Origin: Bradyrhizobium sp. NFR13
Lineage (GTDB): Bacteria; Pseudomonadota; Alphaproteobacteria; Rhizobiales; Xanthobacteraceae
Direction: 5' to 3'
DNA length: 64,000 bases
Assembly (NCBI RefSeq): GCF_900114605.1
Contig: NZ_FOTP01000002.1
Location: 62,001 to 126,000, forward strand
The notes under the pieces were generated by a model. The model was given only the letters and a program-made list of their open reading frames with translations. It searched no databases and had not been told where the DNA came from. Shown here piece by piece: positions 1 through 64,000 of the stretch; position 1 is the first letter of the stretch; every line of letters begins with the position of its first letter. A program made the position numbers and the translations under genes.

Positions 1-25
1 AGGGCCACAGGAGTAAGGCTCGCCG

Positions 26-391
26 ATGAACGGCATCTTGCAGAATTATCTCCCCCTTGTGGTCTTTATCGGCATCGCATCCGTCATCGGTCTGGCCTTG
101 CTGATCGCGCCATTTCTCGTCGCCTACCAGCAGCCAGATCCGGAAAAGCTGTCCGCCTATGAATGCGGATTCAACGCTTTTGACGACGCGCGCATGAAGT
201 TCGATGTGCGGTTCTATCTGGTGGCGATTCTCTTCATCATCTTCGATCTGGAAGTAGCCTTTCTGTTTCCGTGGGCAGTGGCCTTTGGCAAGCTTGGCGC
301 AACCGGCTTCTGGTCGATGATCGTGTTTCTCGGCGTGCTCACCATCGGTTTCGCCTACGAATGGAAGAAAGGCGCCCTCGAATGGGATTGA
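26..391 (+). CDS. nuoA: NADH-quinone oxidoreductase subunit A
   Basis: This is a membrane subunit of complex I (NADH to quinone, proton pumping) in the inner membrane. The 121-residue length is normal. Three hydrophobic segments lie at about residues 10-32, 65-87 and 92-112. The loop after the first carries the conserved motif SAYECGF with Cys47, and the second helix carries [11 protein letters not shown], both hallmarks of the family. A GGAG-like ribosome site lies just upstream at about 9-16. It overlaps nuoB by 10 bases and is the first gene of a complete nuoA-N operon; the promoter lies outside the window. Confidence 0.97.
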
Positions 392-969
392 GCCCAGTCA
401 CAGCCTCGGCTCCCGCCATCGCGCAGGCGCCGAAAGGCATCATCGATCCGTCCACCGGCAAGCCGGTCGGCGCGAACGATCCGTATTTTCTCGAGGTCAA
501 TGCCGAGCTGTCCGACAAGGGCTTCTTCGTCGCCGCGACCGACGACCTGATCACCTGGGCGCGCACCGGCTCGCTGATGTGGATGACCTTTGGTCTCGCC
601 TGCTGCGCGGTCGAGATGATGCAGGTGTCGATGCCGCGTTACGACGTCGAGCGCTTCGGCTTCGCGCCGCGCGCGTCGCCGCGTCAGTCCGACGTGATGA
701 TCGTCGCCGGCACGCTGACCAACAAGATGGCCCCGGCGCTGCGCAAGGTCTACGACCAGATGCCTGAGCCGCGTTACGTCATCTCGATGGGCTCTTGCGC
801 CAATGGCGGCGGCTACTACCACTATTCCTATTCGGTGGTTCGTGGCTGCGACCGTATCGTGCCGATCGACATTTATGTCCCGGGCTGCCCGCCCACCGCA
901 GAAGCGCTGCTCTACGGCGTGCTGCTGCTGCAGAAGAAGATCCGCCGCACCGGCACGATCGAACGCTAA
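382..969 (+). CDS. nuoB: NADH-quinone oxidoreductase subunit B
   Basis: NuoB carries the terminal iron-sulfur cluster N2 of complex I at the junction of the peripheral arm and the membrane arm. With the start at 382 the protein has 195 residues. Ligand cysteines are visible in [10 protein letters not shown] (Cys74, Cys75), in [11 protein letters not shown] (Cys139) and in [15 protein letters not shown] (Cys169). The frame stays open upstream to 271, but that part only overlaps nuoA, and the family normally begins near 382, so the overlapping ATG was chosen. It is translationally coupled to nuoA. Confidence 0.96.
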
Positions 970-995
970 GACTCGCGAACGCTTAAGGCTTTGTC

Positions 996-1610
996 ATGGA
1001 CGATGTGAGGCTCGACACACTGGGTCAGACGATTGTCGGTGCCCTTCCGGGTGCCGCGCTCGCGCATGAGGTTGCGTTCGGCCAGCTGACGATCGCGGTG
1101 GAAACATCGAAGATCGTCGAGGTCACGCAGTTCCTGCGTGATGATCCGCGCTGTCGCTTCGTCAATTTCACCGATGCGACGGCCGTCGACTATCCCGGCC
1201 GCGAAAAGCGCTTCGACGTCGTCTATCACCTGATGTCGCCGACGCTGAACACCCGCATTCGTCTTAAGGCTCTCGCTTCGGAGACGACCCAGGTGCCGTC
1301 GATCATCTCGGTATTTCCCGGCGCTGACTGGTTCGAGCGCGAAGCCTATGACCTCTATGGCGTGATCTTCGTCGGTCATCCCGACATGCGCAGGCTGCTG
1401 ACCGATTACGGTTTCGACGGCCATCCGCTGCGCAAGGATTTCCCGCTCACCGGCTTCGTCGAGGTTCGCTACGACGACCAGGAGAAGCGGGTGGTGTACG
1501 AGCCGGTCCGGCTCAACCAGGAATTCCGCAAATTCGATTTCCTCTCGCCCTGGGAAGGCGCGGATTATCCCGTGCTGCCCGGTGACGAGAAGGCAGAGGT
1601 CAAGCCATGA
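996..1610 (+). CDS. nuoC: NADH-quinone oxidoreductase subunit C
   Basis: This is the 30 kDa-type peripheral subunit of complex I; it binds NuoD and has no cofactor. The 204-residue length is normal for a stand-alone NuoC (NuoC and NuoD are fused in Escherichia coli but separate here). The signature lies around [10 protein letters not shown] followed by [14 protein letters not shown] and [10 protein letters not shown]. Its stop overlaps the nuoD start in an ATGA arrangement. Confidence 0.96.
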
Positions 1611-2800
1611 CCGAACAACCCAACGTTCGCAATTTCACGATCAACTTCGGTCCGCAGCATCCGGCGGCGCACGGCGTGCTCCGTCTGGTGCTGGAGCTCG
1701 ACGGCGAAGTCGTTGAGCGCGTCGATCCGCATATCGGCCTGCTTCACCGCGGCACCGAGAAGCTGATTGAGCAGAAGACCTATCTGCAGGCGATCCCGTA
1801 TTTCGACCGGCTCGATTACGTCGCGCCGATGAACCAGGAACACGCGTTCTGTCTGGCCGCTGAAAAGCTGCTCGGCATCACCGTGCCGCGCCGTGGCCAG
1901 TTGATCCGCGTGCTGTATTCGGAAATCGGCCGCATCCTGTCGCATCTTCTCAACGTCACCACGCAGGCGATGGACGTCGGCGCGCTGACCCCGCCGCTGT
2001 GGGGATTCGAAGAGCGCGAAAAGCTGATGGTGTTCTATGAGCGGGCCTCGGGCTCGCGCATGCATGCCGCGTTCTTCCGTATCGGCGGCGTGCATCAGGA
2101 TTTGCCGCCGGCGCTGATCAACGACATCGATGCCTGGTGCGATGCCTTCCCGCAGGTGCTCGACGATCTCGAGACGCTGCTCACCGGCAACCGCATCTTC
2201 AAGCAGCGTAACGTCGATATCGGCGTGGTCTCGCTGGAAGACGCCTGGAAGTGGGGCTTCTCCGGCGTGATGGTGCGTGGCTCCGGCGCCGCCTGGGATC
2301 TGCGCAAGGCGCAGCCTTATGAATGCTACGCCGAAATGGATTTCGATGTTCCGATCGGCAAGAACGGCGACTGTTACGATCGCTACTGCATCCGCGTAGA
2401 GGAGATGCGGCAGTCGACCAAGATCATGAAGCAGTGCATCGCCAAGATGCGCGCGCCGGACGGGCAGGGCGCTGTCGCCGTCGAGGACAACAAGGTGTTT
2501 CCGCCGCGTCGCAGCGAGATGAAACGCTCGATGGAATCGCTGATCCATCACTTCAAGCTCTACACCGAAGGCTTCCGCGTGCCGGAAGGCGAGGTCTATG
2601 CCGCCGTCGAAGCGCCGAAGGGCGAGTTCGGCGTCTATCTCGTCTCCGACGGCACCAACAAGCCGTACAAGTGCAAGATCCGCGCGCCGGGCTTTGCGCA
2701 TCTGCAGGCCATGGATTTCATGTGCCGCGGCCATCTGCTCGCCGACGTCTCCGCCATTCTCGGTTCGCTCGATATCGTGTTCGGAGAGGTCGATCGGTGA
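1607..2800 (+). CDS. nuoD: NADH-quinone oxidoreductase subunit D
   Basis: This is the 49 kDa-type subunit of complex I, related to the large subunit of NiFe hydrogenases, and it forms the quinone-binding site with NuoB. It has 397 residues with the N-terminal motif [14 protein letters not shown] and the conserved [12 protein letters not shown] region, plus a C-terminal DIVFGEVDR end typical of the family. The start overlaps the nuoC stop, and the stop overlaps the GTG start of the next gene, an unexpected methyltransferase. Confidence 0.97.
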
Positions 2801-3765
2801 CGTTGGCGCCTCCCATCCAGTTTGACCGGGCGTCCGGCGTTCTCCAGAGCGTAAATCTCTGGGAACGTACGATGGCCTGTGCGCTGGTGGTTGGCTCGAA
2901 GATTTCATCCTCTTTCTCGCATCGCGGCTACAACATGTGCGCCAATCTGATGCGCAGGACGGTGCTGCCGGCACGCGATCTCGTGGTGAAGCTGAATGCG
3001 GATGCGCTGTTCGCGTTTCCGTTCGGCGACGGCTACTGGAGCAAACTGCTCAACCGCACGTTTTCCTATGAAGACGAGCTTGAGGTGTTGTTCCGGAACT
3101 CGGTCGATGTCGATTACACGCTGCTCGATTGCGGCGCCAATTACGGATACTGGTCGGTGCTGGTGTCGAGCGCGCCGTTTGGTTCGCACAAGGCGATTGC
3201 CATCGAGCCGTCGTTCGACAATTTCGCCAAGCTTGCCAACAACGCCAGGATCAATGGTGACCGGTTCGAAGTCATCAAATGCGCGATCGGCTCGCAGCGC
3301 GGCACGGCACATCTGTCGGGCACCAAGCACGAGGCCTTCAGCATCGCCGGCGATCCCAATGCCGGCGGCGAGGAAGTGCCGGTGATCTCGCTCGACAACC
3401 TGCTCGACGACGGCAAACTGTCGATGTCTGGCAAATATCTGATCAAGCTCGATGTAGAAGGCGTCGAGATCGAGGCTATCAAGGGCGGCGCACGATTGCT
3501 GCAGGGCGACTCGGTCATCATGTGCGAAGAGCACGGCAATGACCCGCATCATACCGTCTCGCGCTTTATCCTGGATCAAACGCCGCTCAAGCTGATCGTG
3601 CATGATCCCGCCACCAACCGTTTCGAAACCGTGACCGAGCTGTCGATCCTCGATCGCATCAAGGTGTCCACACATGTTGGCTACAACGTGTTTGGCACAT
3701 CGAGTGCGTTCTGGCTCGACCGCATCAACAGCCTGAATGCGAGCGCGGCGCGCCGCACTCATTGA
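2797..3765 (+). CDS. FkbM-family SAM-dependent methyltransferase inside the nuo operon
   Basis: This protein of about 322 residues has a class I methyltransferase core. The SAM-binding stretch reads [14 protein letters not shown], followed by an acidic strand end in [11 protein letters not shown]. The FkbM hallmark [15 protein letters not shown] sits in the C-terminal half. The chosen start is a GTG at 2797 whose last two bases belong to the nuoD stop codon. A GGAGAGG site at 2783-2789, seven bases upstream, supports it. An ATG further in (2872) is possible but has a poorer upstream sequence. The substrate is unknown; FkbM members methylate oxygen atoms on sugars, polyketides or other small molecules. 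Its tight coupling to nuoD suggests co-expression with complex I, but a role in complex I is only an inference. Confidence 0.85.
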
Positions 3766-3775
3766 GAGACTAGAC

Positions 3776-4573
3776 ATGTCCGTCCGCCGTTTGGCTCCGA
3801 AAGAAGTTCAGCCCGCTTCGTTTGAATTCACGCCCGAGAATCTGGCGTGGGCGAAGGAGCAGATCACGCATTATCCGCCGGGCCGTCAGGCGTCGGCCGT
3901 GATCGCGATCCTGTGGCGCGCACAGGAGCAGCAGACCGGCTGGGTCTCGGAAGCCGCGATCCGCGTCGTCGCCGACATGCTGGAAATGCCCTATATCCGC
4001 GTGCTCGAAGTCGCGACCTTCTACACCCAGTTCCAGCTGCAGCCGGTTGGCAAGAAGGCGCATATCCAGGTCTGCGGCACCACGCCCTGCATGTTGCGCG
4101 GCGCCGGTGACCTGATCGAGGTCTGTCAGCATCGCATCCATCACGACCCGTTTCATCTGTCCGCAGATGGCGACTTCTCGTGGGAAGAGGTCGAGTGCCT
4201 CGGCGCCTGCGTCAACGCCCCGATGGCGATGATCTGGAGCGACACCTACGAAGATCTCACCAAAGAGAGCATGAACGAGCTGATCGACGGTTTCGCCGCC
4301 GGCACGCCGCCGAAGCCGGGTTCGCAGATCGGCCGCCAGTTCGCAGCGCCCGAAGGCGGCGCGCGCGTGATGAAGAGCGGCGGCGCCGCCACTTACACGA
4401 AGGTTCTGGATATGCCGAAGGAACCCGCGCTCGCCGATGCCGAGCCGAAGAAGCAGACCGAGGCGGCCAATGTGCAGGAGCGCCCGGCGCCGAAGCCGCC
4501 GGCTGCCGACGCGACCAAGACCAATCCGCCGAAAGGTGGTGCTCCGAAGGATCCCAAGGAGCCGAAGAAATGA
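3776..4573 (+). CDS. nuoE: NADH-quinone oxidoreductase subunit E with long C-terminal tail
   Basis: This is the 24 kDa-type subunit, a thioredoxin-like protein carrying the [2Fe-2S] cluster N1a next to NuoF. Ligand cysteines are in [16 protein letters not shown] and [12 protein letters not shown]. The start at 3776 follows a GAGAG site and gives 265 residues. The family core ends near residue 165. The remaining roughly 100 residues are low-complexity and rich in Ala, Pro, Lys and Glu (for example [18 protein letters not shown]), a disordered tail not needed for the catalytic fold. The stop overlaps the ATG of the next small gene. Confidence 0.95.
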
Positions 4574-4785
4574 CGCGCGCGCTGTCGATGAAATTTGCAA
4601 CGCTGTCGGGGGACGCGGCAATGAACAAGTGGCTCTACATCGCATTGCATACGATGGTCGCAGCCGCGTTCATTTTCTCGCTGCAGCGCTTCTTTTTGAA
4701 CGCCACGCTTGAATCAAGTCTGTTGTGGGCGGTTGTGTTCGGCGGTTGCGCCGCGATGCTCGCCTTCAAGCAATCCAATCGCTGA
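4570..4785 (+). CDS. Small predicted membrane protein between nuoE and nuoF
   Basis: This 71-residue protein is unrecognised. It overlaps the nuoE stop (ATGA) and ends 11 bases before nuoF, so it is clearly in the operon. Two hydrophobic stretches are visible, about residues 22-42 ([18 protein letters not shown]) and 50-66 ([17 protein letters not shown]). An internal ATG at 4621 follows a GGGGGAC stretch and would give a 54-residue protein beginning [10 protein letters not shown] that is almost entirely the two-helix hairpin; that may be the true start. It is not one of the 14 Nuo subunits. It could be an accessory or assembly factor of complex I, but that is inference from position only. 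Confidence 0.7.
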
Positions 4786-4796
4786 TCGAGGAAGCC

Positions 4797-6122
<1,326 letters not shown>

Positions 6123-6127
6123 GGCGC

Positions 6128-8203
6128 ATGGCTATGACGAAACTGATCATCGACGGCAAAGAGATCGAGGTCCCCGCGGAATACACGCTGCTGCAGGCGT
6201 GTGAAGCCGCCGGCGCCGAAATCCCGCGCTTCTGCTACCACGAGCGCCTGTCGATTGCCGGCAACTGCCGCATGTGCCTGGTGGAAGTGAAGGGCGGACC
6301 GAAGCCGGTCGCGAGCTGCGCCTGGGGCGTGCGCGATTGCCGGCCTGGTCCCAAGGGAGAACCGCCGGAAATCTCGACCCGTTCGCCGATGGTCAGGAAG
6401 GCCCGCGAAGGCGTGATGGAATTCCTGCTGATCAACCACCCGCTGGATTGCCCGATCTGCGATCAGGGCGGCGAGTGCGATCTGCAGGACCAGGCGATGG
6501 GCTACGGCGTCGACACGTCGCGCTTTGCCGAAAACAAGCGCGCCGTCGAAGACAAGTATCTCGGTGCGCTGGTCAAGACCTCGATGAACCGCTGCATCCA
6601 GTGCACGCGCTGTGTCCGCTTCGCTGCAGAAATCTGCGGCGTGCCAGAAATGGGCGCCACCGGTCGCGGCGAGGACATGGAAATCACCTCGTTCCTCGAA
6701 ACGGCGCTGACCTCGGAGCTGCAGGGCAACCTGGTCGATATCTGCCCGGTCGGTGCGCTGACCTCGAAGCCTTATGCTTTCGCCGCGCGTCCGTGGGAGC
6801 TCGGCAAGACCCAGTCCATCGACGTCATGGACGCCGTCGGTTCGGCGATCCGTGTCGATACCCGTGGCCGCGAAGTGATGCGCATCCTGCCGCGCGTGAA
6901 CGAGGCGGTGAACGAGGAATGGATCTCCGACAAGACGCGACATATCGTCGACGGGTTGCGCACGCAGCGCCTCGATCGTCCTTACATCCGCGACAACGGC
7001 AAGCTGCGCGCGGCGACCTGGGCTGAAGCATTCAGCGCCATTGCTGCGAAGGTTGCCGGCACCAAGAAGATCGGCGCCATCGCTGGCGATCTCGCCGCCG
7101 TCGAGGAAATGTTCGCACTGAAGGCGCTGCTCGCCAGCATGGGGTCGGCCAATCTGGCGACCCAGAGCGCGGGCGCATTCGATGCGGCCGCCGGCCGCGC
7201 GTCCTACATTTTCAACCCGACCATCGCCGGCATCGAGCAGGCCGATGCGCTGCTGATCGTGGGCTCCAACCCGCGCAAGGAAGCCGCCGTTCTCAACGCG
7301 CGCATCCGCAAGGCATGGCGCACCGGCGCGTTGAAGGTCGGCCTGATCGGCGAGAAGGCCGATCTGACCTATCGCTACGACTATCTCGGCGCCGGCACGG
7401 ACTCGCTGGCCGAACTCGCGGCCGGCAAGAACGCCTTCGCCGATGTGCTGAAGAACGCCAAGCACCCGATCGTGCTGGTTGGCGCCGCTGTGGCGGCACG
7501 TGCCGATGGCGCTGCGGTACTGGCGGCCGCTGCCAAGCTCGCTTCGGACTTCGGCGTTATCAAGGACGGCTGGAACGGTTTTGCCGTGCTGCAGACGGCG
7601 GCTTCGACCGTCGGCGCGCTTGATATCGGCTTCGCGCCGACGTCGGGCAGCCTGAGCCTCGCGCAGATGACCTCGGCTGGTTCGCTCGACGTGCTGTTCT
7701 CGCTCGGCGCCGACGACGTGAAAGTCGCCGACGGTACCTTCGTGGTCTATATCGGCACCCATGGTGACCGCGGCGCGCATCGTGCCGACGTGATCCTGCC
7801 GGGTGCGGCCTATACCGAAAAGTCCGGCATCTTCGTCAACACCGAAGGCCGCGTGCAGATGGCGGAGCGCGCCGGTTTCCCGCCGGGCGATGCCCGCGAG
7901 GACTGGGCGGTGATCCGCGCGCTGTCCGACGTGCTCGGCCACAAGCTGCCTTACGATTCGCTGGCTGCCTTGCGACAGGCGATCTTCAAGGCTGCACCGC
8001 ACCTGATGCGCATCGATCAGATCGAGGCCGGCGATGCCGGTGCGATCAAGACCCTTGCGGGCAAGGGCGGCACCGTCGACAAGACACCGTTCAAGGCCTC
8101 CGTTGAGGACTTCTACCTGACCAACCCGATCGCGCGTGCGTCAGCCATCATGGCGGAATGCTCCCGCCTGGCCTCCGGCCAGATGCTGACGGCGGCGGAG
8201 TAA
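6128..8203 (+). CDS. nuoG: NADH-quinone oxidoreductase subunit G
   Basis: This is the 75 kDa-type iron-sulfur subunit of the peripheral arm. At 691 residues it has the alphaproteobacterial/mitochondrial size. The N-terminal [2Fe-2S] ferredoxin-like domain shows [15 protein letters not shown], followed by the [18 protein letters not shown] region and [14 protein letters not shown]. Later residues form the molybdopterin-oxidoreductase-like domain, which has lost its cofactor role in complex I. It starts five bases after nuoF. Confidence 0.97.
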
Positions 8204-8207
8204 ACCG

Positions 8208-9233
8208 ATGGCTGAATTCTGGACTAGCACCCTGTGGCCGCTGATCATCATGGTCGCGCAGAGCCTCCTTGTGCTCGTGGTGCTCTTGATCGCGATTGCC
8301 TACATCCTGCTGGCTGACCGCAAGATCTGGGCGGCGGTGCAGATCCGCCGTGGCCCCAACGTGGTAGGGCCATTCGGCCTGCTGCAATCCTTCGCGGACT
8401 TGCTGAAATTCGTGTTGAAGGAGCCGGTGGTTCCCTCCAGCTCCAACAAGGGCGTGTTCCTGTTGGCGCCGTTGGTGTCCTGCGTGCTCGCGCTGGCGGC
8501 CTGGGCGGTGATCCCGATGGATCTCGGTTGGGTCATCTCCGACATCAATGTCGGCGTGCTCTACATCTTCGCGATCTCGTCGCTGTCGGTCTACGGCATC
8601 ATCATGGCCGGCTGGTCGTCGAACTCGAAATATCCGTTCCTGTCGGCGCTGCGCGCCGCTGCGCAGATGGTGTCCTACGAAGTCTCGATCGGCTTCGTCA
8701 TCATCACGGTCCTGCTCTGCGTCGGTTCGCTGAACCTGACGGCCATCGTCGCCGCGCAGGACTCGAAGTGGGGCATCCTCGGCTGGTACTGGATACCGCT
8801 GTTCCCGATGTTCGTGATCTTCTACGTCTCGGCCCTGGCTGAAACCAACCGTCCGCCCTTCGACCTCGTCGAAGCGGAATCGGAACTGGTCGCGGGCTTC
8901 ATGACCGAATACGGCTCGACCCCGTATCTGCTGTTCATGCTTGGCGAATACGTTGCCATCGTCACCATGTGCGCGCTGGCCACGATCCTCTTTTTGGGTG
9001 GCTGGCTGTCGCCGATCCCGTTCGCGCCATTCACCTGGGTGCCAGGCATCATCTGGTTCGCCATCAAGGTAATGTTCATGTTCTTCCTGATTGCGATGGC
9101 GAAGGCGATCGTGCCGCGCTACCGCTACGACCAGCTGATGCGTCTGGGCTGGAAGGTGTTTCTGCCGCTGTCGCTCGCTTACGTGGTCATCGTCGCGGGC
9201 GTGCTGCAATTCGGGGGCCTTGCTCCGAAATGA
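8208..9233 (+). CDS. nuoH: NADH-quinone oxidoreductase subunit H
   Basis: This is the membrane subunit that forms part of the quinone chamber and links the peripheral arm to the proton pumps. It has 341 residues and about eight hydrophobic segments. Family motifs include [20 protein letters not shown] near the N-terminus and the cytoplasmic loop [20 protein letters not shown]. The start is four bases after nuoG and the stop is seven bases before the nuoI ATG. Confidence 0.97.
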
Positions 9234-9240
9234 GGTCACT

Positions 9241-9729
9241 ATGAATATCAGGGCAACAGCTCATTCGCTTCTGCTGGCGGAGTTCGCTTCGGCGTTCGTC
9301 CTCGCCATGCGGTATTTCTTCAAGCCGAAACCGACGCTGAACTATCCGTTCGAGAAGGGGCCGATCTCGCCGCGTTTCCGTGGCGAGCATGCATTGCGCC
9401 GCTATCCGAACGGTGAAGAGCGCTGCATCGCCTGCAAGCTCTGCGAAGCGGTGTGTCCGGCACAGGCCATCACCATCGAAGCCGGCCCGCGCCGCAACGA
9501 TGGGACGCGCCGTACCGTGCGCTACGACATCGACATGGTGAAATGCATCTATTGCGGACTGTGCCAGGAGGCCTGTCCGGTGGATGCGATCGTCGAGGGA
9601 CCGAACTTCGAGTTCGCCACCGAGACGCGTGAGGAACTCTATTATGACAAGGCGAAATTGCTCGCCAACGGCGACCGCTGGGAGCGCGAGATTGCGAAGT
9701 CAATCGAACTCGACGCGCCGTACCGGTAA
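9241..9729 (+). CDS. nuoI: NADH-quinone oxidoreductase subunit I
   Basis: This is the TYKY-type ferredoxin subunit carrying two [4Fe-4S] clusters (N6a and N6b). From the ATG at 9241 it has 162 residues, the usual size. The two cluster motifs are [12 protein letters not shown] and [12 protein letters not shown]. An in-frame extension overlapping the nuoH end (to 9220) exists, but the ATG with GAGGTCACT upstream fits better and matches the usual N-terminus. Confidence 0.96.
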
Positions 9730-9738
9730 GGTGACCAG

Positions 9739-10377
9739 ATGATCCTTCCCGCACTGTTCTTCTATCTGTTCGCCAGCGTCTGCGTGGCTTCCGCGGTCAT
9801 GGTGATTGCCTCGCGCAATCCCGTGCATTCCGTGCTGTTCCTGATCCTGGCCTTCGTCAACGCCTCGGGCCTGTTCGTGCTGATGGGCGCCGAATTCTTG
9901 GCGATGCTGCTGATCGTCGTCTATGTCGGCGCCGTCGCGGTGCTGTTCCTGTTCGTCATCATGATGCTCGACGTCGACTTCACGCAGCTGCGCGAAGGCT
10001 TCATTCAGTATCTGCCGTTTGGTCTCGTGATCGGTGCGATCTTCCTTGCCGAATTGCTGCTGGTCGCAGGTGGCTGGGTGATGAACCCGAACGTCACCAA
10101 GTCGATCACGGCGGCGATCCCGACGAATGTGAGCAATACCGAGGCGCTCGGCCTCGTGCTCTATACGAAGTACATCCATTACTTCCAGCTGGCCGGCATG
10201 GTGCTGCTGGTGGCGATGATCGGCGCGATCGTGCTGACGCTGCGTCACAAGGTCAAGGTCCGGCGCCAGGACATCAATGTTCAGAACGCGCGCAATCCGG
10301 AACTGGCGATGGAAGTGCGCAAGGTTGCGACCGGGCAGGGCCTGCAGGACGCCGACGCGGGGAGCTGGGTCAAATGA
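9739..10377 (+). CDS. nuoJ: NADH-quinone oxidoreductase subunit J
   Basis: This is a membrane subunit of complex I, related to ND6. It has 212 residues with about five hydrophobic segments. [20 protein letters not shown] and [20 protein letters not shown] are the conserved early helices, including the glycine-rich helix that contributes to the proton path. Its last bases overlap the nuoK start. Confidence 0.96.
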
Positions 10378-10682
10378 CGATCGGTCTCGGACACTATCTG
10401 GCGGTCGCAGCGATCCTGTTCACGCTGGGCATCCTCGGCATCTTCCTGAACCGCAAGAACATCATCGTCATCCTGATGTCGATCGAGCTGATCCTGCTCG
10501 CCGTCAACATCAACATGGTGGCGTTTTCGACCTTCCTTGGCGACATCGTCGGGCAGGTGTTCGCGCTGCTGGTGCTGACCGTGGCCGCTGCGGAAGCAGC
10601 GATCGGTCTCGCCGTGCTGGTGGTCTATTTCCGCAACCGCGGCTCGATCGCGGTTGAAGACGTCAATCTGATGAAGGGCTGA
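10374..10682 (+). CDS. nuoK: NADH-quinone oxidoreductase subunit K
   Basis: This is a small membrane subunit, related to ND4L. It has 102 residues and three helices. Two helix-embedded carboxylates needed for proton transfer are visible in [18 protein letters not shown] and in the third helix around [13 protein letters not shown]. It overlaps nuoJ by four bases (ATGA) and is followed at seven bases by nuoL. Confidence 0.96.
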
Positions 10683-10689
10683 GCCAGTT

Positions 10690-12789
10690 ATGATCCAGGC
10701 TCTTGTATTCCTGCCGCTGATCGGCGCGCTGATCGCAGGCTTCATCGCCATTCTGGGTGCGCATGGGCGTAACCCGAGCGGCGACGAAATGGACCATGCG
10801 CATGACGACCACGGTCACGGCGATGCCAGCGCGCATGCACATGCTGCGCATGGGCATGACGATCATGCTCATGGTGATCATGGCCACGATGATCACGACG
10901 ACCATCACCACGTTGCCGAGCCGGCCGCGCTCGGCTCGCGTGCAGCCGAGCTGATCACCGCCGGACTTCTGGTGGTGTCGGCGGTGCTGTCCTGGATGAC
11001 CTTCGTCGATGTCGCCTTCATGCATCACGATGCCCGCGTCGTGCTGCTGAACTGGATCAATTCGGGTGACCTGCAGCTGTCCTGGTCGCTGCGCGTCGAC
11101 ACGCTGACTGCCGTGATGCTCGTCGTCGTCACCACGGTGTCGTCGCTCGTACACATCTATTCGCTCGGCTATATGGAAGACGATCCGAACCGGCCGCGCT
11201 TCATGGCGTATCTGTCGTTGTTCACCTTCATGATGCTCATGCTGGTGACCGCGGATAACCTGCTGCAGCTGTTCTTCGGCTGGGAAGGCGTGGGTCTGGC
11301 CAGCTACCTGCTGATCGGTTTCTGGTTCAAGAAGCCGTCGGCCAACGCGGCAGCGATCAAGGCCTTCGTGGTCAACCGCGTCGGCGACTTCGGCTTCCTG
11401 CTCGGCATCTTCGCGGTGTTCATGCTGGTCGGCTCGACCGATCTCGACACCATCTTCGCCAGCGCACCCGGCCTGACCGGCAAGACCATCAACTTCTTCG
11501 GCTGGCACGCCGATGCGTTGACGCTGACCTGTCTGCTGCTGTTCGTCGGCGCGATGGGCAAGTCGGCCCAGTTCCTGCTGCACACCTGGTTGCCGGACGC
11601 GATGGAAGGCCCGACGCCTGTGTCGGCGCTGATCCACGCGGCGACCATGGTCACCGCGGGCGTGTTCATGGTGGCGCGTATGTCGCCGCTGTTCGAGCTC
11701 GCACCGAACGCGCAGGCCGTCGTGATGCTGGTCGGCGCGACCACTGCGTTCTTCGCGGCCACGATCGGCCTGGTGCAGAACGACATCAAGCGCATCGTCG
11801 CTTACTCGACCTGTTCGCAGCTCGGCTACATGTTCGTAGCGCTGGGGACGGGGGCTTATTCGGTCGCCATGTTCCACCTGTTCACGCACGCTTTCTTCAA
11901 GGCGCTGCTGTTCCTGGGCTCGGGTTCGGTGATCTATGCGATGCATCACGAGCAGGACATCCGGAAGATGGGTGGCCTGTGGAACAAGATCCCGTTCACT
12001 TACGCGATGATGACCATCGGTACGCTGGCGCTGACCGGCTTCCCGTTCACGGCCGGCTACTTCTCGAAGGACGCGATCATCGAAGCGGCTTACGCCTCAC
12101 ACACCCAGTTCGCTTTCTACGGCTTCCTGATGACCGTGATCGCGGCGCTGCTGACCTCGTTCTATTCCTGGCGTCTGGTGTTCAAGACGTTCCATGGCGA
12201 GCCGCACGACAAGAAGCACTACGATGCAGCGCATGAAGCGCCGATGTGGATGCTGGTCCCGCTGGCCGTGCTGGGCATCGGATCGTTCGCCGCCGGCTTC
12301 CCGTTCAAGGAGCTGTTTGCCGGTCATCACGTCGGCGAGTTCTTCCGGGAATCGCTGAAGATGAATCCGCACATCATCGAAGAGATGCATCACATCCCGG
12401 GCTGGGTGCCCTATGTGCCGACCGTGATGATGGTGCTCGGTTTCCTGATTTCGTATCTGTTCTATGTTCGCAAGCCGTATCTGCCTGTCGAGCTCGCGAA
12501 CCAGCATCCGCTGCTCTACAAGTTCCTGCTCAACAAGTGGTATTTCGACGAGCTCTACGAGATCATCTTCGTTCGCCCGGCCAAGTGGATCGGCTACGTC
12601 CTGTGGAAGAAGGGCGACGGCATGATCATCGACGGTCTCGGTCCTGACGGTGTTTCGGCCCGTGTCGTCGATATCACGCGCGGCGTGGTCAAGCTGCAGA
12701 CCGGCTACCTCTATCACTATGCCTTCGCGATGCTGATCGGCGTCGCCGGGTTGATCACCTGGTTTATCTTCGGCCTGGGGGGCCAGTAA
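10690..12789 (+). CDS. nuoL: NADH-quinone oxidoreductase subunit L with histidine-rich insertion
   Basis: This is the distal proton-pumping antiporter-like subunit of complex I. The 699-residue protein has the family core: [36 protein letters not shown] and the pump helix with [20 protein letters not shown]. The long C-terminal amphipathic helix region is present. Unusually, between the first and second hydrophobic segments (residues 36-74) there is a stretch with 16 histidines interleaved with Asp, Gly and Ala, resembling a metal-binding loop. The insertion preserves the frame and the rest of the protein is intact. Confidence 0.96.
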
Positions 12790-12791
12790 CA

Positions 12792-14309
12792 ATGGCGTCC
12801 GTCATGACATGGCCGGTTCTTTCGGTCGTCACCTTCCTGCCGATCGTCGGCGCGATCCTGATTTATCTCAGCCGCGGCGACGATGAGGCTGCGCAGGGCA
12901 ATGCCCGCTGGATCGCACTCTGGACCACGCTGATCACCTTTGCGGTCTCGCTGATCCTGGTGATGCGCTTCGATCCGTCGAATGGTGACTTCCAGTTCGT
13001 CGAAAAGGCGCCGTGGCTGGCCGCGACCATCAACTACCATATGGGCGTGGACGGCATTTCGCTGCCCTTCGTGATCCTGACCACGGCCCTGATGCCGTTC
13101 TGCATCCTGTGCAGCTGGAAGTCGGTCACCAACCGCGTCCGCGAATACATGATCGCGTTCCTGTTCCTGGAAACGCTGATGATCGGTACCTTCTCGGCGC
13201 TGGATCTGGTGCTGTTCTATCTGTTCTTCGAAGGCGGCCTGATCCCGATGTTCCTGATCATCGGCATCTGGGGCGGTCCGCGTCGCGTCTACGCCGCATT
13301 CAAGTTCTTCCTCTACACGTTCCTCGGTTCGGTGCTGATGCTGCTGGCCATCATGGCGCTGTACTGGAATGCCGGCACCACCGACATCCCGACGCTGATG
13401 CACACGGCCGTGCCGCGCAACTTGCAAACCTGGGCGTGGTTGGCGTTCTTCGCATCCTTCGCGGTCAAGATGCCGATGTGGCCGGTCCACACCTGGTTGC
13501 CTGACGCGCACGTGGAAGCGCCGACGGCAGGTTCAGTCGTGCTGGCTGCGATCTTGCTGAAGATGGGCGGCTACGGCTTCCTGCGCTTCTCGCTGCCGAT
13601 GTTCCCGGATGCCTCGGTCTATTTCGCACCGATGGTCTGGACGCTCTCCGTGATCGCGATCGTCTACACGTCGCTGGTCGCCTTGATGCAGGAAGACATC
13701 AAGAAGCTGATCGCCTATTCGTCGGTCGCGCATATGGGCTATGTGACCATGGGCATCTTCGCCGGCACGACACAGGGCGTCTCCGGCGCGGTGTTCCAGA
13801 TGGTGTCGCACGGCATCGTGTCGGGCGCGCTGTTCCTCTGCGTCGGCGTCGTCTACGACCGCCTGCATACCCGCGAGATCGCGGCCTATGGCGGCCTCGT
13901 CAACCGGATGCCGATCTATGCGGCGCTGTTCATGGTCTTCACCATGGCCAATGTCGGTCTGCCCGGCACCTCAGGCTTCGTCGGTGAATTTCTGACGCTG
14001 ATCGGCACCTTCAAGGTCTCGATCCCGACGGCGACATTCGCCTGCGCCGGCGTGATCCTGTCGGCGGCCTATGCGCTGTGGCTGTATCGCAAGGTCGTGT
14101 TCGGTGAACTGACCAAGCCTGCGCTGCAGGGCATCAAGGACATCACGTTCCGGGAAGGCCTCGTGCTCGTGCCGCTGGTCGTTCTTACCATTCTGTTCGG
14201 AGTCTATCCGAAGCCGGTGCTCGATATGTCGGCGGCTTCGATCCAGCTCCTCGTTAACAATTACGCTGCTGCAACGTCTGCCGTGAAGGCAGCCGCGCTG
14301 CTGCAATGA
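12792..14309 (+). CDS. nuoM: NADH-quinone oxidoreductase subunit M
   Basis: This is the second antiporter-like proton-pumping subunit. It has 505 residues and about 14 hydrophobic segments. Motifs include [34 protein letters not shown] with the key helix glutamate, and [20 protein letters not shown]. It begins two bases after nuoL. Confidence 0.97.
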
Positions 14310-14334
14310 CCGCAGCAGATCAGGATAACGCGCA

Positions 14335-15771
14335 ATGACGATTACGACCGCCGGATATTCCCTGCTGCCCGTACTGCCGGAGCTGACGCTCGCGGTTGGC
14401 GCCATGGCGCTGCTGATGATCGGTGCCTTCAACGGACCGAAGGTCACGGGCCTGGTCACTACGCTCGCCGTCTGCCTGCTGGTGGTGGTCGGCGCGGCTG
14501 AAATCATGCTGCCCGCGGGCAAGCATGTCACCTTCGCCGGCAGCTTCATCGTCGACGATTATGCGCGCTTCCTGAAGGTGCTGGCGATCATCGCGTCGGC
14601 CGTGACGCTGATCCTGTCGCGTGAATTCCTTGGCGACCAGTCCCGCCGCATCTTCGAATACGCCATCCTGGTGCTGCTCTCGACGCTCGGCATGATGGTG
14701 CTGATCTCGGCCGGCGACCTGATCATGCTGTATCTCGGCCTCGAACTGATGAGCCTTTCGCTCTATGTCGTCGCAGCCTCCAACCGAGACAATGCGAAGT
14801 CCACCGAAGCCGGTTTGAAGTATTTTGTGCTCGGCGCGCTGTCGTCCGGCATGCTGCTCTACGGCGCGTCCATGGTCTACGGCTTCACCGGTACGGTGTC
14901 CTTTGCCGGCATCGCCGCCGAAGCCAGGACGGGCAATATCGGCCTGGTGTTCGGCCTCGTGTTCCTGCTCGCCGGCCTCTGCTTCAAGGTCTCGGCCGTG
15001 CCGTTCCACATGTGGACGCCCGATGTCTATGAGGGCGCACCGACGCCCGTCACCGCCTTCTTCGCCTCGGCCCCGAAGGTCGCAGCACTCGCCGTGTTCA
15101 CCCGCGTCGCGCTGACCGCGTTCCCGGGCATTGTCGTGCAGTGGCAGCAGGTCGTGGTGTTCGTGTCGCTGGCCTCGATGGTGCTGGGCTCCTTCGCCGC
15201 CATCGGCCAGACCAACATCAAGCGCCTGATGGCCTATTCGTCGATCGGCCATATGGGCTTCGCACTGGTCGGCCTTGCCGCCGGCACGCAGGAGGGCGCG
15301 CAGGGCGTGCTGGTCTATATCGCGATCTATGTCGCGATGACCCTCGGCACCTTCGCCATCATCCTGACCATGAAGCGCAACGGCCAGCCGGTTGAGACGA
15401 TCAAGGATTTCGCCGGCCTGTCGCGCACCAATCCGATCATCGCCTTCTTCTTCGCGATGTTCCTGTTCTCGCTGGCAGGCGTGCCGCCGCTGGCCGGCTT
15501 CTTCGGCAAGTTCTACGTCTTCATGGCGGCCATCAAGTCGGGCCTGTTCGTGCTGGCCGTGGTTGGCGTGTTGGCCAGCGTGGTGGGCGCGTTCTACTAT
15601 CTGTCCATCGTGAAGCTGATGTATTTCGACGAGCCGGTCGGGAAGCTCGATTCGATGCGCGTCGAGCTGCGTACGGTGCTGGCTGTGGCAGGCGTCTTCA
15701 ACGTGCTGTTCTTCGTCTATCCGGCGCCTCTGGTCAACGCGGCGTCATTTGCAGCGAAGTCGCTGTTCTAG
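14335..15771 (+). CDS. nuoN: NADH-quinone oxidoreductase subunit N
   Basis: This is the third antiporter-like subunit and the last gene of the complex I set. It has 478 residues, with MLYLGLELMSLSLYVVAA and VPFHMWTPDVYEGAPTPVTA as family signatures. The stop codon TAG is followed immediately by the ATG of birA, so the operon continues past complex I. Confidence 0.97.
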   Translation: MTITTAGYSLLPVLPELTLAVGAMALLMIGAFNGPKVTGLVTTLAVCLLVVVGAAEIMLPAGKHVTFAGSFIVDDYARFLKVLAIIASAVTLILSREFLGDQSRRIFEYAILVLLSTLGMMVLISAGDLIMLYLGLELMSLSLYVVAASNRDNAKSTEAGLKYFVLGALSSGMLLYGASMVYGFTGTVSFAGIAAEARTGNIGLVFGLVFLLAGLCFKVSAVPFHMWTPDVYEGAPTPVTAFFASAPKVAALAVFTRVALTAFPGIVVQWQQVVVFVSLASMVLGSFAAIGQTNIKRLMAYSSIGHMGFALVGLAAGTQEGAQGVLVYIAIYVAMTLGTFAIILTMKRNGQPVETIKDFAGLSRTNPIIAFFFAMFLFSLAGVPPLAGFFGKFYVFMAAIKSGLFVLAVVGVLASVVGAFYYLSIVKLMYFDEPVGKLDSMRVELRTVLAVAGVFNVLFFVYPAPLVNAASFAAKSLF

Positions 15772-16590
15772 ATGGTGTTTTCGCTCGGTCCCCGAGCCCT
15801 CGCGGCGGGCACGAAGCTCGCCGCATTCGACAGCATCGGTTCGACCAACACTGAAGCCATGGACCGCGCGCGCGCAGGCGAGTGCGGTCCGATGTGGTTT
15901 GTCACAACCGAACAGACAGCGGGACGCGGGCGACGGCATCGGCCGTGGGTCGCTCCCCGCGGGAACCTCGCCAGTTCGGTGCTGGAAGTACTTGATGTGA
16001 CGCCGTCAGTTGCGGCGACGCTCGGCTTTGCGGCCGGCGTTGCCGTTGAGAAGGCGCTGCGACAGATCAGCGTCGAAGCCGCAATGCGGGCGCCGCAGTC
16101 GGCTGCGAATGACTATCGGTTGAAATGGCCGAATGACGTTCTGGCGGGCGGACACAAGCTGGTCGGAATGAACCTGGAGGCGGAGGCAGCGCCGAATGGC
16201 CAGCTTGCCGTTGTGGTCGGCATTGGTACCAATGTGGTCGCGGCCCCAGACAACATGCCTTATCCGGTCGCTTGCCTGCATGCGATGGGCGTCGGCGCCA
16301 GCGCTGAAGACCTGTTTGCGGCGCTTTCGGACACCTGGCAGGAGATGCGCGGCATCTGGGATTCCGGCCGTGGCTTTGCCGAGATCCGGCGACAGTGGCT
16401 GGAACGCGCAGCAGGGATCGGTCAGCCGGTGTCCGTGGACAACGGCGTGCAGACGATTTCGGGAATTTTCGACACCATTGATGAGGCCGGTTGTATGATT
16501 GTCGCGACTGCGGATCGCCGGCGAATCCCTATTACCGCCGGCGACGTTCATTTCGGATCGGCCGCGTCGACAAGGACAGCACGCAAATGA
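15772..16590 (+). CDS. birA: Biotin--[acetyl-CoA-carboxylase] ligase
   Basis: This enzyme activates biotin as biotinyl-AMP and attaches it to carboxyl carrier proteins. The 272-residue protein has only the catalytic and C-terminal domains; the N-terminal HTH repressor domain of E. coli BirA is absent, so it should not regulate transcription. Motifs are FDSIGSTNTEAMDRAR, the biotinyl-AMP loop TAGRGRRHRPWVAP, and LKWPNDVLAGGHKLVGM. It abuts nuoN with no gap and its stop overlaps the rnj start. The nuoN–birA–rnj arrangement recurs in related alphaproteobacteria as far as I recall. Confidence 0.95.
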   Translation: MVFSLGPRALAAGTKLAAFDSIGSTNTEAMDRARAGECGPMWFVTTEQTAGRGRRHRPWVAPRGNLASSVLEVLDVTPSVAATLGFAAGVAVEKALRQISVEAAMRAPQSAANDYRLKWPNDVLAGGHKLVGMNLEAEAAPNGQLAVVVGIGTNVVAAPDNMPYPVACLHAMGVGASAEDLFAALSDTWQEMRGIWDSGRGFAEIRRQWLERAAGIGQPVSVDNGVQTISGIFDTIDEAGCMIVATADRRRIPITAGDVHFGSAASTRTARK

Positions 16591-18251
16591 CGCGACCCAA
16601 CGAATTGACCTTCGCACCGCTGGGAGGCGTCGGCCAGATTGGCATGAACCTGTCGATCTATGGCCTGGCCGGGAAGTGGCTGGCGATCGACCTCGGCGTC
16701 TATTTCGGTGACGAGGAACATCTGCCCGGCATCGATCTGGTGATGCCCGACGTGCGCTTCCTGGAAAAGGAAAAAAAGAACCTCGTCGGTCTCGTGCTCA
16801 CCCACGCCCATGAGGATCACTTCGGTGCCATTATCGACCTGTGGCCCAAACTGAAATGCCCGATCTATGCGACGCAGTTCAGCGCGTCGCTGTTCGAGGC
16901 CAAATGCGCCAGCGAGCGCAATCCGCCGAAGATCCCGGTGACCGTGGTGCCGTCGGGCGGCCGCATCAATCTCGGCCCGTTCGATATCGAGTTCATTCCG
17001 GTTGCGCATTCGATTCCGGAATCCCACGCCATCGCGCTGCACACGCCGCTTGGCACCGTCCTGCATACCGGTGACTGGAAGATTGACCCGACACCGATCA
17101 TCGGCCTGCCAACCGACGAAAAGCGGCTGCGCGAACTCGGCGATGCCGGCGTGCTGGCCATTATCGGCGACTCCACGAATGCGGTGCGCGATGGCCGTTC
17201 GCCCTCCGAAACGGAAGTTGCCGCCACGCTCACCAAACTGGTGAAGGCTGCCAAGGGCCGCGTCGCGGTCACGACCTTCGCATCGAACGTGGCGCGGTTG
17301 CGGGCCGTTGCCGAAGCGGCGCAGGCCGCAGGCCGCGAAGTCGTGCTGGTCGGCCGCGCCATGGAGCGCGTCGTCCAGGTGGCCCGCGAATGCGGCTATC
17401 TCGATGGACTGCCGGCGTTCCGCAATGCCGACTATTACGGCCATTTCCCGCCGGACAAGGTGGTTGCGCTATGCACGGGCAGCCAGGGCGAAGCGCGCGC
17501 GGCGCTGGCGCGTATCGCCAGCGACGATCATCCGATGGTGACCCTCAACAAGGGCGACACGGTGATCTTCTCGTCGCGGACCATTCCGGGCAACGAGAAG
17601 GCGGTCGGCACCATCATCAATGGTCTTGTCACGCAAGGCATCGAGGTGATCACCGATCGCGATGCGTTGGTGCATGTGTCCGGCCATCCGCGCCGTGACG
17701 AATTGCGCGACATGATTTCCTGGGTGCGGCCGCAACTGCTGATCCCGGTTCATGGCGAGGCGCTGCATCTGCACGAGCATGCCAAGCTCGCGCGCGCCTG
17801 CGGTGTGCCGCGGACCATGATCGTCAAGAACGGCGACCTGGTGCGCCTGGCGCCCGGCGATGCTGCCGTCATTGACGAACTGCCGTCAGGCCGGATGTTC
17901 AAGGACGGCCTCATTCTCGAGGATTCCAAGTCCCGCGCGGTGACCGAGCGGCGCCGGTTGTCCTTTGCCGGTTGCGCTTTCGTGGCACTGGCCGTGACCA
18001 TGAAGGGCGAACTCGTCGACGATCCCGCGGTCGACCTGATCGGCATTCCCGAGAAGAACCTCAAGGGCGAGGTGATGGAAGATGTCGTGTTCGACATCGT
18101 CGTCAATGTCGTCGAGAACCTGCCCAAGGCGCGCAAGCGCGATCCCGATGCGATGGCGGAGTCGGTGCGACGCGCCGTCCGCTCTTCAGTCGCCGATCAA
18201 TGGGGCAAGAAGACGATGTGCTACGTTCACATCCTGCAGGTTGAAGACTAA
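16587..18251 (+). CDS. rnj: Ribonuclease J
   Basis: This is a metallo-beta-lactamase/beta-CASP ribonuclease with 5'-to-3' exonuclease and possibly endonuclease activity, used by alphaproteobacteria in mRNA and rRNA processing. From the ATG at 16587 it has 554 residues. The metal site is HAHEDHFGAI; beta-CASP motifs appear as LCTGSQGEARAALARIA, SSRTIPGNEKAV and HVSGHPRRDELRDMI, with the final ligand in LIPVHGEALHLHEHAKLA. An in-frame extension to 16491 lies wholly inside birA and was rejected. The start overlaps the birA stop (ATGA). Confidence 0.95.
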   Translation: MTRPNELTFAPLGGVGQIGMNLSIYGLAGKWLAIDLGVYFGDEEHLPGIDLVMPDVRFLEKEKKNLVGLVLTHAHEDHFGAIIDLWPKLKCPIYATQFSASLFEAKCASERNPPKIPVTVVPSGGRINLGPFDIEFIPVAHSIPESHAIALHTPLGTVLHTGDWKIDPTPIIGLPTDEKRLRELGDAGVLAIIGDSTNAVRDGRSPSETEVAATLTKLVKAAKGRVAVTTFASNVARLRAVAEAAQAAGREVVLVGRAMERVVQVARECGYLDGLPAFRNADYYGHFPPDKVVALCTGSQGEARAALARIASDDHPMVTLNKGDTVIFSSRTIPGNEKAVGTIINGLVTQGIEVITDRDALVHVSGHPRRDELRDMISWVRPQLLIPVHGEALHLHEHAKLARACGVPRTMIVKNGDLVRLAPGDAAVIDELPSGRMFKDGLILEDSKSRAVTERRRLSFAGCAFVALAVTMKGELVDDPAVDLIGIPEKNLKGEVMEDVVFDIVVNVVENLPKARKRDPDAMAESVRRAVRSSVADQWGKKTMCYVHILQVED

Positions 18252-18282
18252 AAGCAAAGAAACAAAGACGACGGAGGACACC

Positions 18283-18687
18283 ATGCTGGGCCGGCTCAAT
18301 CATGTCGCGATTGCTGTCGCTGATGCGGAGAAAGCTGCGAAGATCTACGGCAGCGCGTTTGGCGCCGAGATTTCCGCGACCGTACCGCTGCCGGAGCATG
18401 GCGTGATCACGGTGTTCGCGACGCTGCCGAATACCAAGATCGAGTTCATCCAGCCGCTGGGCGCGGACTCGCCGATCGCCAAATTCGTCGAGCGTAATCC
18501 CGACGGCGGCATCCATCACATCTGCTACGAAGTGCCTGACATCATCGCGGCGCGCGATAACCTGATCAAGGAAGGTGCGCGCGTGCTTGGCGACGGCCAG
18601 CCGAAGATCGGCGCCCATGGCAAGCCCGTGCTGTTCCTGCATCCCAAGGATTTCTCGGGCGCGCTCGTCGAAATCGAACAGTCCTGA
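18283..18687 (+). CDS. mce: Methylmalonyl-CoA epimerase
   Basis: This VOC-fold metalloenzyme interconverts (S)- and (R)-methylmalonyl-CoA in propionyl-CoA assimilation. It has 134 residues from the ATG at 18283, which follows ACGGAGGACACC. The paired beta-alpha-beta modules begin LGRLNHVAIAVADAEKAAKI and GGIHHICYEVPDI; the histidines in these and the Glu in GALVEIEQS are metal ligands in the family. It lies 31 bases after rnj and is followed at seven bases by a DUF1467 gene. Confidence 0.93.
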   Translation: MLGRLNHVAIAVADAEKAAKIYGSAFGAEISATVPLPEHGVITVFATLPNTKIEFIQPLGADSPIAKFVERNPDGGIHHICYEVPDIIAARDNLIKEGARVLGDGQPKIGAHGKPVLFLHPKDFSGALVEIEQS

Positions 18688-18694
18688 GGGCGCA

Positions 18695-18970
18695 ATGGCC
18701 TATACGATCTCGACGTCGCTCGCGGTCTATTTCGTCATCTGGTGGATCACGCTGTTCCTGACGCTGCCATTCGGCGTGCGCAGCCAGCATGAGGACGGCG
18801 AGGGCACCGACGGCACCGATCCCGGTGCGCCCGTGCTGGCGCGGATGGGGCGCAAGCTGATCTGGACCACGCTGATTTCCGCAGTGCTGTTCGCGGCCGG
18901 GATGTATGCGTATCGCATGGACTACTTCAACATCGAGAGGCTCTCGAAGCTGATGGGCGTGCCGATCTGA
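18695..18970 (+). CDS. DUF1467 family membrane protein
   Basis: This 91-residue protein has two hydrophobic segments, about residues 8-24 (VYFVIWWITLFLTLPFGV) and 57-73, joined by an acidic loop HEDGEGTDGTDPG. The pattern W-W-x-x-L-F-x-x-L-P-F-G-V-R-x-Q is characteristic of DUF1467, which in alphaproteobacteria commonly follows mce and precedes proS. Its function is unknown. The ATG at 18695 follows GAGGGCGCA. Confidence 0.88.
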   Translation: MAYTISTSLAVYFVIWWITLFLTLPFGVRSQHEDGEGTDGTDPGAPVLARMGRKLIWTTLISAVLFAAGMYAYRMDYFNIERLSKLMGVPI

Positions 18971-19026
18971 GAGCAATCTTAAACCTGCGGAGTTTGTTCT
19001 TTCAGGTGTCGTTACGGAGCTGACGC

Positions 19027-19407
19027 ATGAAGCGCTTTCTGCTTTTTCTGTTGCTTGGACCGGCTGTCGGCTTTGCGGTTTTCGAACTGCGCGAAATTGC
19101 CAGCGGCAGGATCATCGGCGGCTTTCCCGGCTTCATCATGGGTTTGCCGTTCGCTTATTGGTTCGGCCTCATCCCGTCCTTGATCATGTGGCTCGAGGAC
19201 TGGTTTCTGGAAGACAAGATGCGGCTATGGCCGAAGGTGCTGACCTCGGCTTTGACCGGTTACGTGGTGAGCATCGCGATGATGCTGATCTGGACGTCGG
19301 TATCGATCCCGCTGCGCCAGATCCTCACATTCGGAATCGTCGGCGCGGTGCAGGGCGCTGTGTGTTCGTGGCTGTCCGGCATCAAGCCGAAGGGCGGCGC
19401 GCTGTAG
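19027..19407 (+). CDS. Hypothetical polytopic membrane protein
   Basis: This 126-residue protein has about four hydrophobic segments (roughly residues 4-20, 28-52, 72-92 and 96-114) and a charged loop LEDWFLEDKMRLWPK. The start follows ACGGAGCTGACGC. I cannot assign a function; the N-terminal style MKRFLLFLLLGPAVGF recalls small uncharacterised membrane proteins of Rhizobiales such as the DUF5413 type, but this is a weak impression. It is the last gene before the terminator at 19435-19465, which suggests it ends the nuo–mce transcription unit or is a separate small unit (57 bases separate it from the preceding gene). Confidence 0.75.
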   Translation: MKRFLLFLLLGPAVGFAVFELREIASGRIIGGFPGFIMGLPFAYWFGLIPSLIMWLEDWFLEDKMRLWPKVLTSALTGYVVSIAMMLIWTSVSIPLRQILTFGIVGAVQGAVCSWLSGIKPKGGAL

Positions 19408-19434
19408 GACGCAGCGCGTTGCATCTCTGAAATA

Positions 19435-19465
19435 AAAAAGGCCGGCATTGATGCCGGCCTTTTTT
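19435..19465. terminator. Bidirectional rho-independent terminator
   Basis: An A-run at 19434-19439 is followed by the perfect 8-bp stem GCCGGCAT/ATGCCGGC around a TG loop (19441-19458), extended by the A/T pairs, and then TTTTTT at 19459-19464. It is symmetric, so it can stop transcripts from the nuo–mce side and from the minus-strand small RNA side. Confidence 0.9.
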
Positions 19466-19508
19466 CGTCTCGGACGACATGAAGCGTCGCGCTGTCGGAG
19501 ATTTCTCG

Positions 19509-19690
19509 AAAAAAAAGAGCAGGGCCGCAGCCCTGCTCGGAAATTGTGTCGACCCTATTACCCCAAACTTTGGATTTTATCCTTGCTTAGCGGGTTGACG
19601 CTGCTTGAGCGCGTCAGGGCTCCTCCCGAGACTTGGACCACCAGACTCTGTCCTTACGAACCGCCTGAGCTGTGACTCGTAGCTCAACTT
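19509..19690 (-). ncRNA. Candidate minus-strand small RNA with own terminator
   Basis: Read on the minus strand, a 9-bp perfect stem GAGCAGGGC/GCCCTGCTC (19517-19538) is followed by eight T residues: a clear intrinsic terminator for a transcript coming from the proS side. No minus-strand gene lies upstream. The 150-170 bases before it can fold: GAGCT/AGCTC near the 5' end, TGACGC/GCGTCA enclosing a 9-base loop, and a longer pairing between GGCGGTT and AACCCGC. There is no plausible open reading frame. The 5' end is uncertain because no convincing promoter was found; AT-rich sequence near 19690-19735 is the likely area. Size and rod-like folding leave a 6S-type RNA possible, but I do not recognise its sequence. 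It is not tmRNA, SRP RNA or RNase P RNA by motif. Confidence 0.55.
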
Positions 19691-19971
19691 TTTTTGTTTG
19701 TCACCAATTTCGGCAATGTGTGTTCAAAATTTAGGCCGAGCGTAGAATGGGGCGTTTTCCGTCATCTCCGGTCGCTCTAATCGCTCGGGCTGACAGAAAA
19801 TGGCGCTATTTGACAGTCTGGGAAGCAATTCGCCAGGCGAACGGAATTAAGCCCCGATTGCCGGCTTCAAATCGCGGAGTATCCGGCCGCCCACCGGTTG
19901 CCCTTGTATTTTGGCGGCCGATCCGGTTTCACTCGCGTTCTCCCGTGTCCCTCCGATTCCCAGGCCTAACC
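19691..19971. other. Upstream region of proS
   Basis: About 280 bases between the small RNA candidate and proS. The proS frame is open back to 19747, but this part ([20 protein letters not shown] and following) does not match any ProS N-terminus and is treated as non-coding leader. It probably contains the proS promoter and the divergent small RNA promoter; I cannot place either with confidence. Confidence 0.5.
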
Positions 19972-21291
19972 ATGCGATTGTCGCGTTATTTTCTGCCCAT
20001 TCTCAAGGAAACGCCGAAGGAAGCGGAGATCGTCTCGCACCGCCTGATGCTGCGCGCGGGCATGATCCGGCAGGAGGCCGCTGGCATCTATGCCTGGCTG
20101 CCGCTGGGGCTGCGGGTGCTGAAGAAGATCGAGCAGATCGTCCGCGAGGAGCAGAACCGGGCAGGGGCGATCGAGCTCCTGATGCCGACGCTGCAGCTGG
20201 CCGATCTCTGGCGCGAAAGTGGGCGCTACGACGCCTATGGTCCGGAGATGCTGCGCATCGTGGACCGCCACAAGCGGGAGCTTCTCTACGGGCCGACCAA
20301 CGAGGAAATGATCACCGAAATCTTCCGCGGCTACGTGAAGTCCTACAAGAGCCTGCCGCTGAACCTGTATCACATCCAGTGGAAATTCCGTGACGAGCAG
20401 CGTCCGCGCTTCGGCGTGATGCGCGGCCGCGAATTCCTGATGAAGGATGGCTATTCGTTCGACATCGACGAAGCCGCGGCGAAACATTCCTACAATCAGA
20501 TGTTCGTCGCGTACTTGCGCACCTTCGCCCGCATGGGCCTGAAGGCGATCCCGATGCGCGCCGAGACCGGACCGATCGGCGGCGATCACTCCCACGAATT
20601 CATCGTGCTCGCCGAGACCGGCGAGTCCGGCGTGTTCTGCGACAAGAACGTGCTCGATCTGCCGATCCCGCCGGCCGATGTCGATTATAGCGGTGATCTC
20701 ACGGACATCATCGATCAGTGGACCTCGATCTATGCGGCGACCGAAGACGTCCACGACGCCGCGCGTTTCGAGCGCGAAGTGCCGGCCGAGCGGCGGCTCA
20801 ACACCCGCGGCATCGAAGTCGGCCAGATCTTCTATTTCGGCACCAAATATTCCGACGCGATGAAGGCCACGGTCGCCGGTGCCGATGGCGCCGAGACGCC
20901 GATCCACGGTGGCTCCTATGGCGTCGGCGTGTCGCGTCTCCTGGGCGCGATCATCGAAGCCTGCCACGACGAGAACGGCATCAAGTGGCCCGAGGAAGTG
21001 GCGCCGTTCCGCGCCGTCATCCTCAATCTCAAGCAGGGTTCGGCCGATACGGATGCGGCCTGCGAGGCGCTCTACAAGGAGCTCTCGGCCAAGGGCGTCG
21101 ATGTGCTCTATGACGACACCGACCAGCGCGCCGGCGGCAAGTTCGCCACCGCCGACCTGATCGGTGTGCCCTGGCAGATTCTCGTCGGCCCGAAGGGGCT
21201 GGCCGAAGGCAAGGTCGAGCTGAAGCGGCGCGATGACGGTTCGCGTGAGAATATCAGTCCCGCCGATGTCGTCGCAAAGCTGACGTCCTGA
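19972..21291 (+). CDS. proS: Proline--tRNA ligase (short type)
   Basis: This class II aminoacyl-tRNA synthetase charges tRNA-Pro. From the ATG at 19972 ([20 protein letters not shown]) it has 439 residues. That is the alphaproteobacterial short form, which lacks the roughly 180-residue editing domain found in E. coli ProS. Motif 2 is [19 protein letters not shown]; motif 3 is [15 protein letters not shown]; the anticodon-binding domain shows [20 protein letters not shown]. It is followed by the lol genes at 76 bases. Confidence 0.95.
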
Positions 21292-21367
21292 CGACTTATC
21301 CACTGTGTGGTCGCCGCGTCGCTCACGATGCGGCTAGAATAAGCCCGATTCGTATGGGAGTCGGGCG

Positions 21368-22648
21368 ATGGATGATGCCATGAGCGAGCCAGTTCGAACC
21401 CCACCTTTCGCCGCCTTCGAATGGCTGCTGTCCGGACGCTATCTCCGTGCGCGCCGTAAAGAGGGATTCATCTCCGTCATTGCCGGCTTCTCGTTCCTCG
21501 GCATCATGCTCGGCGTTGCCACGCTGATCATCGTGATGGCCGTGATGAACGGCTTCCGCAAGGAGCTGCTCGACAAGATCCTGGGTCTCAACGGGCATCT
21601 CCTGGTGCAGCCGCTGGAAAGTCCCCTGACCGACTGGAAGGACGTCGCTGATCGCATCAGCGGCGTGAATGGCATTCGTCTCGCGGCGCCGGTCGTGGAT
21701 GGCCAGGGACTAGGATCATCCGCGTTCGGTGCTGCCGGCATCTTTATCCGCGGTATCCGCGCCGGCGACCTCAATAACCTCACGTCGATCGCCAAGAACA
21801 TCAAGCAGGGCACGCTCGAAGGCTTCGATGACGGGCAGGGTGTCGCGATCGGTCGGCGGCTGGCAGATCAGCTCTCGATCCATGCCGGCGACATGATCAC
21901 GTTGATCTCGCCGAAGGGGGCGGTGACCCCGATGGGCACGACGCCGCGCATCAAGCCCTACAAGGTTGCTGCCGTCTTCGAGATCGGCATGTCGGAATAT
22001 GACTCCACCTTCGTCTTCATGCCGTTGGCCGAGGCGCAGACTTACTTCAATCGCCCTTCTGACGTGACCTCCATTGAGGTCTACACCAACAATCCCGACC
22101 GGATCGACGAGTATCGCAAGCTCGTCACCGAGGCGGCCGGGCGGCCGATCTTCATCGTCGATTGGCGGCAGCGCAACTCGACCTTCTTCAATGCGCTGCA
22201 GGTCGAGCGCAACGTCATGTTCCTGATCCTGACTCTGATCGTGCTGGTGGCCGCGCTGAACATCGTCTCCGGCCTGATCATGCTGGTGAAGGACAAGGGC
22301 AGCGACATCGCCATCCTGCGCACAATGGGCGCCTCTCAAGGCTCGATCATGCGGGTGTTCCTGATCACAGGTGCCGCGATCGGCGTGGTCGGCACGCTGG
22401 TTGGCTTCTTTGTTGGGCTGCTGGTCTGCTTCAACATCGAGACGATCCGGCAATTCATCTCGTGGATGACATCCACAGAGCTGTTCTCGCCGGAGCTGTA
22501 TTTCCTGTCCAAGCTGCCGGCCGAGGTCGACATCGGCGAAACCAGCGCGGTGGTCATCATGGCGCTGACGCTGTCGTTCCTGGCGACCCTCTACCCGTCG
22601 TGGCGCGCCGCGCGCCTCGATCCCGTCGATGCGCTAAGATACGAGTGA
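21368..22648 (+). CDS. lolC: Lipoprotein-releasing ABC transporter permease (LolC/LolE)
   Basis: This permease extracts outer-membrane lipoproteins from the inner membrane. The 426-residue protein has the MacB/FtsX layout: a helix near residues 36-60, a large periplasmic domain, then three C-terminal helices with a final LATLYPSWRAARLDPVDALRYE, the typical LolC/E end. Only one permease gene is present, as in many alphaproteobacteria, where a single LolF-like protein replaces LolC plus LolE. A GGGAG stretch precedes the ATG. It is immediately followed by lolD, translationally coupled. Confidence 0.92.
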   Translation: MDDAMSEPVRTPPFAAFEWLLSGRYLRARRKEGFISVIAGFSFLGIMLGVATLIIVMAVMNGFRKELLDKILGLNGHLLVQPLESPLTDWKDVADRISGVNGIRLAAPVVDGQGLGSSAFGAAGIFIRGIRAGDLNNLTSIAKNIKQGTLEGFDDGQGVAIGRRLADQLSIHAGDMITLISPKGAVTPMGTTPRIKPYKVAAVFEIGMSEYDSTFVFMPLAEAQTYFNRPSDVTSIEVYTNNPDRIDEYRKLVTEAAGRPIFIVDWRQRNSTFFNALQVERNVMFLILTLIVLVAALNIVSGLIMLVKDKGSDIAILRTMGASQGSIMRVFLITGAAIGVVGTLVGFFVGLLVCFNIETIRQFISWMTSTELFSPELYFLSKLPAEVDIGETSAVVIMALTLSFLATLYPSWRAARLDPVDALRYE

Positions 22649-23356
22649 GTGACTGATATGGCGCAAGGGGCAGATGATGTACCGGTGGTCTATCTCCACG
22701 ACATCAAGCGGCAATACACCCAGGGCGAAAGCGTTCTGACCATTCTCGACAATGCCAAGCTGGCCTTGTGGGCGGGGCAGTCGGTCGCGCTGGTCGCGCC
22801 GTCGGGCTCGGGCAAGTCGACGCTGCTGCATATTGCGGGCCTGCTCGAGAGCCCGGATGACGGCGAGGTCTATGTCGGCGGTACCGCGACCTCGGGCCTG
22901 TCGGACACCGAGCGCACCCAGATCCGCCGCACCGATATCGGTTTCGTCTACCAGTCACATCGGCTGCTGCCGGAATTCACCGCGCTGGAAAACGTCATGC
23001 TGCCGCAGATGATCCGCGGCTTGAAGCGCTCCGAGACGGTCGCCCGCGCCAAGGAAATCCTGGCCTATCTGGGTCTGGGCGAACGCATCACGCATCGCCC
23101 GGCGGAGCTGTCGGGCGGCGAGCAGCAGCGCGTTGCGATTGCCCGCGCGGTGGCCAATGCACCGCGCGTGTTGTTTGCCGACGAGCCGACGGGAAATCTC
23201 GATCCGCATACCGCGGATCACGTCTTCAAGGCGCTGATGCAGCTAGTGAAGGCGACCAAGGTGGCGATGCTGATCGCGACCCACAATATGGAACTGGCCG
23301 GCCGCATGGACCGGCGGGTGTCGCTGGAAAACGGCAAGGTCGTCGAACTCGACTGA
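22649..23356 (+). CDS. lolD: Lipoprotein-releasing ABC transporter ATP-binding protein LolD
   Basis: This is the ATPase of the lipoprotein export system. It has 235 residues if the GTG directly after the permease stop is used, or 232 from the ATG at 22658. Walker A is [18 protein letters not shown], the signature is [19 protein letters not shown], and Walker B is [13 protein letters not shown], with the H-loop in [10 protein letters not shown]. All catalytic motifs are intact. Confidence 0.94.
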
Positions 23357-23383
23357 CCCCGCCACTCGTTTCATTTGAGAGAG

Positions 23384-23415
23384 AAAAAGCGAGGCGCCGC
23401 GAACGGCGCCGTCGC
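23384..23415 (-). terminator. Rho-independent terminator of the DUF3551 gene
   Basis: On the minus strand, directly after the stop codon, the stem GGCGCCG/CGGCGCC (around a TTCG loop), flanked by further GCGA/TCGC pairs, is followed by CTTTTTCTC. This fits a terminator for the minus-strand gene. A T-run is lacking in the plus direction. Confidence 0.75.
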
Positions 23416-23709
23416 TCAGTAATTGCGGTTACGCTTGCGTTTCACGCGCGGCTGCTGCGGCGCGACGCCCTGTGCATAGGCGTAGGCCGGATTGGCAAAG
23501 CAGGTCAGGCCGATGCCCGATGCCGTCGCGGCACACTGCGCATAGGTGCGGTAGCTGCAGTCATCGTCGTCATAGAGCGAGCGCATGCAGAACGGATAGC
23601 CTGATGGCGTGTAAAAGGAGAACGGGCCGGGATCGACGGGCTGGGCTGCGGCGGGCGTGACGGTAAGGGCGGCGCCGAGGGCGACCAGAGCAAGCAGTAC
23701 TGCGCGCAT
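23416..23709 (-). CDS. DUF3551 family secreted protein
   Basis: This 97-residue protein starts MRAVLLALVALGAALTVTPA with a cleavable signal peptide ending near AAAQP. The mature part carries the DUF3551 pattern: SGYPFCMRSLYDDDDCSYRT then YAQCAATASGIGLTCFANP, with four cysteines likely forming disulfides, and a basic C-terminus VKRKRNRNY. Such proteins are abundant and of unknown function in Bradyrhizobium relatives. The start at 23709 is chosen because an AGGAGA site lies five bases upstream on the minus strand; a longer upstream frame lacks a signal peptide at its start. Confidence 0.85.
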   Translation of the reverse strand: MRAVLLALVALGAALTVTPAAAQPVDPGPFSFYTPSGYPFCMRSLYDDDDCSYRTYAQCAATASGIGLTCFANPAYAYAQGVAPQQPRVKRKRNRNY

Positions 23710-23978
23710 CAAATTCTCCTGCCGACTCAGATGGCCGGCTGCATGTGATCTCTGCCCGGCACAAAGCCGGTCCAAGAGGTATTCGTCAACTCACAAAGCC
23801 GGATTCCGCTCCGCATCCGGCGTCGGAAAACATGCCGTAGGGCTCGTGCGGCACATGCGACGCAATACGGCGCAAGGTATCCCGGCGAGGGACGGAGTTG
23901 GCTGGCTGGATGCGGAGCGTGCCAGCTCGCCGTCTTAACCATTCGGAACATGAGGCCCGACGCGCCCGGATGGGCTGC
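23710..23978. other. Non-coding region upstream of the DUF3551 gene
   Basis: No convincing gene. It should contain the minus-strand promoter for the DUF3551 gene. A plus-strand frame of 93 codons crosses it, but it starts inside the DUF3551 gene, has no ribosome site and has arginine-rich shadow composition. Confidence 0.5.
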
Positions 23979-24021
23979 TTGACTCCAGGAACAAAATGAG
24001 AACAATGTTCTTCATATGTTC
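23979..24021 (+). promoter_or_regulatory. LexA-type SOS promoter with two overlapping-phase boxes
   Basis: Two matches to the alphaproteobacterial LexA box (GTTC-N7-GTTC) lie four bases... apart: GAACAAAATGAGAAC at 23989-24003 (the reverse-complement orientation) and GTTCTTCATATGTTC at 24007-24021, separated by three bases. They sit on a promoter-like pair: TTGACT at 23979-23984 and AACAAT at 24001-24006, spacing 16. The first box fills the spacer and the second covers the start region. The microprotein gene begins 21 bases downstream. Two exact boxes in this position are very unlikely by chance. Confidence 0.8.
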
Positions 24022-24042
24022 CAGAGAGTCACGGAGGCCACC

Positions 24043-24141
24043 ATGTTGAAGACCTTTGTTGAAGAAGCCGCTGCACTGGCATCGATCGTTCTCTTCGTCG
24101 GCATGATTGCGGTCTGGGCGCAACTGATCCCCCAGCTCTGA
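24043..24141 (+). CDS. SOS-controlled 32-residue membrane microprotein, SidA-like in type
   Basis: The frame encodes 32 residues, beginning MLKTFVEEAAALASIVLFVG and ending WAQLIPQL. A strong GGAGG site (24032-24036) lies six bases before the ATG. An amphipathic, acidic N-terminus is followed by one transmembrane helix of about 18 residues. The double LexA box immediately upstream predicts DNA-damage induction. In Caulobacter, the LexA-controlled SidA is a 29-residue inner-membrane protein that blocks division through FtsW/FtsN. Size, topology and control match that type, but I do not claim sequence homology. It precedes dnaE by about 280 bases. Confidence 0.72.
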   Translation: MLKTFVEEAAALASIVLFVGMIAVWAQLIPQL

Positions 24142-24202
24142 TCCTGCTCCCGGAGGTCGGCTGCAAAGCCGGCGCCGGAACACCAGGGGAGCGCTCTGCG
24201 AA

Positions 24203-24285
24203 GGATGCGGGGACGCTCCCGGGGAATGACAGGCATTCTCAGGGGAATGACGAGCATCCCCCGGGGAATGCGGGGACGCTTCCGC
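24203..24285. repeat. Four tandem 20-21 bp imperfect-hairpin units
   Basis: Four head-to-tail units start at 24203, 24223, 24244 and 24265, each beginning GGAATG or GGATG and each containing its own short inverted repeat (for example GGAATG...CATTC, or GGATG...CGCTCC). Units diverge mainly in the middle: two have GCGGGGACGCT, the other two GACAGGCATTC and GACGAGCATCC. The array lies between the microprotein and dnaE. The rest of 24142-24424 shows nothing else I can name. Confidence 0.6.
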
Positions 24286-24424
24286 ACCCGAGCGGGTTTC
24301 GCATGGACTTGACCGGGGGCAGGCATCACCATGGGACAGCGAGTCGGCCTGAACAGGCGACCGCGATCCCCAGTGTCGATGACTGCCCAGATCGGGCGCT
24401 GCAAAGTCCGGATTGCCCTACGCC

Positions 24425-27400
24425 ATGAGTCAGAAGCCAGCCGCCGCGTCGAATGCCGGATTTGTCCATCTGCACGTGCATTCGGCCTATTCGCTGCTGA
24501 AGGGCTCGATCAAGATCCAGAAACTGGCGGAACTGGCCAAGGCCGACCATCAGCCGGCCCTTGCGCTGACCGATAGCGACAACATGTTTGGCGCGCTGGA
24601 ATTCTCCGAGAAGTTGGTGGGCTATGGCATCCAGCCGATCACCGGCTGCGAGGTCGCGATCGATTTCGGCGACCAGGATCCCAATGCCCGTAACGCGCTG
24701 AACGCCGTGATGCCGCGCATCGTGCTGCTGGCTGCAAAGGAGCGCGGCTATCAGAGCCTGATGAAACTCAACTCGCGGGCGTTTCTGGAAACGCCGGTCA
24801 ATCACGCGCCCCACATCAAGCTGGAATGGCTGCTGGAGGAAACCGAAGATCTGATCGCGTTGAGCGGCGGTCCGGACGGTCCGATCAGTCAGGCGCTGCT
24901 TGCCGATCAATCCGCGCTTGCCGCTTTGCGTTGCGACCGGCTCGCGTCGCTGTTCGGCGATCGGCTCTATATCGAACTGCAGCGTCATAGCGCCGAGAAG
25001 GAGCGCCGTGCCGAAGCAGGGCTGATCGATCTGGCCTACGCCAAGGGTCTGCCGCTAGTGGCAACGAACGAGCCCTATTTTGCCGCCGCGGATGACTATG
25101 AGGCTCACGACGCGCTGCTATGCATCGCCGGTGGCAGGATCATTGCCGAAACCGACCGCGAGCAGCTCACCACCGATCATCGCTTCAAGACCCGCGCCGA
25201 AATGGCGGTTCTGTTTGCCGACATTCCCGAGGCATTGGCGTCCACCGTCGAAATCGCCGAGCGCTGCTCGTTCCGGCCAAAGACACGCAAGCCGATCCTG
25301 CCGCGCTTCACGGTCGGTGCCGGCAGTAACGCCGAAGGTGCGGCCCAGGAGGAAGCCGACGAGTTGCGTCGCCAAGCCGAGGAGGGGCTGCGCAAACGTC
25401 TCGAGATCCACGGCGTGTCGCAGGGCAAGAGCGAGGAGGAATACCACGCGCGGCTCGACTTCGAACTCAACGTCATCTCCCGCATGAACTATGCGGGTTA
25501 CTTCCTGATCGTGTCCGACTTCATCAAATGGGCGAAGGCGCAGGGCATTCCGGTAGGGCCGGGCCGCGGTTCGGGCGCGGGCTCGCTGGTCGCCTGGGTC
25601 CTGACCATCACCGACCTCGATCCCTTGCAGTTCAACCTTCTGTTCGAACGCTTCCTCAATCCGGAACGCGTCTCGATGCCCGACTTCGACATCGACTTCT
25701 GCCAGGATCGCCGCGGCGAGGTGATCTCCTATGTGCAGCAGCGTTACGGTCGCGATCAGGTCGCGCAGATCATCACCTTCGGTACGCTGCAGGCGCGCGG
25801 CGTGTTGCGCGACGTCGGCCGTGTGCTGCAGATGCCTTATGGCCAGGTCGACAAACTGACCAAGCTGGTGCCGCAAAATCCGGCTGCACCGGTGACACTC
25901 GCAGCCGCGATCGAGGGCGAGCCGAAACTCCAGGCGTTCCGCGACGAGGATCCGATCGTCGCCAAAGCCTTCGACATCGCGCAGCGTCTCGAGGGCTTGA
26001 CGCGCCACGCCTCGACCCACGCCGCAGGCATTGTGATTGGCGACCGGCCGCTGTCGCAGCTCGTGCCGATGTATCGCGATCCGAAATCGGACATGCCGGT
26101 CACCCAGTTCAACATGAAATGGGTCGAGCCTGCAGGTCTCGTGAAGTTCGACTTCCTCGGCCTGAAGACGTTGACGGTGCTCGACGTTGCCGTGAAGCTG
26201 CTCAAGCAGCGCAATATTGACGTCAATCTTGCGACCACGCCGATTACCGATGCGGCTAGCTACGAAATGCTGGCGCGCGGTGAAGTGGTCGGCGTGTTCC
26301 AGGTGGAAAGCCAGGGCATGCGGCGCGCGCTTGTGGACATGCGCCCCGACCGTTTCGAAGACATCATCGCGCTCGTCGCGTTGTATCGTCCGGGCCCGAT
26401 GGCGAACATCCCGACCTATTGCGCGCGCAAGCATGGCGATGAAGAGCCGGAATATCTGCATCCGATCATCGAGCCGATCCTGAAGGAAACCTTCGGCGTC
26501 ATCATCTATCAGGAACAGGTGATGCAGATCGCGCAGGTCATGGCCGGCTATTCGCTCGGTGACGCCGACCTGTTGCGCCGCGCGATGGGCAAGAAGATCC
26601 GCGCCGAAATGGAAAAGCAGCGCGAGATTTTCGTCGCGGGCTCCGTCAAGAACGGCGTGCCGAAGGGGCAGGCCGATACGATCTTCGATCTGCTCGCGAA
26701 GTTCGCCGACTACGGCTTCAACAAGAGCCACGCTGCGGCCTATGCGCTGGTGTCGTATCACACCGCCTTTATGAAGGCGCATTATCCGGTGGAGTTCATT
26801 GCGGCGTCGATGACGCTCGACATGGGCAATACCGACAAGCTGTCGGAATTCCGCGCCGAGGCGCAGCGGCTCGGTATCAAGGTCGAGGCGCCGAACATCA
26901 ATCGTTCGGGCGTCACCTTCGAGGTCAGCGACAACACGATCTATTATGCGCTGGCGGCGTTGAAAGGCGTCGGCGCCGGCGCCGTCGAGCAGATCGTCGC
27001 CGAGCGCAACAAGAACGGCCTGTTCACGTCGCTTGCCGACTTCGCATCGCGCGTGAGCCCACGCGCTGTCAACAAGCGCATCATCGAAACGCTCGCCGCG
27101 GCCGGCGCCTTCGATACGCTTGATCCGCATCGCGCCCGTGTCCATGCTGGCGCGGATAGCATTCTCGCTGCCTGCCAGCGTGCCAACGAGGCGGTGACCT
27201 CCGGACAGAACGACATGTTCGGCGGCGCCGTGGATGCGCCGACGGTGATGCTGCCGCAGATCGACAACTGGCTGGCGGCGGAGAAGCTGCGCAAGGAATA
27301 CGATGCCATCGGCTTCTTCCTGTCCGGCCATCCGCTCGATGATTATGCGACCGCGCTGAAGCGGCTGCGGGTGCAGAGCTGGGCCGAGTTCTGCCGCGCC

Positions 27401-27907
27401 GTCAAAACCGGCGCTACGGCGGGTAGGGTGGCCGCAACCGTCGTGTCGCGCATGGAGCGGCGCACCAAGACCGGCAACAAGATGGGCATCATGGGCCTCT
27501 CCGACCCGACCGGCCATTTCGAGGCGGTGCTGTTCTCGGAGGGTCTCGCCCAATACCGCGACGTGCTGGAACCGGGTACCGCGGTGCTGCTTCAACTTGG
27601 TGCCGAACTGCAGGGAGAGGACGTTCGGGCCCGGGTTCTCCACGCGGAACCTCTGGATGCCGCCGCTGCCAAGACCCAGAAGGGCCTCAGGGTGACCATG
27701 AAGGATACCAAGGCACTGGATTCGCTGGTAAAACGCCTCCAACCGCAGCCGAGCAATGTCGCCGGCGGAGGCGACGTCTCGCTGATCCTGCGGCTTGATC
27801 TGGAAACCGAGGTCGAGTTCAAGCTGGACGGCCGCTTTCAGGTCTCTCCACAGATCGCTGGCGCCATCAAGGCGGTTTCCGGGGTAGAAATGGTCGAAAC
27901 GCTCTGA
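24425..27907 (+). CDS. dnaE: DNA polymerase III alpha subunit
   Basis: This is the replicative polymerase catalytic subunit, 1160 residues from the ATG at 24425; a TTG at 24413 is an alternative start. The N-terminal PHP domain begins FVHLHVHSAYSLLKGSIKI. The palm catalytic aspartates lie in MPDFDIDFCQDRRG (about Asp420 and Asp422), with the GPGRGSGAGSLVAW loop nearby. The helix-hairpin-helix, OB-fold and C-terminal regions follow. Length and PHP type fit the replicative DnaE1, not the SOS polymerase ImuC/DnaE2, and there is no imuA/imuB alongside. The LexA boxes upstream appear to serve the microprotein. Confidence 0.96.
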   Translation: MSQKPAAASNAGFVHLHVHSAYSLLKGSIKIQKLAELAKADHQPALALTDSDNMFGALEFSEKLVGYGIQPITGCEVAIDFGDQDPNARNALNAVMPRIVLLAAKERGYQSLMKLNSRAFLETPVNHAPHIKLEWLLEETEDLIALSGGPDGPISQALLADQSALAALRCDRLASLFGDRLYIELQRHSAEKERRAEAGLIDLAYAKGLPLVATNEPYFAAADDYEAHDALLCIAGGRIIAETDREQLTTDHRFKTRAEMAVLFADIPEALASTVEIAERCSFRPKTRKPILPRFTVGAGSNAEGAAQEEADELRRQAEEGLRKRLEIHGVSQGKSEEEYHARLDFELNVISRMNYAGYFLIVSDFIKWAKAQGIPVGPGRGSGAGSLVAWVLTITDLDPLQFNLLFERFLNPERVSMPDFDIDFCQDRRGEVISYVQQRYGRDQVAQIITFGTLQARGVLRDVGRVLQMPYGQVDKLTKLVPQNPAAPVTLAAAIEGEPKLQAFRDEDPIVAKAFDIAQRLEGLTRHASTHAAGIVIGDRPLSQLVPMYRDPKSDMPVTQFNMKWVEPAGLVKFDFLGLKTLTVLDVAVKLLKQRNIDVNLATTPITDAASYEMLARGEVVGVFQVESQGMRRALVDMRPDRFEDIIALVALYRPGPMANIPTYCARKHGDEEPEYLHPIIEPILKETFGVIIYQEQVMQIAQVMAGYSLGDADLLRRAMGKKIRAEMEKQREIFVAGSVKNGVPKGQADTIFDLLAKFADYGFNKSHAAAYALVSYHTAFMKAHYPVEFIAASMTLDMGNTDKLSEFRAEAQRLGIKVEAPNINRSGVTFEVSDNTIYYALAALKGVGAGAVEQIVAERNKNGLFTSLADFASRVSPRAVNKRIIETLAAAGAFDTLDPHRARVHAGADSILAACQRANEAVTSGQNDMFGGAVDAPTVMLPQIDNWLAAEKLRKEYDAIGFFLSGHPLDDYATALKRLRVQSWAEFCRAVKTGATAGRVAATVVSRMERRTKTGNKMGIMGLSDPTGHFEAVLFSEGLAQYRDVLEPGTAVLLQLGAELQGEDVRARVLHAEPLDAAAAKTQKGLRVTMKDTKALDSLVKRLQPQPSNVAGGGDVSLILRLDLETEVEFKLDGRFQVSPQIAGAIKAVSGVEMVETL

Positions 27908-27951
27908 GCTGGCGACCCGCGCGGTAAACCGGTCGAAGCCGCCGGATTTCC

Positions 27952-27979
27952 TTGCTTATCCCGGGAATCCGGCTATAAG
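27952..27979 (+). promoter_or_regulatory. Probable housekeeping promoter of rpsB
   Basis: TTGCTT at 27952-27957 and TATAAG at 27974-27979 with 16 bases between them form a good sigma-70-type promoter, in the only sizeable gap upstream of rpsB. The predicted transcript would have a leader of roughly 120 bases. Confidence 0.6.
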
Positions 27980-27994
27980 CCGGCCCATCTCACA

Positions 27995-28108
27995 CGGAAG
28001 CATGGCTTAATCGCCGTCCGGTGGCATCCGGGCTGCACGGCAGAATCCTCTGCCCGAACGCTCATTTGCTCACACGCTTCCGGAGGAACCAACCGGAGAA
28101 TTGATACT
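27995..28108 (+). promoter_or_regulatory. rpsB: Structured rpsB leader, possible S2 autoregulatory element
   Basis: The leader can close with a long-range 7-bp pairing, CGGAAGC (27995-28001) with GCTTCCG (28076-28082), enclosing further GC hairpins (CCGTCCGG...CCGGGCTGCACGG). The 3' arm ends at the purine-rich CGGAGGAACC segment upstream of the start codon, so folding could affect ribosome access. Ribosomal protein S2 represses its own mRNA in other proteobacteria; its action here is inferred. Confidence 0.4.
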
Positions 28109-29101
28109 ATGGCACTACCCGAATTTTCTATGCGTCAACTGCTCGAAGCTGGCGTTCACTTTGGCCACCAGTCGCACCGTTGGAATCCGAAGATGGCGGA
28201 TTACATCTTCGGCGCACGCAACAACATCCACATCATCGATCTCGCGCAGACCGTGCCGTTGCTGCACAACGCGCTGAAGGCCGTGAGCGACACCGTCGCC
28301 AGGGGCGGCCGCATCCTGTTCGTCGGCACCAAGCGCCAGGCGCAGGACGTTGTTGCTGAAGCTGCGAAGCGCTCAGCGATGTACTTCGTCAATTCGCGCT
28401 GGCTCGGTGGCACGCTGACCAACTGGAAGACCATTTCCGGTTCGATCAAGCGTCTGCGTCACCTCGACGAAGTGCTGAATTCCGGCGACGCAAGCCAGTA
28501 CACCAAGAAGGAGCGTCTGACGCTGCAGCGTGAGCGCGACAAGCTCGATCGCTCGCTGGGCGGCATCAAGGACATGGGCGGTCTGCCCGACCTGATCTTC
28601 GTGATCGACACCAACAAGGAAGACATCGCGATCCAGGAAGCCCAGCGTCTGGGCATCCCGGTGGCGGCAATCGTCGACACCAATTCGGACCCGAAGGGCA
28701 TCACCTATGTGGTCCCGGGCAACGACGACGCCGGCCGTGCGCTGTCGCTGTATTGCGACCTGATCGCACGCGCTGTCATCGACGGCATCTCGCGCGCCCA
28801 GGGCGACTCGGGCTTCGACATCGGTGCATCGGCTGCTCCGGCGGCTGAAGCCATTCCGGCTCCGGAAGCTGGCTTCCAGGGCCTGGCCGGTCCGCGCGGC
28901 ACCGCCGACGATCTCAAGAAGCTCACCGGCGTGTCCGGTGCGATCGAGAAGAAGTTCAACGACCTCGGTATCTTCCACTACTGGCAGCTGGCCGAACTCG
29001 ATCACGATACTGCCCACAAGATCGGCGAAGAAGTCGGTCTTCCGGCCCGTGCCGATGGCTGGGTCGCTCAGGCCAAGGGTCTGACGGCGGAAGCCGAGTA
29101 A
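28109..29101 (+). CDS. rpsB: 30S ribosomal protein S2 with C-terminal helix-hairpin-helix-like extension
   Basis: This is a small ribosomal subunit protein, here 330 residues versus about 240 in E. coli. The S2 core covers roughly residues 1-235, with [20 protein letters not shown] and [18 protein letters not shown]. After an Ala/Pro-rich linker, residues about 265-330 form a compact unit: [20 protein letters not shown], then [14 protein letters not shown] and [20 protein letters not shown]. This resembles the helix-hairpin-helix domains seen at the ends of several alphaproteobacterial proteins. First gene of rpsB–tsf–pyrH–frr. Confidence 0.96.
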
Positions 29102-29116
29102 CGCGCAGGCGTGATC

Positions 29117-29202
29117 CCGGAGCCGGTGTCCCGGTTCCGGACAAGATCATGCCGGTGCGAAAGCGAAGAACTCTTGTGCGGCCGTCATCCCGGCCGCACT
29201 TT
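29117..29202 (+). promoter_or_regulatory. Two strong hairpins between rpsB and tsf
   Basis: The first hairpin pairs CCGGAGCCGG with CCGGTTCCGG (29117-29140, one G-U pair, TGTC loop). The second pairs GTGCGGCCG with CGGCCGCAC (29176-29199) and is followed by TTT. The second looks like a weak intrinsic terminator or attenuator that could lower tsf expression relative to rpsB, an arrangement known in E. coli between these genes. The remaining bases to 29300 show only the tsf leader. Confidence 0.5.
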
Positions 29203-29300
29203 CCATCTCTACACTTCTCTCGATGATAGTTCCTGCGGCGTAACGCGATTGACCAGCACCGGCTGGCTCGCAGGCGCCCTGACAGGCAAAGGGTTCAACA

Positions 29301-30224
29301 ATGGCAACGATTACTGCAGCGATGGTCAAGGACCTCCGCGAAACCACCGGCGTCGGCATGATGGATTGCAAGAACGCGCTGGCTGCCAATGACGGCGACA
29401 TGCAGGCATCAATCGACTGGCTGCGCGCGAAGGGCCTCTCCAAGGCCGCCAAGAAGGCCGACCGCGTTGCGGCCGAAGGCCTGATCGGCGTTCTCACTGC
29501 CGGCAACAAGGGCGTCGTGGTCGAAGTCAATTCCGAGACCGACTTCGTTGCGCGCAACGATCAGTTCCAGGGCCTGGTCAAGATGATCGCGCAGGTCGCG
29601 CTCAAGGTCGGCTCCGACGTCGAAGCCATCAAGGCTCACAAGATTGGCGAAGCCACCGTCGAGACCGCGATCACCGAAGCTATCGCCACCATCGGCGAGA
29701 ACATGACGCTGCGCCGCGCCGCTACGCTGGAAGTCTCGGCCGGCGTCGTGTCGAGCTACGTGCATAACGCCGTGATCGACGGCCTCGGCAAGATGGGCAT
29801 CATCGTCGCGCTGGAATCGACCGGCAAAGCTGACGAGCTCTCCACCCTCGGCAAGCAGATCGCCATGCATGTCGCTGCCGCCAATCCGCAGGCGCTGGAC
29901 TCCGCCGGTCTCGATCCGGCCGTTGTCGCCCGCGAGAAGGAAGTGATGGCGGACAAGTATCGCCAGCAGGGCAAGCCGGACGCGATGATCGAGAAGATCG
30001 TCGAGAACGGCCTGAAGACCTATTACAAGGAAGTCTGCCTGTTGGATCAGGCCTTCATTCACGACACCGGCAAGTCGGTGGCGCAGGCCGTCAAGGAAGC
30101 CGAAGGCAAGGTTGGCGCGCCGATCAAGCTCGCTGGCTTCGTGCGCTACGCGCTCGGTGAAGGCATCGAGAAGCAGACTTCGGACTTCGCAGCCGAAGTT
30201 GCCGCCGCCAGCGGCCAGAAGTAA
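29301..30224 (+). CDS. tsf: Elongation factor Ts
   Basis: This is the guanine nucleotide exchange factor for EF-Tu. It has 307 residues with the N-terminal UBA-like domain containing [20 protein letters not shown] and the core motif [20 protein letters not shown]. It follows rpsB as in most bacteria. The short GGCAAAGGGTTCAACA sequence before the ATG gives only a moderate ribosome site. Confidence 0.96.
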
Positions 30225-30254
30225 GAACGCAAGTTCTGAGACATACGACTAGAC

Positions 30255-30277
30255 CTCCCGGCGATCTACGCCGGGAG
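30255..30277 (+). other. Hairpin between tsf and pyrH
   Basis: A perfect 9-bp stem CTCCCGGCG/CGCCGGGAG around ATCTA, without a T-run. It is likely an mRNA stabilising or processing structure or a factor-dependent stop, placed about 30 bases before the pyrH start. Confidence 0.45.
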
Positions 30278-30306
30278 CTGCCGCCTCGAAAGGAAGCGAT
30301 CGCATC

Positions 30307-31023
30307 ATGGGTGAGCCGCTCTATCGTCGCGTCGTGATCAAGGTCTCGGGCGAGTCTTTCGCCGGAGGCCAGTCATTCGGTATCGATCAACCGACTATCG
30401 ACCGCATCGCCGTCGATCTCATTGCAGCCCAGAAACTTGGTGTCGAAATTGCTGTCGTTGTCGGCGGTGGCAATATCTTCCGCGGCGTCGAAGTCTCCTC
30501 GCGTGGCGTGTCGCGCCCGACCGGCGACACCATGGGCATGCTCGCCACCGTCATGAACTGCCTGGCACTGGAAGCTGCGATCGAGCGCCACGCCGTGCCG
30601 GCGCGTACGCTGTCGGCGATGGTGATGCCGCAGGTCTGCGAACTCTTCACACGCGCTACCGCACATAAATACCTGTCCGAGGGCCGCATCGTGCTGCTGG
30701 CCGGCGGTACCGGCAATCCGTTCTTCACCACCGACACGACCGCGGTCCTGCGCGCTGCCGAGATCGGCGCATCGGCCGTGCTGAAGGCGACCAATGTGGA
30801 CGGCGTCTACAGTGCCGATCCAAAGAAGGATCCGAACGCAACGCGCTTCGAGCGTCTTAGCCATTCACAGGCGGTGGAGGGTAACTACAAGGTCATGGAT
30901 GCGACGGCTTTCGCGCTTGCTCGCGAGGCGTCGCTGCCTATCATCGTGTTCTCGATCGCCGAGCCGGGTTCGATCGGCGCCATTTTGACGGGTACTGGCC
31001 GCGGCACCATCGTCGCGGGCTAA
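30307..31023 (+). CDS. pyrH: Uridylate kinase
   Basis: PyrH phosphorylates UMP to UDP in pyrimidine nucleotide synthesis and belongs to the amino-acid kinase fold. It has 238 residues. Motifs include [35 protein letters not shown] and [20 protein letters not shown]. The start follows AAAGGAAGCGATCGCATC. It is in the conserved tsf–pyrH–frr order. Confidence 0.96.
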
Positions 31024-31084
31024 TTTTAGACGGGTTCGGAGCGCCATACCCGCTTCGCACCAGCAGGATACAAGGGAGAGCTGC

Positions 31085-31651
31085 ATGGCCGCCATGGCCC
31101 CATTCGATATCAACGACCTCAAGCGCCGTATGCAGGGCTCGACCCAGTCGCTGAAGCACGAGCTTGGCGGCTTGCGCACCGGACGTGCGGCAGCCTCGAT
31201 GCTGGAGCCGGTCCAAGTGGAAGCCTATGGCAGCCACGTGCCGCTGAACCAGGTTGCGACCGTCAGCGTTCCCGAGCCGCGCCTGCTGTCAGTGCAGGTC
31301 TGGGACAAGTCCATGGTCAAGGCGGTGGAAAAGGCGATCGTCGATTCCAATCTCGGCCTCAGCCCGGCAACCGAAGGCCAGATCCTGCGGCTGCGCATTC
31401 CCGAACTGAACACCGAGCGCCGCAAGGAACTCGTGAAGGTCGCGCATAAATATGCCGAAGCGGCCAAGGTTGCGGTGCGCCACGTCCGCCGCGACGGTCT
31501 CGACATCATCAAGAAGCTCGAGAAGGCCCACGAGATTTCCGAGGACGACCAGAAGCGCCACGATACCGAGGTGCAGAAGGTCACGGACAGCATGATCGCT
31601 GAAATCGATCAGTTGCTGGCGGCTAAGGAAAAGGAAATCATGACGGTTTAA
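31085..31651 (+). CDS. frr: Ribosome recycling factor
   Basis: The protein splits post-termination ribosomes together with EF-G. It has 188 residues from 31085, or 185 from the second ATG at 31094. The hallmark regions are [20 protein letters not shown] and [18 protein letters not shown]. An AGGGAGAGCTGC site precedes the first ATG. Confidence 0.96.
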
Positions 31652-31685
31652 GCGTCAGAAGCCGCTTTTAAGCTGTTGAAAAGCG

Positions 31686-31723
31686 TATGGTCCGCAAATT
31701 GGTCACATATGTGCCGGACCATA
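31686..31723. repeat. Inverted repeat between frr and uppS
   Basis: Nine-base arms TATGGTCCG and CGGACCATA are separated by 20 bases that contain the 10-base palindrome CACATATGTG (31704-31713). It lacks a T-run and lies 20 bases before the uppS ATG. It could be an operator or an mRNA structure. Confidence 0.5.
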
Positions 31724-31741
31724 GGCTGGGGATTTTAATCG

Positions 31742-32497
31742 ATGTCGAATGCCGCCGCGCCCGCAAATGATGGATCAGATCGATCCACGCCTTTGCATGT
31801 CGCGATCATCATGGACGGCAATGGACGCTGGGCTGCAGCGCGGGGGCTTCCGCGCGCCGAGGGCCATCGCCGCGGCGTCGAGGCACTGCGCCGCGTGGTG
31901 CGGGCGTCCAACGAACTCGGCATCCAGTATCTGACGATCTTCTCGTTCAGCTCGGAAAACTGGTCGCGCCCCGCGTCCGAGATCAGTGATCTGTTCGGCC
32001 TGCTGCGTCGCTTCATCCGTAACGACCTTGCCACGCTGCATCGCGATGGCGTGCGCGTCCGCGTGATCGGAGAGCGCCAGGGCCTCGATTCCGACATCGC
32101 GTCATTGCTGAAAGAGGCCGAGGATCTGACGCGGGGCAACACCCAGCTCAATCTCGTGGTCGCCTTCAACTACGGTTCGCGGCACGAGATCGCCACGGCA
32201 GCGCAGCGCCTTGCGCGCGAGGTTGCCGAGGGCAAGCGGACGGCCGAAAGCATCAATGTCGATACGCTCGGCCAGTATCTCGACGCGCCTGATATTCCGG
32301 ACCCGGACCTGATCATCCGCACGTCGGGCGAACAGCGGCTGTCGAACTTCCTGATGTGGCAGGCCGCCTATAGCGAGTTCGTATTCGTGCCGATCCACTG
32401 GCCGGATTTCGACAAGGCTGCGCTGGAAAGCGCCATTGCCGAATATGCCCGCCGCGAGCGGCGCTTCGGCGGTCTCGCCGCGAAAACCGGTTCGTGA
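31742..32497 (+). CDS. uppS: Isoprenyl transferase (undecaprenyl diphosphate synthase)
   Basis: This cis-prenyltransferase makes the C55 lipid carrier for peptidoglycan and polysaccharide synthesis. It has 251 residues. The substrate motif is [20 protein letters not shown], followed by [13 protein letters not shown] and a C-terminal [19 protein letters not shown]. The stop overlaps the GTG start of cdsA. Confidence 0.95.
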
Positions 32498-33213
32498 CCG
32501 GCGTGACCCAGAACGACAGCGCGCCGAAGCAGGCGGATGACCGGGGGCTGCGCAATCTGCTGATGCGCGTCCTGGCCGCGCTGGTGCTGATCCCCGTCGC
32601 GATTTTCGCCGCCTATGCCGGTGGCTGGCTGTGGTTCGGCCTCGTAACACTGGTGTCGGTTGGTCTCTTTCTGGAATGGCGGGCCATCGTCGGCAATCGT
32701 GTCGGCTGGATCGGGCTCGGCTTCGTTTACGCGTTAGCTGCGTTTGCGGCGTCCATTGTCGTGCGCCTCGATCCTGTCTGGGGCTTCCCGGCGCTGATGT
32801 TCGTTCTGTTGGTTGTCTGGATGACCGACATCGGCGGCTATTTCGCCGGGCGCGGCATCGGTGGCCCGAAACTCTGGCCGCGCGTCAGTCCGAAGAAGAC
32901 ATGGGCTGGCGCCATCGGCGGCTTTGTTCTCAGCCTGGCTATGGCTGCCGGTTTTGCCGCGAATGGTCTCGGCAAATTGATGCCACTATTGCTGATTGCT
33001 GCCGTTCTGACGGTGCTGTCGCAACTCGGCGATCTCTTCGAGTCCGCCGTGAAGCGCAAATTCGGCGTCAAGGATTCCGGCCAGATCATTCCTGGTCATG
33101 GCGGTCTGCTGGATCGCCTCGACGGTTATGTATTCGCGGTGGTTGCTGCCGCGGTGATCGGTCTTTCACGCGGCGGCGCAGATGGCGTCGGCCGCGGTCT
33201 TATGGTTTGGTGA
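32494..33213 (+). CDS. cdsA: Phosphatidate cytidylyltransferase
   Basis: CdsA makes CDP-diacylglycerol, the precursor of membrane phospholipids, in the inner membrane. It has 239 residues and about seven hydrophobic segments, somewhat short for the family. The C-terminal signature is visible as [18 protein letters not shown] followed by [11 protein letters not shown]. The GTG start overlaps the uppS stop. Confidence 0.94.
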
Positions 33214-33217
33214 TTTG

Positions 33218-34441
33218 ATGAGCGCTGTTCCCCTGCGAAATAACAAGCCCGCCGCGTCCAGTTTGCGCAGCATTACTGTCCTCGGTGCGACCGGTTCGAT
33301 CGGTGACAGCACCATGGATCTGCTGCGAGCGTCGCCCGAGCGGTACCAGGTGGAGGCCCTCACGGCCAACGGGAACGTTGAGGGCGTGGTGAAGCTCGCC
33401 AAGGAATTCAACGCGCGCTTTGTTGCCGTCGCCGATGAATCCAAACTCGGCGAACTCCGCGCGGCACTGGCCGGCACCGGCATCGCGAGCGGGGCGGGGG
33501 ATAGCGCCATCGTCGAGGCTGCGGAGCGTCCGGCCGACTGGCTGATGGCCGCCGTGTCAGGCGCCGCCGGCTTGAAGCCTGCGCTTGCCGCCGTTGACCG
33601 CGGTGCAACCGTCGCGCTGGCCAACAAGGAATGCCTCGTTTGTGCTGGCGATTTCTTCATGGATCGTGCCGCCAAGGCGGGCGCCTGCATCCTGCCGGCC
33701 GACAGCGAGCACAATGCGCTGTTTCAGGCCCTGGCCTCCGGCAGCCGCGAGGAACTGACTCGCGTGATAATCACGGCCTCGGGCGGACCATTCCGCACCT
33801 GGGCTGCCGCCGATATCGAACAGGCGACGCTAACGCAGGCGCTGAAACATCCAAACTGGTCGATGGGGCAGAAAATTACCATCGATTCCGCGTCGATGAT
33901 GAACAAGGGTCTCGAAGTGATCGAGGCGTCCTACCTGTTCGCGCTGGCGCCGGACGAGATCGACGTGCTGGTGCATCCGCAGTCGATCATCCACGGTATG
34001 GTGGAATTCCGGGACTATTCGGTAATGGCGCAGTTGGGTTCGCCCGACATGCGTACGCCGATCGCGCATTGTCTGGGTTGGCCGGACCGCATCTCGGGTC
34101 GAGCCGCGCCGCTCGATCTCGCCAAAATTGGATCGCTGACCTTCGAGGCACCGGATTACGCGCGCTTCCCTGGCCTGAAACTGGCCTATGACGCACTGCG
34201 CACCGGCAGCGGCGCGACCACCGTCTACAACGCGGCCAATGAGATCGCCGTGGCCGCCTTCATCGCCCAGAAGATCCGCTTCGGCGCCATTGCACGGCTA
34301 GTTGAAGCCACCATGAATGAATGGGTGCGGGCAGGGAACTTGGCGCCGTTGTCGTCGGCGGATGACGCCATTGCTGTTGACCATAAAGCGAGAAAAATGG
34401 CCGCCACCCTCTTGCCTCAAATTGCCGCAAAGGCATCCTAG
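33218..34441 (+). CDS. dxr: 1-deoxy-D-xylulose 5-phosphate reductoisomerase
   Basis: This enzyme catalyses the second step of the MEP isoprenoid pathway. It has 407 residues from the ATG at 33218. The NADPH site is [16 protein letters not shown]; the metal and substrate region is [33 protein letters not shown] is also conserved. An in-frame extension to 33182 overlaps cdsA and is unlikely. It starts four bases after cdsA. Confidence 0.96.
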
Positions 34442-34484
34442 AGCATTGGGGACGGGGCCTCTGGCCTCGCGTTAGGGGATCGGG

Positions 34485-35636
34485 ATGCTTGAGTTTTTCC
34501 AACATAGTTTCAATACGTTAAGTCACGGCTTTATCGGCTATATCATCCCCTTTCTGTTTGTCCTGACGATCGTGGTGTTCTTCCACGAACTCGGCCACTT
34601 CCTGGTCGCCCGCTGGAACGGCGTTAAGGTCCTGACGTTCTCGCTCGGCTTCGGTCCCGAACTGGCCGGCTTCAACGATCGCCATGGCACGCGCTGGAAG
34701 ATTTCCGCGATCCCGCTCGGCGGCTACGTCAAGTTCTTCGGTGACGAGAGCGAGGCCTCGACCCCCTCGAGTGCCGCGCTGGAGGGCATGACGGCGGACG
34801 AGCGCAAGGGCAGCTTCCACCACAAGCGGGTTGGCCAGCGTGCGGCTATCGTGGCTGCTGGTCCGATCGCCAATTTCATCCTCGCGATCGTCATTTTCAC
34901 CTGTCTGTTCACGTTCTTCGGCAAGCCGAGCACGACCGCCAAGGTTGACAGCATTCAGGCTGGTAGCGCGGCCGAGAAGGCTGGGTTCCAGTCGGGCGAC
35001 ATCATCAAGGCCATCGACGGCAAGGTCATTGGCAGCTTCTCCGACATGCAGCGCATCGTCGGCACCAAGGCCGGCGAGCAGCTGGCCTTCAGTGTCAAGC
35101 GCGGCGACGCCACGGTCGAGCTGAAGGGCACGCCGGAACTTCGCGAAGTCAAAGACAGCTTTGGCAATGTCCACCGACTGGGCGTGCTCGGCATCACGCG
35201 CGCCACGGCGGCCGGTGAGGTCACCACCGAGCGGGTCAATCCGGCGGCCGCTTTCGTGCTGGGCGTCAAGGAAACCTGGTTCGTCGTGGACCGCACCATC
35301 GCCTATATCGGCGGCGTGTTCACTGGACGCGAGGCGGCCGACCAGATCGGTGGCCCGATGCGAATCGCCCAGATCTCCGGGCAGGTGGCGACAATCGGCC
35401 TGACCGCCCTGATTCACCTGGCGGCGGTTCTGTCGATCTCGATCGGCCTTCTCAACCTGTTTCCAGTACCGCTTCTCGATGGCGGTCATCTTTTGTTCTA
35501 TGCCGTCGAGGCCGTTCGCGGGCGTCCGCTGTCGGAGCGCGCGCAGGAGATGGGCTTCCGCATTGGCCTCGGTTTAGTGCTGATGTTGATGGTATTTGCG
35601 ACCTATAACGACATTCTTCACCTGGCTTCGTCATGA
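34485..35636 (+). CDS. rseP: RIP metalloprotease RseP
   Basis: This site-2 type zinc protease of the inner membrane acts on membrane-bound regulators or signal-peptide remnants. It has 383 residues. The zinc motif HELGH sits at residues 34-38 in the first helix, the third ligand lies in NLFPVPLLDGGHLLFY, and one PDZ domain covers about residues 150-220 (GFQSGDIIKAIDGKVIGSFS). A single PDZ domain is usual in alphaproteobacteria. The stop overlaps an ATGA-type ATG at 35633. Confidence 0.95.
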   Translation: MLEFFQHSFNTLSHGFIGYIIPFLFVLTIVVFFHELGHFLVARWNGVKVLTFSLGFGPELAGFNDRHGTRWKISAIPLGGYVKFFGDESEASTPSSAALEGMTADERKGSFHHKRVGQRAAIVAAGPIANFILAIVIFTCLFTFFGKPSTTAKVDSIQAGSAAEKAGFQSGDIIKAIDGKVIGSFSDMQRIVGTKAGEQLAFSVKRGDATVELKGTPELREVKDSFGNVHRLGVLGITRATAAGEVTTERVNPAAAFVLGVKETWFVVDRTIAYIGGVFTGREAADQIGGPMRIAQISGQVATIGLTALIHLAAVLSISIGLLNLFPVPLLDGGHLLFYAVEAVRGRPLSERAQEMGFRIGLGLVLMLMVFATYNDILHLASS

Positions 35637-35708
35637 TCAAGGCTGGGGGTAACGTGGCCGATGGGCAACGTCTTGGAATGAAATTAGAATTGCAGCGCGA
35701 AAGGTCGT

Positions 35709-35736
35709 TTGCCAGTCAGGTAAAATTGGCTACAAG
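35709..35736 (+). promoter_or_regulatory. Possible promoter upstream of bamA
   Basis: TTGCCA at 35709-35714 and TACAAG at 35731-35736 are 16 bases apart, in the 173-base gap between rseP and the signal-peptide start of bamA. The match is moderate and unconfirmed. Confidence 0.3.
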
Positions 35737-35809
35737 CTGGGCAACTAAAGGGATTCTGTCAGACCGTAGGGGTGCGGGCTGGCGATGGAATGATAAGGGC
35801 GCTTTGCGC

Positions 35810-38347
35810 ATGATTTTTGGTTTGCGGGGTTTCCGGGGCGGTCTTCTTGCTGCTTCGATCTTGGTCGCCATGCCGGTCGCCGTTACAGCGACCGCTACGC
35901 TCGTTTCTTCGACTGCCGTGGCTCAGACCGCCGCTTCGATTGTTGTTGAGGGCAATCGCCGCGTGGATGTGGAGACCATCCGCTCCTATTTCCGGCCCGG
36001 CCCGAGCGGTCGGCTGGATCAGGGCACCATTGATGACGGCCTCAAGTCGCTCATCGAGACCGGCCTGTTCCAAGACGTGAAGATCAATCAGGCCGGTGGC
36101 CGTCTGGTCGTCAGCGTCGTCGAAAACCCGGTCATCGGCCGTGTTGCCTTCGAAGGTAACAAGAAGGTCAAGGACGACCAGCTGAACGCCGAAGTGCAGT
36201 CGAAGCCGCGCGGGACGCTGTCGCGCCCGATGGTGCAGGCCGACGCCCAGCGCATTTCCGAAATCTATCGCCGCTCTGGCCGTTACGATGTCAGCGTTGT
36301 TCCGGAATTCATCGAGCAGCCGAACAACCGCGTCGACCTGATCTTCACGATCAACGAAGGCGCGAAGACCGGCGTGAAGTCGATCCAGTTCATCGGCAAC
36401 AACTATTACTCGTCCTACCGCCTCAAGGACGTCATCAAGACCCGTGAATCGAACCTCCTGAGCTTCCTGGCTTCGGGCGACATCTATGATCCGGACCGCA
36501 TCGAAGCCGACCGCGACCTGATCCGTCGCTACTACCTGAAGAACGGCTTCGCTGACGTTCAGGTCGTCGCCGCGCTCACTGAATACGATCCGCAGCAGAA
36601 GGGCTTCCTGGTCACCTTCAAGATCGAAGAAGGCCAGCAGTACCGCGTGTCGTCGGTCGACTTCTCGTCCACCATTCCGCAGTTCGATCCGAACTCGCTG
36701 CGCAGCTTCTCGCGCGTTGGCGTCGGCTCGCTTTACAACGCGGAAGCGCTGGAGAAGTCGGTCGAGGAAATGCAGATCGAAATGTCCCGCCGCGGTTACG
36801 CCTTTGCCGTTGTGCGTCCGCGCGGCGATCGCAACTTCGAATCTCACACCGTCACCATCGGCTTCTCGGTGGAAGAGGGCCCGCGCGTCTACATCGAGCG
36901 CATCAATGTGCGCGGCAACACGCGTACCCGTGACTATGTCATCCGCCGCGAATTCGATCTCGCCGAAGGCGACGCCTATAACCGTGCGCTGGTTGATCGT
37001 GCCGAACGCCGCCTGAAGAACCTCGACTTCTTCAAGAGCGTGAAGGTGACGACCGAGCCCGGTTCATCCAGCGATCGCGTGATCCTGGTGGTCGATCTGG
37101 AAGAAAAATCCACCGGCGACTTCTCGGTCTCGGGCGGTTACTCGACCACCGACGGTGCGCTCGGCGAAGTCAGCGTCTCGGAACGCAACTTCCTCGGTCG
37201 CGGTCTGTTTGCAAAGGCATCGGTCCAGTACGGCCAGTACGCCCGTGGCTACTCGCTGTCCTTCGTCGAGCCCTATCTGCTCGACTACCGCGTCGCCCTC
37301 GGCCTCGATTTCTATCAGCGCGAGCAGCTGTCCAACAGCTACATCTCGTACAACACCAAGACGCTCGGCTTCAGCCCGCGCCTCGGTTTCCAGCTGCGTG
37401 AAGATCTCGCGCTGCAGCTGCGCTACTCGATCTACCAGCAGCAGATCTCGCTGCCGAGCACGCTGAGCAATTGTAACAACCTGACGCCCGGCAGTGGCTT
37501 TAATACCCCAGGATTCATCAATGCGCAGGCGGGTACTCTGACCGCTGTGGATCCGAACAATGCCAACACGTGGGGCTGTTACGCAGATGGCGAGTCGTCG
37601 TTGCCGGTTCGCCGCGAACTGGCCAGCGGCAAGACGCTGACCTCGGCGCTCGGCTACACGCTGAACTACAACACGCTCGACAACAACAAGAACCCGACCG
37701 ATGGTCTGTTCCTGGAGTTCAAGCAGGATTACGCTGGCGTCGGTGGCGACGTGACCTACCTGAAGACCACGATCGATGCGAAGTACTACACCCCGCTGGT
37801 GGCCGACATCGTTGGTTTGCTGCGTGTTCAGGGTGGTATGTTGAACAAGGTCGGCGAAGACATCCGCATGCTGGATCACTTCCAGATGGGTCCGAACCTG
37901 GTCCGTGGTTTCGCGCAGAACGGCATCGGTCCGCGTGACATCAGCTACGTTGCGCTGGGGTCCTACGGTGATGCGCTCGGCGGCACCAAGTATTGGGGCG
38001 CTTCGGCCGAATTGCAGATGCCGTTCTGGTTCCTGCCGAAGGAAGTTGGTATCAAGGGCGCCGTCTATGCCGATGCCGGCGGTCTCTGGGATTATCAGGG
38101 ACCGACCAGCTGGGCTCAGACTGGCGAAGTCAATGCCGCTGGCTGTGTGCCTGCGAGCCGGACTTCGGTCGGTAACTGCGCCGGTATGACCTTTGACGAT
38201 GGCAATGTCGTCCGGTCGTCGGTCGGTGTGGGCCTGATCTGGCAGTCGCCGTTTGGTCCGCTGCGCTTCGATTACGCAGTGCCGATCACCAAGGGTGCCT
38301 ATGATCGCGTGCAGCAGTTCAAGTTCGGCGGCGGAACTTCGTTCTGA
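35810..38347 (+). CDS. bamA: Outer membrane protein assembly factor BamA
   Basis: BamA is the central barrel of the machine that inserts outer-membrane proteins. From the ATG at 35810 it has 845 residues. Residues 1-38 form a signal peptide ending AVA before [15 protein letters not shown]. Five POTRA domains follow to about residue 425, then a C-terminal barrel containing [15 protein letters not shown] (the VRGF motif) and a terminal FKFGGGTSF with the aromatic end required for assembly. The frame stays open to 35633, but those 59 extra residues are charged and would bury the signal peptide, so the later start is preferred. Confidence 0.93.
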
Positions 38348-38379
38348 GTTTGATCTCCGGCCGGACCGCGACGGGTGGA

Positions 38380-39465
38380 ATGGCTCTGCCGACGTTCTTC
38401 AAGCAATCGCCGTCGTTGACGCTGGCTGAAATAGCCGCGTCGACGAAGGCGCGACTGGTCGATCCGACGCGGGCCGACCAGATCGTGACTGGCGTAGCCT
38501 CGCTCGACGAGGCTGGCCCCCATCACCTGACATTCTTCGAAAATCTCCGCTACATCGACCAGCTGACCCACACCAAGGCCGGTGCTTGCCTGGTGAGCGA
38601 GAGCTTCAAGGGCGATATTCCGGCTCATGTGACGGTGCTGCGGGCCAAACGGCCGTTCGCGGCTTTCGTGGAATTGGCGCGCGAGCTGCAGGCGGATACG
38701 TTGCGTCCGACCTCCGGCTTTGACATTACCGGCATCGCCGCATCCGCCATCATCCATCCCTCGGCTCATCTCGAGGACGATGTTACGGTGGATCCGCTGG
38801 CCGTGATCGGCCCGGATGTCGAGATCGGTTCCGGCACCATCATCGGCTCCGGCGCGGTAATCGCGGCCGGGGTCAAGATTGGCCGCGACTGTAATATCGG
38901 CGCCGGCAGCACGCTGCAGTTCACGCTGATCGGCAACAATGTGCTCGTTCATCCCGGCTGCAAGTTCGGTCAGGACGGCTTTGGCTTCGTGTTCGGCCGG
39001 GACAAGCACATCAAGGTCCCACAGACCGGCCGTGTCCTGATCCAGAACGACGTCGAGATCGGCGCCGGCACCACCATCGACCGCGGCAGCCTGCGCGATA
39101 CCGTGATTGGCGAGGGGACCAAAATCGACAATCAGGTCCAGATCGGCCACAATGTGACAATTGGACGGCACTGTGTGATCGCTGCGAAATGTGGCCTTGC
39201 AGGCAGCCTGACCATCGGCGACAACGTCGCACTGGGTGCCATGGTGGGCCTCAACAATCACATTACGATTGGCGATGGCGCGCAGGTCGCGGCAATGGCC
39301 GGAGTGAAAGACAGCATTCCGCCGCGCGCTCGGTGGGGGGGCATCTTTGCCCGGCCGACCAAGCAATGGTTCCGCGAGATCCTCGCGGTGGAGAAACTCG
39401 CCCGCGAGAGCATGCCGGGAACGGATGCGACGACGCAGGATACGAAAGACGAGGGGCGGGAATGA
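38380..39465 (+). CDS. lpxD: UDP-3-O-acylglucosamine N-acyltransferase
   Basis: LpxD performs the third step of lipid A synthesis, adding the second acyl chain. The start at 38380 ([20 protein letters not shown]) gives 361 residues and matches the usual N-terminus; a TTG ten codons upstream is possible. Left-handed beta-helix hexapeptide repeats are obvious (for example [20 protein letters not shown]), and the catalytic His lies in [17 protein letters not shown]. The stop overlaps fabZ. Confidence 0.95.
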
Positions 39466-39941
39466 CCCAGGTTACAGTAAGCGGTGTCGAGTCACCGATT
39501 GTCATTGAAGCGGTTGATATCAACACCATCCTCAAGACCCTGCCGCATCGCTACCCATTCCTGCTGATCGATCGTGTCGTGAACATCCGCAAGGATTTCA
39601 GCGGCATTGGCATCAAGAATGTCACCATCAACGAGCCGGCTTTTCTGGGACATTTCCCGGACCGTCCGGTTTATCCTGGCGTGCTGATGATCGAAGGCAT
39701 GGCGCAGACCGCCGGCGTGATCGGCATTGCGTCGGTAGAAGGCACGGAAAAGCCGCGCGCCGTGTATTTCCTCACCATCGACAAATGCAAATTCCGCAAG
39801 CCGGTGATGCCAGGCGATACCATTGAGTATCACCTGCATCTGATCGGCAAGAAGAAAGCCATGTGGTGGTTCCACGGCGACGCCAAGGTGAATGGCGTCA
39901 CTGTTGCCGAGGCCGATGTCGGGGCGATGCTGACGGACTGA
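39462..39941 (+). CDS. fabZ: 3-hydroxyacyl-ACP dehydratase FabZ
   Basis: FabZ is a hot-dog-fold dehydratase of fatty acid elongation that balances flux with lipid A synthesis. It has 159 residues from the ATG overlapping the lpxD stop. Motifs are [13 protein letters not shown] and [18 protein letters not shown], which carry the catalytic His and Glu. Normally lpxA follows directly; here four minus-strand genes lie between. Confidence 0.95.
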
Positions 39942-39970
39942 GGCTACACCGCTCGGTCCGCGTCACTCGT

Positions 39971-40792
39971 CTAGCGCTGCCGAACACGCATCGTGACGAC
40001 GCCGCCATGCATCGCCAGTTCTATCGAGCTTGGCGGGGTGGTGCCTTGGCGCAGCGTATAGACGATACTGACAGTCGATTGGCTCTGAGTCCCGATCTCG
40101 TGCACCGCTGGTGCGTCAGACGGAGGCGATCTTTTGCCTGTCGGGTCGATGAGAGTCAGGCTAATCGACGAGCCATCGAGGCCCGGTAAGCCGGCGGGCC
40201 GGGTGATCACGATGTGCAATTCAAGAGCGCCGGTTTCGAGATTGAGCGCGGTATGCGCGCCAATGAGTTTCTCGGTCGCCGCCAAGCCAACCAGGGCTGG
40301 TGTTGGAGTCTCTGCCACGGTCGTCGTTCCTTCTACCGTCCATCCTTTGGTTGCAAGGACGGCGCCGCCGGCTGACGTGTCGATCAGTTTTCCCTGGAAT
40401 GAAAAGTAGACGATGTATGTGGTCCCTCGCACCACGTTCTTGAAGCCGGGCGCATCATACATAGAGAACTGGCATCCGTCCGCACGTGCAGGGTCATAGC
40501 GATCATACGGGTGTTGTGGACAGGTTCGATGTCCGTACGCCGTGCAGGTGCCCGAGGGACAGCCATCTTCCTGATATGCCGCTGGTAGCAGCACCACCGC
40601 TCCACACAACACGAGACTGACGACGCTGCCATTGGCCGTGTTCTGCCCCATGACATACTGGCGATATTCACCGGCCGAGCAGGTGCCGGTGAATGTGGCG
40701 GAACAGTTGAACGGGGCGTCGAAATTGGCGCCGTGAATCGCCGGTGCGAGATTCCCTGCCGGCGTGACAAAGGATGAATAGGCTACAGCCAT
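39971..40792 (-). CDS. Hypothetical Cys-containing protein of the inserted island
   Basis: This 273-residue protein starts at MAVAYSSFVTPAGNLAPAIH; a GAGG site precedes the ATG. No signal peptide is evident. The first half holds about eight cysteines (NCSATFTGTCSAGEYRQYVM, DGCPSGTCTAYGHRTCPQHP, ADGCQFSMYDAPGF), then a beta-rich stretch GTTYIVYFSFQGKLID. The second half is rich in Thr, Val, Gly and Pro and ends in a short basic tail. I do not recognise the family. It lies downstream of the RhiA-like gene in the same direction and probably shares its transcript. It converges on fabZ, 29 bases away. Confidence 0.72.
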   Translation of the reverse strand: MAVAYSSFVTPAGNLAPAIHGANFDAPFNCSATFTGTCSAGEYRQYVMGQNTANGSVVSLVLCGAVVLLPAAYQEDGCPSGTCTAYGHRTCPQHPYDRYDPARADGCQFSMYDAPGFKNVVRGTTYIVYFSFQGKLIDTSAGGAVLATKGWTVEGTTTVAETPTPALVGLAATEKLIGAHTALNLETGALELHIVITRPAGLPGLDGSSISLTLIDPTGKRSPPSDAPAVHEIGTQSQSTVSIVYTLRQGTTPPSSIELAMHGGVVTMRVRQR

Positions 40793-40839
40793 GTGGACCT
40801 CTTGTGATGTCAGCATGTGAATTGGAGGGGATGGTTATG

Positions 40840-40868
40840 CGGTGCCGCCGCCCGCTGCGGCGGCACCG
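40840..40868 (-). other. GC-rich hairpin between the two island structural genes
   Basis: A perfect 11-bp stem CGGTGCCGCCG/CGGCGGCACCG with a 7-base loop, in the 152-base gap between the two hypothetical genes and downstream of the 217-residue gene in the direction of transcription. There is no T-run in either direction. It could lower or stabilise expression of one gene relative to the other. Confidence 0.5.
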
Positions 40869-40944
40869 ATCGCGACGCACATGGTGCAGTCCGGATCAGG
40901 ATTTGGTGGGCGCTAGCACGCCTGTTTTCACCGTTGCCGATCGA

Positions 40945-41598
40945 TCAGTAGTACTGAGGCGAGAAGGATCCGTCGGGGTTCTGCGTGACCACAGCGCTGG
41001 TTTGCGCGCGACCCGTGAAGTTGACATTGCCGGCCTTGGTCGAGGCTGCGGTGTAGTCGATGATCTGACCAGGCGTGTAGGCGCCATCGGCGACATAGAA
41101 GTTGATCACAGGCGTCACGTTGAACGTGTCGTTCGGCTCCGCGATGAAGGTCGCGACCGGTGACGGAATGCTCGGAACGTTGCCGGGACGTGCCAGACCG
41201 AACAAGTATCCGTTCGATGCCGTGAAATCGTTATTGGCGATAATCCTGTAAGAGCCGGTCATGGCGCCGCCCGGTGTCACGGTGCCGAAGCCGATGGGGC
41301 TTGTTCCTGCGAAGGTGACGCTGTCCTGCAAGGTGACATCGACTGCAGCAGCGCCGCTTTGGCCCATGGTCGTGCCTGGAGCGATAGGCATGGTTGCAGT
41401 TGCCCAATAGGCGAAGGTCTCGTCGGTGTACTCAACCGTATCCGTTCCACCCGGCAGGATGCCGCTGAATGTCACCCACGCATTGCTGTAGACGACGGGC
41501 TGTCCGCCGGTCGATGTCACGGCGGGTGGTTGCATGAAGAGAACATAATTCTTCGCGAACCCAGAGTTGTTCAGAACCTTGATCGAGTATTTGGCCAT
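40945..41598 (-). CDS. RhiA-like beta-rich protein of the inserted island
   Basis: This 217-residue protein starts MAKYSIKVLNNSGFAKNYVL; AGGAG precedes the ATG. It is poor in charged residues, has no cysteine or signal peptide, and is rich in Thr, Gly, Ala, Val and aromatic residues. From memory its order of motifs follows RhiA of Rhizobium leguminosarum: an N-terminal YSIKVLNNS strand, a LFMQPP segment, an aromatic FAYWATA segment, a PGTTM turn, Gly-rich strands, then INFYVADGAYTPGQIID. RhiA is an abundant cytosolic protein made in the rhizosphere under a LuxR-type regulator. The two LuxR-type HTH genes upstream agree with that type of control. Confidence 0.6.
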   Translation of the reverse strand: MAKYSIKVLNNSGFAKNYVLFMQPPAVTSTGGQPVVYSNAWVTFSGILPGGTDTVEYTDETFAYWATATMPIAPGTTMGQSGAAAVDVTLQDSVTFAGTSPIGFGTVTPGGAMTGSYRIIANNDFTASNGYLFGLARPGNVPSIPSPVATFIAEPNDTFNVTPVINFYVADGAYTPGQIIDYTAASTKAGNVNFTGRAQTSAVVTQNPDGSFSPQYY

Positions 41599-41702
41599 GT
41601 TGCTGCTCCTGGTTGAATGGTGACTGGTCGGCGACAACAAGCGGCCTTGCGAAGCGAGGAAGCATTACGGCTTGCGTGATGTCGTGACGGTGTCGCGGAT
41701 AA

Positions 41703-41731
41703 CAACCATAGCGTGTATCAACCATTGGTTG
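41703..41731. promoter_or_regulatory. Possible operator upstream of the RhiA-like gene
   Basis: The inverted repeat CAACCATTGGTTG (41719-41731) is accompanied by a second CAACCAT copy at 41703-41709, 16 bases away. It lies at the 3' edge of the second LuxR-type gene, about 120 bases before the RhiA-like start. LuxR-type HTH proteins bind short inverted repeats, so this is a candidate site. Confidence 0.3.
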
Positions 41732-41960
41732 TGTGATATGGCTCCGATGGCGTATTGACGAACCCAAGGTGCCTCATCGCGTCGATCAGCTCGGCAAGGC
41801 TGTGGACGTTCAGGCTGCGCATCGCGTTCTCGCGATGCTTGCGGACGGTGAGGGGGCTGATCCCGAGTTTGCGGGCGATCTGCTTGCTGGTGAGGCCAAC
41901 AGCAATGAGCCGCGCGACGTCGATTTCGCGCGGTCGAAGGATGGGTCGGCTGCCGATCAA
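41718..41960 (-). CDS. Stand-alone LuxR-type HTH regulator 2
   Basis: This protein of 80 residues is almost only a GerE/LuxR DNA-binding domain: LRPREIDVARLIAVGLTSKQ then IARKLGISPLTVRKHR and a dimer-helix region ending LIDAMRHLG. There is no receiver or autoinducer-binding domain. Its ATG overlaps the stop of the preceding HTH gene (ATGA), so the pair is translationally coupled. Confidence 0.8.
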   Translation of the reverse strand: MIGSRPILRPREIDVARLIAVGLTSKQIARKLGISPLTVRKHRENAMRSLNVHSLAELIDAMRHLGFVNTPSEPYHTTNG

Positions 41961-42214
41961 AAAGACCGGTCGTGTCTTTCACGCTGATCGACGTGCTGCA
42001 ATGTCTCGCCAACTTGCGGCGTGTTGGTGACAGATGTCTTGGCGAAGGCGGTGAGTTGCGCCGTGGTTCCCAGCCGCATCTTGTGCAGGATGCTCGCGCG
42101 ATGCTTGCGGACGGTGAACTCGGAAATGGCAAGGGCGCGTGCGATCTGCTTGCAGCTCATCGACTGGCCAACCAGCGATAATACTTCCTCCTCCCGATTG
42201 GTCAGACGCGCCAT
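41957..42214 (-). CDS. Stand-alone LuxR-type HTH regulator 1
   Basis: This 85-residue protein consists of a GerE/LuxR domain, LTNREEEVLSLVGQSMSCKQ then IARALAISEFTVRKHRASIL and LGTTAQLTAFAK, plus a charged C-terminal tail of about 25 residues (LQHVDQRERHDRSF). It shares the KQIAR and TVRKHR positions with the next gene, so the two may come from a duplication. It is first in the minus-strand island; the LexA-type box at 42243-42257 lies 29-43 bases upstream. The ribosome site is weak. Confidence 0.78.
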   Translation of the reverse strand: MARLTNREEEVLSLVGQSMSCKQIARALAISEFTVRKHRASILHKMRLGTTAQLTAFAKTSVTNTPQVGETLQHVDQRERHDRSF

Positions 42215-42242
42215 GAAAGGTCATTCCGCACTCGCACATATA

Positions 42243-42273
42243 GAACATATCATGAACATTTTGAGTTCAGCAA
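42243..42273 (-). promoter_or_regulatory. LexA-type SOS box and promoter of the LuxR/RhiA-like island
   Basis: On the minus strand GTTCATGATATGTTC (42243-42257) matches GTTC-N7-GTTC exactly. A promoter-like TTGCTG (42268-42273) and TATGTT (42244-42249), 18 bases apart, place the box over the -10 region, as expected for repression. The last eight bases (ATATGTTC) are identical to those of the microprotein box at 24014-24021. A single 8-base match can arise about twice in 64 kb by chance, so position and spacer similarity are what support it. Confidence 0.6.
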
Positions 42274-42370
42274 GGTTCCAGTAGCGGTTGTCCGCTCGGT
42301 ACTGGACAGTCCACGTGACGCGGGTTACGCAGCGGAAAATCCTAGAAATTTGCAGGAACTGGACTTCTCG

Positions 42371-43174
42371 ATGAGCAAGATCGATCCAACCGCCCGCGTC
42401 GCCGACGGTGCTGTCATTGGCGAGGGCGCCGAAATCGGACCCTTCTGCATCATCGGACCGCATGTCACGATCGGTGCAGGCACGAAACTGCTGTCGCATG
42501 TCAACGTGACGGCGCAGACCACCATCGGCGAGAACTGCACGATCTATCCGTTCGCCTCACTAGGCACGCCACCGCAGTCGCTCAGCTATAAGGGCGAATT
42601 GACGAAACTGACCATCGGCAATGGCTGCACCATCCGCGAGTCCGTGACCATGAATGCCGGTACTGTCGCTGGCGGCGGCATCACGTCGGTGGGTGATCGT
42701 GGCTACTTCATGAACTGCGCCCATGTCGGCCATGACTGCCACGTCGGCAACGACGTGATCTTCGCGACCTCGGCGACGCTTGGCGGCCATTGCGAGATCG
42801 GCGATTTCGTTTTCATGGGCGGACTGTCCGCCGTGCATCAGTTCACCCGCATTGGCTCGCAGGTCATGGTAGGCGGCATCTGCGGCGTGCGGGGCGACAT
42901 CATCCCGTTCGGGCTCGTGAATGGCCAATACGCGGCGCTGGAAGGCCTCAACATCATCGGCATGAAGCGCCGCAAATTTACGAAGGAGCGCGTCGCTGCC
43001 GTGCGCTCGTTCTATCAGAAGCTGTTCCATGGCGCGGGCGTTTTCGCCGAGCGGCTCGAGCGCGTGCAGCCCTTGGCGAATGACGATCCTGCGATTGCAG
43101 AAATATTGGCGTTCATCGCTGGGGCCAAGCACCGCGCACTGTGCCTTCCCGAGGATAGCAAGAGCGGCTCTTGA
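42371..43174 (+). CDS. lpxA: Acyl-ACP--UDP-N-acetylglucosamine O-acyltransferase
   Basis: LpxA performs the first committed step of lipid A synthesis. From the ATG at 42371 it has 267 residues, the usual length. Hexapeptide repeats begin IDPTARVADGAVIGEGAEIG; the catalytic His region is NCAHVGHDCHVGND, and GLNIIGMKRRKFTKERV is the family C-terminal motif. Because the island separates it from fabZ, it probably uses its own promoter in 42215-42370. Confidence 0.96.
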   Translation: MSKIDPTARVADGAVIGEGAEIGPFCIIGPHVTIGAGTKLLSHVNVTAQTTIGENCTIYPFASLGTPPQSLSYKGELTKLTIGNGCTIRESVTMNAGTVAGGGITSVGDRGYFMNCAHVGHDCHVGNDVIFATSATLGGHCEIGDFVFMGGLSAVHQFTRIGSQVMVGGICGVRGDIIPFGLVNGQYAALEGLNIIGMKRRKFTKERVAAVRSFYQKLFHGAGVFAERLERVQPLANDDPAIAEILAFIAGAKHRALCLPEDSKSGS

Positions 43175-43197
43175 GCTCGGGTATCGCGGGGCGAACC

Positions 43198-44079
43198 ATG
43201 ACCGACCAGGCTCAAATACAGCACCCGCAAGCACATCCGTCGATCGGCTCGCCGTTCGGCATTATTGCCGGCGGCGGATCGCTGCCTTTCGCCGTCGCGG
43301 ACTCGCTGCAGGCGCGTGGCATCAAGCCTGTCGTATTCGCGCTGAAGGGGTTCTGCGATCCGGCGCTGGTGGCGCGATTTCAGCACCACTGGATTCCTAT
43401 TGGCCAGTTCGGCCGTTTGCTGAAGCTGATGCGCAGCGAGAATTGCCGGGATCTCACTTTCATCGGCACGCTGGTACGTCCGGCAATCTCCGAGATCAGG
43501 CTGGACTGGGCGACGCTGCGCGTGATGCCGAAAGTGTTTCGCGCGTTTCGCGGCGGCGACGATCACTTGCTGACGAGTGTCAGCCGCCTGTTCGAGCATG
43601 AAGGTTTTCGTCTGCTGGGGATCAAGGACGTCGCGCCGGATGTGCTGATGCCGGCGGGCAGCGTGACGCGTGCCGTACCGGATCGGGATGCTGAAGCCGA
43701 TATCGCGCGTGGGCGCGAAGTTCTGCGCGCATTGAGCCCGTTCGATATCGGCCAGGCCACCGTGGTGATCGACGGCCATGTGGTGGCTATCGAGGATATC
43801 GAAGGCACCGATGGGTTGCTCGCACGCGTGGCGCTTCTGCGCGAGCAGGGACGTATCCGTGCCAGGGCAGGGCGGGGTGTACTGGTGAAGGCCCCGAAGA
43901 GTGGTCAGGATCTGCGTTTCGATCTCCCGACATTGGGGCCGCGGACCATCGAGCGCGCTGCGGCTGCGAAGCTCGCCGGCATCGCCATCGTCGCAGGCAA
44001 TACGATCGTCGCCGAGCCTCAGCAGATGATTGTCGCCGCCGATGCCGCAGGTCTTTTCGTGACGGGACTTCCGACGTGA
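43198..44079 (+). CDS. lpxI: UDP-2,3-diacylglucosamine pyrophosphatase LpxI
   Basis: LpxI hydrolyses UDP-2,3-diacylglucosamine to lipid X; it replaces LpxH in alphaproteobacteria. From the ATG at 43198 it has 293 residues; a TTG at 43171 is less likely. The N-terminal motif FGIIAGGGSLPFAVADSLQA and the C-terminal GTDGLLARVA...KAPKSGQDLRFDLPTLGP are typical of the family (former DUF1009). The stop overlaps lpxB. Confidence 0.94.
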   Translation: MTDQAQIQHPQAHPSIGSPFGIIAGGGSLPFAVADSLQARGIKPVVFALKGFCDPALVARFQHHWIPIGQFGRLLKLMRSENCRDLTFIGTLVRPAISEIRLDWATLRVMPKVFRAFRGGDDHLLTSVSRLFEHEGFRLLGIKDVAPDVLMPAGSVTRAVPDRDAEADIARGREVLRALSPFDIGQATVVIDGHVVAIEDIEGTDGLLARVALLREQGRIRARAGRGVLVKAPKSGQDLRFDLPTLGPRTIERAAAAKLAGIAIVAGNTIVAEPQQMIVAADAAGLFVTGLPT

Positions 44080-45230
44080 CGAAGACGATCTATCTCATCG
44101 CCACCGAAGAATCCGGCGACCGTCTCGGTTCCGCGCTAATGAAGGTGCTGCGCCAGCGGCTTGGCGATGACGTGCGCTTCGAAGGCGTCGGCGGTTCGTC
44201 GATGGCACGTGAAGGTCTGCAGTCGCTGTTTCCTATCGAAGAGCTTTCCATCATCGGCCTTGCCGCCGTCCTGCGGAAATTGCCGTCGATCCTGAAGCTC
44301 ATCAAGCGCGCGACCGACGACGTCCTGCGGGCCAAGCCTGATGTGCTGGTGATCATCGATAGCCCGGACTTCACTCATCGCGTCGCGAAGCGCGTGCGCC
44401 AGCGCGATCCCTCCATTCCCGTCGTCAACTATGTGTCGCCAACGGTGTGGGCATGGCGGCCAGGACGCGCGAAGGTGATGCGCGCTTATGTCGATCATGT
44501 GCTGGCGCTGCTGCCGTTCGAGCCAGAGGCCCATCAGCGGCTCGGCGGACCGCCATGCACTTATGTCGGTCATCCCCTGATCGAGCAGATCGATGCGCTA
44601 CGCCCCAATGCGGAAGAGCAGGCGCGTCGTGAAGCGAAGCCGCCGGTGCTGCTGGTGCTGCCGGGCAGCCGTCGCAGCGAGATACGCCATCACATGGCGA
44701 CCTTCGGCGCGACGCTGGATTTGCTGCAAAAGCAGGGCGCGCAGTTCGAACTGATCCTGCCGACCATGCCGCATCTCGTCGGAGTGATCACCGAAGCGCT
44801 CAAGGCTTGGCCGGTGCAGCCGCGGATCGTTGTGGGTGAAACGGAGAAGCGCGCCGCGTTCCGCATCGCGCATGCGGCCTTTGCCAAGTCGGGGACGGTA
44901 ACGCTGGAGCTTGCATTGTCGGGCGTGCCGATGGTCACCGCCTATAAGGCCGGCAGCGTCGAGGCCTGGATCATCCGCAGGCGCATCACCTCGTCGTCGG
45001 TGATCCTCGCCAATCTCGTGATAGGCGAAAACGTCATTCCGGAATTCATCCAGGAGGACTGCACGCCGGAGAAGCTTGCAGCTTCGTTGCAAGAGGTGCT
45101 GGCAGACACGCCGATGCGGCGCCGTCAGGTCGAGGCCCTGGCGCGACTGGATGGAATCATGGGCGTGGGACGGATGTCGCCGAGTGACGCTGCCGCAGAC
45201 GTTGTGCTGGCTACGATGCTGAAGATTTGA
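44076..45230 (+). CDS. lpxB: Lipid-A-disaccharide synthase
   Basis: LpxB joins lipid X and UDP-diacylglucosamine to form the lipid A disaccharide. It is a GT19 glycosyltransferase of 384 residues. The N-terminal motif is YLIATEESGDRLGSALMKVL; VNYVSPTVWAWRPGRAKVM and LLVLPGSRRSEIRHH are conserved. It uses a GTG start overlapping the lpxI stop and is the last gene of the lipid A set. Confidence 0.95.
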   Translation: MTKTIYLIATEESGDRLGSALMKVLRQRLGDDVRFEGVGGSSMAREGLQSLFPIEELSIIGLAAVLRKLPSILKLIKRATDDVLRAKPDVLVIIDSPDFTHRVAKRVRQRDPSIPVVNYVSPTVWAWRPGRAKVMRAYVDHVLALLPFEPEAHQRLGGPPCTYVGHPLIEQIDALRPNAEEQARREAKPPVLLVLPGSRRSEIRHHMATFGATLDLLQKQGAQFELILPTMPHLVGVITEALKAWPVQPRIVVGETEKRAAFRIAHAAFAKSGTVTLELALSGVPMVTAYKAGSVEAWIIRRRITSSSVILANLVIGENVIPEFIQEDCTPEKLAASLQEVLADTPMRRRQVEALARLDGIMGVGRMSPSDAAADVVLATMLKI

Positions 45231-45258
45231 AGGCCTTAATTCAAGAGATTGCAGCGAA

Positions 45259-45298
45259 ACAAAAAACGGCGGATCTTGCGATCCGCCGTTTTGATTTT
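45259..45298. terminator. Bidirectional terminator between lpxB and gltA
   Basis: A perfect 13-bp stem AAAACGGCGGATC/GATCCGCCGTTTT (45263-45292) around TTGC is flanked by A-runs and T-runs, between the convergent lpxB and gltA genes. It can terminate both. Confidence 0.9.
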
Positions 45299-45319
45299 CG
45301 CACTCTGTGAAACGAGGTC

Positions 45320-46624
45320 TTAGCCGCGCTTGGTGATGTCCACGTAGTCGCGGCGGGCAGCACCCGTGTAGAGCTGGCGCGGACGGCCGATCTTCTGCTG
45401 CGGGTCGCCGATCATTTCGCTCCACTGGCTGATCCAGCCGACGGTGCGGGCGACGGCGAACAGCACGGTGAACATCGAGGTTGGGAAGCCCATCGCCTTT
45501 AGCGTGATGCCCGAATAGAAGTCGACATTCGGATACAGCTTGCGGTCGATGAAATATTGGTCCGACAGCGCGATCTTCTCGAGCTCCATGGCGACGGCGA
45601 GCATCTCGTCGCCACCGTGGCCGGTTTCCTTGAGAACTTCGTGGCAGGCCTGCTGCATCAGCTTGGCGCGCGGATCGTAGTTCTTGTAGACGCGGTGACC
45701 GAAGCCCATCAGGCGGACGGACGAGTTCTTGTCCTTCACCTTGGCGATGAATTCCGGAATCTTGTCCACGGTGCCGATCTCGGCGAGCATCTGCAGCGCA
45801 GCTTCGTTGGCGCCGCCGTGAGCGGGGCCCCACAGGCAAGCGATGCCGGCGGCGATGCAGGCGAACGGATTGGCGCCCGACGAGCCGGCGATGCGGACCG
45901 TCGAGGTCGAGGCGTTCTGCTCGTGATCCGCATGCAGCGTGAAGATCTTGTCCAGCGCCTTGGCGAGCACCGGATTGACCTTGTACTCCTCGCACGGCAC
46001 GGCGAAGCACATCTTCATGAAGTTCGCCGCGAAATCGAGCGAGTTGGTCGGATACACGAAGGGCTGGCCGATCGTGTACTTGTAGGCCATCGCTGCGAGC
46101 GTCGGAATCTTGGCGATCATGCGGATCGACGCAATCTCGCGCTGCTTCGCATCGTTGACGTCGGTGGAGTCATGGTAGAACGCGGCGAGGGCACCGACCG
46201 AAGCGACCATCACGGCCATCGGATGCGCGTCGCGGCGGAAGCCGGTGAAGAACCGGTTCATCTGGTCGTGAACCATGGTGTGGTTGGTGACCAGCTTGTC
46301 GAAGTCAGCTTTCTGCTTGGCGGTCGGGAGTTCCCCGTAGAGCAGCAGATAGCAGGTCTCGAGGAAGTCGCCCTTCTCGGCGAGCTGCTCGATAGGGTAT
46401 CCGCGGTATTCGAGAATACCGGCATCGCCATCGATATAGGTGATCTTGGACTGGCAGCTGCCCGTCGATGTGAAGCCGGGATCGTAGGTAAACATCCCGG
46501 ACTGGGCGTAGAGCTTGCCGATGTCGATGACATCAGGGCCGACGGTCCCGCTATGGATCGGCAGCTCGAAGCTCTTGCCGTCGACTGTCAGCGTTGCGGA
46601 TTTGGTATTGGTTTTTGCGTCCAT
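45320..46624 (-). CDS. gltA: Citrate synthase
   Basis: GltA condenses oxaloacetate with acetyl-CoA at the entry of the TCA cycle. From the ATG at 46624 ([20 protein letters not shown]), preceded by a GGGGAC site, it has 434 residues, the size of the allosteric type II bacterial enzyme. Catalytic residues lie in [30 protein letters not shown] and the first His in [15 protein letters not shown]. The gap of 154 bases to gltX contains its promoter; I could not fix the exact elements. Confidence 0.96.
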
Positions 46625-46778
46625 CGCGTGGTCCCCGATGAGATCGTTGAGGGGCCGGCAAACCACCGACATTTCAGAGGAAATGGGGAGGCTAGCCGGG
46701 AATTCCAGAGCATTCGCCAGAATGCGTAGCGTATTGCTGTGTGCGCTGCAAGGCGGGCAAAAGCAGCCTACAGCTATG

Positions 46779-48203
46779 CTAAATAGACGCCTGATCGGCG
46801 AGCCGGTCGAGGCATTCCTGACGTCCCAATACCGCCAGAACATCGAAAATGCCGGGCGATGTGGTCTTGCCTGTCAGCGCCACGCGGAGCGGTTGCGCGA
46901 CCCCGCCAAGCTTGATGCCAGCTTCCTCGGCAAAGGCGCGGGTGGCGGCTTCGGCATTCGCCGCCGTCCAGTCGGTAACGGCTTCCAGCGCGGTGCGCAG
47001 CTTGCCGATCAACAGGCGGGTTTCCGGCGTCAGTACGGCTGCAGCCTTGGGCTCCATCGGGAGCGGGCGGTCCGCGAAAATGAAGGACGCGCCGTCGATC
47101 AACTCGATCAGCGTCTTGGCACGCTCCTTCAGGCCGGGCATGGCGCGCAACAGCTGGGCGCGCGTGGTGTCGTTGAGCTTGGCCTTCAGGTCGGCGCCGC
47201 CAGGGACGTAATTCAGCACGTCCTCAAACATGGTCACGAGGGATTGATCGTCGGTGTGACGGATGTAGTGACCGTTGAGATTTTCGAGCTTGGCGAAATC
47301 GAAGCGCGCGGCGGAACGGCCGATCCCCGACAGGTCGAAGGCGTCGATCATCTCCTGGGTCGAGAAGATTTCCTGATCGCCGTGGCTCCAGCCGAGCCGC
47401 ACCAGGTAATTCCGCAGGGCGGCCGGCACATAGCCCAGCGCGCGATAGGCCTCGACGCCGAGCGCACCGTGGCGCTTCGAGAGTTTCGAACCATCGGGTC
47501 CGTGGATCAGCGGAATATGCGACATGCTGGGCACGGTCCAGCCGAGCGCGTCGTAGATCTGCTTCTGGCGGGCGGCGTTGATCAGATGATCGTCACCGCG
47601 GATGACATGGGTCACGCCCATGTCATGGTCATCGACCACCACGGCGAGCATGTAGGTCGGATTGCCGTCGCCGCGCAGAAGCACGAGATCGTCGAGATTT
47701 TCGTTCTGCCAGACCACGCGGCCCTGCACCTGATCCTCGATCACGGTCTCGCCGGTGAGGGGCGCCTTCAGGCGGATCGTCGGCTTGATGTCCGGCTTAG
47801 GTGTGGACGGATCGCGGTCGCGCCAAAGGCCATTGTAGAGCTTGGAGCGGCCCTCAGCGCGAGCGGCCTCGCGCATCTGCTGCAGTTCCTCGGCGCTGGC
47901 ATAGCAATAATACGCTTTGCCCTCGGCGAGCAGCTGTTCGGCGACTTCGCGGTGCCGGCCGGCACGGGCGAACTGGTAGACGGTGTCGCCGTCCCATTCG
48001 ATGCCCAGCCACTTCAACCCGTCGAGAATGGCGTCGATCGCCGCATCGGTGGAGCGCTCGCGGTCGGTATCCTCGATCCGCAGCAGCATCTTGCCGCCGG
48101 TCTTCCTGGCATACAGCCAGTTGAACAGCGCGGTGCGTCCACCGCCGATATGGAGGAAGCCGGTCGGCGAGGGGGCGAAGCGGGTAACGACGGGAGCGGT
48201 CAT
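46779..48203 (-). CDS. gltX: Glutamate--tRNA ligase
   Basis: This class I synthetase has 474 residues from the ATG at 48203. The HIGH-equivalent is [20 protein letters not shown] and the KMSKS-equivalent is [18 protein letters not shown]. An in-frame extension to 48377 runs into the divergent glnS upstream region and is not supported. Since glnS is also present next to it, this enzyme need not charge tRNA-Gln. Confidence 0.95.
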
Positions 48204-48403
48204 ATCAGCGGGTTCGATCGATTTCGGTGTGAGTGTTGGCGGGCGTTTATCACAACGACAGGGCGCTGTCTCACGGCGAATAAATGCGGATTCCGGGCCG
48301 GAACCGCATCGGAAAAGGTCCTTTCGCCCGATCTGGCCCCTGATCCGGCCCTTGGCGGGGCCTTCTGGATTTGGCACATAGGGCGCAGCTTGAAAGGCAG
48401 CAA

Positions 48404-50074
48404 ATGACAGACGAATCGGTATCCGACGCAGGCCGTGACTTCATCCGCGACATCGTTGCGGCGGACCTGCAATCCGGTAAGCACAAGAGCGTGGTGACGC
48501 GCTTTCCGCCGGAGCCCAACGGCTACCTGCATCTCGGCCATGCCAAGTCGATCTGCCTGAATTTCGGCGTTGCCGAGGAATTCGGCGGCCACTGCAACTT
48601 GCGTTTCGACGACACCAATCCGACCAAGGAAGAGCAGGAATATATCGACGCCATCCAGCGCGACGTCCGCTGGCTCGGCTTCGACTGGGGCGAGGGCAAT
48701 CTGCACTACGCCTCGGACTATTTCGAGCAGCTCTATGACTGGGCGGTACACCTGATCCGCGCCGGCAAGGCCTATGTCGATGACCAGTCGCAGGAAGAAA
48801 TCCGCTTTAAGCGTGGCACCCTGACGGAGCCTGGCCAGAACAGCCCGTTCCGCGACCGTTCGGTTGATGAGAACCTGGATCTGTTCGCGCGGATGCGCGC
48901 CGGCGAATTCCCGAACGGCGCCCGCGTGCTGCGCGCCAAGATCGACATGTCGTCGGGCAACATCAACCTGCGCGATCCCGTGATCTATCGCATCCTGCAT
49001 GCGCATCATCCGCGCACGGGCACCGCTTGGAGCATCTATCCGAGCTACGACTTCGCGCACGGCCAGTCGGATGCCATCGAACACGTAACGCATTCAATCT
49101 GTACGCTCGAATTCGAGGATCACCGGCCGCTTTACGACTGGTGCCTGGAAAACCTGCCGGTGCCATCGCGGCCGCATCAGTATGAATTCGCGCGCCTCAA
49201 CATGACCTACACGCTGCTGTCGAAGCGCGTGCTGACCGAACTTGTCCGCGGTGGCCATGTCACGGGCTGGGACGATCCACGGATGCCGACGCTGGCCGGC
49301 CTGCAGCGCCGCGGCATTCCTGCCGAAGCACTGCGCGAATTCGTCAAGCGCATCGGCGTCGCCAAGGCCAACTCGACCGTCGATATCTCGATGTTCGATT
49401 TCGCCGTGCGCGAGACACTGAATCGCACGGCGCAGCGCCGCATGGCGGTGCTGAAGCCGCTGAAGGTGGTGATCGAGAACTACCCGGAAGGACAGACCGA
49501 GCAGCTCGAAGCCATCAACCATCCCGATGATGCGTCGCTCGGCAACCGGCAGATTTCATTCGGCCGCGAGCTCTACATCGAGCATGACGACTTCATGCAA
49601 GAGCCGCCGAAGAAGTTCTTCCGCATGGCGCCGGGCCGCGAGGTCCGCTTGCGTTACGGCTATTTCATCACCTGCAAGGACGTGATCAAGAACGCTGCCG
49701 GCGAGGTGGTCGAACTGCGCTGCACCTATGATCCGGAAACCCGGGGCGGCAATGCGCCGGACGGCCGCAAGGTCAAGGCGACCATCCATTGGGTGAGCGC
49801 CGCAGATGCCGTGCAGGCGGAAGTGCGCGTCTACAATCAGCTGTTCGCCGATCCGCAGCCCAATGCGACCGAGTTCGCATCGCAGCTCAATCCGGACTCG
49901 CTGGAGACGCTGACCGGCGCCATGCTTGAGCCGGCGCTGGCGAGCGACAACACAAGCGATGTCGTGCAGTTCGAGCGCCAGGGTTATTTCTGTCGCGACA
50001 AGGATTCAGCGCCCGGCAAGCTGGTCTTCAACCGCACGGTCGGTCTGCGCGATAGCTACGCCAAGCTCGCCTGA
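48404..50074 (+). CDS. glnS: Glutamine--tRNA ligase
   Basis: GlnRS charges tRNA-Gln directly. It has 556 residues from the ATG at 48404; a TTG at 48371 would add 11 residues. The HIGH region is [19 protein letters not shown], the KMSKS-equivalent is [14 protein letters not shown], and the C-terminal beta-barrel anticodon domain is complete. It is divergent from gltX with 200 bases between, which hold both promoters. Many alphaproteobacteria lack this enzyme and use the GatCAB amidotransferase instead. Confidence 0.95.
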
Positions 50075-50123
50075 GCAACCCCAGGGATTAGTTTTCGTAT
50101 TCTGCATCCGTTCCGCTAGTCGC

Positions 50124-50159
50124 CGCTTGCCCTTCCGATAGCATTCGAAAGGGCAAGCG
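50124..50159 (+). terminator. Stem-loop between glnS and comEC
   Basis: Eleven-base arms CGCTTGCCCTT and AAGGGCAAGCG with a 14-base loop, but no T-run. The 3' arm covers a potential GTG start of comEC at 50159, which favours the later ATG at 50177. Confidence 0.45.
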
Positions 50160-50176
50160 TGGCGTGCGGGCGTTCG

Positions 50177-52459
50177 ATGGCGCGAGGCGGGGATCAGCAA
50201 CAGCGGCGGGGCCGATCCGGCACGGCGACCACATGGCCGCCGCCGGCCACGGCAGGCGTCGCTGTCCCGTCACCGACGTCATCAACGTCGGGCTTGGGCA
50301 CGCTCTGGACGTGGGTGCGGGCCGAAGCTGGTCCCGGTCGCTTGCTGCCTTGGGTGCCGATCGCTTTCGGCACCGGCATCGCGCTGTATTTTGCCGCTGA
50401 GCATGAGCCGGTGGCCTGGGTTGCCGCTGCGACGGCTGGCCTTCTTTGCATGGCTGCGTTTTTGCTGCGGCGACAACGATGGTTTCCCTTGATCTTGCTC
50501 ATTGCGGCCATCGCGGCGGGCTTCGCGATGGCTGCCACGAAAACCGCGCGTGTGGCTCATGAGATTCTGGCGAAGCCGCTCTATTCCGTTGCGCTTACCG
50601 GCTTCGTCGAGACCCATGAGGAACGGGAGCGCACGGATCGCTTCGTGCTGCGCGTTGCCACGATGGACAGCCCGCGCGCCGCACCGAAGCTGACCCGTGT
50701 GCGGCTGTCAGTGAAGAAGGGCATGGCGCCTGCCGTCGGCAGCTTCGTCGAATTGAAGGCAAGGCTGCAGCCGCCGCTGTCGCCACTCCGACCGGGCAGC
50801 TACGACTTCGGACGCGATCTGTATTTTCAAGGGATCGGCGCGTCCGGTTTTGTGATGGGCGGCATCAAGGCAGTCGCTCCGCCGATACAGCCGAGTGTGG
50901 CGCTACGCTATTCGGCGACCATGCAAGGGCTGCGCGACGCCATCGATGCGCGGATCCGCACTGTGCTCTCGGGCGATAGCCGCGCCATTGCCACGGCGCT
51001 GCTCACAGGCCGCCGTGATGCGATTTCGGCTGACGTCAATGATGCGATGTTCATCTCCGGCCTCGGTCATGTATTGTCGATCTCCGGCTATCATATGGCC
51101 GTCGTCGCCGGCGTGGTGTTCTTTGCGATCCGGGCGCTGCTGGCATTGATCCCCGTGCTGACGGTGACGTTCCCGATCAAGAAAGTAGCTGCTGCTGCGG
51201 CGTTATTCGCGGCACTGTTCTATCTGCTGCTGTCAGGTGCCGAAGTCGCGACGCAGAGATCGTTTTTCATGACGGCCGTCGTGCTGATTGCAGTCATGGT
51301 CGATCGCCGGGCGGTGACGTTCCGCACCCTGGGGGTGGCAGCAATGGTCGTGCTGATCGTGGCGCCGGAAGCGTTGGTGCATCCGAGTTTTCAGATGTCA
51401 TTCGCGGCGACGCTGGGGCTGGTCGCATTGGTGCAGATCGGCATGCCCGCGCTGTTTGCCTCGTCCGATCATTCCGCGACGGCGCGCGTGGCGCTATGGG
51501 GCGGACGCGAGATCGCGATGCTCGTACTGGCTTCGCTGGTCGCGGGCCTTGCCACCACGCCCTATGCTGCCTTTCATTTCCATCGCGTCACGCCTTATGG
51601 CGTCGTCGCCAATCTCCTGGCGATGCCGGTGGTCTCGGCCCTGGTAATGCCGGCGGGCATTCTCGGTCTCGTAGCGATGCCCTTTGGCTTTGACGGTGTG
51701 TTCTGGCGGCTGATGGATGTCGGCATCCAGTGGATGATTGTCGTCACGCAATGGGTGGCAGCGTTGCCCGGTGCCATCGGCCGGATGCCGGCCTTTGGCA
51801 CCGGGCCGCTGATATCAGCCAGTATCGGCATCATCGTGCTGGGATTGCTGCGCACGCCGTTGCGCTTCGCGGGGGCTGCCGTGCTTGCAATCTCGATTGT
51901 GTGGGCATTGCTGGTGAAGCAGCCCGATGCGCTGATCTCGGGTGACGGTCACAGCGTCGCGGTGCGGGGCAGGGACGGGCATCTCCACGTGATGCGCAGC
52001 GCCAAGGATACATTTTTGCTGAAAGAGTGGCTTGCCGGCGATGCCGATGCACGCCTGCCGACCGATGCCTCAGTCGGCCACGGCGTGTCCTGCGACCGCG
52101 ACGGGTGCATCACGGCGCTGGCCGATGGCGCTTTGGTGGCGCTGGTTTTACAGCCGGATGCCTTCACAGATGATTGCGAGAAAGCGGCGCTCATCGTCAC
52201 GGCGCGACAATCGCCGAGAGATTGCAGGGCGCTGGTGATCGATCAGGATCGCCTGCAACGAAATGGTGCGGTGAGCCTACACCGAACCGCGAATGGCTTT
52301 ACGATGGATGCCGTGCGACCGCGTGGCCTGGACCGTCCGTGGTCGCGCGCAATTCCCGATGAGCCCCGGCAAGATCTGATCCAGACCGGTCGTCCACCGC
52401 AAAACCGGCCGGTGGATGCGACGCCGGCGGAAACCGATCTTCAACCCGAAGATCAGTAA
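50177..52459 (+). CDS. comEC: ComEC/Rec2-family DNA internalisation protein
   Basis: This is a polytopic inner-membrane protein related to the DNA uptake channel of natural transformation. It has 760 residues from 50177. An N-terminal domain of about 190 residues with a few helices and an OB-like segment (KGMAPAVGSFVELKARLQPP) precedes the competence core, where LLTGRRDAISADVNDAMFIS and GLGHVLSISGYHMAVVAGVV are typical. About eleven helices follow. The C-terminal 150 residues are soluble, but I see no HxHxDH nuclease motif, so the metallo-beta-lactamase domain of longer ComEC proteins is missing or degenerate. It converges on lexA with an 18-base gap. Confidence 0.88.
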   Translation: MARGGDQQQRRGRSGTATTWPPPATAGVAVPSPTSSTSGLGTLWTWVRAEAGPGRLLPWVPIAFGTGIALYFAAEHEPVAWVAAATAGLLCMAAFLLRRQRWFPLILLIAAIAAGFAMAATKTARVAHEILAKPLYSVALTGFVETHEERERTDRFVLRVATMDSPRAAPKLTRVRLSVKKGMAPAVGSFVELKARLQPPLSPLRPGSYDFGRDLYFQGIGASGFVMGGIKAVAPPIQPSVALRYSATMQGLRDAIDARIRTVLSGDSRAIATALLTGRRDAISADVNDAMFISGLGHVLSISGYHMAVVAGVVFFAIRALLALIPVLTVTFPIKKVAAAAALFAALFYLLLSGAEVATQRSFFMTAVVLIAVMVDRRAVTFRTLGVAAMVVLIVAPEALVHPSFQMSFAATLGLVALVQIGMPALFASSDHSATARVALWGGREIAMLVLASLVAGLATTPYAAFHFHRVTPYGVVANLLAMPVVSALVMPAGILGLVAMPFGFDGVFWRLMDVGIQWMIVVTQWVAALPGAIGRMPAFGTGPLISASIGIIVLGLLRTPLRFAGAAVLAISIVWALLVKQPDALISGDGHSVAVRGRDGHLHVMRSAKDTFLLKEWLAGDADARLPTDASVGHGVSCDRDGCITALADGALVALVLQPDAFTDDCEKAALIVTARQSPRDCRALVIDQDRLQRNGAVSLHRTANGFTMDAVRPRGLDRPWSRAIPDEPRQDLIQTGRPPQNRPVDATPAETDLQPEDQ

Positions 52460-52477
52460 TCCGCCGAGGCGCAAATC

Positions 52478-53200
52478 TCAGTAGCGGCGATACAGGCCGA
52501 TCAGCTTGCCCTGAATGCGCACCCGGTTGGGTGGCAGGATACGGACCTCGTAGGCGTCATTCGCAGGCTCCAGCGCGATCGACGCGCCGCGGCGGCGGAA
52601 GCGCTTTAGCGTGGCTTCCTCGTCGTCGATCAGAGCCACCACGATGTCGCCGGTGTCGGCGCTCTCGTTGCGCTGGATCAGCACCGTGTCGCCATCGAGA
52701 ATGCCGGCGTCCTGCATGGAATCGCCGCGCACTTCGAGCGCGTAATGTTCGCCGGAGCCGAGCATGTCGGCGGGCATGCTGATGGTGTGGCTGCGGGTCT
52801 GCAGCGCCTCGATCGGCGTACCGGCCGCGATCCGGCCCATGACCGGGATAGCAACCGTGCGGCCATTGTCATCATCGCCGCTGTTGCTGGCGATGCTGGC
52901 GGCCGAACGCACCTTGCCAAGCGTGCCTTCGATGACGCTGGGCGTGAAGCCGCGGCGCCCGGTGCCGCCGGTGACCGGCGCGCCGAGCTCTGGCAGCTTG
53001 ATGACTTCGATGGCACGGGCGCGGTTGGGCAGACGGCGTATGAAGCCGCGTTCTTCCAGCGCCGTGATCAGACGATGGATGCCGGACTTCGAGCGCAGGT
53101 CGAGCGCATCCTTCATCTCGTCGAAGGACGGCGGGACGCCGGCTTCCTTCAGCCGTTGATCGATGAATCGCAGGAGTTCGTATTGTTTGCGCGTGAGCAT
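52478..53200 (-). CDS. lexA: SOS-response repressor LexA
   Basis: LexA represses damage-inducible genes and self-cleaves when RecA is activated. It has 240 residues. The winged HTH contains [20 protein letters not shown]. After a long alphaproteobacterial linker come the cleavage site Ala126-Gly127 in [11 protein letters not shown], the nucleophile Ser161 in [15 protein letters not shown] and the base Lys199 in [12 protein letters not shown]. All catalytic elements are intact. A matching box lies 173-187 bases upstream. Confidence 0.96.
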
Positions 53201-53361
53201 CTGAAGCCATCCTCAGTTGACGGTGTCGGCCGCCGCGTGCGTTTCAAAGGGCCTTCGAACGGTGAGCCTCAATCCTGAGACGATCGTTCGAAGATCGGTT
53301 GCGCGAGTTCGGGCACTCTCAAACTACTCAAAGCCACAGAATCTCGAAACAAATCATGAAC

Positions 53362-53392
53362 GAACACTATATGTTCCATATGTGTTCTGCAA
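53362..53392 (-). promoter_or_regulatory. lexA: LexA autoregulatory SOS box and promoter
   Basis: GTTCCATATGTGTTC (53373-53387) matches GTTC-N7-GTTC, and it overlaps a GAAC-N7-GTTC element at 53362-53376. On the minus strand TTGCAG (53387-53392) and TATAGT (53366-53371) form a promoter with 15-base spacing, the box filling the spacer. This gives a leader of about 160 bases before lexA. The remaining 53201-53500 sequence shows no gene. Confidence 0.7.
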
Positions 53393-53500
53393 TGCTTAAT
53401 TTGCCGTCAACAGAACGCGCGTTGAGGGAGGTTTGAGGAGGTTGTTCCTCACAGTCGTCGATCCTCGACTGATACGGAAAATGCTTCCCGGTCGCCTGGG

Positions 53501-54070
53501 CTACGCGGACGTCATGCGCCCAATGGGCGGCGGCGGAGTCGTGGAGCCGGTCGCCAGCGAGCGCTGAACCATGATCGTGTCGGCCCAGCGGCCGGAGCGA
53601 TAGGCGACGCCGGGCAGCAAGCCGACGCGCGCAAAGCCGAAGCTCTCATGCAAGCCGAGCGAGGCCGTGTTGTCGGCATCGATATAGCCGATGATCTGCC
53701 GGAAGCCGGCCGCCGCGCACACGTCGATGAGTTCGCGCATCAGCAGCCGGCCGATGCCTCGGCCGACATGCCCGTGGTGGATATAGATCGAATGCTTGAC
53801 CGTGTAGCGATAGGCCGGTCGCTTGCGGAACAGCACCACATAGGCATAGCCGACGACTTCGCCGCCTTGTGTGGCGACGAGATGCGGGAATCGTTTGCTG
53901 CGCAGGTTCTTGCGCCGGTCTCTGAGATCGTCGGGCTGCGGCGTGTCGGCGTCGCTGACGCCTTCCTCGACGCCTTGCCGGATGTGCCGGCGATAGATCG
54001 CCAGCATGGCATCGACGTCGGTGTCGCGTGATGGTCGGATGACGACCGGCTGTTCGAGTTCCGTTGGCAA
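53501..54070 (-). CDS. GNAT-family N-acetyltransferase
   Basis: This 189-residue protein has the GNAT fold and resembles phosphinothricin/methionine-sulfoximine acetyltransferases: VVIRPSRDTDVDAMLAIYRR at the N-terminus, the acetyl-CoA loop HVGRGIGRLLMRELIDVC (the R/Q-x-x-G-x-G/A site), and GLHESFGFARVGLLPGVAYR. The substrate cannot be told from sequence; small amines or amino acid analogues are usual. It starts 22 bases after the decarboxylase stop and is probably cotranscribed with it. Confidence 0.85.
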   Translation of the reverse strand: MPTELEQPVVIRPSRDTDVDAMLAIYRRHIRQGVEEGVSDADTPQPDDLRDRRKNLRSKRFPHLVATQGGEVVGYAYVVLFRKRPAYRYTVKHSIYIHHGHVGRGIGRLLMRELIDVCAAAGFRQIIGYIDADNTASLGLHESFGFARVGLLPGVAYRSGRWADTIMVQRSLATGSTTPPPPIGRMTSA

Positions 54071-54091
54071 ATCTGGCTCCTTACGTGCTCC

Positions 54092-56449
54092 CTATTCGGA
54101 GACCACGTAAGTGTAAAGCCGGATCCGGCCATTGGCGTCGACCTTGCGGTAGATGCCCTGGATTTCGACGTCGAAGCCCGGGAATGTGTTGAAGCAGGTC
54201 TCGAACATCTTCAGATAGTCGATCATAGGCTTGGCCCGTTCGGTGAGGCGCTCGCCCGGCACGATCGTGGCGATGCCGGGCGGATAGACCACGAACGGCG
54301 TCGTGGCGACGCGCCCGAAAAGCTCATCGATCGAAACGTAATCGACGTCGTTGCGCACCAGACAACGTGCGGCATCGTGGGGCGACATGGCGATCTCGGG
54401 CAGGTGGTCGGCGGAGAACTGCCTGGTCTGGAGGTCGCTCACATTAGCCTCGCGGAAGAACCGGTGCATGTCGCCGCACAGATCCCGCAGGCGTACGCCC
54501 GCATAACGCACAGGCCGGCGCCTGGCGAATTCCGGGATGACGTCTTCCAGCAGCGCGTTGTCGTCATGAAATTTCTTGAAGGCGACAAGGCCCGATATCA
54601 GCGTGCCGGCCTTGCTGGCTTCCACGCCGGGCGTGAGCAGGAAGAGCAGCGAGTTGAGATCGTTCTTCTCGGGAACGATGCGATTTTCGCGCAGGAACTG
54701 CGCGACCACTGGCGCGGGGATGCCGTGATCGGCATAGGCGCCGGTGGTGCGATCGAAGCCAGGGGTCAGGACCGTCAGCTTGTTCGGATCGGTCATGGCG
54801 AAGCCGGCGACCATTCCGGGAAAGCCGTGCCAGGCAGCCTCAGGGGCGAGCTGCCAATAGGACGGGTTGGTGGCGAGCTGGTCCGTCCCAACGCTTTCCC
54901 ACGGCACATTGTGAACGGCGCCTTCGCTCGATGCATCGGGAATTGCGACGCGCTCGGGCACGAAGGGTTCGAAGAACCAGCGGCGCTCAGTGCGGGTTTC
55001 CTTCTCCTCGAATTCGCGGCGGACAGCGCGCATCTTCTTGCGCAGTTCGATGCCGAGTCGGATCGTGTCGTCCCACAACACTTCGCCGGAGCGGCCTTTC
55101 ATCATCTGCGCACCGACATCCAATGATGCGAAGAGCGGATAGAACGGTGAGGTCGAGGCGTGCTGCATGAAGCTCTCGTTGAAGCGCCGATGCTCGACAC
55201 GGCGCTTCTGCCCGCGGATATGGCGATCCTTCATGTGGATCTGTGACGCCTGCGAGAAGCTCGCGAGCTGCTTGTGGGTCGACTGTGTCGCAATGATGCC
55301 CGGCGAATCCGGGCCGAGTTCCTTAAGCCCCATGGCGAAGCGGCCGGCATAAAGCGGATGGAATTTCATGAAGCCGGCCCAGGCTTCGTCGAACAGGACG
55401 TAATCGCAGAGATGGCCGATGCGCTTGATGATCATCTCGGCGCTGTAGATCGTGCCGTCATAGGTGCATTGTTCGATGACGGCGACGCGGAATGGGCGCG
55501 GACGTTTCCAGGCCTCGGGGTCCGTGACCAGCGGATTGGTGCGGATGCTCTCGCGGAGAGCCTTCTCGTCGGTGGCCTCCCAGTTCATCGGGCCGATCAG
55601 GCCCCAGGGATTGCGCGCCGTCGGCACATAGATCGGCACACCGCCCGAGATCATCAACGCGCCGTGCAAGGCGGCCTTGTGGTTGTTGCGGTCGAACAGC
55701 ACCAGATCGCCATCGGTGACCAATGCGGACAGTGCGACCTTGTTGGAGGTCGAGGTGCCGTTGAGCACGAAATAGGTTTTCTCCGCGCCAAAGATCTGCG
55801 CGGCTTCCTTCTGCGCCTGCAGCGCAGGGCCCTCATGAGTCAGCAGATCGCCGAGGTCGAGCACCGAATTGTCGAGGTCGTCGCGGAACACCGCTTCGCC
55901 GAGATGTTCCATGAACACCCGCCCGATCGGGCTGCGGCTGTAGAACACGCCGCCATTGTGGCCCGGGCAGGTCCAGAGCTGGTTGCCTTCCTCGGCATAG
56001 TCGACCAAAGCGCCGAAGAACGGCGTCTTCAGTGTCTCGGCATATTGCTTCAACCGGCTAATGAGATTCTTGGCGATGAACGGCGGTGTTTCCTCCGACA
56101 GGAAGACATAGCCGTCGATGAAATCGAGCACCTCGACCGGGACGTCCTCAAATCGCTTGCGGCGGATCAGCAGGATGATGGGGAAGTCCAGGCCGCGTTT
56201 GCGCATCAGGTTGATCAGCGCCGCGGTCTTGCCTTCGAGGCCCTTCTTGCCCCAGTCGACCACCATGCAGCCGATTGCCGCGTCGGTCTGGACCGCGATG
56301 GTGGCGTCTTCGAGCTTGCGCGCCTTGACGACCTCGAAGCCGGAACGCTCGATCTCCTCGACGATCTGATTGAGGCGAATGCCCTCGAGATCGTCGGCTT
56401 CGAAAGTCGGCATCGCGAAGAGGAAATTGAAGCGTTTGAAATAGTCCAT
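54092..56449 (-). CDS. Orn/Lys/Arg decarboxylase, PLP fold type I
   Basis: This 785-residue protein has the full layout of the inducible lysine/arginine/ornithine decarboxylases: an N-terminal wing domain like a response regulator (about residues 12-130, with AAIGCMVVDWGKKGLEGK), a PLP domain and a C-terminal domain. The PLP lysine is in IIATQSTHKQLASFSQASQ, preceded by YVLFDEAWAGFMKFHPLY; WTCPGHNGGVFY and VLNGTSTSNKVALSALV are also conserved. It produces a polyamine or diamine from a basic amino acid; which one cannot be decided here. No antiporter gene lies next to it. Confidence 0.9.
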   Translation of the reverse strand: MDYFKRFNFLFAMPTFEADDLEGIRLNQIVEEIERSGFEVVKARKLEDATIAVQTDAAIGCMVVDWGKKGLEGKTAALINLMRKRGLDFPIILLIRRKRFEDVPVEVLDFIDGYVFLSEETPPFIAKNLISRLKQYAETLKTPFFGALVDYAEEGNQLWTCPGHNGGVFYSRSPIGRVFMEHLGEAVFRDDLDNSVLDLGDLLTHEGPALQAQKEAAQIFGAEKTYFVLNGTSTSNKVALSALVTDGDLVLFDRNNHKAALHGALMISGGVPIYVPTARNPWGLIGPMNWEATDEKALRESIRTNPLVTDPEAWKRPRPFRVAVIEQCTYDGTIYSAEMIIKRIGHLCDYVLFDEAWAGFMKFHPLYAGRFAMGLKELGPDSPGIIATQSTHKQLASFSQASQIHMKDRHIRGQKRRVEHRRFNESFMQHASTSPFYPLFASLDVGAQMMKGRSGEVLWDDTIRLGIELRKKMRAVRREFEEKETRTERRWFFEPFVPERVAIPDASSEGAVHNVPWESVGTDQLATNPSYWQLAPEAAWHGFPGMVAGFAMTDPNKLTVLTPGFDRTTGAYADHGIPAPVVAQFLRENRIVPEKNDLNSLLFLLTPGVEASKAGTLISGLVAFKKFHDDNALLEDVIPEFARRRPVRYAGVRLRDLCGDMHRFFREANVSDLQTRQFSADHLPEIAMSPHDAARCLVRNDVDYVSIDELFGRVATTPFVVYPPGIATIVPGERLTERAKPMIDYLKMFETCFNTFPGFDVEIQGIYRKVDANGRIRLYTYVVSE

Positions 56450-56608
56450 TTGTCCACCGATCTTGTTTCGCTGCGATCTCTCGCTGCGTTACGTGACAAT
56501 TCAGTGACTGAAATTGCGTTAAGGTATCTCAATCAGGAAAAAGGTCTGGGGAGCATGCCGCGAGGCGGGAGTTCCGCCAGCCGCGGCATCGGGTCAGCCT
56601 GTTGGCTG

Positions 56609-57817
56609 CTAGACCGGCAGCCGGATGATCGCGCAGGAATCGCCCGCCACAGCGGCGGGTGCGAACGGCTTGCGGATCAGAAGTCCACCGGCGACAGCGA
56701 GATTCCCCAGCAGCGACGAGTCCTGCTTGATGACCGGCGTCGCCACCACAGTGCCGTCGGCGCGGGTCTCGAGGCGCGTGCGCAGATAATCCTCGCGCTG
56801 GTCGTTGGCCCCGAGATCGCGGCCGAGCACTGCGGGTTCGATCCCGTGGGCGATGTCGTTTCGACCGCACAGCGCACGCAGCAGCGGCACCATGAACAGG
56901 AAGCCGCAGACATAGGACGATACGGGATTCCCCGGCAGGCCGATGACCCGCATGGCCTCGCGGTGTCCGTGCATCATCGGTTTGCCGGGCCGCATCGCGA
57001 TCCGCCAGAACGCCATCTCGACGCCGGCATTGATCAGCGATTGCTGCACGAGGTCGTGGTCGCCGACCGATGCGCCGCCGGTGGTGATCAGCACATCGGC
57101 ATTCAAATCGATCGCGCGTTGAATGGCGGATGTGGTCGCCTCCAGCGTGTCGACGGCGATACCGAGATCGATCACTTCGGCACCTTCTGCGCGCGCAAGC
57201 GCACGCAGCGCGAAGCCGTTGGAGAGCACGATCTGGCCTGGGCCGGGGATCGCACCGGGCATCACCAGCTCGTCGCCGGTGGCAAGTATCGCGACGAGGG
57301 GGCGTCGCCGTACCGGCAATGCCGCATGATTCATGCCGGCGGCAAGAGCGAGATCACGGTCGGTGAGGCGCGTGCCGGCGCGTAGCAATACGTCACCTTC
57401 GTTGAAGTCGACACCGGCCGGGCGGATATGCTTGCCGGAGATTGCGGCTTCGTTGATCCTGACGGTGTCGCCGTCGCGTGCTGTGTCTTCCTGGATCACC
57501 ACGGCGTCGGCGCCGTCCGGCAGTACTCCGCCGGTGAAGATCCGCAGGGCCTCGCCGGTCTGCAGGGGGCGATCGAATGGCTTGCCCGCGGCAATTTCGC
57601 CGATCACACGCAATCTGGCGCCAGGTGTCGCGTCGGCCGCGCGCACCGCATAGCCGTCCATGGCCGACATGGGCTCCGGTGGCTGCGTGCGCAGCGAAGC
57701 GATGTCGCGGGCCAGCACACGGTGGAACGCGTCCTCCAGTGGCACCATTTCCTCGGGCAGCGCATCGGCGCCCGCGAGAATGGCGGCCATGGCATCGGTA
57801 ACCGGCATCAGGGCCAT
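56609..57817 (-). CDS. moeA: Molybdopterin molybdenumtransferase
   Basis: MoeA inserts molybdate into molybdopterin-AMP. It has 402 residues from the ATG at 57817 (MALMPVTDAMAAILAGADAL). Motifs include PPEPMSAMDGYAVRAADATP, IFTGGVLPDGADAVVIQED and TTGGASVGDHDLVQQSL, with VIGLPGNPVSSYVCGFLF near the end. An in-frame extension to 58024 overlaps the divergent gene. It is 159 bases from the decarboxylase start; that gap contains a long imperfect GC hairpin at about 56554-56588. Confidence 0.95.
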   Translation of the reverse strand: MALMPVTDAMAAILAGADALPEEMVPLEDAFHRVLARDIASLRTQPPEPMSAMDGYAVRAADATPGARLRVIGEIAAGKPFDRPLQTGEALRIFTGGVLPDGADAVVIQEDTARDGDTVRINEAAISGKHIRPAGVDFNEGDVLLRAGTRLTDRDLALAAGMNHAALPVRRRPLVAILATGDELVMPGAIPGPGQIVLSNGFALRALARAEGAEVIDLGIAVDTLEATTSAIQRAIDLNADVLITTGGASVGDHDLVQQSLINAGVEMAFWRIAMRPGKPMMHGHREAMRVIGLPGNPVSSYVCGFLFMVPLLRALCGRNDIAHGIEPAVLGRDLGANDQREDYLRTRLETRADGTVVATPVIKQDSSLLGNLAVAGGLLIRKPFAPAAVAGDSCAIIRLPV

Positions 57818-57926
57818 CGGCAGTGGTCTCCGGCAGTGTGGGTGCCCGTCATAGCGGAGAGCGGGAGCCGACGCAAAATCACCGGCGCTTTGGCAGCGCC
57901 GGGAAACGCGATAGACATCGGGGATC

Positions 57927-58214
57927 ATGACCGACCACGTTTCCGCTGGCGATAATGCGCCGCTCTGGCGCGCCGATGTCGATGCGCTGGCTTTCCGGCT
58001 GGAAGGACACGATGGGCTCTGCATGGTGCACCGTCATGCGTTCCGGACCTTGTTGAGGCGCTACCCCTCGCCGGAGGAATGTGCAGCCTATTTCCGCGAT
58101 CACCGGCGAGCGTTTCAGGCGGCGGCCAGCGCCAAACTGGTGCGGGCAGGGGTGGCGGTGGATGCCAATTTCCACCTGACCAGCCGCGATCTTGCCCGCG
58201 CGATGCAAAATTAG
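57927..58214 (+). CDS. Conserved-looking small hypothetical protein
   Basis: This 95-residue protein begins MTDHVSAGDNAPLWRADVDA and has no signal peptide or membrane segment. It includes MVHRHAFRTLLRRYPSPEEC and looks like a small helical globular protein. I do not recognise the family. It is divergent from moeA (109 bases) and precedes cbtB by 57 bases. The start has no strong ribosome site (GGGGATC), so some doubt remains. Confidence 0.65.
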   Translation: MTDHVSAGDNAPLWRADVDALAFRLEGHDGLCMVHRHAFRTLLRRYPSPEECAAYFRDHRRAFQAAASAKLVRAGVAVDANFHLTSRDLARAMQN

Positions 58215-58271
58215 CGGTCGCGCCGCGGATGCAACTCGGTTAAAATCGGGGTCTAATTCGCGAGGATTCCG

Positions 58272-58454
58272 ATGCAACAGACCCAGACCGCCCAGATCTC
58301 CGCCGTTACCACCGACGTCAATGTCGTCGTGCAGGCCGTTCTGGCGATGGCGCTCGGTCTGTTTATCGTCGGCGTGGTCGGTTTCTCGCATATCAGCGCC
58401 GTCCACAATGCGGCCCACGACACGCGCCACGCCAACGCATTCCCCTGCCACTGA
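58272..58454 (+). CDS. cbtB: CbtB-type cobalt transporter small subunit
   Basis: This 60-residue protein has one transmembrane helix (VVVQAVLAMALGLFIVGVVG) followed by the His-rich tail FSHISAVHNAAHDTRHANAF, ending PCH. This is the layout of CbtB, the partner of CbtA in a predicted cobalt uptake system. GCGAGGATTCCG precedes the ATG. It is three bases from cbtA. Confidence 0.88.
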   Translation: MQQTQTAQISAVTTDVNVVVQAVLAMALGLFIVGVVGFSHISAVHNAAHDTRHANAFPCH

Positions 58455-58457
58455 GAC

Positions 58458-59189
58458 ATGTCCGTTTTCAGGTCGATCGTTTTCTCGGCAGTACTGGCTG
58501 GCGCGATCACTGGTGCTGCGATCACCGGCGCCCAGATGGTCGGCACCATTCCGCTGATCCAGAAAAGCGAAGTCTATGAGCGAAAGGCCGAGGCTCCGGC
58601 GCCTGCGCCGACGGCTGCCGCACAGCCAGCGCAGACGCACGACCATGGCGCCGCCGCCAGCCCCGCCCATAGCCATGAGGCCGAGTGGGAGCCTGCCGAG
58701 GGCTTGCAGCGTAATGCCTTCACCACCGGCGCCAATATCCTGACTGCCATCGGCTTCGCTTTGCTGCTGGCCGGCATCTTCGCGCTGCGTGGCCGGGTCG
58801 TGAGCTGGCGGGAAGGACTGTTCTGGGGTCTCGGCGGTTTCGTCGTCTTCACGGCGGCGCCTGGCCTCGGCCTGCCGCCGGAGCTGCCTGGCATGCCTGT
58901 CGCCGACCTCACGCTGCGCCAGACCTGGTGGATCGGTACTGCCTGCGCCACTGCGGCGGGGCTCGGCCTGCTGGTCTTCCGCAAGGCCTCATGGGCCGCC
59001 ATTCTCGGCCTTGGCCTGATCGTCCTGCCGCACCTGATCGGCGCACCGCTGGCGCCGGCTGGCCATACGGATGTCCCCGAGGCACTGTCGCACAGTTTCG
59101 TCGTTGCGGCGGTCCTGACCAGCCTGCTGTTCTGGGCACTGCTCGGCGTCCTCACCAGCATCGCCTTCCGGCGCATCTCGCGGACCTAA
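58458..59189 (+). CDS. cbtA: CbtA-type cobalt transporter subunit
   Basis: This 243-residue membrane protein has about six helices. After the first helix comes a periplasmic-type loop of about 50 residues with Ala/Pro repeats and several histidines (THDHGAAASPAHSHEAEWEP), then WREGLFWGLGGFVVFTAAPG and GLPPELPGMPVADLTLRQTW, typical of CbtA. Members are predicted cobalt transporters and are often under a cobalamin riboswitch; none is visible upstream here. Confidence 0.9.
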   Translation: MSVFRSIVFSAVLAGAITGAAITGAQMVGTIPLIQKSEVYERKAEAPAPAPTAAAQPAQTHDHGAAASPAHSHEAEWEPAEGLQRNAFTTGANILTAIGFALLLAGIFALRGRVVSWREGLFWGLGGFVVFTAAPGLGLPPELPGMPVADLTLRQTWWIGTACATAAGLGLLVFRKASWAAILGLGLIVLPHLIGAPLAPAGHTDVPEALSHSFVVAAVLTSLLFWALLGVLTSIAFRRISRT

Positions 59190-59812
59190 AGCCCAAGTGC
59201 CTTGAGCGCCTCGGCGACCGATGTCGGCGAGGTGACGTGGACGGCCTGCAATCCGCAAGCGCGAGCGGCCTCGATATTGTCGGCAAGATCGTCGAAGAAC
59301 ACGATGCGGTCGGCGGGGATGCCGATTTCCGTGATGACGTGCTCATAGGATTTTGCATCGGGCTTGCGAAGCCCGATCGAGGACGACAGAAACACCGTGC
59401 GGAAGTGACTGAGCAGATCGGCATGGTGTTCCGAGAAATGCGTGACATGCGCGACATTGGTGTTTGAGAACGCGTAGAGCGGCCAGCGCTTCGAGGCATG
59501 CGCGAGGAGTTCGGCAATGCCCGGCATCTCCCCGACGAAGATCGCATTCCAGCCTTCGAGAAATTGTGCCGGCGTCAGATCGATACCGAGCGTGTCGTGC
59601 AGATGCGCAAAGAATGCGTCGTCGGAAATCTCGCCGCGCTCGTGTCGCATATAGACGTCGCCGCGCGCAAACCGGCTCACGATGTCGTCCGGTGTACACT
59701 GCGCGTAGTCCGACCAGACCTTCAGCACGCGCGTGAAATCGATATCCAGCACGACGCGGCCAAGATCAAACAGCAGGGCGTCTGCGGAATTTGGCGTAAG
59801 CGACATCGTCAT
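59186..59812 (-). CDS. HAD-superfamily hydrolase
   Basis: This 208-residue protein starts at MTMSLTPNSADALLFDLGRV. The nucleophile is the first Asp of LLFDLGRVVLDIDF, followed by motif II YAFSNTNVAHV, the Lys in RKPDAKSYEHV and motif IV FFDDLADNIEAAR. It fits the phosphoglycolate/epoxide-hydrolase-like IA subgroup with an alpha-helical cap. The substrate is unknown. It overlaps the cbtA stop on the opposite strand by four bases. Confidence 0.88.
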   Translation of the reverse strand: MTMSLTPNSADALLFDLGRVVLDIDFTRVLKVWSDYAQCTPDDIVSRFARGDVYMRHERGEISDDAFFAHLHDTLGIDLTPAQFLEGWNAIFVGEMPGIAELLAHASKRWPLYAFSNTNVAHVTHFSEHHADLLSHFRTVFLSSSIGLRKPDAKSYEHVITEIGIPADRIVFFDDLADNIEAARACGLQAVHVTSPTSVAEALKALGL

Positions 59813-59911
59813 CTGTATCTTTTGGCTCAACGATTGAACATGTGCGGCGCAGGTTAGCGGATGATGGCAGAAAATCCTTGCCTCCGCGTGACAAACCGTC
59901 CCGATATTTCT

Positions 59912-59925
59912 GTTGCCTAGGCAAC
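59912..59925. promoter_or_regulatory. Perfect 14-bp palindrome, candidate MarR operator
   Basis: GTTGCCTAGGCAAC is a perfect palindrome of the type bound by MarR-family dimers. It lies 132 bases beyond the 3' end of the MarR gene and about 75 bases before a GGGAGAG ribosome-like site and ATG at 60000 that has no credible gene behind it. It may also influence the HAD gene, which starts 100 bases to its left on the minus strand. Confidence 0.55.
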
Positions 59926-60056
59926 TAATTCGTGAGAGCCTTTCCAAAGAGGGCGCTACTTAGAGCAGTCAACTGCCGGGCCCTGCAGGGAGAGAAACGA
60001 TGGTGGACCGCTTGTGCGGGACAGCGATTGATGACGCGCGAGTAACGCGTGGTGGT

Positions 60057-60605
60057 CTAGCCGGTTACCGCGCCGAGATTGCCGTGAATGCGTCGCAGCA
60101 AGTCGATCAGCACTTCGCGTTCGCTTTCATTCAGACAGGACAGCAGCTTTCGCTCGCGTTCCAGGGCGGTCACAATGACGGCGTCATGGGTGATGCGCCC
60201 TTTCGCGGTCAGCGTAATCGAATGGGTGCGCGCGTCGTCAGGGTCGGCATTGATGGCGACCAGGCCGCGCTCTTCCAGCATGGCAAGCGTGCGGCTGACC
60301 GGTCCCTTGTCGAAGCCGATGACGTGGCAGATGCGCGAGGCGGGAATGCCGGGCTCGATCGCCAGCAGCGACATGATGCGCCACTCGGTGACATTCACGC
60401 CAAAGCGCTTCTGATAGAGCACGGTCGCGTTGCGCGAGAGCTTGTTCGCAATGAAGGTGATAAAGGCCGGCACATAGCGATCGAGATCGAGCAACTGCCC
60501 ACCTTTGGCAGCGGGCGCTCTCGCGGCGACAGTCCTGACATTGACCTTTGTCACTTTCGCCTTGGCGGGCTTTCGAACCGTTTTTCCCGATCCATTCTTG
60601 CTCAT
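60057..60605 (-). CDS. MarR-family transcriptional regulator
   Basis: This 182-residue protein starts MSKNGSGKTVRKPAKAKVTK, a basic N-terminal tail of about 40 residues. The winged HTH follows: NVTEWRIMSLLAIEPGIPAS, then HVIGFDKGPVSRTLAMLEER and the wing ADPDDARTHSITLTAKG. MarR proteins commonly sense aromatic acids or their CoA esters. It is divergent from the P450 gene with 113 bases between, so it is the likely regulator of that set. Confidence 0.88.
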   Translation of the reverse strand: MSKNGSGKTVRKPAKAKVTKVNVRTVAARAPAAKGGQLLDLDRYVPAFITFIANKLSRNATVLYQKRFGVNVTEWRIMSLLAIEPGIPASRICHVIGFDKGPVSRTLAMLEERGLVAINADPDDARTHSITLTAKGRITHDAVIVTALERERKLLSCLNESEREVLIDLLRRIHGNLGAVTG

Positions 60606-60718
60606 GCACCACGATCCTGCCTGCCAGCGTGACGTCGTCGAAATCGGCGAGATCACATGGTTCTGAGGAATAGAGATACGCAGCCACAATTGCCAACAAG
60701 AAAATATGGGAGATTCAC

Positions 60719-61987
60719 ATGGTCGCCACGGTCACGACGGCATCGCCCCACACCCCGCCGGTGCTGTCCTTCGGCGGAGCCTTGCCGAACGACGCATCGT
60801 CTCAGCCCGTCGTCCACCTCGACGTCGATCCCTTCGCCATGGACTTCTTCGCCGATCCTCACCCCACCCACGAGGTGCTGCGTGAAGCCGGGCCCGTGGT
60901 TTATCTCGACAAATGGAACGTCTACGCGGTCGCGCGCTATGCCGAAGTTCATGCAGTCCTGAACGATCCCGCGACGTTCTGCTCGAGCCGCGGCGTGGGT
61001 CTTAGCGACTTCGCCAGGGAGAAACCGTGGCGCCCGCCGAGCCTCATCCTCGAAGCCGATCCGCCGGCGCATACGCGTACGCGCGCCGTGCTGAATAAAG
61101 TGCTGTCGCCCGCGGTGATGAAGCAACTGCGTGACGGCTTCGCCGCGGCGGCCGACGCCAAGGTCGACGAACTGCTGGAGCGGCGCAGTTTCGATGCGGT
61201 CGCGGATCTCGCCGAAGCCTATCCACTCTCGGTGTTCCCCGATGCGATGGGCCTGCAGAAGGAGGGCCGCGAGAACCTGCTGCCTTATGCTGGTCTTGTC
61301 TTTAATGCCTTCGGTCCGCCGAACCAGCTGCGCCAGGACGCCATCGAACGCTCAGCGCCGCATCAGGCCTATGTCGCCGCGCAATGTCAGCGCGCCAATC
61401 TCGCGCCGGGCGGTTTCGGCGCCTGTATCCATGCGCGGGTCGACACCGGCGACATTACCGCCGACGAGGCACCGCTGCTGGTGCGCTCGTTGCTGTCGGC
61501 AGGACTGGACACGACGGTGAACGGTATCGGCGCTGCGGTCTATTGCCTGGCGCGCTACCCGGAGGAATTCGCGCGGCTGCGCAGCGACCTCTCGCTGGCG
61601 CGCAACGCCTTCGAGGAGGCCGTGCGCTTTGAGAGTCCGGTGCAGACCTTCTTCCGCACCACGACGCGAGATGTCGAAATCAGCGGTTGCCATGTCGGGG
61701 AGGGCGAGAAGGTGCTGATGTTCCTGGCTGCCGCCAACCGCGATCCGCGCCGCTGGGCCGATCCAGAGTGCTATGACATCACCCGCAAGACGTCCGGCCA
61801 TGTCGGCTTCGGCTCCGGCATCCATATGTGCGTCGGCCAGCTCGTGGCTCGGCTTGAGGGCGAGGTCATGCTGTCTGCGCTGGCGCGCAAGGTCGTGTCG
61901 ATCGAGATCACCGGCGACGTCAAGCGCCGTTTCAACAACACGCTGCGCGGGCTCGAAAGCCTGCCGGTCACCTTCACGCCTGCCTGA
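60719..61987 (+). CDS. cyp199A: Cytochrome P450, CYP199A type
   Basis: This 422-residue soluble P450 closely follows what I remember of CYP199A2 of Rhodopseudomonas palustris, which O-demethylates 4-methoxybenzoate: VVYLDKWNVYAVARYAEVHA, then SRGVGLSDF and PWRPPSLILEADPPAHTRTR. The I-helix oxygen motif is SAGLDTTVNGIG, the ExxR pair is in EEAVRFESP, and the heme ligand is Cys371 in FGSGIHMCVGQLVARLEGE. GGGAG precedes the ATG. It is followed at seven bases by its likely ferredoxin. Confidence 0.92.
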   Translation: MVATVTTASPHTPPVLSFGGALPNDASSQPVVHLDVDPFAMDFFADPHPTHEVLREAGPVVYLDKWNVYAVARYAEVHAVLNDPATFCSSRGVGLSDFAREKPWRPPSLILEADPPAHTRTRAVLNKVLSPAVMKQLRDGFAAAADAKVDELLERRSFDAVADLAEAYPLSVFPDAMGLQKEGRENLLPYAGLVFNAFGPPNQLRQDAIERSAPHQAYVAAQCQRANLAPGGFGACIHARVDTGDITADEAPLLVRSLLSAGLDTTVNGIGAAVYCLARYPEEFARLRSDLSLARNAFEEAVRFESPVQTFFRTTTRDVEISGCHVGEGEKVLMFLAAANRDPRRWADPECYDITRKTSGHVGFGSGIHMCVGQLVARLEGEVMLSALARKVVSIEITGDVKRRFNNTLRGLESLPVTFTPA

Positions 61988-61994
61988 GGATTCC

Positions 61995-62318
61995 ATGCCG
62001 AGCATTACGTTCATTCATCACGACGACCGTGCCGAGACAGTCAGCGCCAATGACGGCGATAGCGCCATGTATACGGCGCTGCTGCATGGCATCGACGGCA
62101 TCACGGGCGAATGCGGCGGAGGCGCGGTTTGCGCCACCTGCCACGTCTATGTCGACGACAGCTGGCTGGGCAAAGTTGGCACAGTCGGTGCCGACGAGGA
62201 TGAGTTGCTGGAGGGTGTCGCCAGCGAGCGGCTGCCGAACAGCCGGCTGTCGTGCCAGATCAAGATCACCGAGGCGCTCGATGGCCTCGTGCTCCGGCTG
62301 CCGGAGCGACAGGTGTAA
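61995..62318 (+). CDS. [2Fe-2S] ferredoxin, palustrisredoxin/putidaredoxin type
   Basis: This 107-residue ferredoxin has ligands Cys40, Cys46, Cys49 and Cys87 (GECGGGAVCATCHVY and RLSCQI), the adrenodoxin-type spacing. It should pass electrons from an NADH-dependent reductase to the adjacent P450. No reductase gene is in the window. The frame is open upstream inside the P450 gene, but the ATG at 61995 after GAGGATTCC gives the normal length. Confidence 0.94.
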   Translation: MPSITFIHHDDRAETVSANDGDSAMYTALLHGIDGITGECGGGAVCATCHVYVDDSWLGKVGTVGADEDELLEGVASERLPNSRLSCQIKITEALDGLVLRLPERQV

Positions 62319-62385
62319 CTCGCAAGCAAGACCGCGACCGGCAACGTCCGGACCCGCGCAATCAAGGTAGAGGGGAGAGACGACA

Positions 62386-63600
62386 ATGAAGGGCTTGAAG
62401 ACAGTTTTGGCTGCTGCGGCATCCTGCGTGATGGCGACGGCAGTCCAGGCGCAGGTGTCCGACGATGTGGTGCGGGTCGGTGTGCTCAACGACATTTCCG
62501 GCGTGTTCCAGGACACCAACGGCATGGGTTCGGTGGAAGCCGCGCGGATGGCGGCCGAGGATTTCAACGGCGGCGGCAAGAATATCAAAGTCGAGATCGT
62601 CTATGCCGACCATCAGAACAAAGCCGATGTCGGTTCCGCCATCGCGCGCAAATGGCTCGATGTCGAAAAGGTCGATGCCATCGTCGACGTGCCGAATTCA
62701 TCCGTGGGTCTCGCCATCAACAATATCGCCCGCAATACCAGGATGACCTTCCTGGCCTCGTCGACGGCGACCTCGGACCTCACCGGCAAGGACTGCTCGC
62801 CGAACACCATCCAGTGGGTCAACGACGCCTGGGCCACCGGCAACACCACCGCGGCGGCGATGATGCAGCGGGGCGGCGACGACTGGTACTTTCTCACGGT
62901 GAATTACGCGCTGGGGCAGGGCATCGAGGCCGAAGCCACCAATTACATCACGAAGAACGGCGGCAAGGTGCTGGGGTCATCGAAGCACCCGCTCGGCACC
63001 TCCGATTTCGCCTCGCTCTTGCTGCAGGCGCAGAGCTCGAAGGCCAAGGTGATCGGCCTGGCCAATGCCGGCGCCGATGCCATCAATGCGGTGAAGCAGG
63101 CCGGCGAGTTCGGCATGCAGGACGGCCCGCAGAAGCTGGTCGCGTTCCTGATCTTCATCAACGACGTTCACGGCATGGGCCTGAAGACCGCGCAGGGCCT
63201 GCTGCTGACGGAATCCTTCTACTGGGACATGGATGACGACACCCGCGCCTTCGCTAGGCGTTTCGCGGCGCGGCCGGGCATGAACGGCAAGATGCCGAGC
63301 GCCAACCAGGCGGGCGTCTACGCGTCCACGCTGGCCTATCTCAATGCGGTGGCGGCCAAGGGCAGCGACGATGCCAGTGTCGTCGTGCCGCAGATGAAGA
63401 CCTTCAAGGGCAAGGACAGACTGTTCGGTGACGTCACGATCCGCGCCGATGGACGCGTCATCCATCCGATCTACCTGTTCGAGATCAAGAAGCCCGCGGA
63501 CTCGAAGGGGCCGTACGATTATTACAAGCTGCTCTCGACCATCCCTGCCGAAAAGGCGTTCCGACCGATGGCTGAAGGCGGTTGCCCGATGATCAAATAG
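62386..63600 (+). CDS. Periplasmic substrate-binding protein, branched-chain amino acid/aromatic type
   Basis: This 404-residue protein has a signal peptide MKGLKTVLAAAASCVMATAV ending at QAQ, then the type I periplasmic binding fold with VVRVGVLNDISGVFQDTNGM and KIEVVYADHQNKAD-like sequence. It belongs to the LivK/Peripla_BP_6 family, many of whose members in Rhodopseudomonas bind aromatic acids. The P450 neighbourhood suggests a methoxy- or alkyl-benzoate-type ligand. No permease or ATPase genes are in the window. AGAGGGGAGAGACGACA precedes the ATG. Confidence 0.88.
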   Translation: MKGLKTVLAAAASCVMATAVQAQVSDDVVRVGVLNDISGVFQDTNGMGSVEAARMAAEDFNGGGKNIKVEIVYADHQNKADVGSAIARKWLDVEKVDAIVDVPNSSVGLAINNIARNTRMTFLASSTATSDLTGKDCSPNTIQWVNDAWATGNTTAAAMMQRGGDDWYFLTVNYALGQGIEAEATNYITKNGGKVLGSSKHPLGTSDFASLLLQAQSSKAKVIGLANAGADAINAVKQAGEFGMQDGPQKLVAFLIFINDVHGMGLKTAQGLLLTESFYWDMDDDTRAFARRFAARPGMNGKMPSANQAGVYASTLAYLNAVAAKGSDDASVVVPQMKTFKGKDRLFGDVTIRADGRVIHPIYLFEIKKPADSKGPYDYYKLLSTIPAEKAFRPMAEGGCPMIK

Positions 63601-63756
63601 CCTATTGCGCATCGATACCGGCAACATCAGCTGCGGGATTTGTCGGAACGGTAGGTAATCTATTGCTCCGCAGAAAATCATGCGGGCTATTTCAAACCTA
63701 AAAGGCTGTTCCACGTACCTAATCACATCGAAACCTTTTGATTTAAAGGATTTGGA

Positions 63757-63933
63757 ATGTCGATCGTGGTCGGATTGGTGATGGTGGTGCTGCTGCCCGC
63801 TGCGTGGTTGCTGGTCAAACGATATGAGCGTCATTTTAATGCGCAGATCGGCCCGTGGATTGTCAGCGAGATGAAGCCGCAGCGCAGTCGGCAACATCTC
63901 GCGCGCGAGCATCGCGATGACAGCGATCGCTGA
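63757..63933 (+). CDS. Small membrane-anchored hypothetical protein
   Basis: This 58-residue frame starts MSIVVGLVMVVLLPAAWLLV, one N-terminal transmembrane helix, followed by a basic, hydrophilic tail (KRYERHFNAQIGPWIVSEMK, ending REHRDDSDR). An AAGGA site lies six bases before the ATG. The family is unknown. It is separated from the binding-protein gene by 156 bases with no visible gene, and the last 67 bases of the window are non-coding as far as I can see. Confidence 0.6.
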   Translation: MSIVVGLVMVVLLPAAWLLVKRYERHFNAQIGPWIVSEMKPQRSRQHLAREHRDDSDR

Positions 63934-64000
63934 AATCCGCCCCTATTCAGGTTACTGCAAAACTTACAATGCGCGCGCGTAACTAAGTAGTGCGTATTAA

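What the first reader, a model, noticed from the sequence alone, without database searches (positions are those of the whole stretch)
23979..24141. Double-LexA-box promoter driving a 32-residue membrane microprotein (SidA-type candidate)
Seen: two exact GTTC-N7-GTTC boxes three bases apart on a TTGACT/AACAAT promoter, then GGAGG and a 32-codon frame with one transmembrane helix. Known: Caulobacter SidA is a LexA-controlled 29-residue inner-membrane inhibitor of division acting on FtsW/FtsN. Inference: this is the division-checkpoint microprotein of this lineage. Genes this short are usually left out of annotations, so it may be undescribed.
Basis: partly seen in the sequence, partly recalled or inferred. 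Interest (0 to 1): 0.8.

Follow-up and report, generated by a model that had tools for sequence, protein, structure and literature searches.

The report
SidA-like SOS division-checkpoint microprotein
A tiny membrane protein of 32 residues, apparently switched on by DNA damage through a paired repressor site, is conserved among relatives of Bradyrhizobium and looks like a distant cousin of Caulobacter's SidA, which stops cell division while DNA is repaired.

Summary
Two exact GTTC-N7-GTTC boxes, on opposite strands and 3 bp apart, sit in a TTGACT/AACAAT promoter before a 32-codon frame (24043-24141). The paired site occurs once in the 6.2-Mb genome. lexA lies in the window with a box of its own.

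The frame is real: in-frame pN/pS is 0.03 over 17 close loci. Of the 50 best loci chosen by peptide alone, 50 have an exact box, 45 have both, and dnaE follows in 49. A capped scan of GTDB genomes for the promoter pattern alone gave 119 stretches; 93 encode the microprotein.

The SidA link is more than analogy, though not proved. The peptide is under NCBI's SidA cut-off (14.6 vs 35 bits), but three of the four best hits of its family profile in Caulobacteraceae are NCBI-called SidA genes. Paired box-like sites precede 28 of 29 SidA genes read. This genome's FtsW keeps three residues whose mutation overcomes SidA.

Best reading: a LexA-repressed, SidA-homologous inhibitor of septal wall synthesis. 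Induction, arrest and target are inferred. My searches found no report outside Caulobacter.

The parts
23979..23984 (+). -35 hexamer TTGACT
   Evidence: sequence; TTGA(C/T) begins 8-11 nt before box 1 in 41 of the 41 loci that have the exact 3-bp pair
23989..24003 (-). LexA box 1 (GTTCTCATTTTGTTC on the - strand), in the -35/-10 spacer and overlapping the -10
   Evidence: conserved in relatives; LexA binding inferred
24001..24006 (+). -10 hexamer AACAAT (16-nt spacer)
   Evidence: sequence; assignment is inference
24007..24021 (+). LexA box 2 (GTTCTTCATATGTTC), just downstream of the -10
   Evidence: conserved in relatives; LexA binding inferred
24033..24037 (+). ribosome-binding site GGAGG
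   Evidence: sequence; an RBS-like motif is present in 50 of 50 loci read
24043..24141 (+). 32-aa microprotein MLKTFVEEAAALASIVLFVGMIAVWAQLIPQL, SidA-type, one predicted membrane helix
52478..53200 (-). lexA (240 aa), the expected repressor
   Evidence: PF01726 and PF00717 above cut-off
53373..53387 (+). exact LexA box upstream of lexA (autoregulation inferred)
   Evidence: sequence

Best explanation
This is the SOS division-checkpoint gene of the lineage, a distant homologue of Caulobacter sidA. Without damage, LexA bound to the paired boxes covers the promoter spacer, the -10 and the likely transcription start and keeps the gene off. When RecA on single-stranded DNA triggers LexA cleavage, the promoter is freed and the 32-residue peptide is made and inserts as one helix in the inner membrane. 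There it holds the FtsW/FtsI/FtsN complex in its inactive state, so that septal wall synthesis pauses until the DNA is repaired. Shown here by sequence: the operator architecture and its conservation, the coding frame under purifying selection, a predicted single helix, similarity to SidA through intermediates, and conservation of three FtsW residues tied to SidA action. Inferred: LexA binding, induction, membrane insertion, division arrest and the FtsW target.
For: Frame: pN/pS 0.029 in frame over 17 close loci (the window's own included), against 2.0 and 10.9 in the other two forward frames. Promoter: of the 50 best loci picked by peptide alone, 50 have at least one exact box, 45 both, 41 the exact 3-bp pair; spacings of 6 or 8 gave 0 of 50, and the 150 nt after the frame 0 of 50. 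Blind test: 93 of the 119 stretches returned by a capped pattern scan encode the microprotein within 260 nt. Reach: 148 of 198 genomes of the family at E up to 0.01, 115 of 297 of the order at E up to 0.05, chance hits included. Of 72 weaker order hits read, 48 have an exact box within 150 nt upstream, against 3 of 316 control windows in the same fetched DNA. SidA: the NCBIfam SidA model aligns to residues 8-29 at 14.6 bits, E 0.024. The family profile run on 99 genomes of f105 put three of its four best hits on loci that NCBI's model calls SidA above cut-off (G417, G391, G425). Those three proteins score 18.6-20.2 bits with this family's model and 41-47 with the SidA model, and the window peptide 13.7 with the SidA model, where the best of 670 membrane-helix windows scored 3.7. 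Two sites within one base of the box precede 28 of 29 SidA genes read, against 2 of 866 control windows. Target: one FtsW/RodA-family protein was found in this genome, and it has A31, F145 and A246; A31K, F145L and A246T overcome SidA in Caulobacter (PMC4211646, passages).
Against: The peptide is far under the NCBIfam SidA cut-off, and none of 289 genomes of the class sample passes it. The reciprocal search is thin: only 3 of its 37 hits at E up to 1 lie on SidA loci, and 58 of the 61 genomes with a SidA call above cut-off have no hit there. Profile-profile comparison is weak, hhalign probability 15%, E 0.0018. With this family's model 18 of 22 SidA rows exceed 99% of membrane-helix windows but none beats the best one (13.7 bits); with the SidA model 21 of 38 rows beat every such window, but the best of 7600 shuffles reaches 15.5 bits. 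The invariant Trp is at residue 25 here and at 19 in SidA, about five residues apart after alignment, so the contact surface may differ. 50 of 198 family genomes have no match at E 0.01. Three FtsW residues conserved in a protein that is 45% identical overall (172 of 382) are weak evidence. There is no experiment.
Confidence: 0.77

Rival explanations
1. It is an SOS-induced membrane peptide of another kind: like TisB or DinQ of E. coli it lowers the membrane potential and slows growth, with no direct action on the divisome.
For: Same size class, single predicted helix, SOS-type control. TisB is recalled; DinQ as an SOS-regulated toxic single-transmembrane peptide was seen in a search listing (PMC3567139).
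Against: Similarity to SidA, whose known action is on FtsW/FtsI/FtsN. No match to any known RNA family, such as an antitoxin RNA, in 23400-24430 at E up to 1 (an undescribed RNA would be missed). Strict conservation of one Phe and one Trp suggests specific helix contacts.
Confidence: 0.12
2. It is an SOS-induced regulator of another membrane protein, descended from a SidA-like ancestor or merely similar to it, with a target other than the divisome.
For: The invariant Trp is at a different place from SidA's; the peptide is far below the SidA cut-off.
Against: LexA-type control, size and paired sites are kept in both groups. FtsW, the known target of SidA, keeps the relevant residues.
Confidence: 0.09
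3. The LexA-controlled product is an RNA or a leader of dnaE, and the short frame is incidental.
For: dnaE follows in 49 of 50 loci.
Against: pN/pS 0.029 in this frame only. All 48 boxed hits among the weaker order hits are frames of 25-40 residues. The frame ends 283 nt before the dnaE ATG at 24425.
Confidence: 0.02

Closest known systems
SidA of Caulobacter crescentus (NCBIfam NF033228)
   Same: 29-32 residues, one helix, LexA control, ungapped match of residues 8-29 on 7-28; paired box-like sites at a similar distance before the start
   Different: Below the family cut-off; Trp at another position; the two boxes face each other here and run the same way in the SidA loci read; here next to dnaE; function untested in this lineage
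DidA of Caulobacter
   Same: Small division inhibitor induced by DNA damage, acting on the FtsW/I/N complex (PMC4211646, passages read)
   Different: SOS-independent, driven by DriD; no sequence comparison with DidA was made
YneA (Bacillus), SosA (Staphylococcus), ChiZ (Mycobacterium)
   Same: DNA-damage-induced membrane division inhibitors; YneA binds FtsW, and low-confidence models place SidA on TM7 of FtsW (PMC13396833, passages read)
   Different: Other phyla; not compared by sequence here
SulA of E. coli
   Same: Same job, the SOS division checkpoint
   Different: Acts on FtsZ polymerization (PMC4211646, passages read); not compared by sequence

Membership tests
SidA (NF033228, equivalog) | Score above NCBI's cut-off of 35 bits | tested here: not met
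   14.6 bits, E 0.024
SidA (as a homologous superfamily) | Detectable common descent | tested here: inconclusive
   For: three of the four best hits of the family profile in f105 are NCBI-called SidA loci; window peptide 13.7 bits with the SidA model against 3.7 for the best of 670 membrane-helix windows. Against: 3 of 37 hits only, hhalign 15%, shuffles up to 15.5 bits. I judge it likely
SidA | About 29 aa, a single helix | tested here: met
   32 aa, predicted helix 2-31
SidA | LexA box in the promoter | tested here: met
   SidA loci themselves
SidA | RecA/LexA-dependent induction by DNA damage | not testable with these tools
   needs RNA or reporter data
SidA | Blocks division at FtsW/FtsI/FtsN; relieved by ftsW or ftsI mutations | not testable with these tools
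   only conservation of FtsW A31, F145 and A246 was seen
LexA regulon of alphaproteobacteria | GTTC-N7-GTTC operator overlapping the promoter; lexA present and carrying such a box | tested here: met
   the consensus itself is recalled

The most novel reading that the evidence does not exclude
One ancestral SOS division checkpoint, a SidA-type microprotein under paired LexA boxes, is shared by Hyphomicrobiales and Caulobacterales and is passed over because of its length and divergence. Its contact surface on FtsW has shifted between the orders (Trp 25 against Trp 19), and integrated phage-like elements have captured box-less copies as division blockers of their own.
Probability: 0.35. Interest if true: 0.75.

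Novelty: new variant of a known kind. Interest (0 to 1): 0.62.

Why it matters
It gives Bradyrhizobium, Rhodopseudomonas, Afipia and kin a concrete candidate for the SOS division inhibitor, where my searches found none in print. If right, SidA is not a Caulobacter peculiarity but part of an old alphaproteobacterial checkpoint that acts on septal wall synthesis rather than on FtsZ. More than a hundred natural loci, with one FtsW/RodA-family protein found in the host, make the helix-to-FtsW interface directly testable.

Tried and rejected
Chance boxes: single boxes are common, but the pair is found once in the genome and is conserved.

Longer 41-aa start at 24016: rejected.

RNA element: no Rfam match at E up to 1.

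Curated families: Pfam none; PHROGs two hits at E 0.076 and 0.17, taken as chance. The SidA model gave 107 of 289 genomes at E up to 1 in the class sample, none above cut-off; I read 9 of its 30 loci and only L060 and L064 have a matching frame with boxes.

Rows dropped from the 50: one search listed 59 places; the 9 lowest (L051-L059) were left out of the counts; of these 4 have an exact box (L053, L055, L056, L057) and 5 do not. The 50 include the window's own locus and two from one genome (G021).

Outside the order: none of the 19 class-scan hits L121-L139 has an exact box upstream; L120, of the same order, has one. I take the 19 as chance, so this profile does not extend the family further.

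Of the 72 weaker order hits read, 24 have no exact box: 4 are not short frames; the rest include a 27-31 aa form of one family (f215), some second copies, and near-matches with one base off. In one boxed hit the only box is far off, at -144 (L180). Two hits at E up to 0.01 were not in that set: G289 (L120, has a box) and G039:C13 (L052, none). Of the 27 loci L143-L169, some of which repeat earlier places, 26 were resolved and 25 have a box.

The 26 pattern-scan stretches without the microprotein are titled as archaea, other phyla, other proteobacteria or unnamed bacteria, except L364, Bradyrhizobium jicamae.

Caulobacteraceae loci: of 32 (L060, L064, L090-L119), 29 were resolved; L060 and L064 have two exact boxes and L112 one.

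Phages and plasmids: no tblastn match for the window peptide or, in phages, for one prophage-borne copy.

Full report
WHAT IS THERE. The stretch 23979-24141 carries a promoter (TTGACT, 16-nt spacer, AACAAT), two exact GTTC-N7-GTTC boxes on opposite strands 3 bp apart, a GGAGG and a 32-codon frame from ATG 24043 to TGA 24141. Box 1 fills most of the spacer and runs into the -10; box 2 follows the -10. The pair is found once in the 6.2-Mb genome, with no match to the pattern read backwards. Upstream lie lolC (21368-22648) and lolD (22649-23356), downstream dnaE (ATG at 24425); these names are my reading of the ORFs. lexA is in the window at 52478-53200 on the - strand, with an exact box at 53373-53387 ahead of it. 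The host is probably a Tardiphaga: a same-genus genome (G002) has a contig of the same length, 1,344,310, as Tardiphaga sp. P9-11. That is inference, as is reading the order as Hyphomicrobiales.

IT IS A GENE. A translated search of 101 genomes with the peptide alone gave matches at E up to 1 in 55. I used the 50 best of its 59 places (L001-L050, own locus included); the 9 lowest were dropped, and 4 of those have a box. In 17 close loci pN/pS is 0.029 in frame and 2.0 and 10.9 in the other two forward frames. dnaE follows in 49 of 50; lolD was seen upstream in 28 of 50, where short flanks limit the count. The in-frame upstream ATG at 24016 is not conserved: 21 of 50 loci have no in-frame upstream start. 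The distance from box 2 to the start varies by single bases, so the boxes are not read as codons.

IT HAS LEXA-TYPE OPERATORS. Of these 50 loci, 50 have at least one exact box within 150 nt upstream, 45 have one in each direction and 41 the exact 3-bp pair; TTGA(C/T) precedes box 1 in those 41. Spacings of 6 or 8 gave 0 of 50, two other tetramers 2 and 0 of 50, and the 150 nt after the frame 0 of 50 for the true pattern. I then turned the test round and scanned the GTDB genome collection for the paired pattern only, with nothing of the peptide in the query. The scan stopped at its limit with 119 stretches; 93 encode the microprotein within 260 nt. They include Bradyrhizobium, Rhodopseudomonas, Afipia, Tardiphaga, Pseudolabrys and Pseudorhodoplanes. 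Of the 26 others only L364 is titled as an alphaproteobacterium.

HOW FAR IT REACHES. A profile of 38 members (A1) finds matches in 148 of 198 genomes of the family at E up to 0.01 and in 115 of 297 of the order at E up to 0.05. I read 72 of the weaker order hits (E 2e-7 to 0.01): 68 are frames of 25-40 residues, and 48 of the 72 have an exact box within 150 nt upstream, against 3 of 316 control windows of the same fetched DNA. In the class scan (22 of 385 genomes) the 19 hits outside the order carry no exact box and are probably chance.

RELATION TO SIDA. [quoted passage not shown] lexA mutants filament through it (PMC12700426, passages; PMC13384398, passages). NCBI's SidA model matches the window peptide at 14.6 bits, under its cut-off of 35, residues 8-29 on positions 7-28. 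In 99 genomes of f105, which I take for Caulobacteraceae, that model is above cut-off in 61. Searched with the window's family profile, the same 99 genomes give as four best hits G403, G417, G391 and G425; the last three overlap NCBI-called SidA loci. L243 (G417) shows the link by eye: MRLLIREGAALASISAFVWMVCTAAQLVS beside MLKTFVEEAAALASIVLFVGMIAVWAQLIPQL. These three score 18.6-20.2 and 41-47 bits with the two models. The promoters agree too: 28 of 29 SidA genes read have two sites within one base of the box in the 85 nt before the start, 20 have at least one exact, against 2 of 866 control windows with two such sites; there both sites run the same way.

AGAINST IT. Only 3 of the 37 hits at E up to 1 in f105 lie on SidA loci; hhalign gives 15%; none of 22 SidA rows beats the best of 670 membrane-helix windows with the family's model, and shuffled rows can reach 15.5 bits with the SidA model, where the window peptide has 13.7. 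I hold common descent likely (about 0.8), not proved. My overall confidence went from 0.78 to 0.77 when these counts were set against each other.

LIKELY MECHANISM. LexA on both boxes shuts a promoter close to consensus; cleavage of LexA after damage frees it; a small helix accumulates in the membrane and holds the FtsW/FtsI/FtsN complex inactive. In this genome, and in G041 of the same family, one protein of the FtsW/RodA family was found. Residues A31, F145 and A246 are present in both, counted on the FtsW of an unnamed f105 genome (G483) that has just these residues at these numbers; A31K, F145L and A246T overcome SidA in Caulobacter. Overall identity is 172 of 382, so this is only consistent. 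A modelling study places SidA on TM7 of FtsW with low confidence (PMC13396833, passages). The family's invariant residues in A1 are Phe18 and Trp25; SidA has Phe17 and Trp19. The Phe columns align, the Trp columns do not.

NOVELTY. The searches showed no paper that reports SidA or an SOS division inhibitor in Bradyrhizobium or its kin. I saw titles and abstract starts, of some searches only the first rows (15 of 17, 15 of 22, 10 of 138). Two papers whose hits could have been SidA only name the Holm-Sidak test at those places, and a review names SidA for C. crescentus (PMC9578287, passages). PMC4211644 was read whole. The library lacks most subscription journals, and the first SidA paper was not reached. 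Whether public annotations carry this gene was not tested. I call it a new variant of a known kind.

WHAT IS SHOWN AND WHAT IS NOT. Shown by sequence: operator, gene, conservation, predicted helix, weak-to-moderate similarity to SidA with intermediates. Not shown: LexA binding, induction, protein, membrane insertion, division arrest, target.

Noticed in passing
L250:8264-8353 (- strand; G017, same genus): A 30-residue SidA-like peptide without a LexA box, inside what looks like an integrated phage-like element, between a gene with a Peptidase_S24 domain (PF00717) and a tyrosine integrase (PF00589), near a lipoyl-ligase gene. Possibly a phage's own division blocker.
   Followed up: partly
window 41957-42214 (- strand), box 42243-42257: An 85-aa LuxR-type DNA-binding protein (PF00196) with an exact LexA box 28 nt ahead of its start: a possible further SOS gene in the window. 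Conservation was not tested.
   Followed up: partly
L170, L178, L183-L185, L195, L205, L211, L214: In one family of the order (f215) a shortened 27-31 aa form, MIIRDVLALGSLITFMSM..., has no exact box; by eye GAACAAAACAAATAC-like sites are two bases off. Two genomes have a further copy without any near box (L209, L210).
   Followed up: partly
L242 (G403), 29-aa frame: In an f105 genome where the NCBI SidA model finds nothing at E 0.05, a 29-aa frame is closer to this family than to SidA (21.8 against 10.6 bits), with no near box upstream.
   Followed up: no
window 24205-24284: Short imperfect direct repeats around GGGGAATG between the microprotein and dnaE; role unknown.
   Followed up: no
L364:3716-3748: The one paired site titled as an alphaproteobacterium (Bradyrhizobium jicamae SZCCT0349) without the microprotein beside it.
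   Followed up: partly
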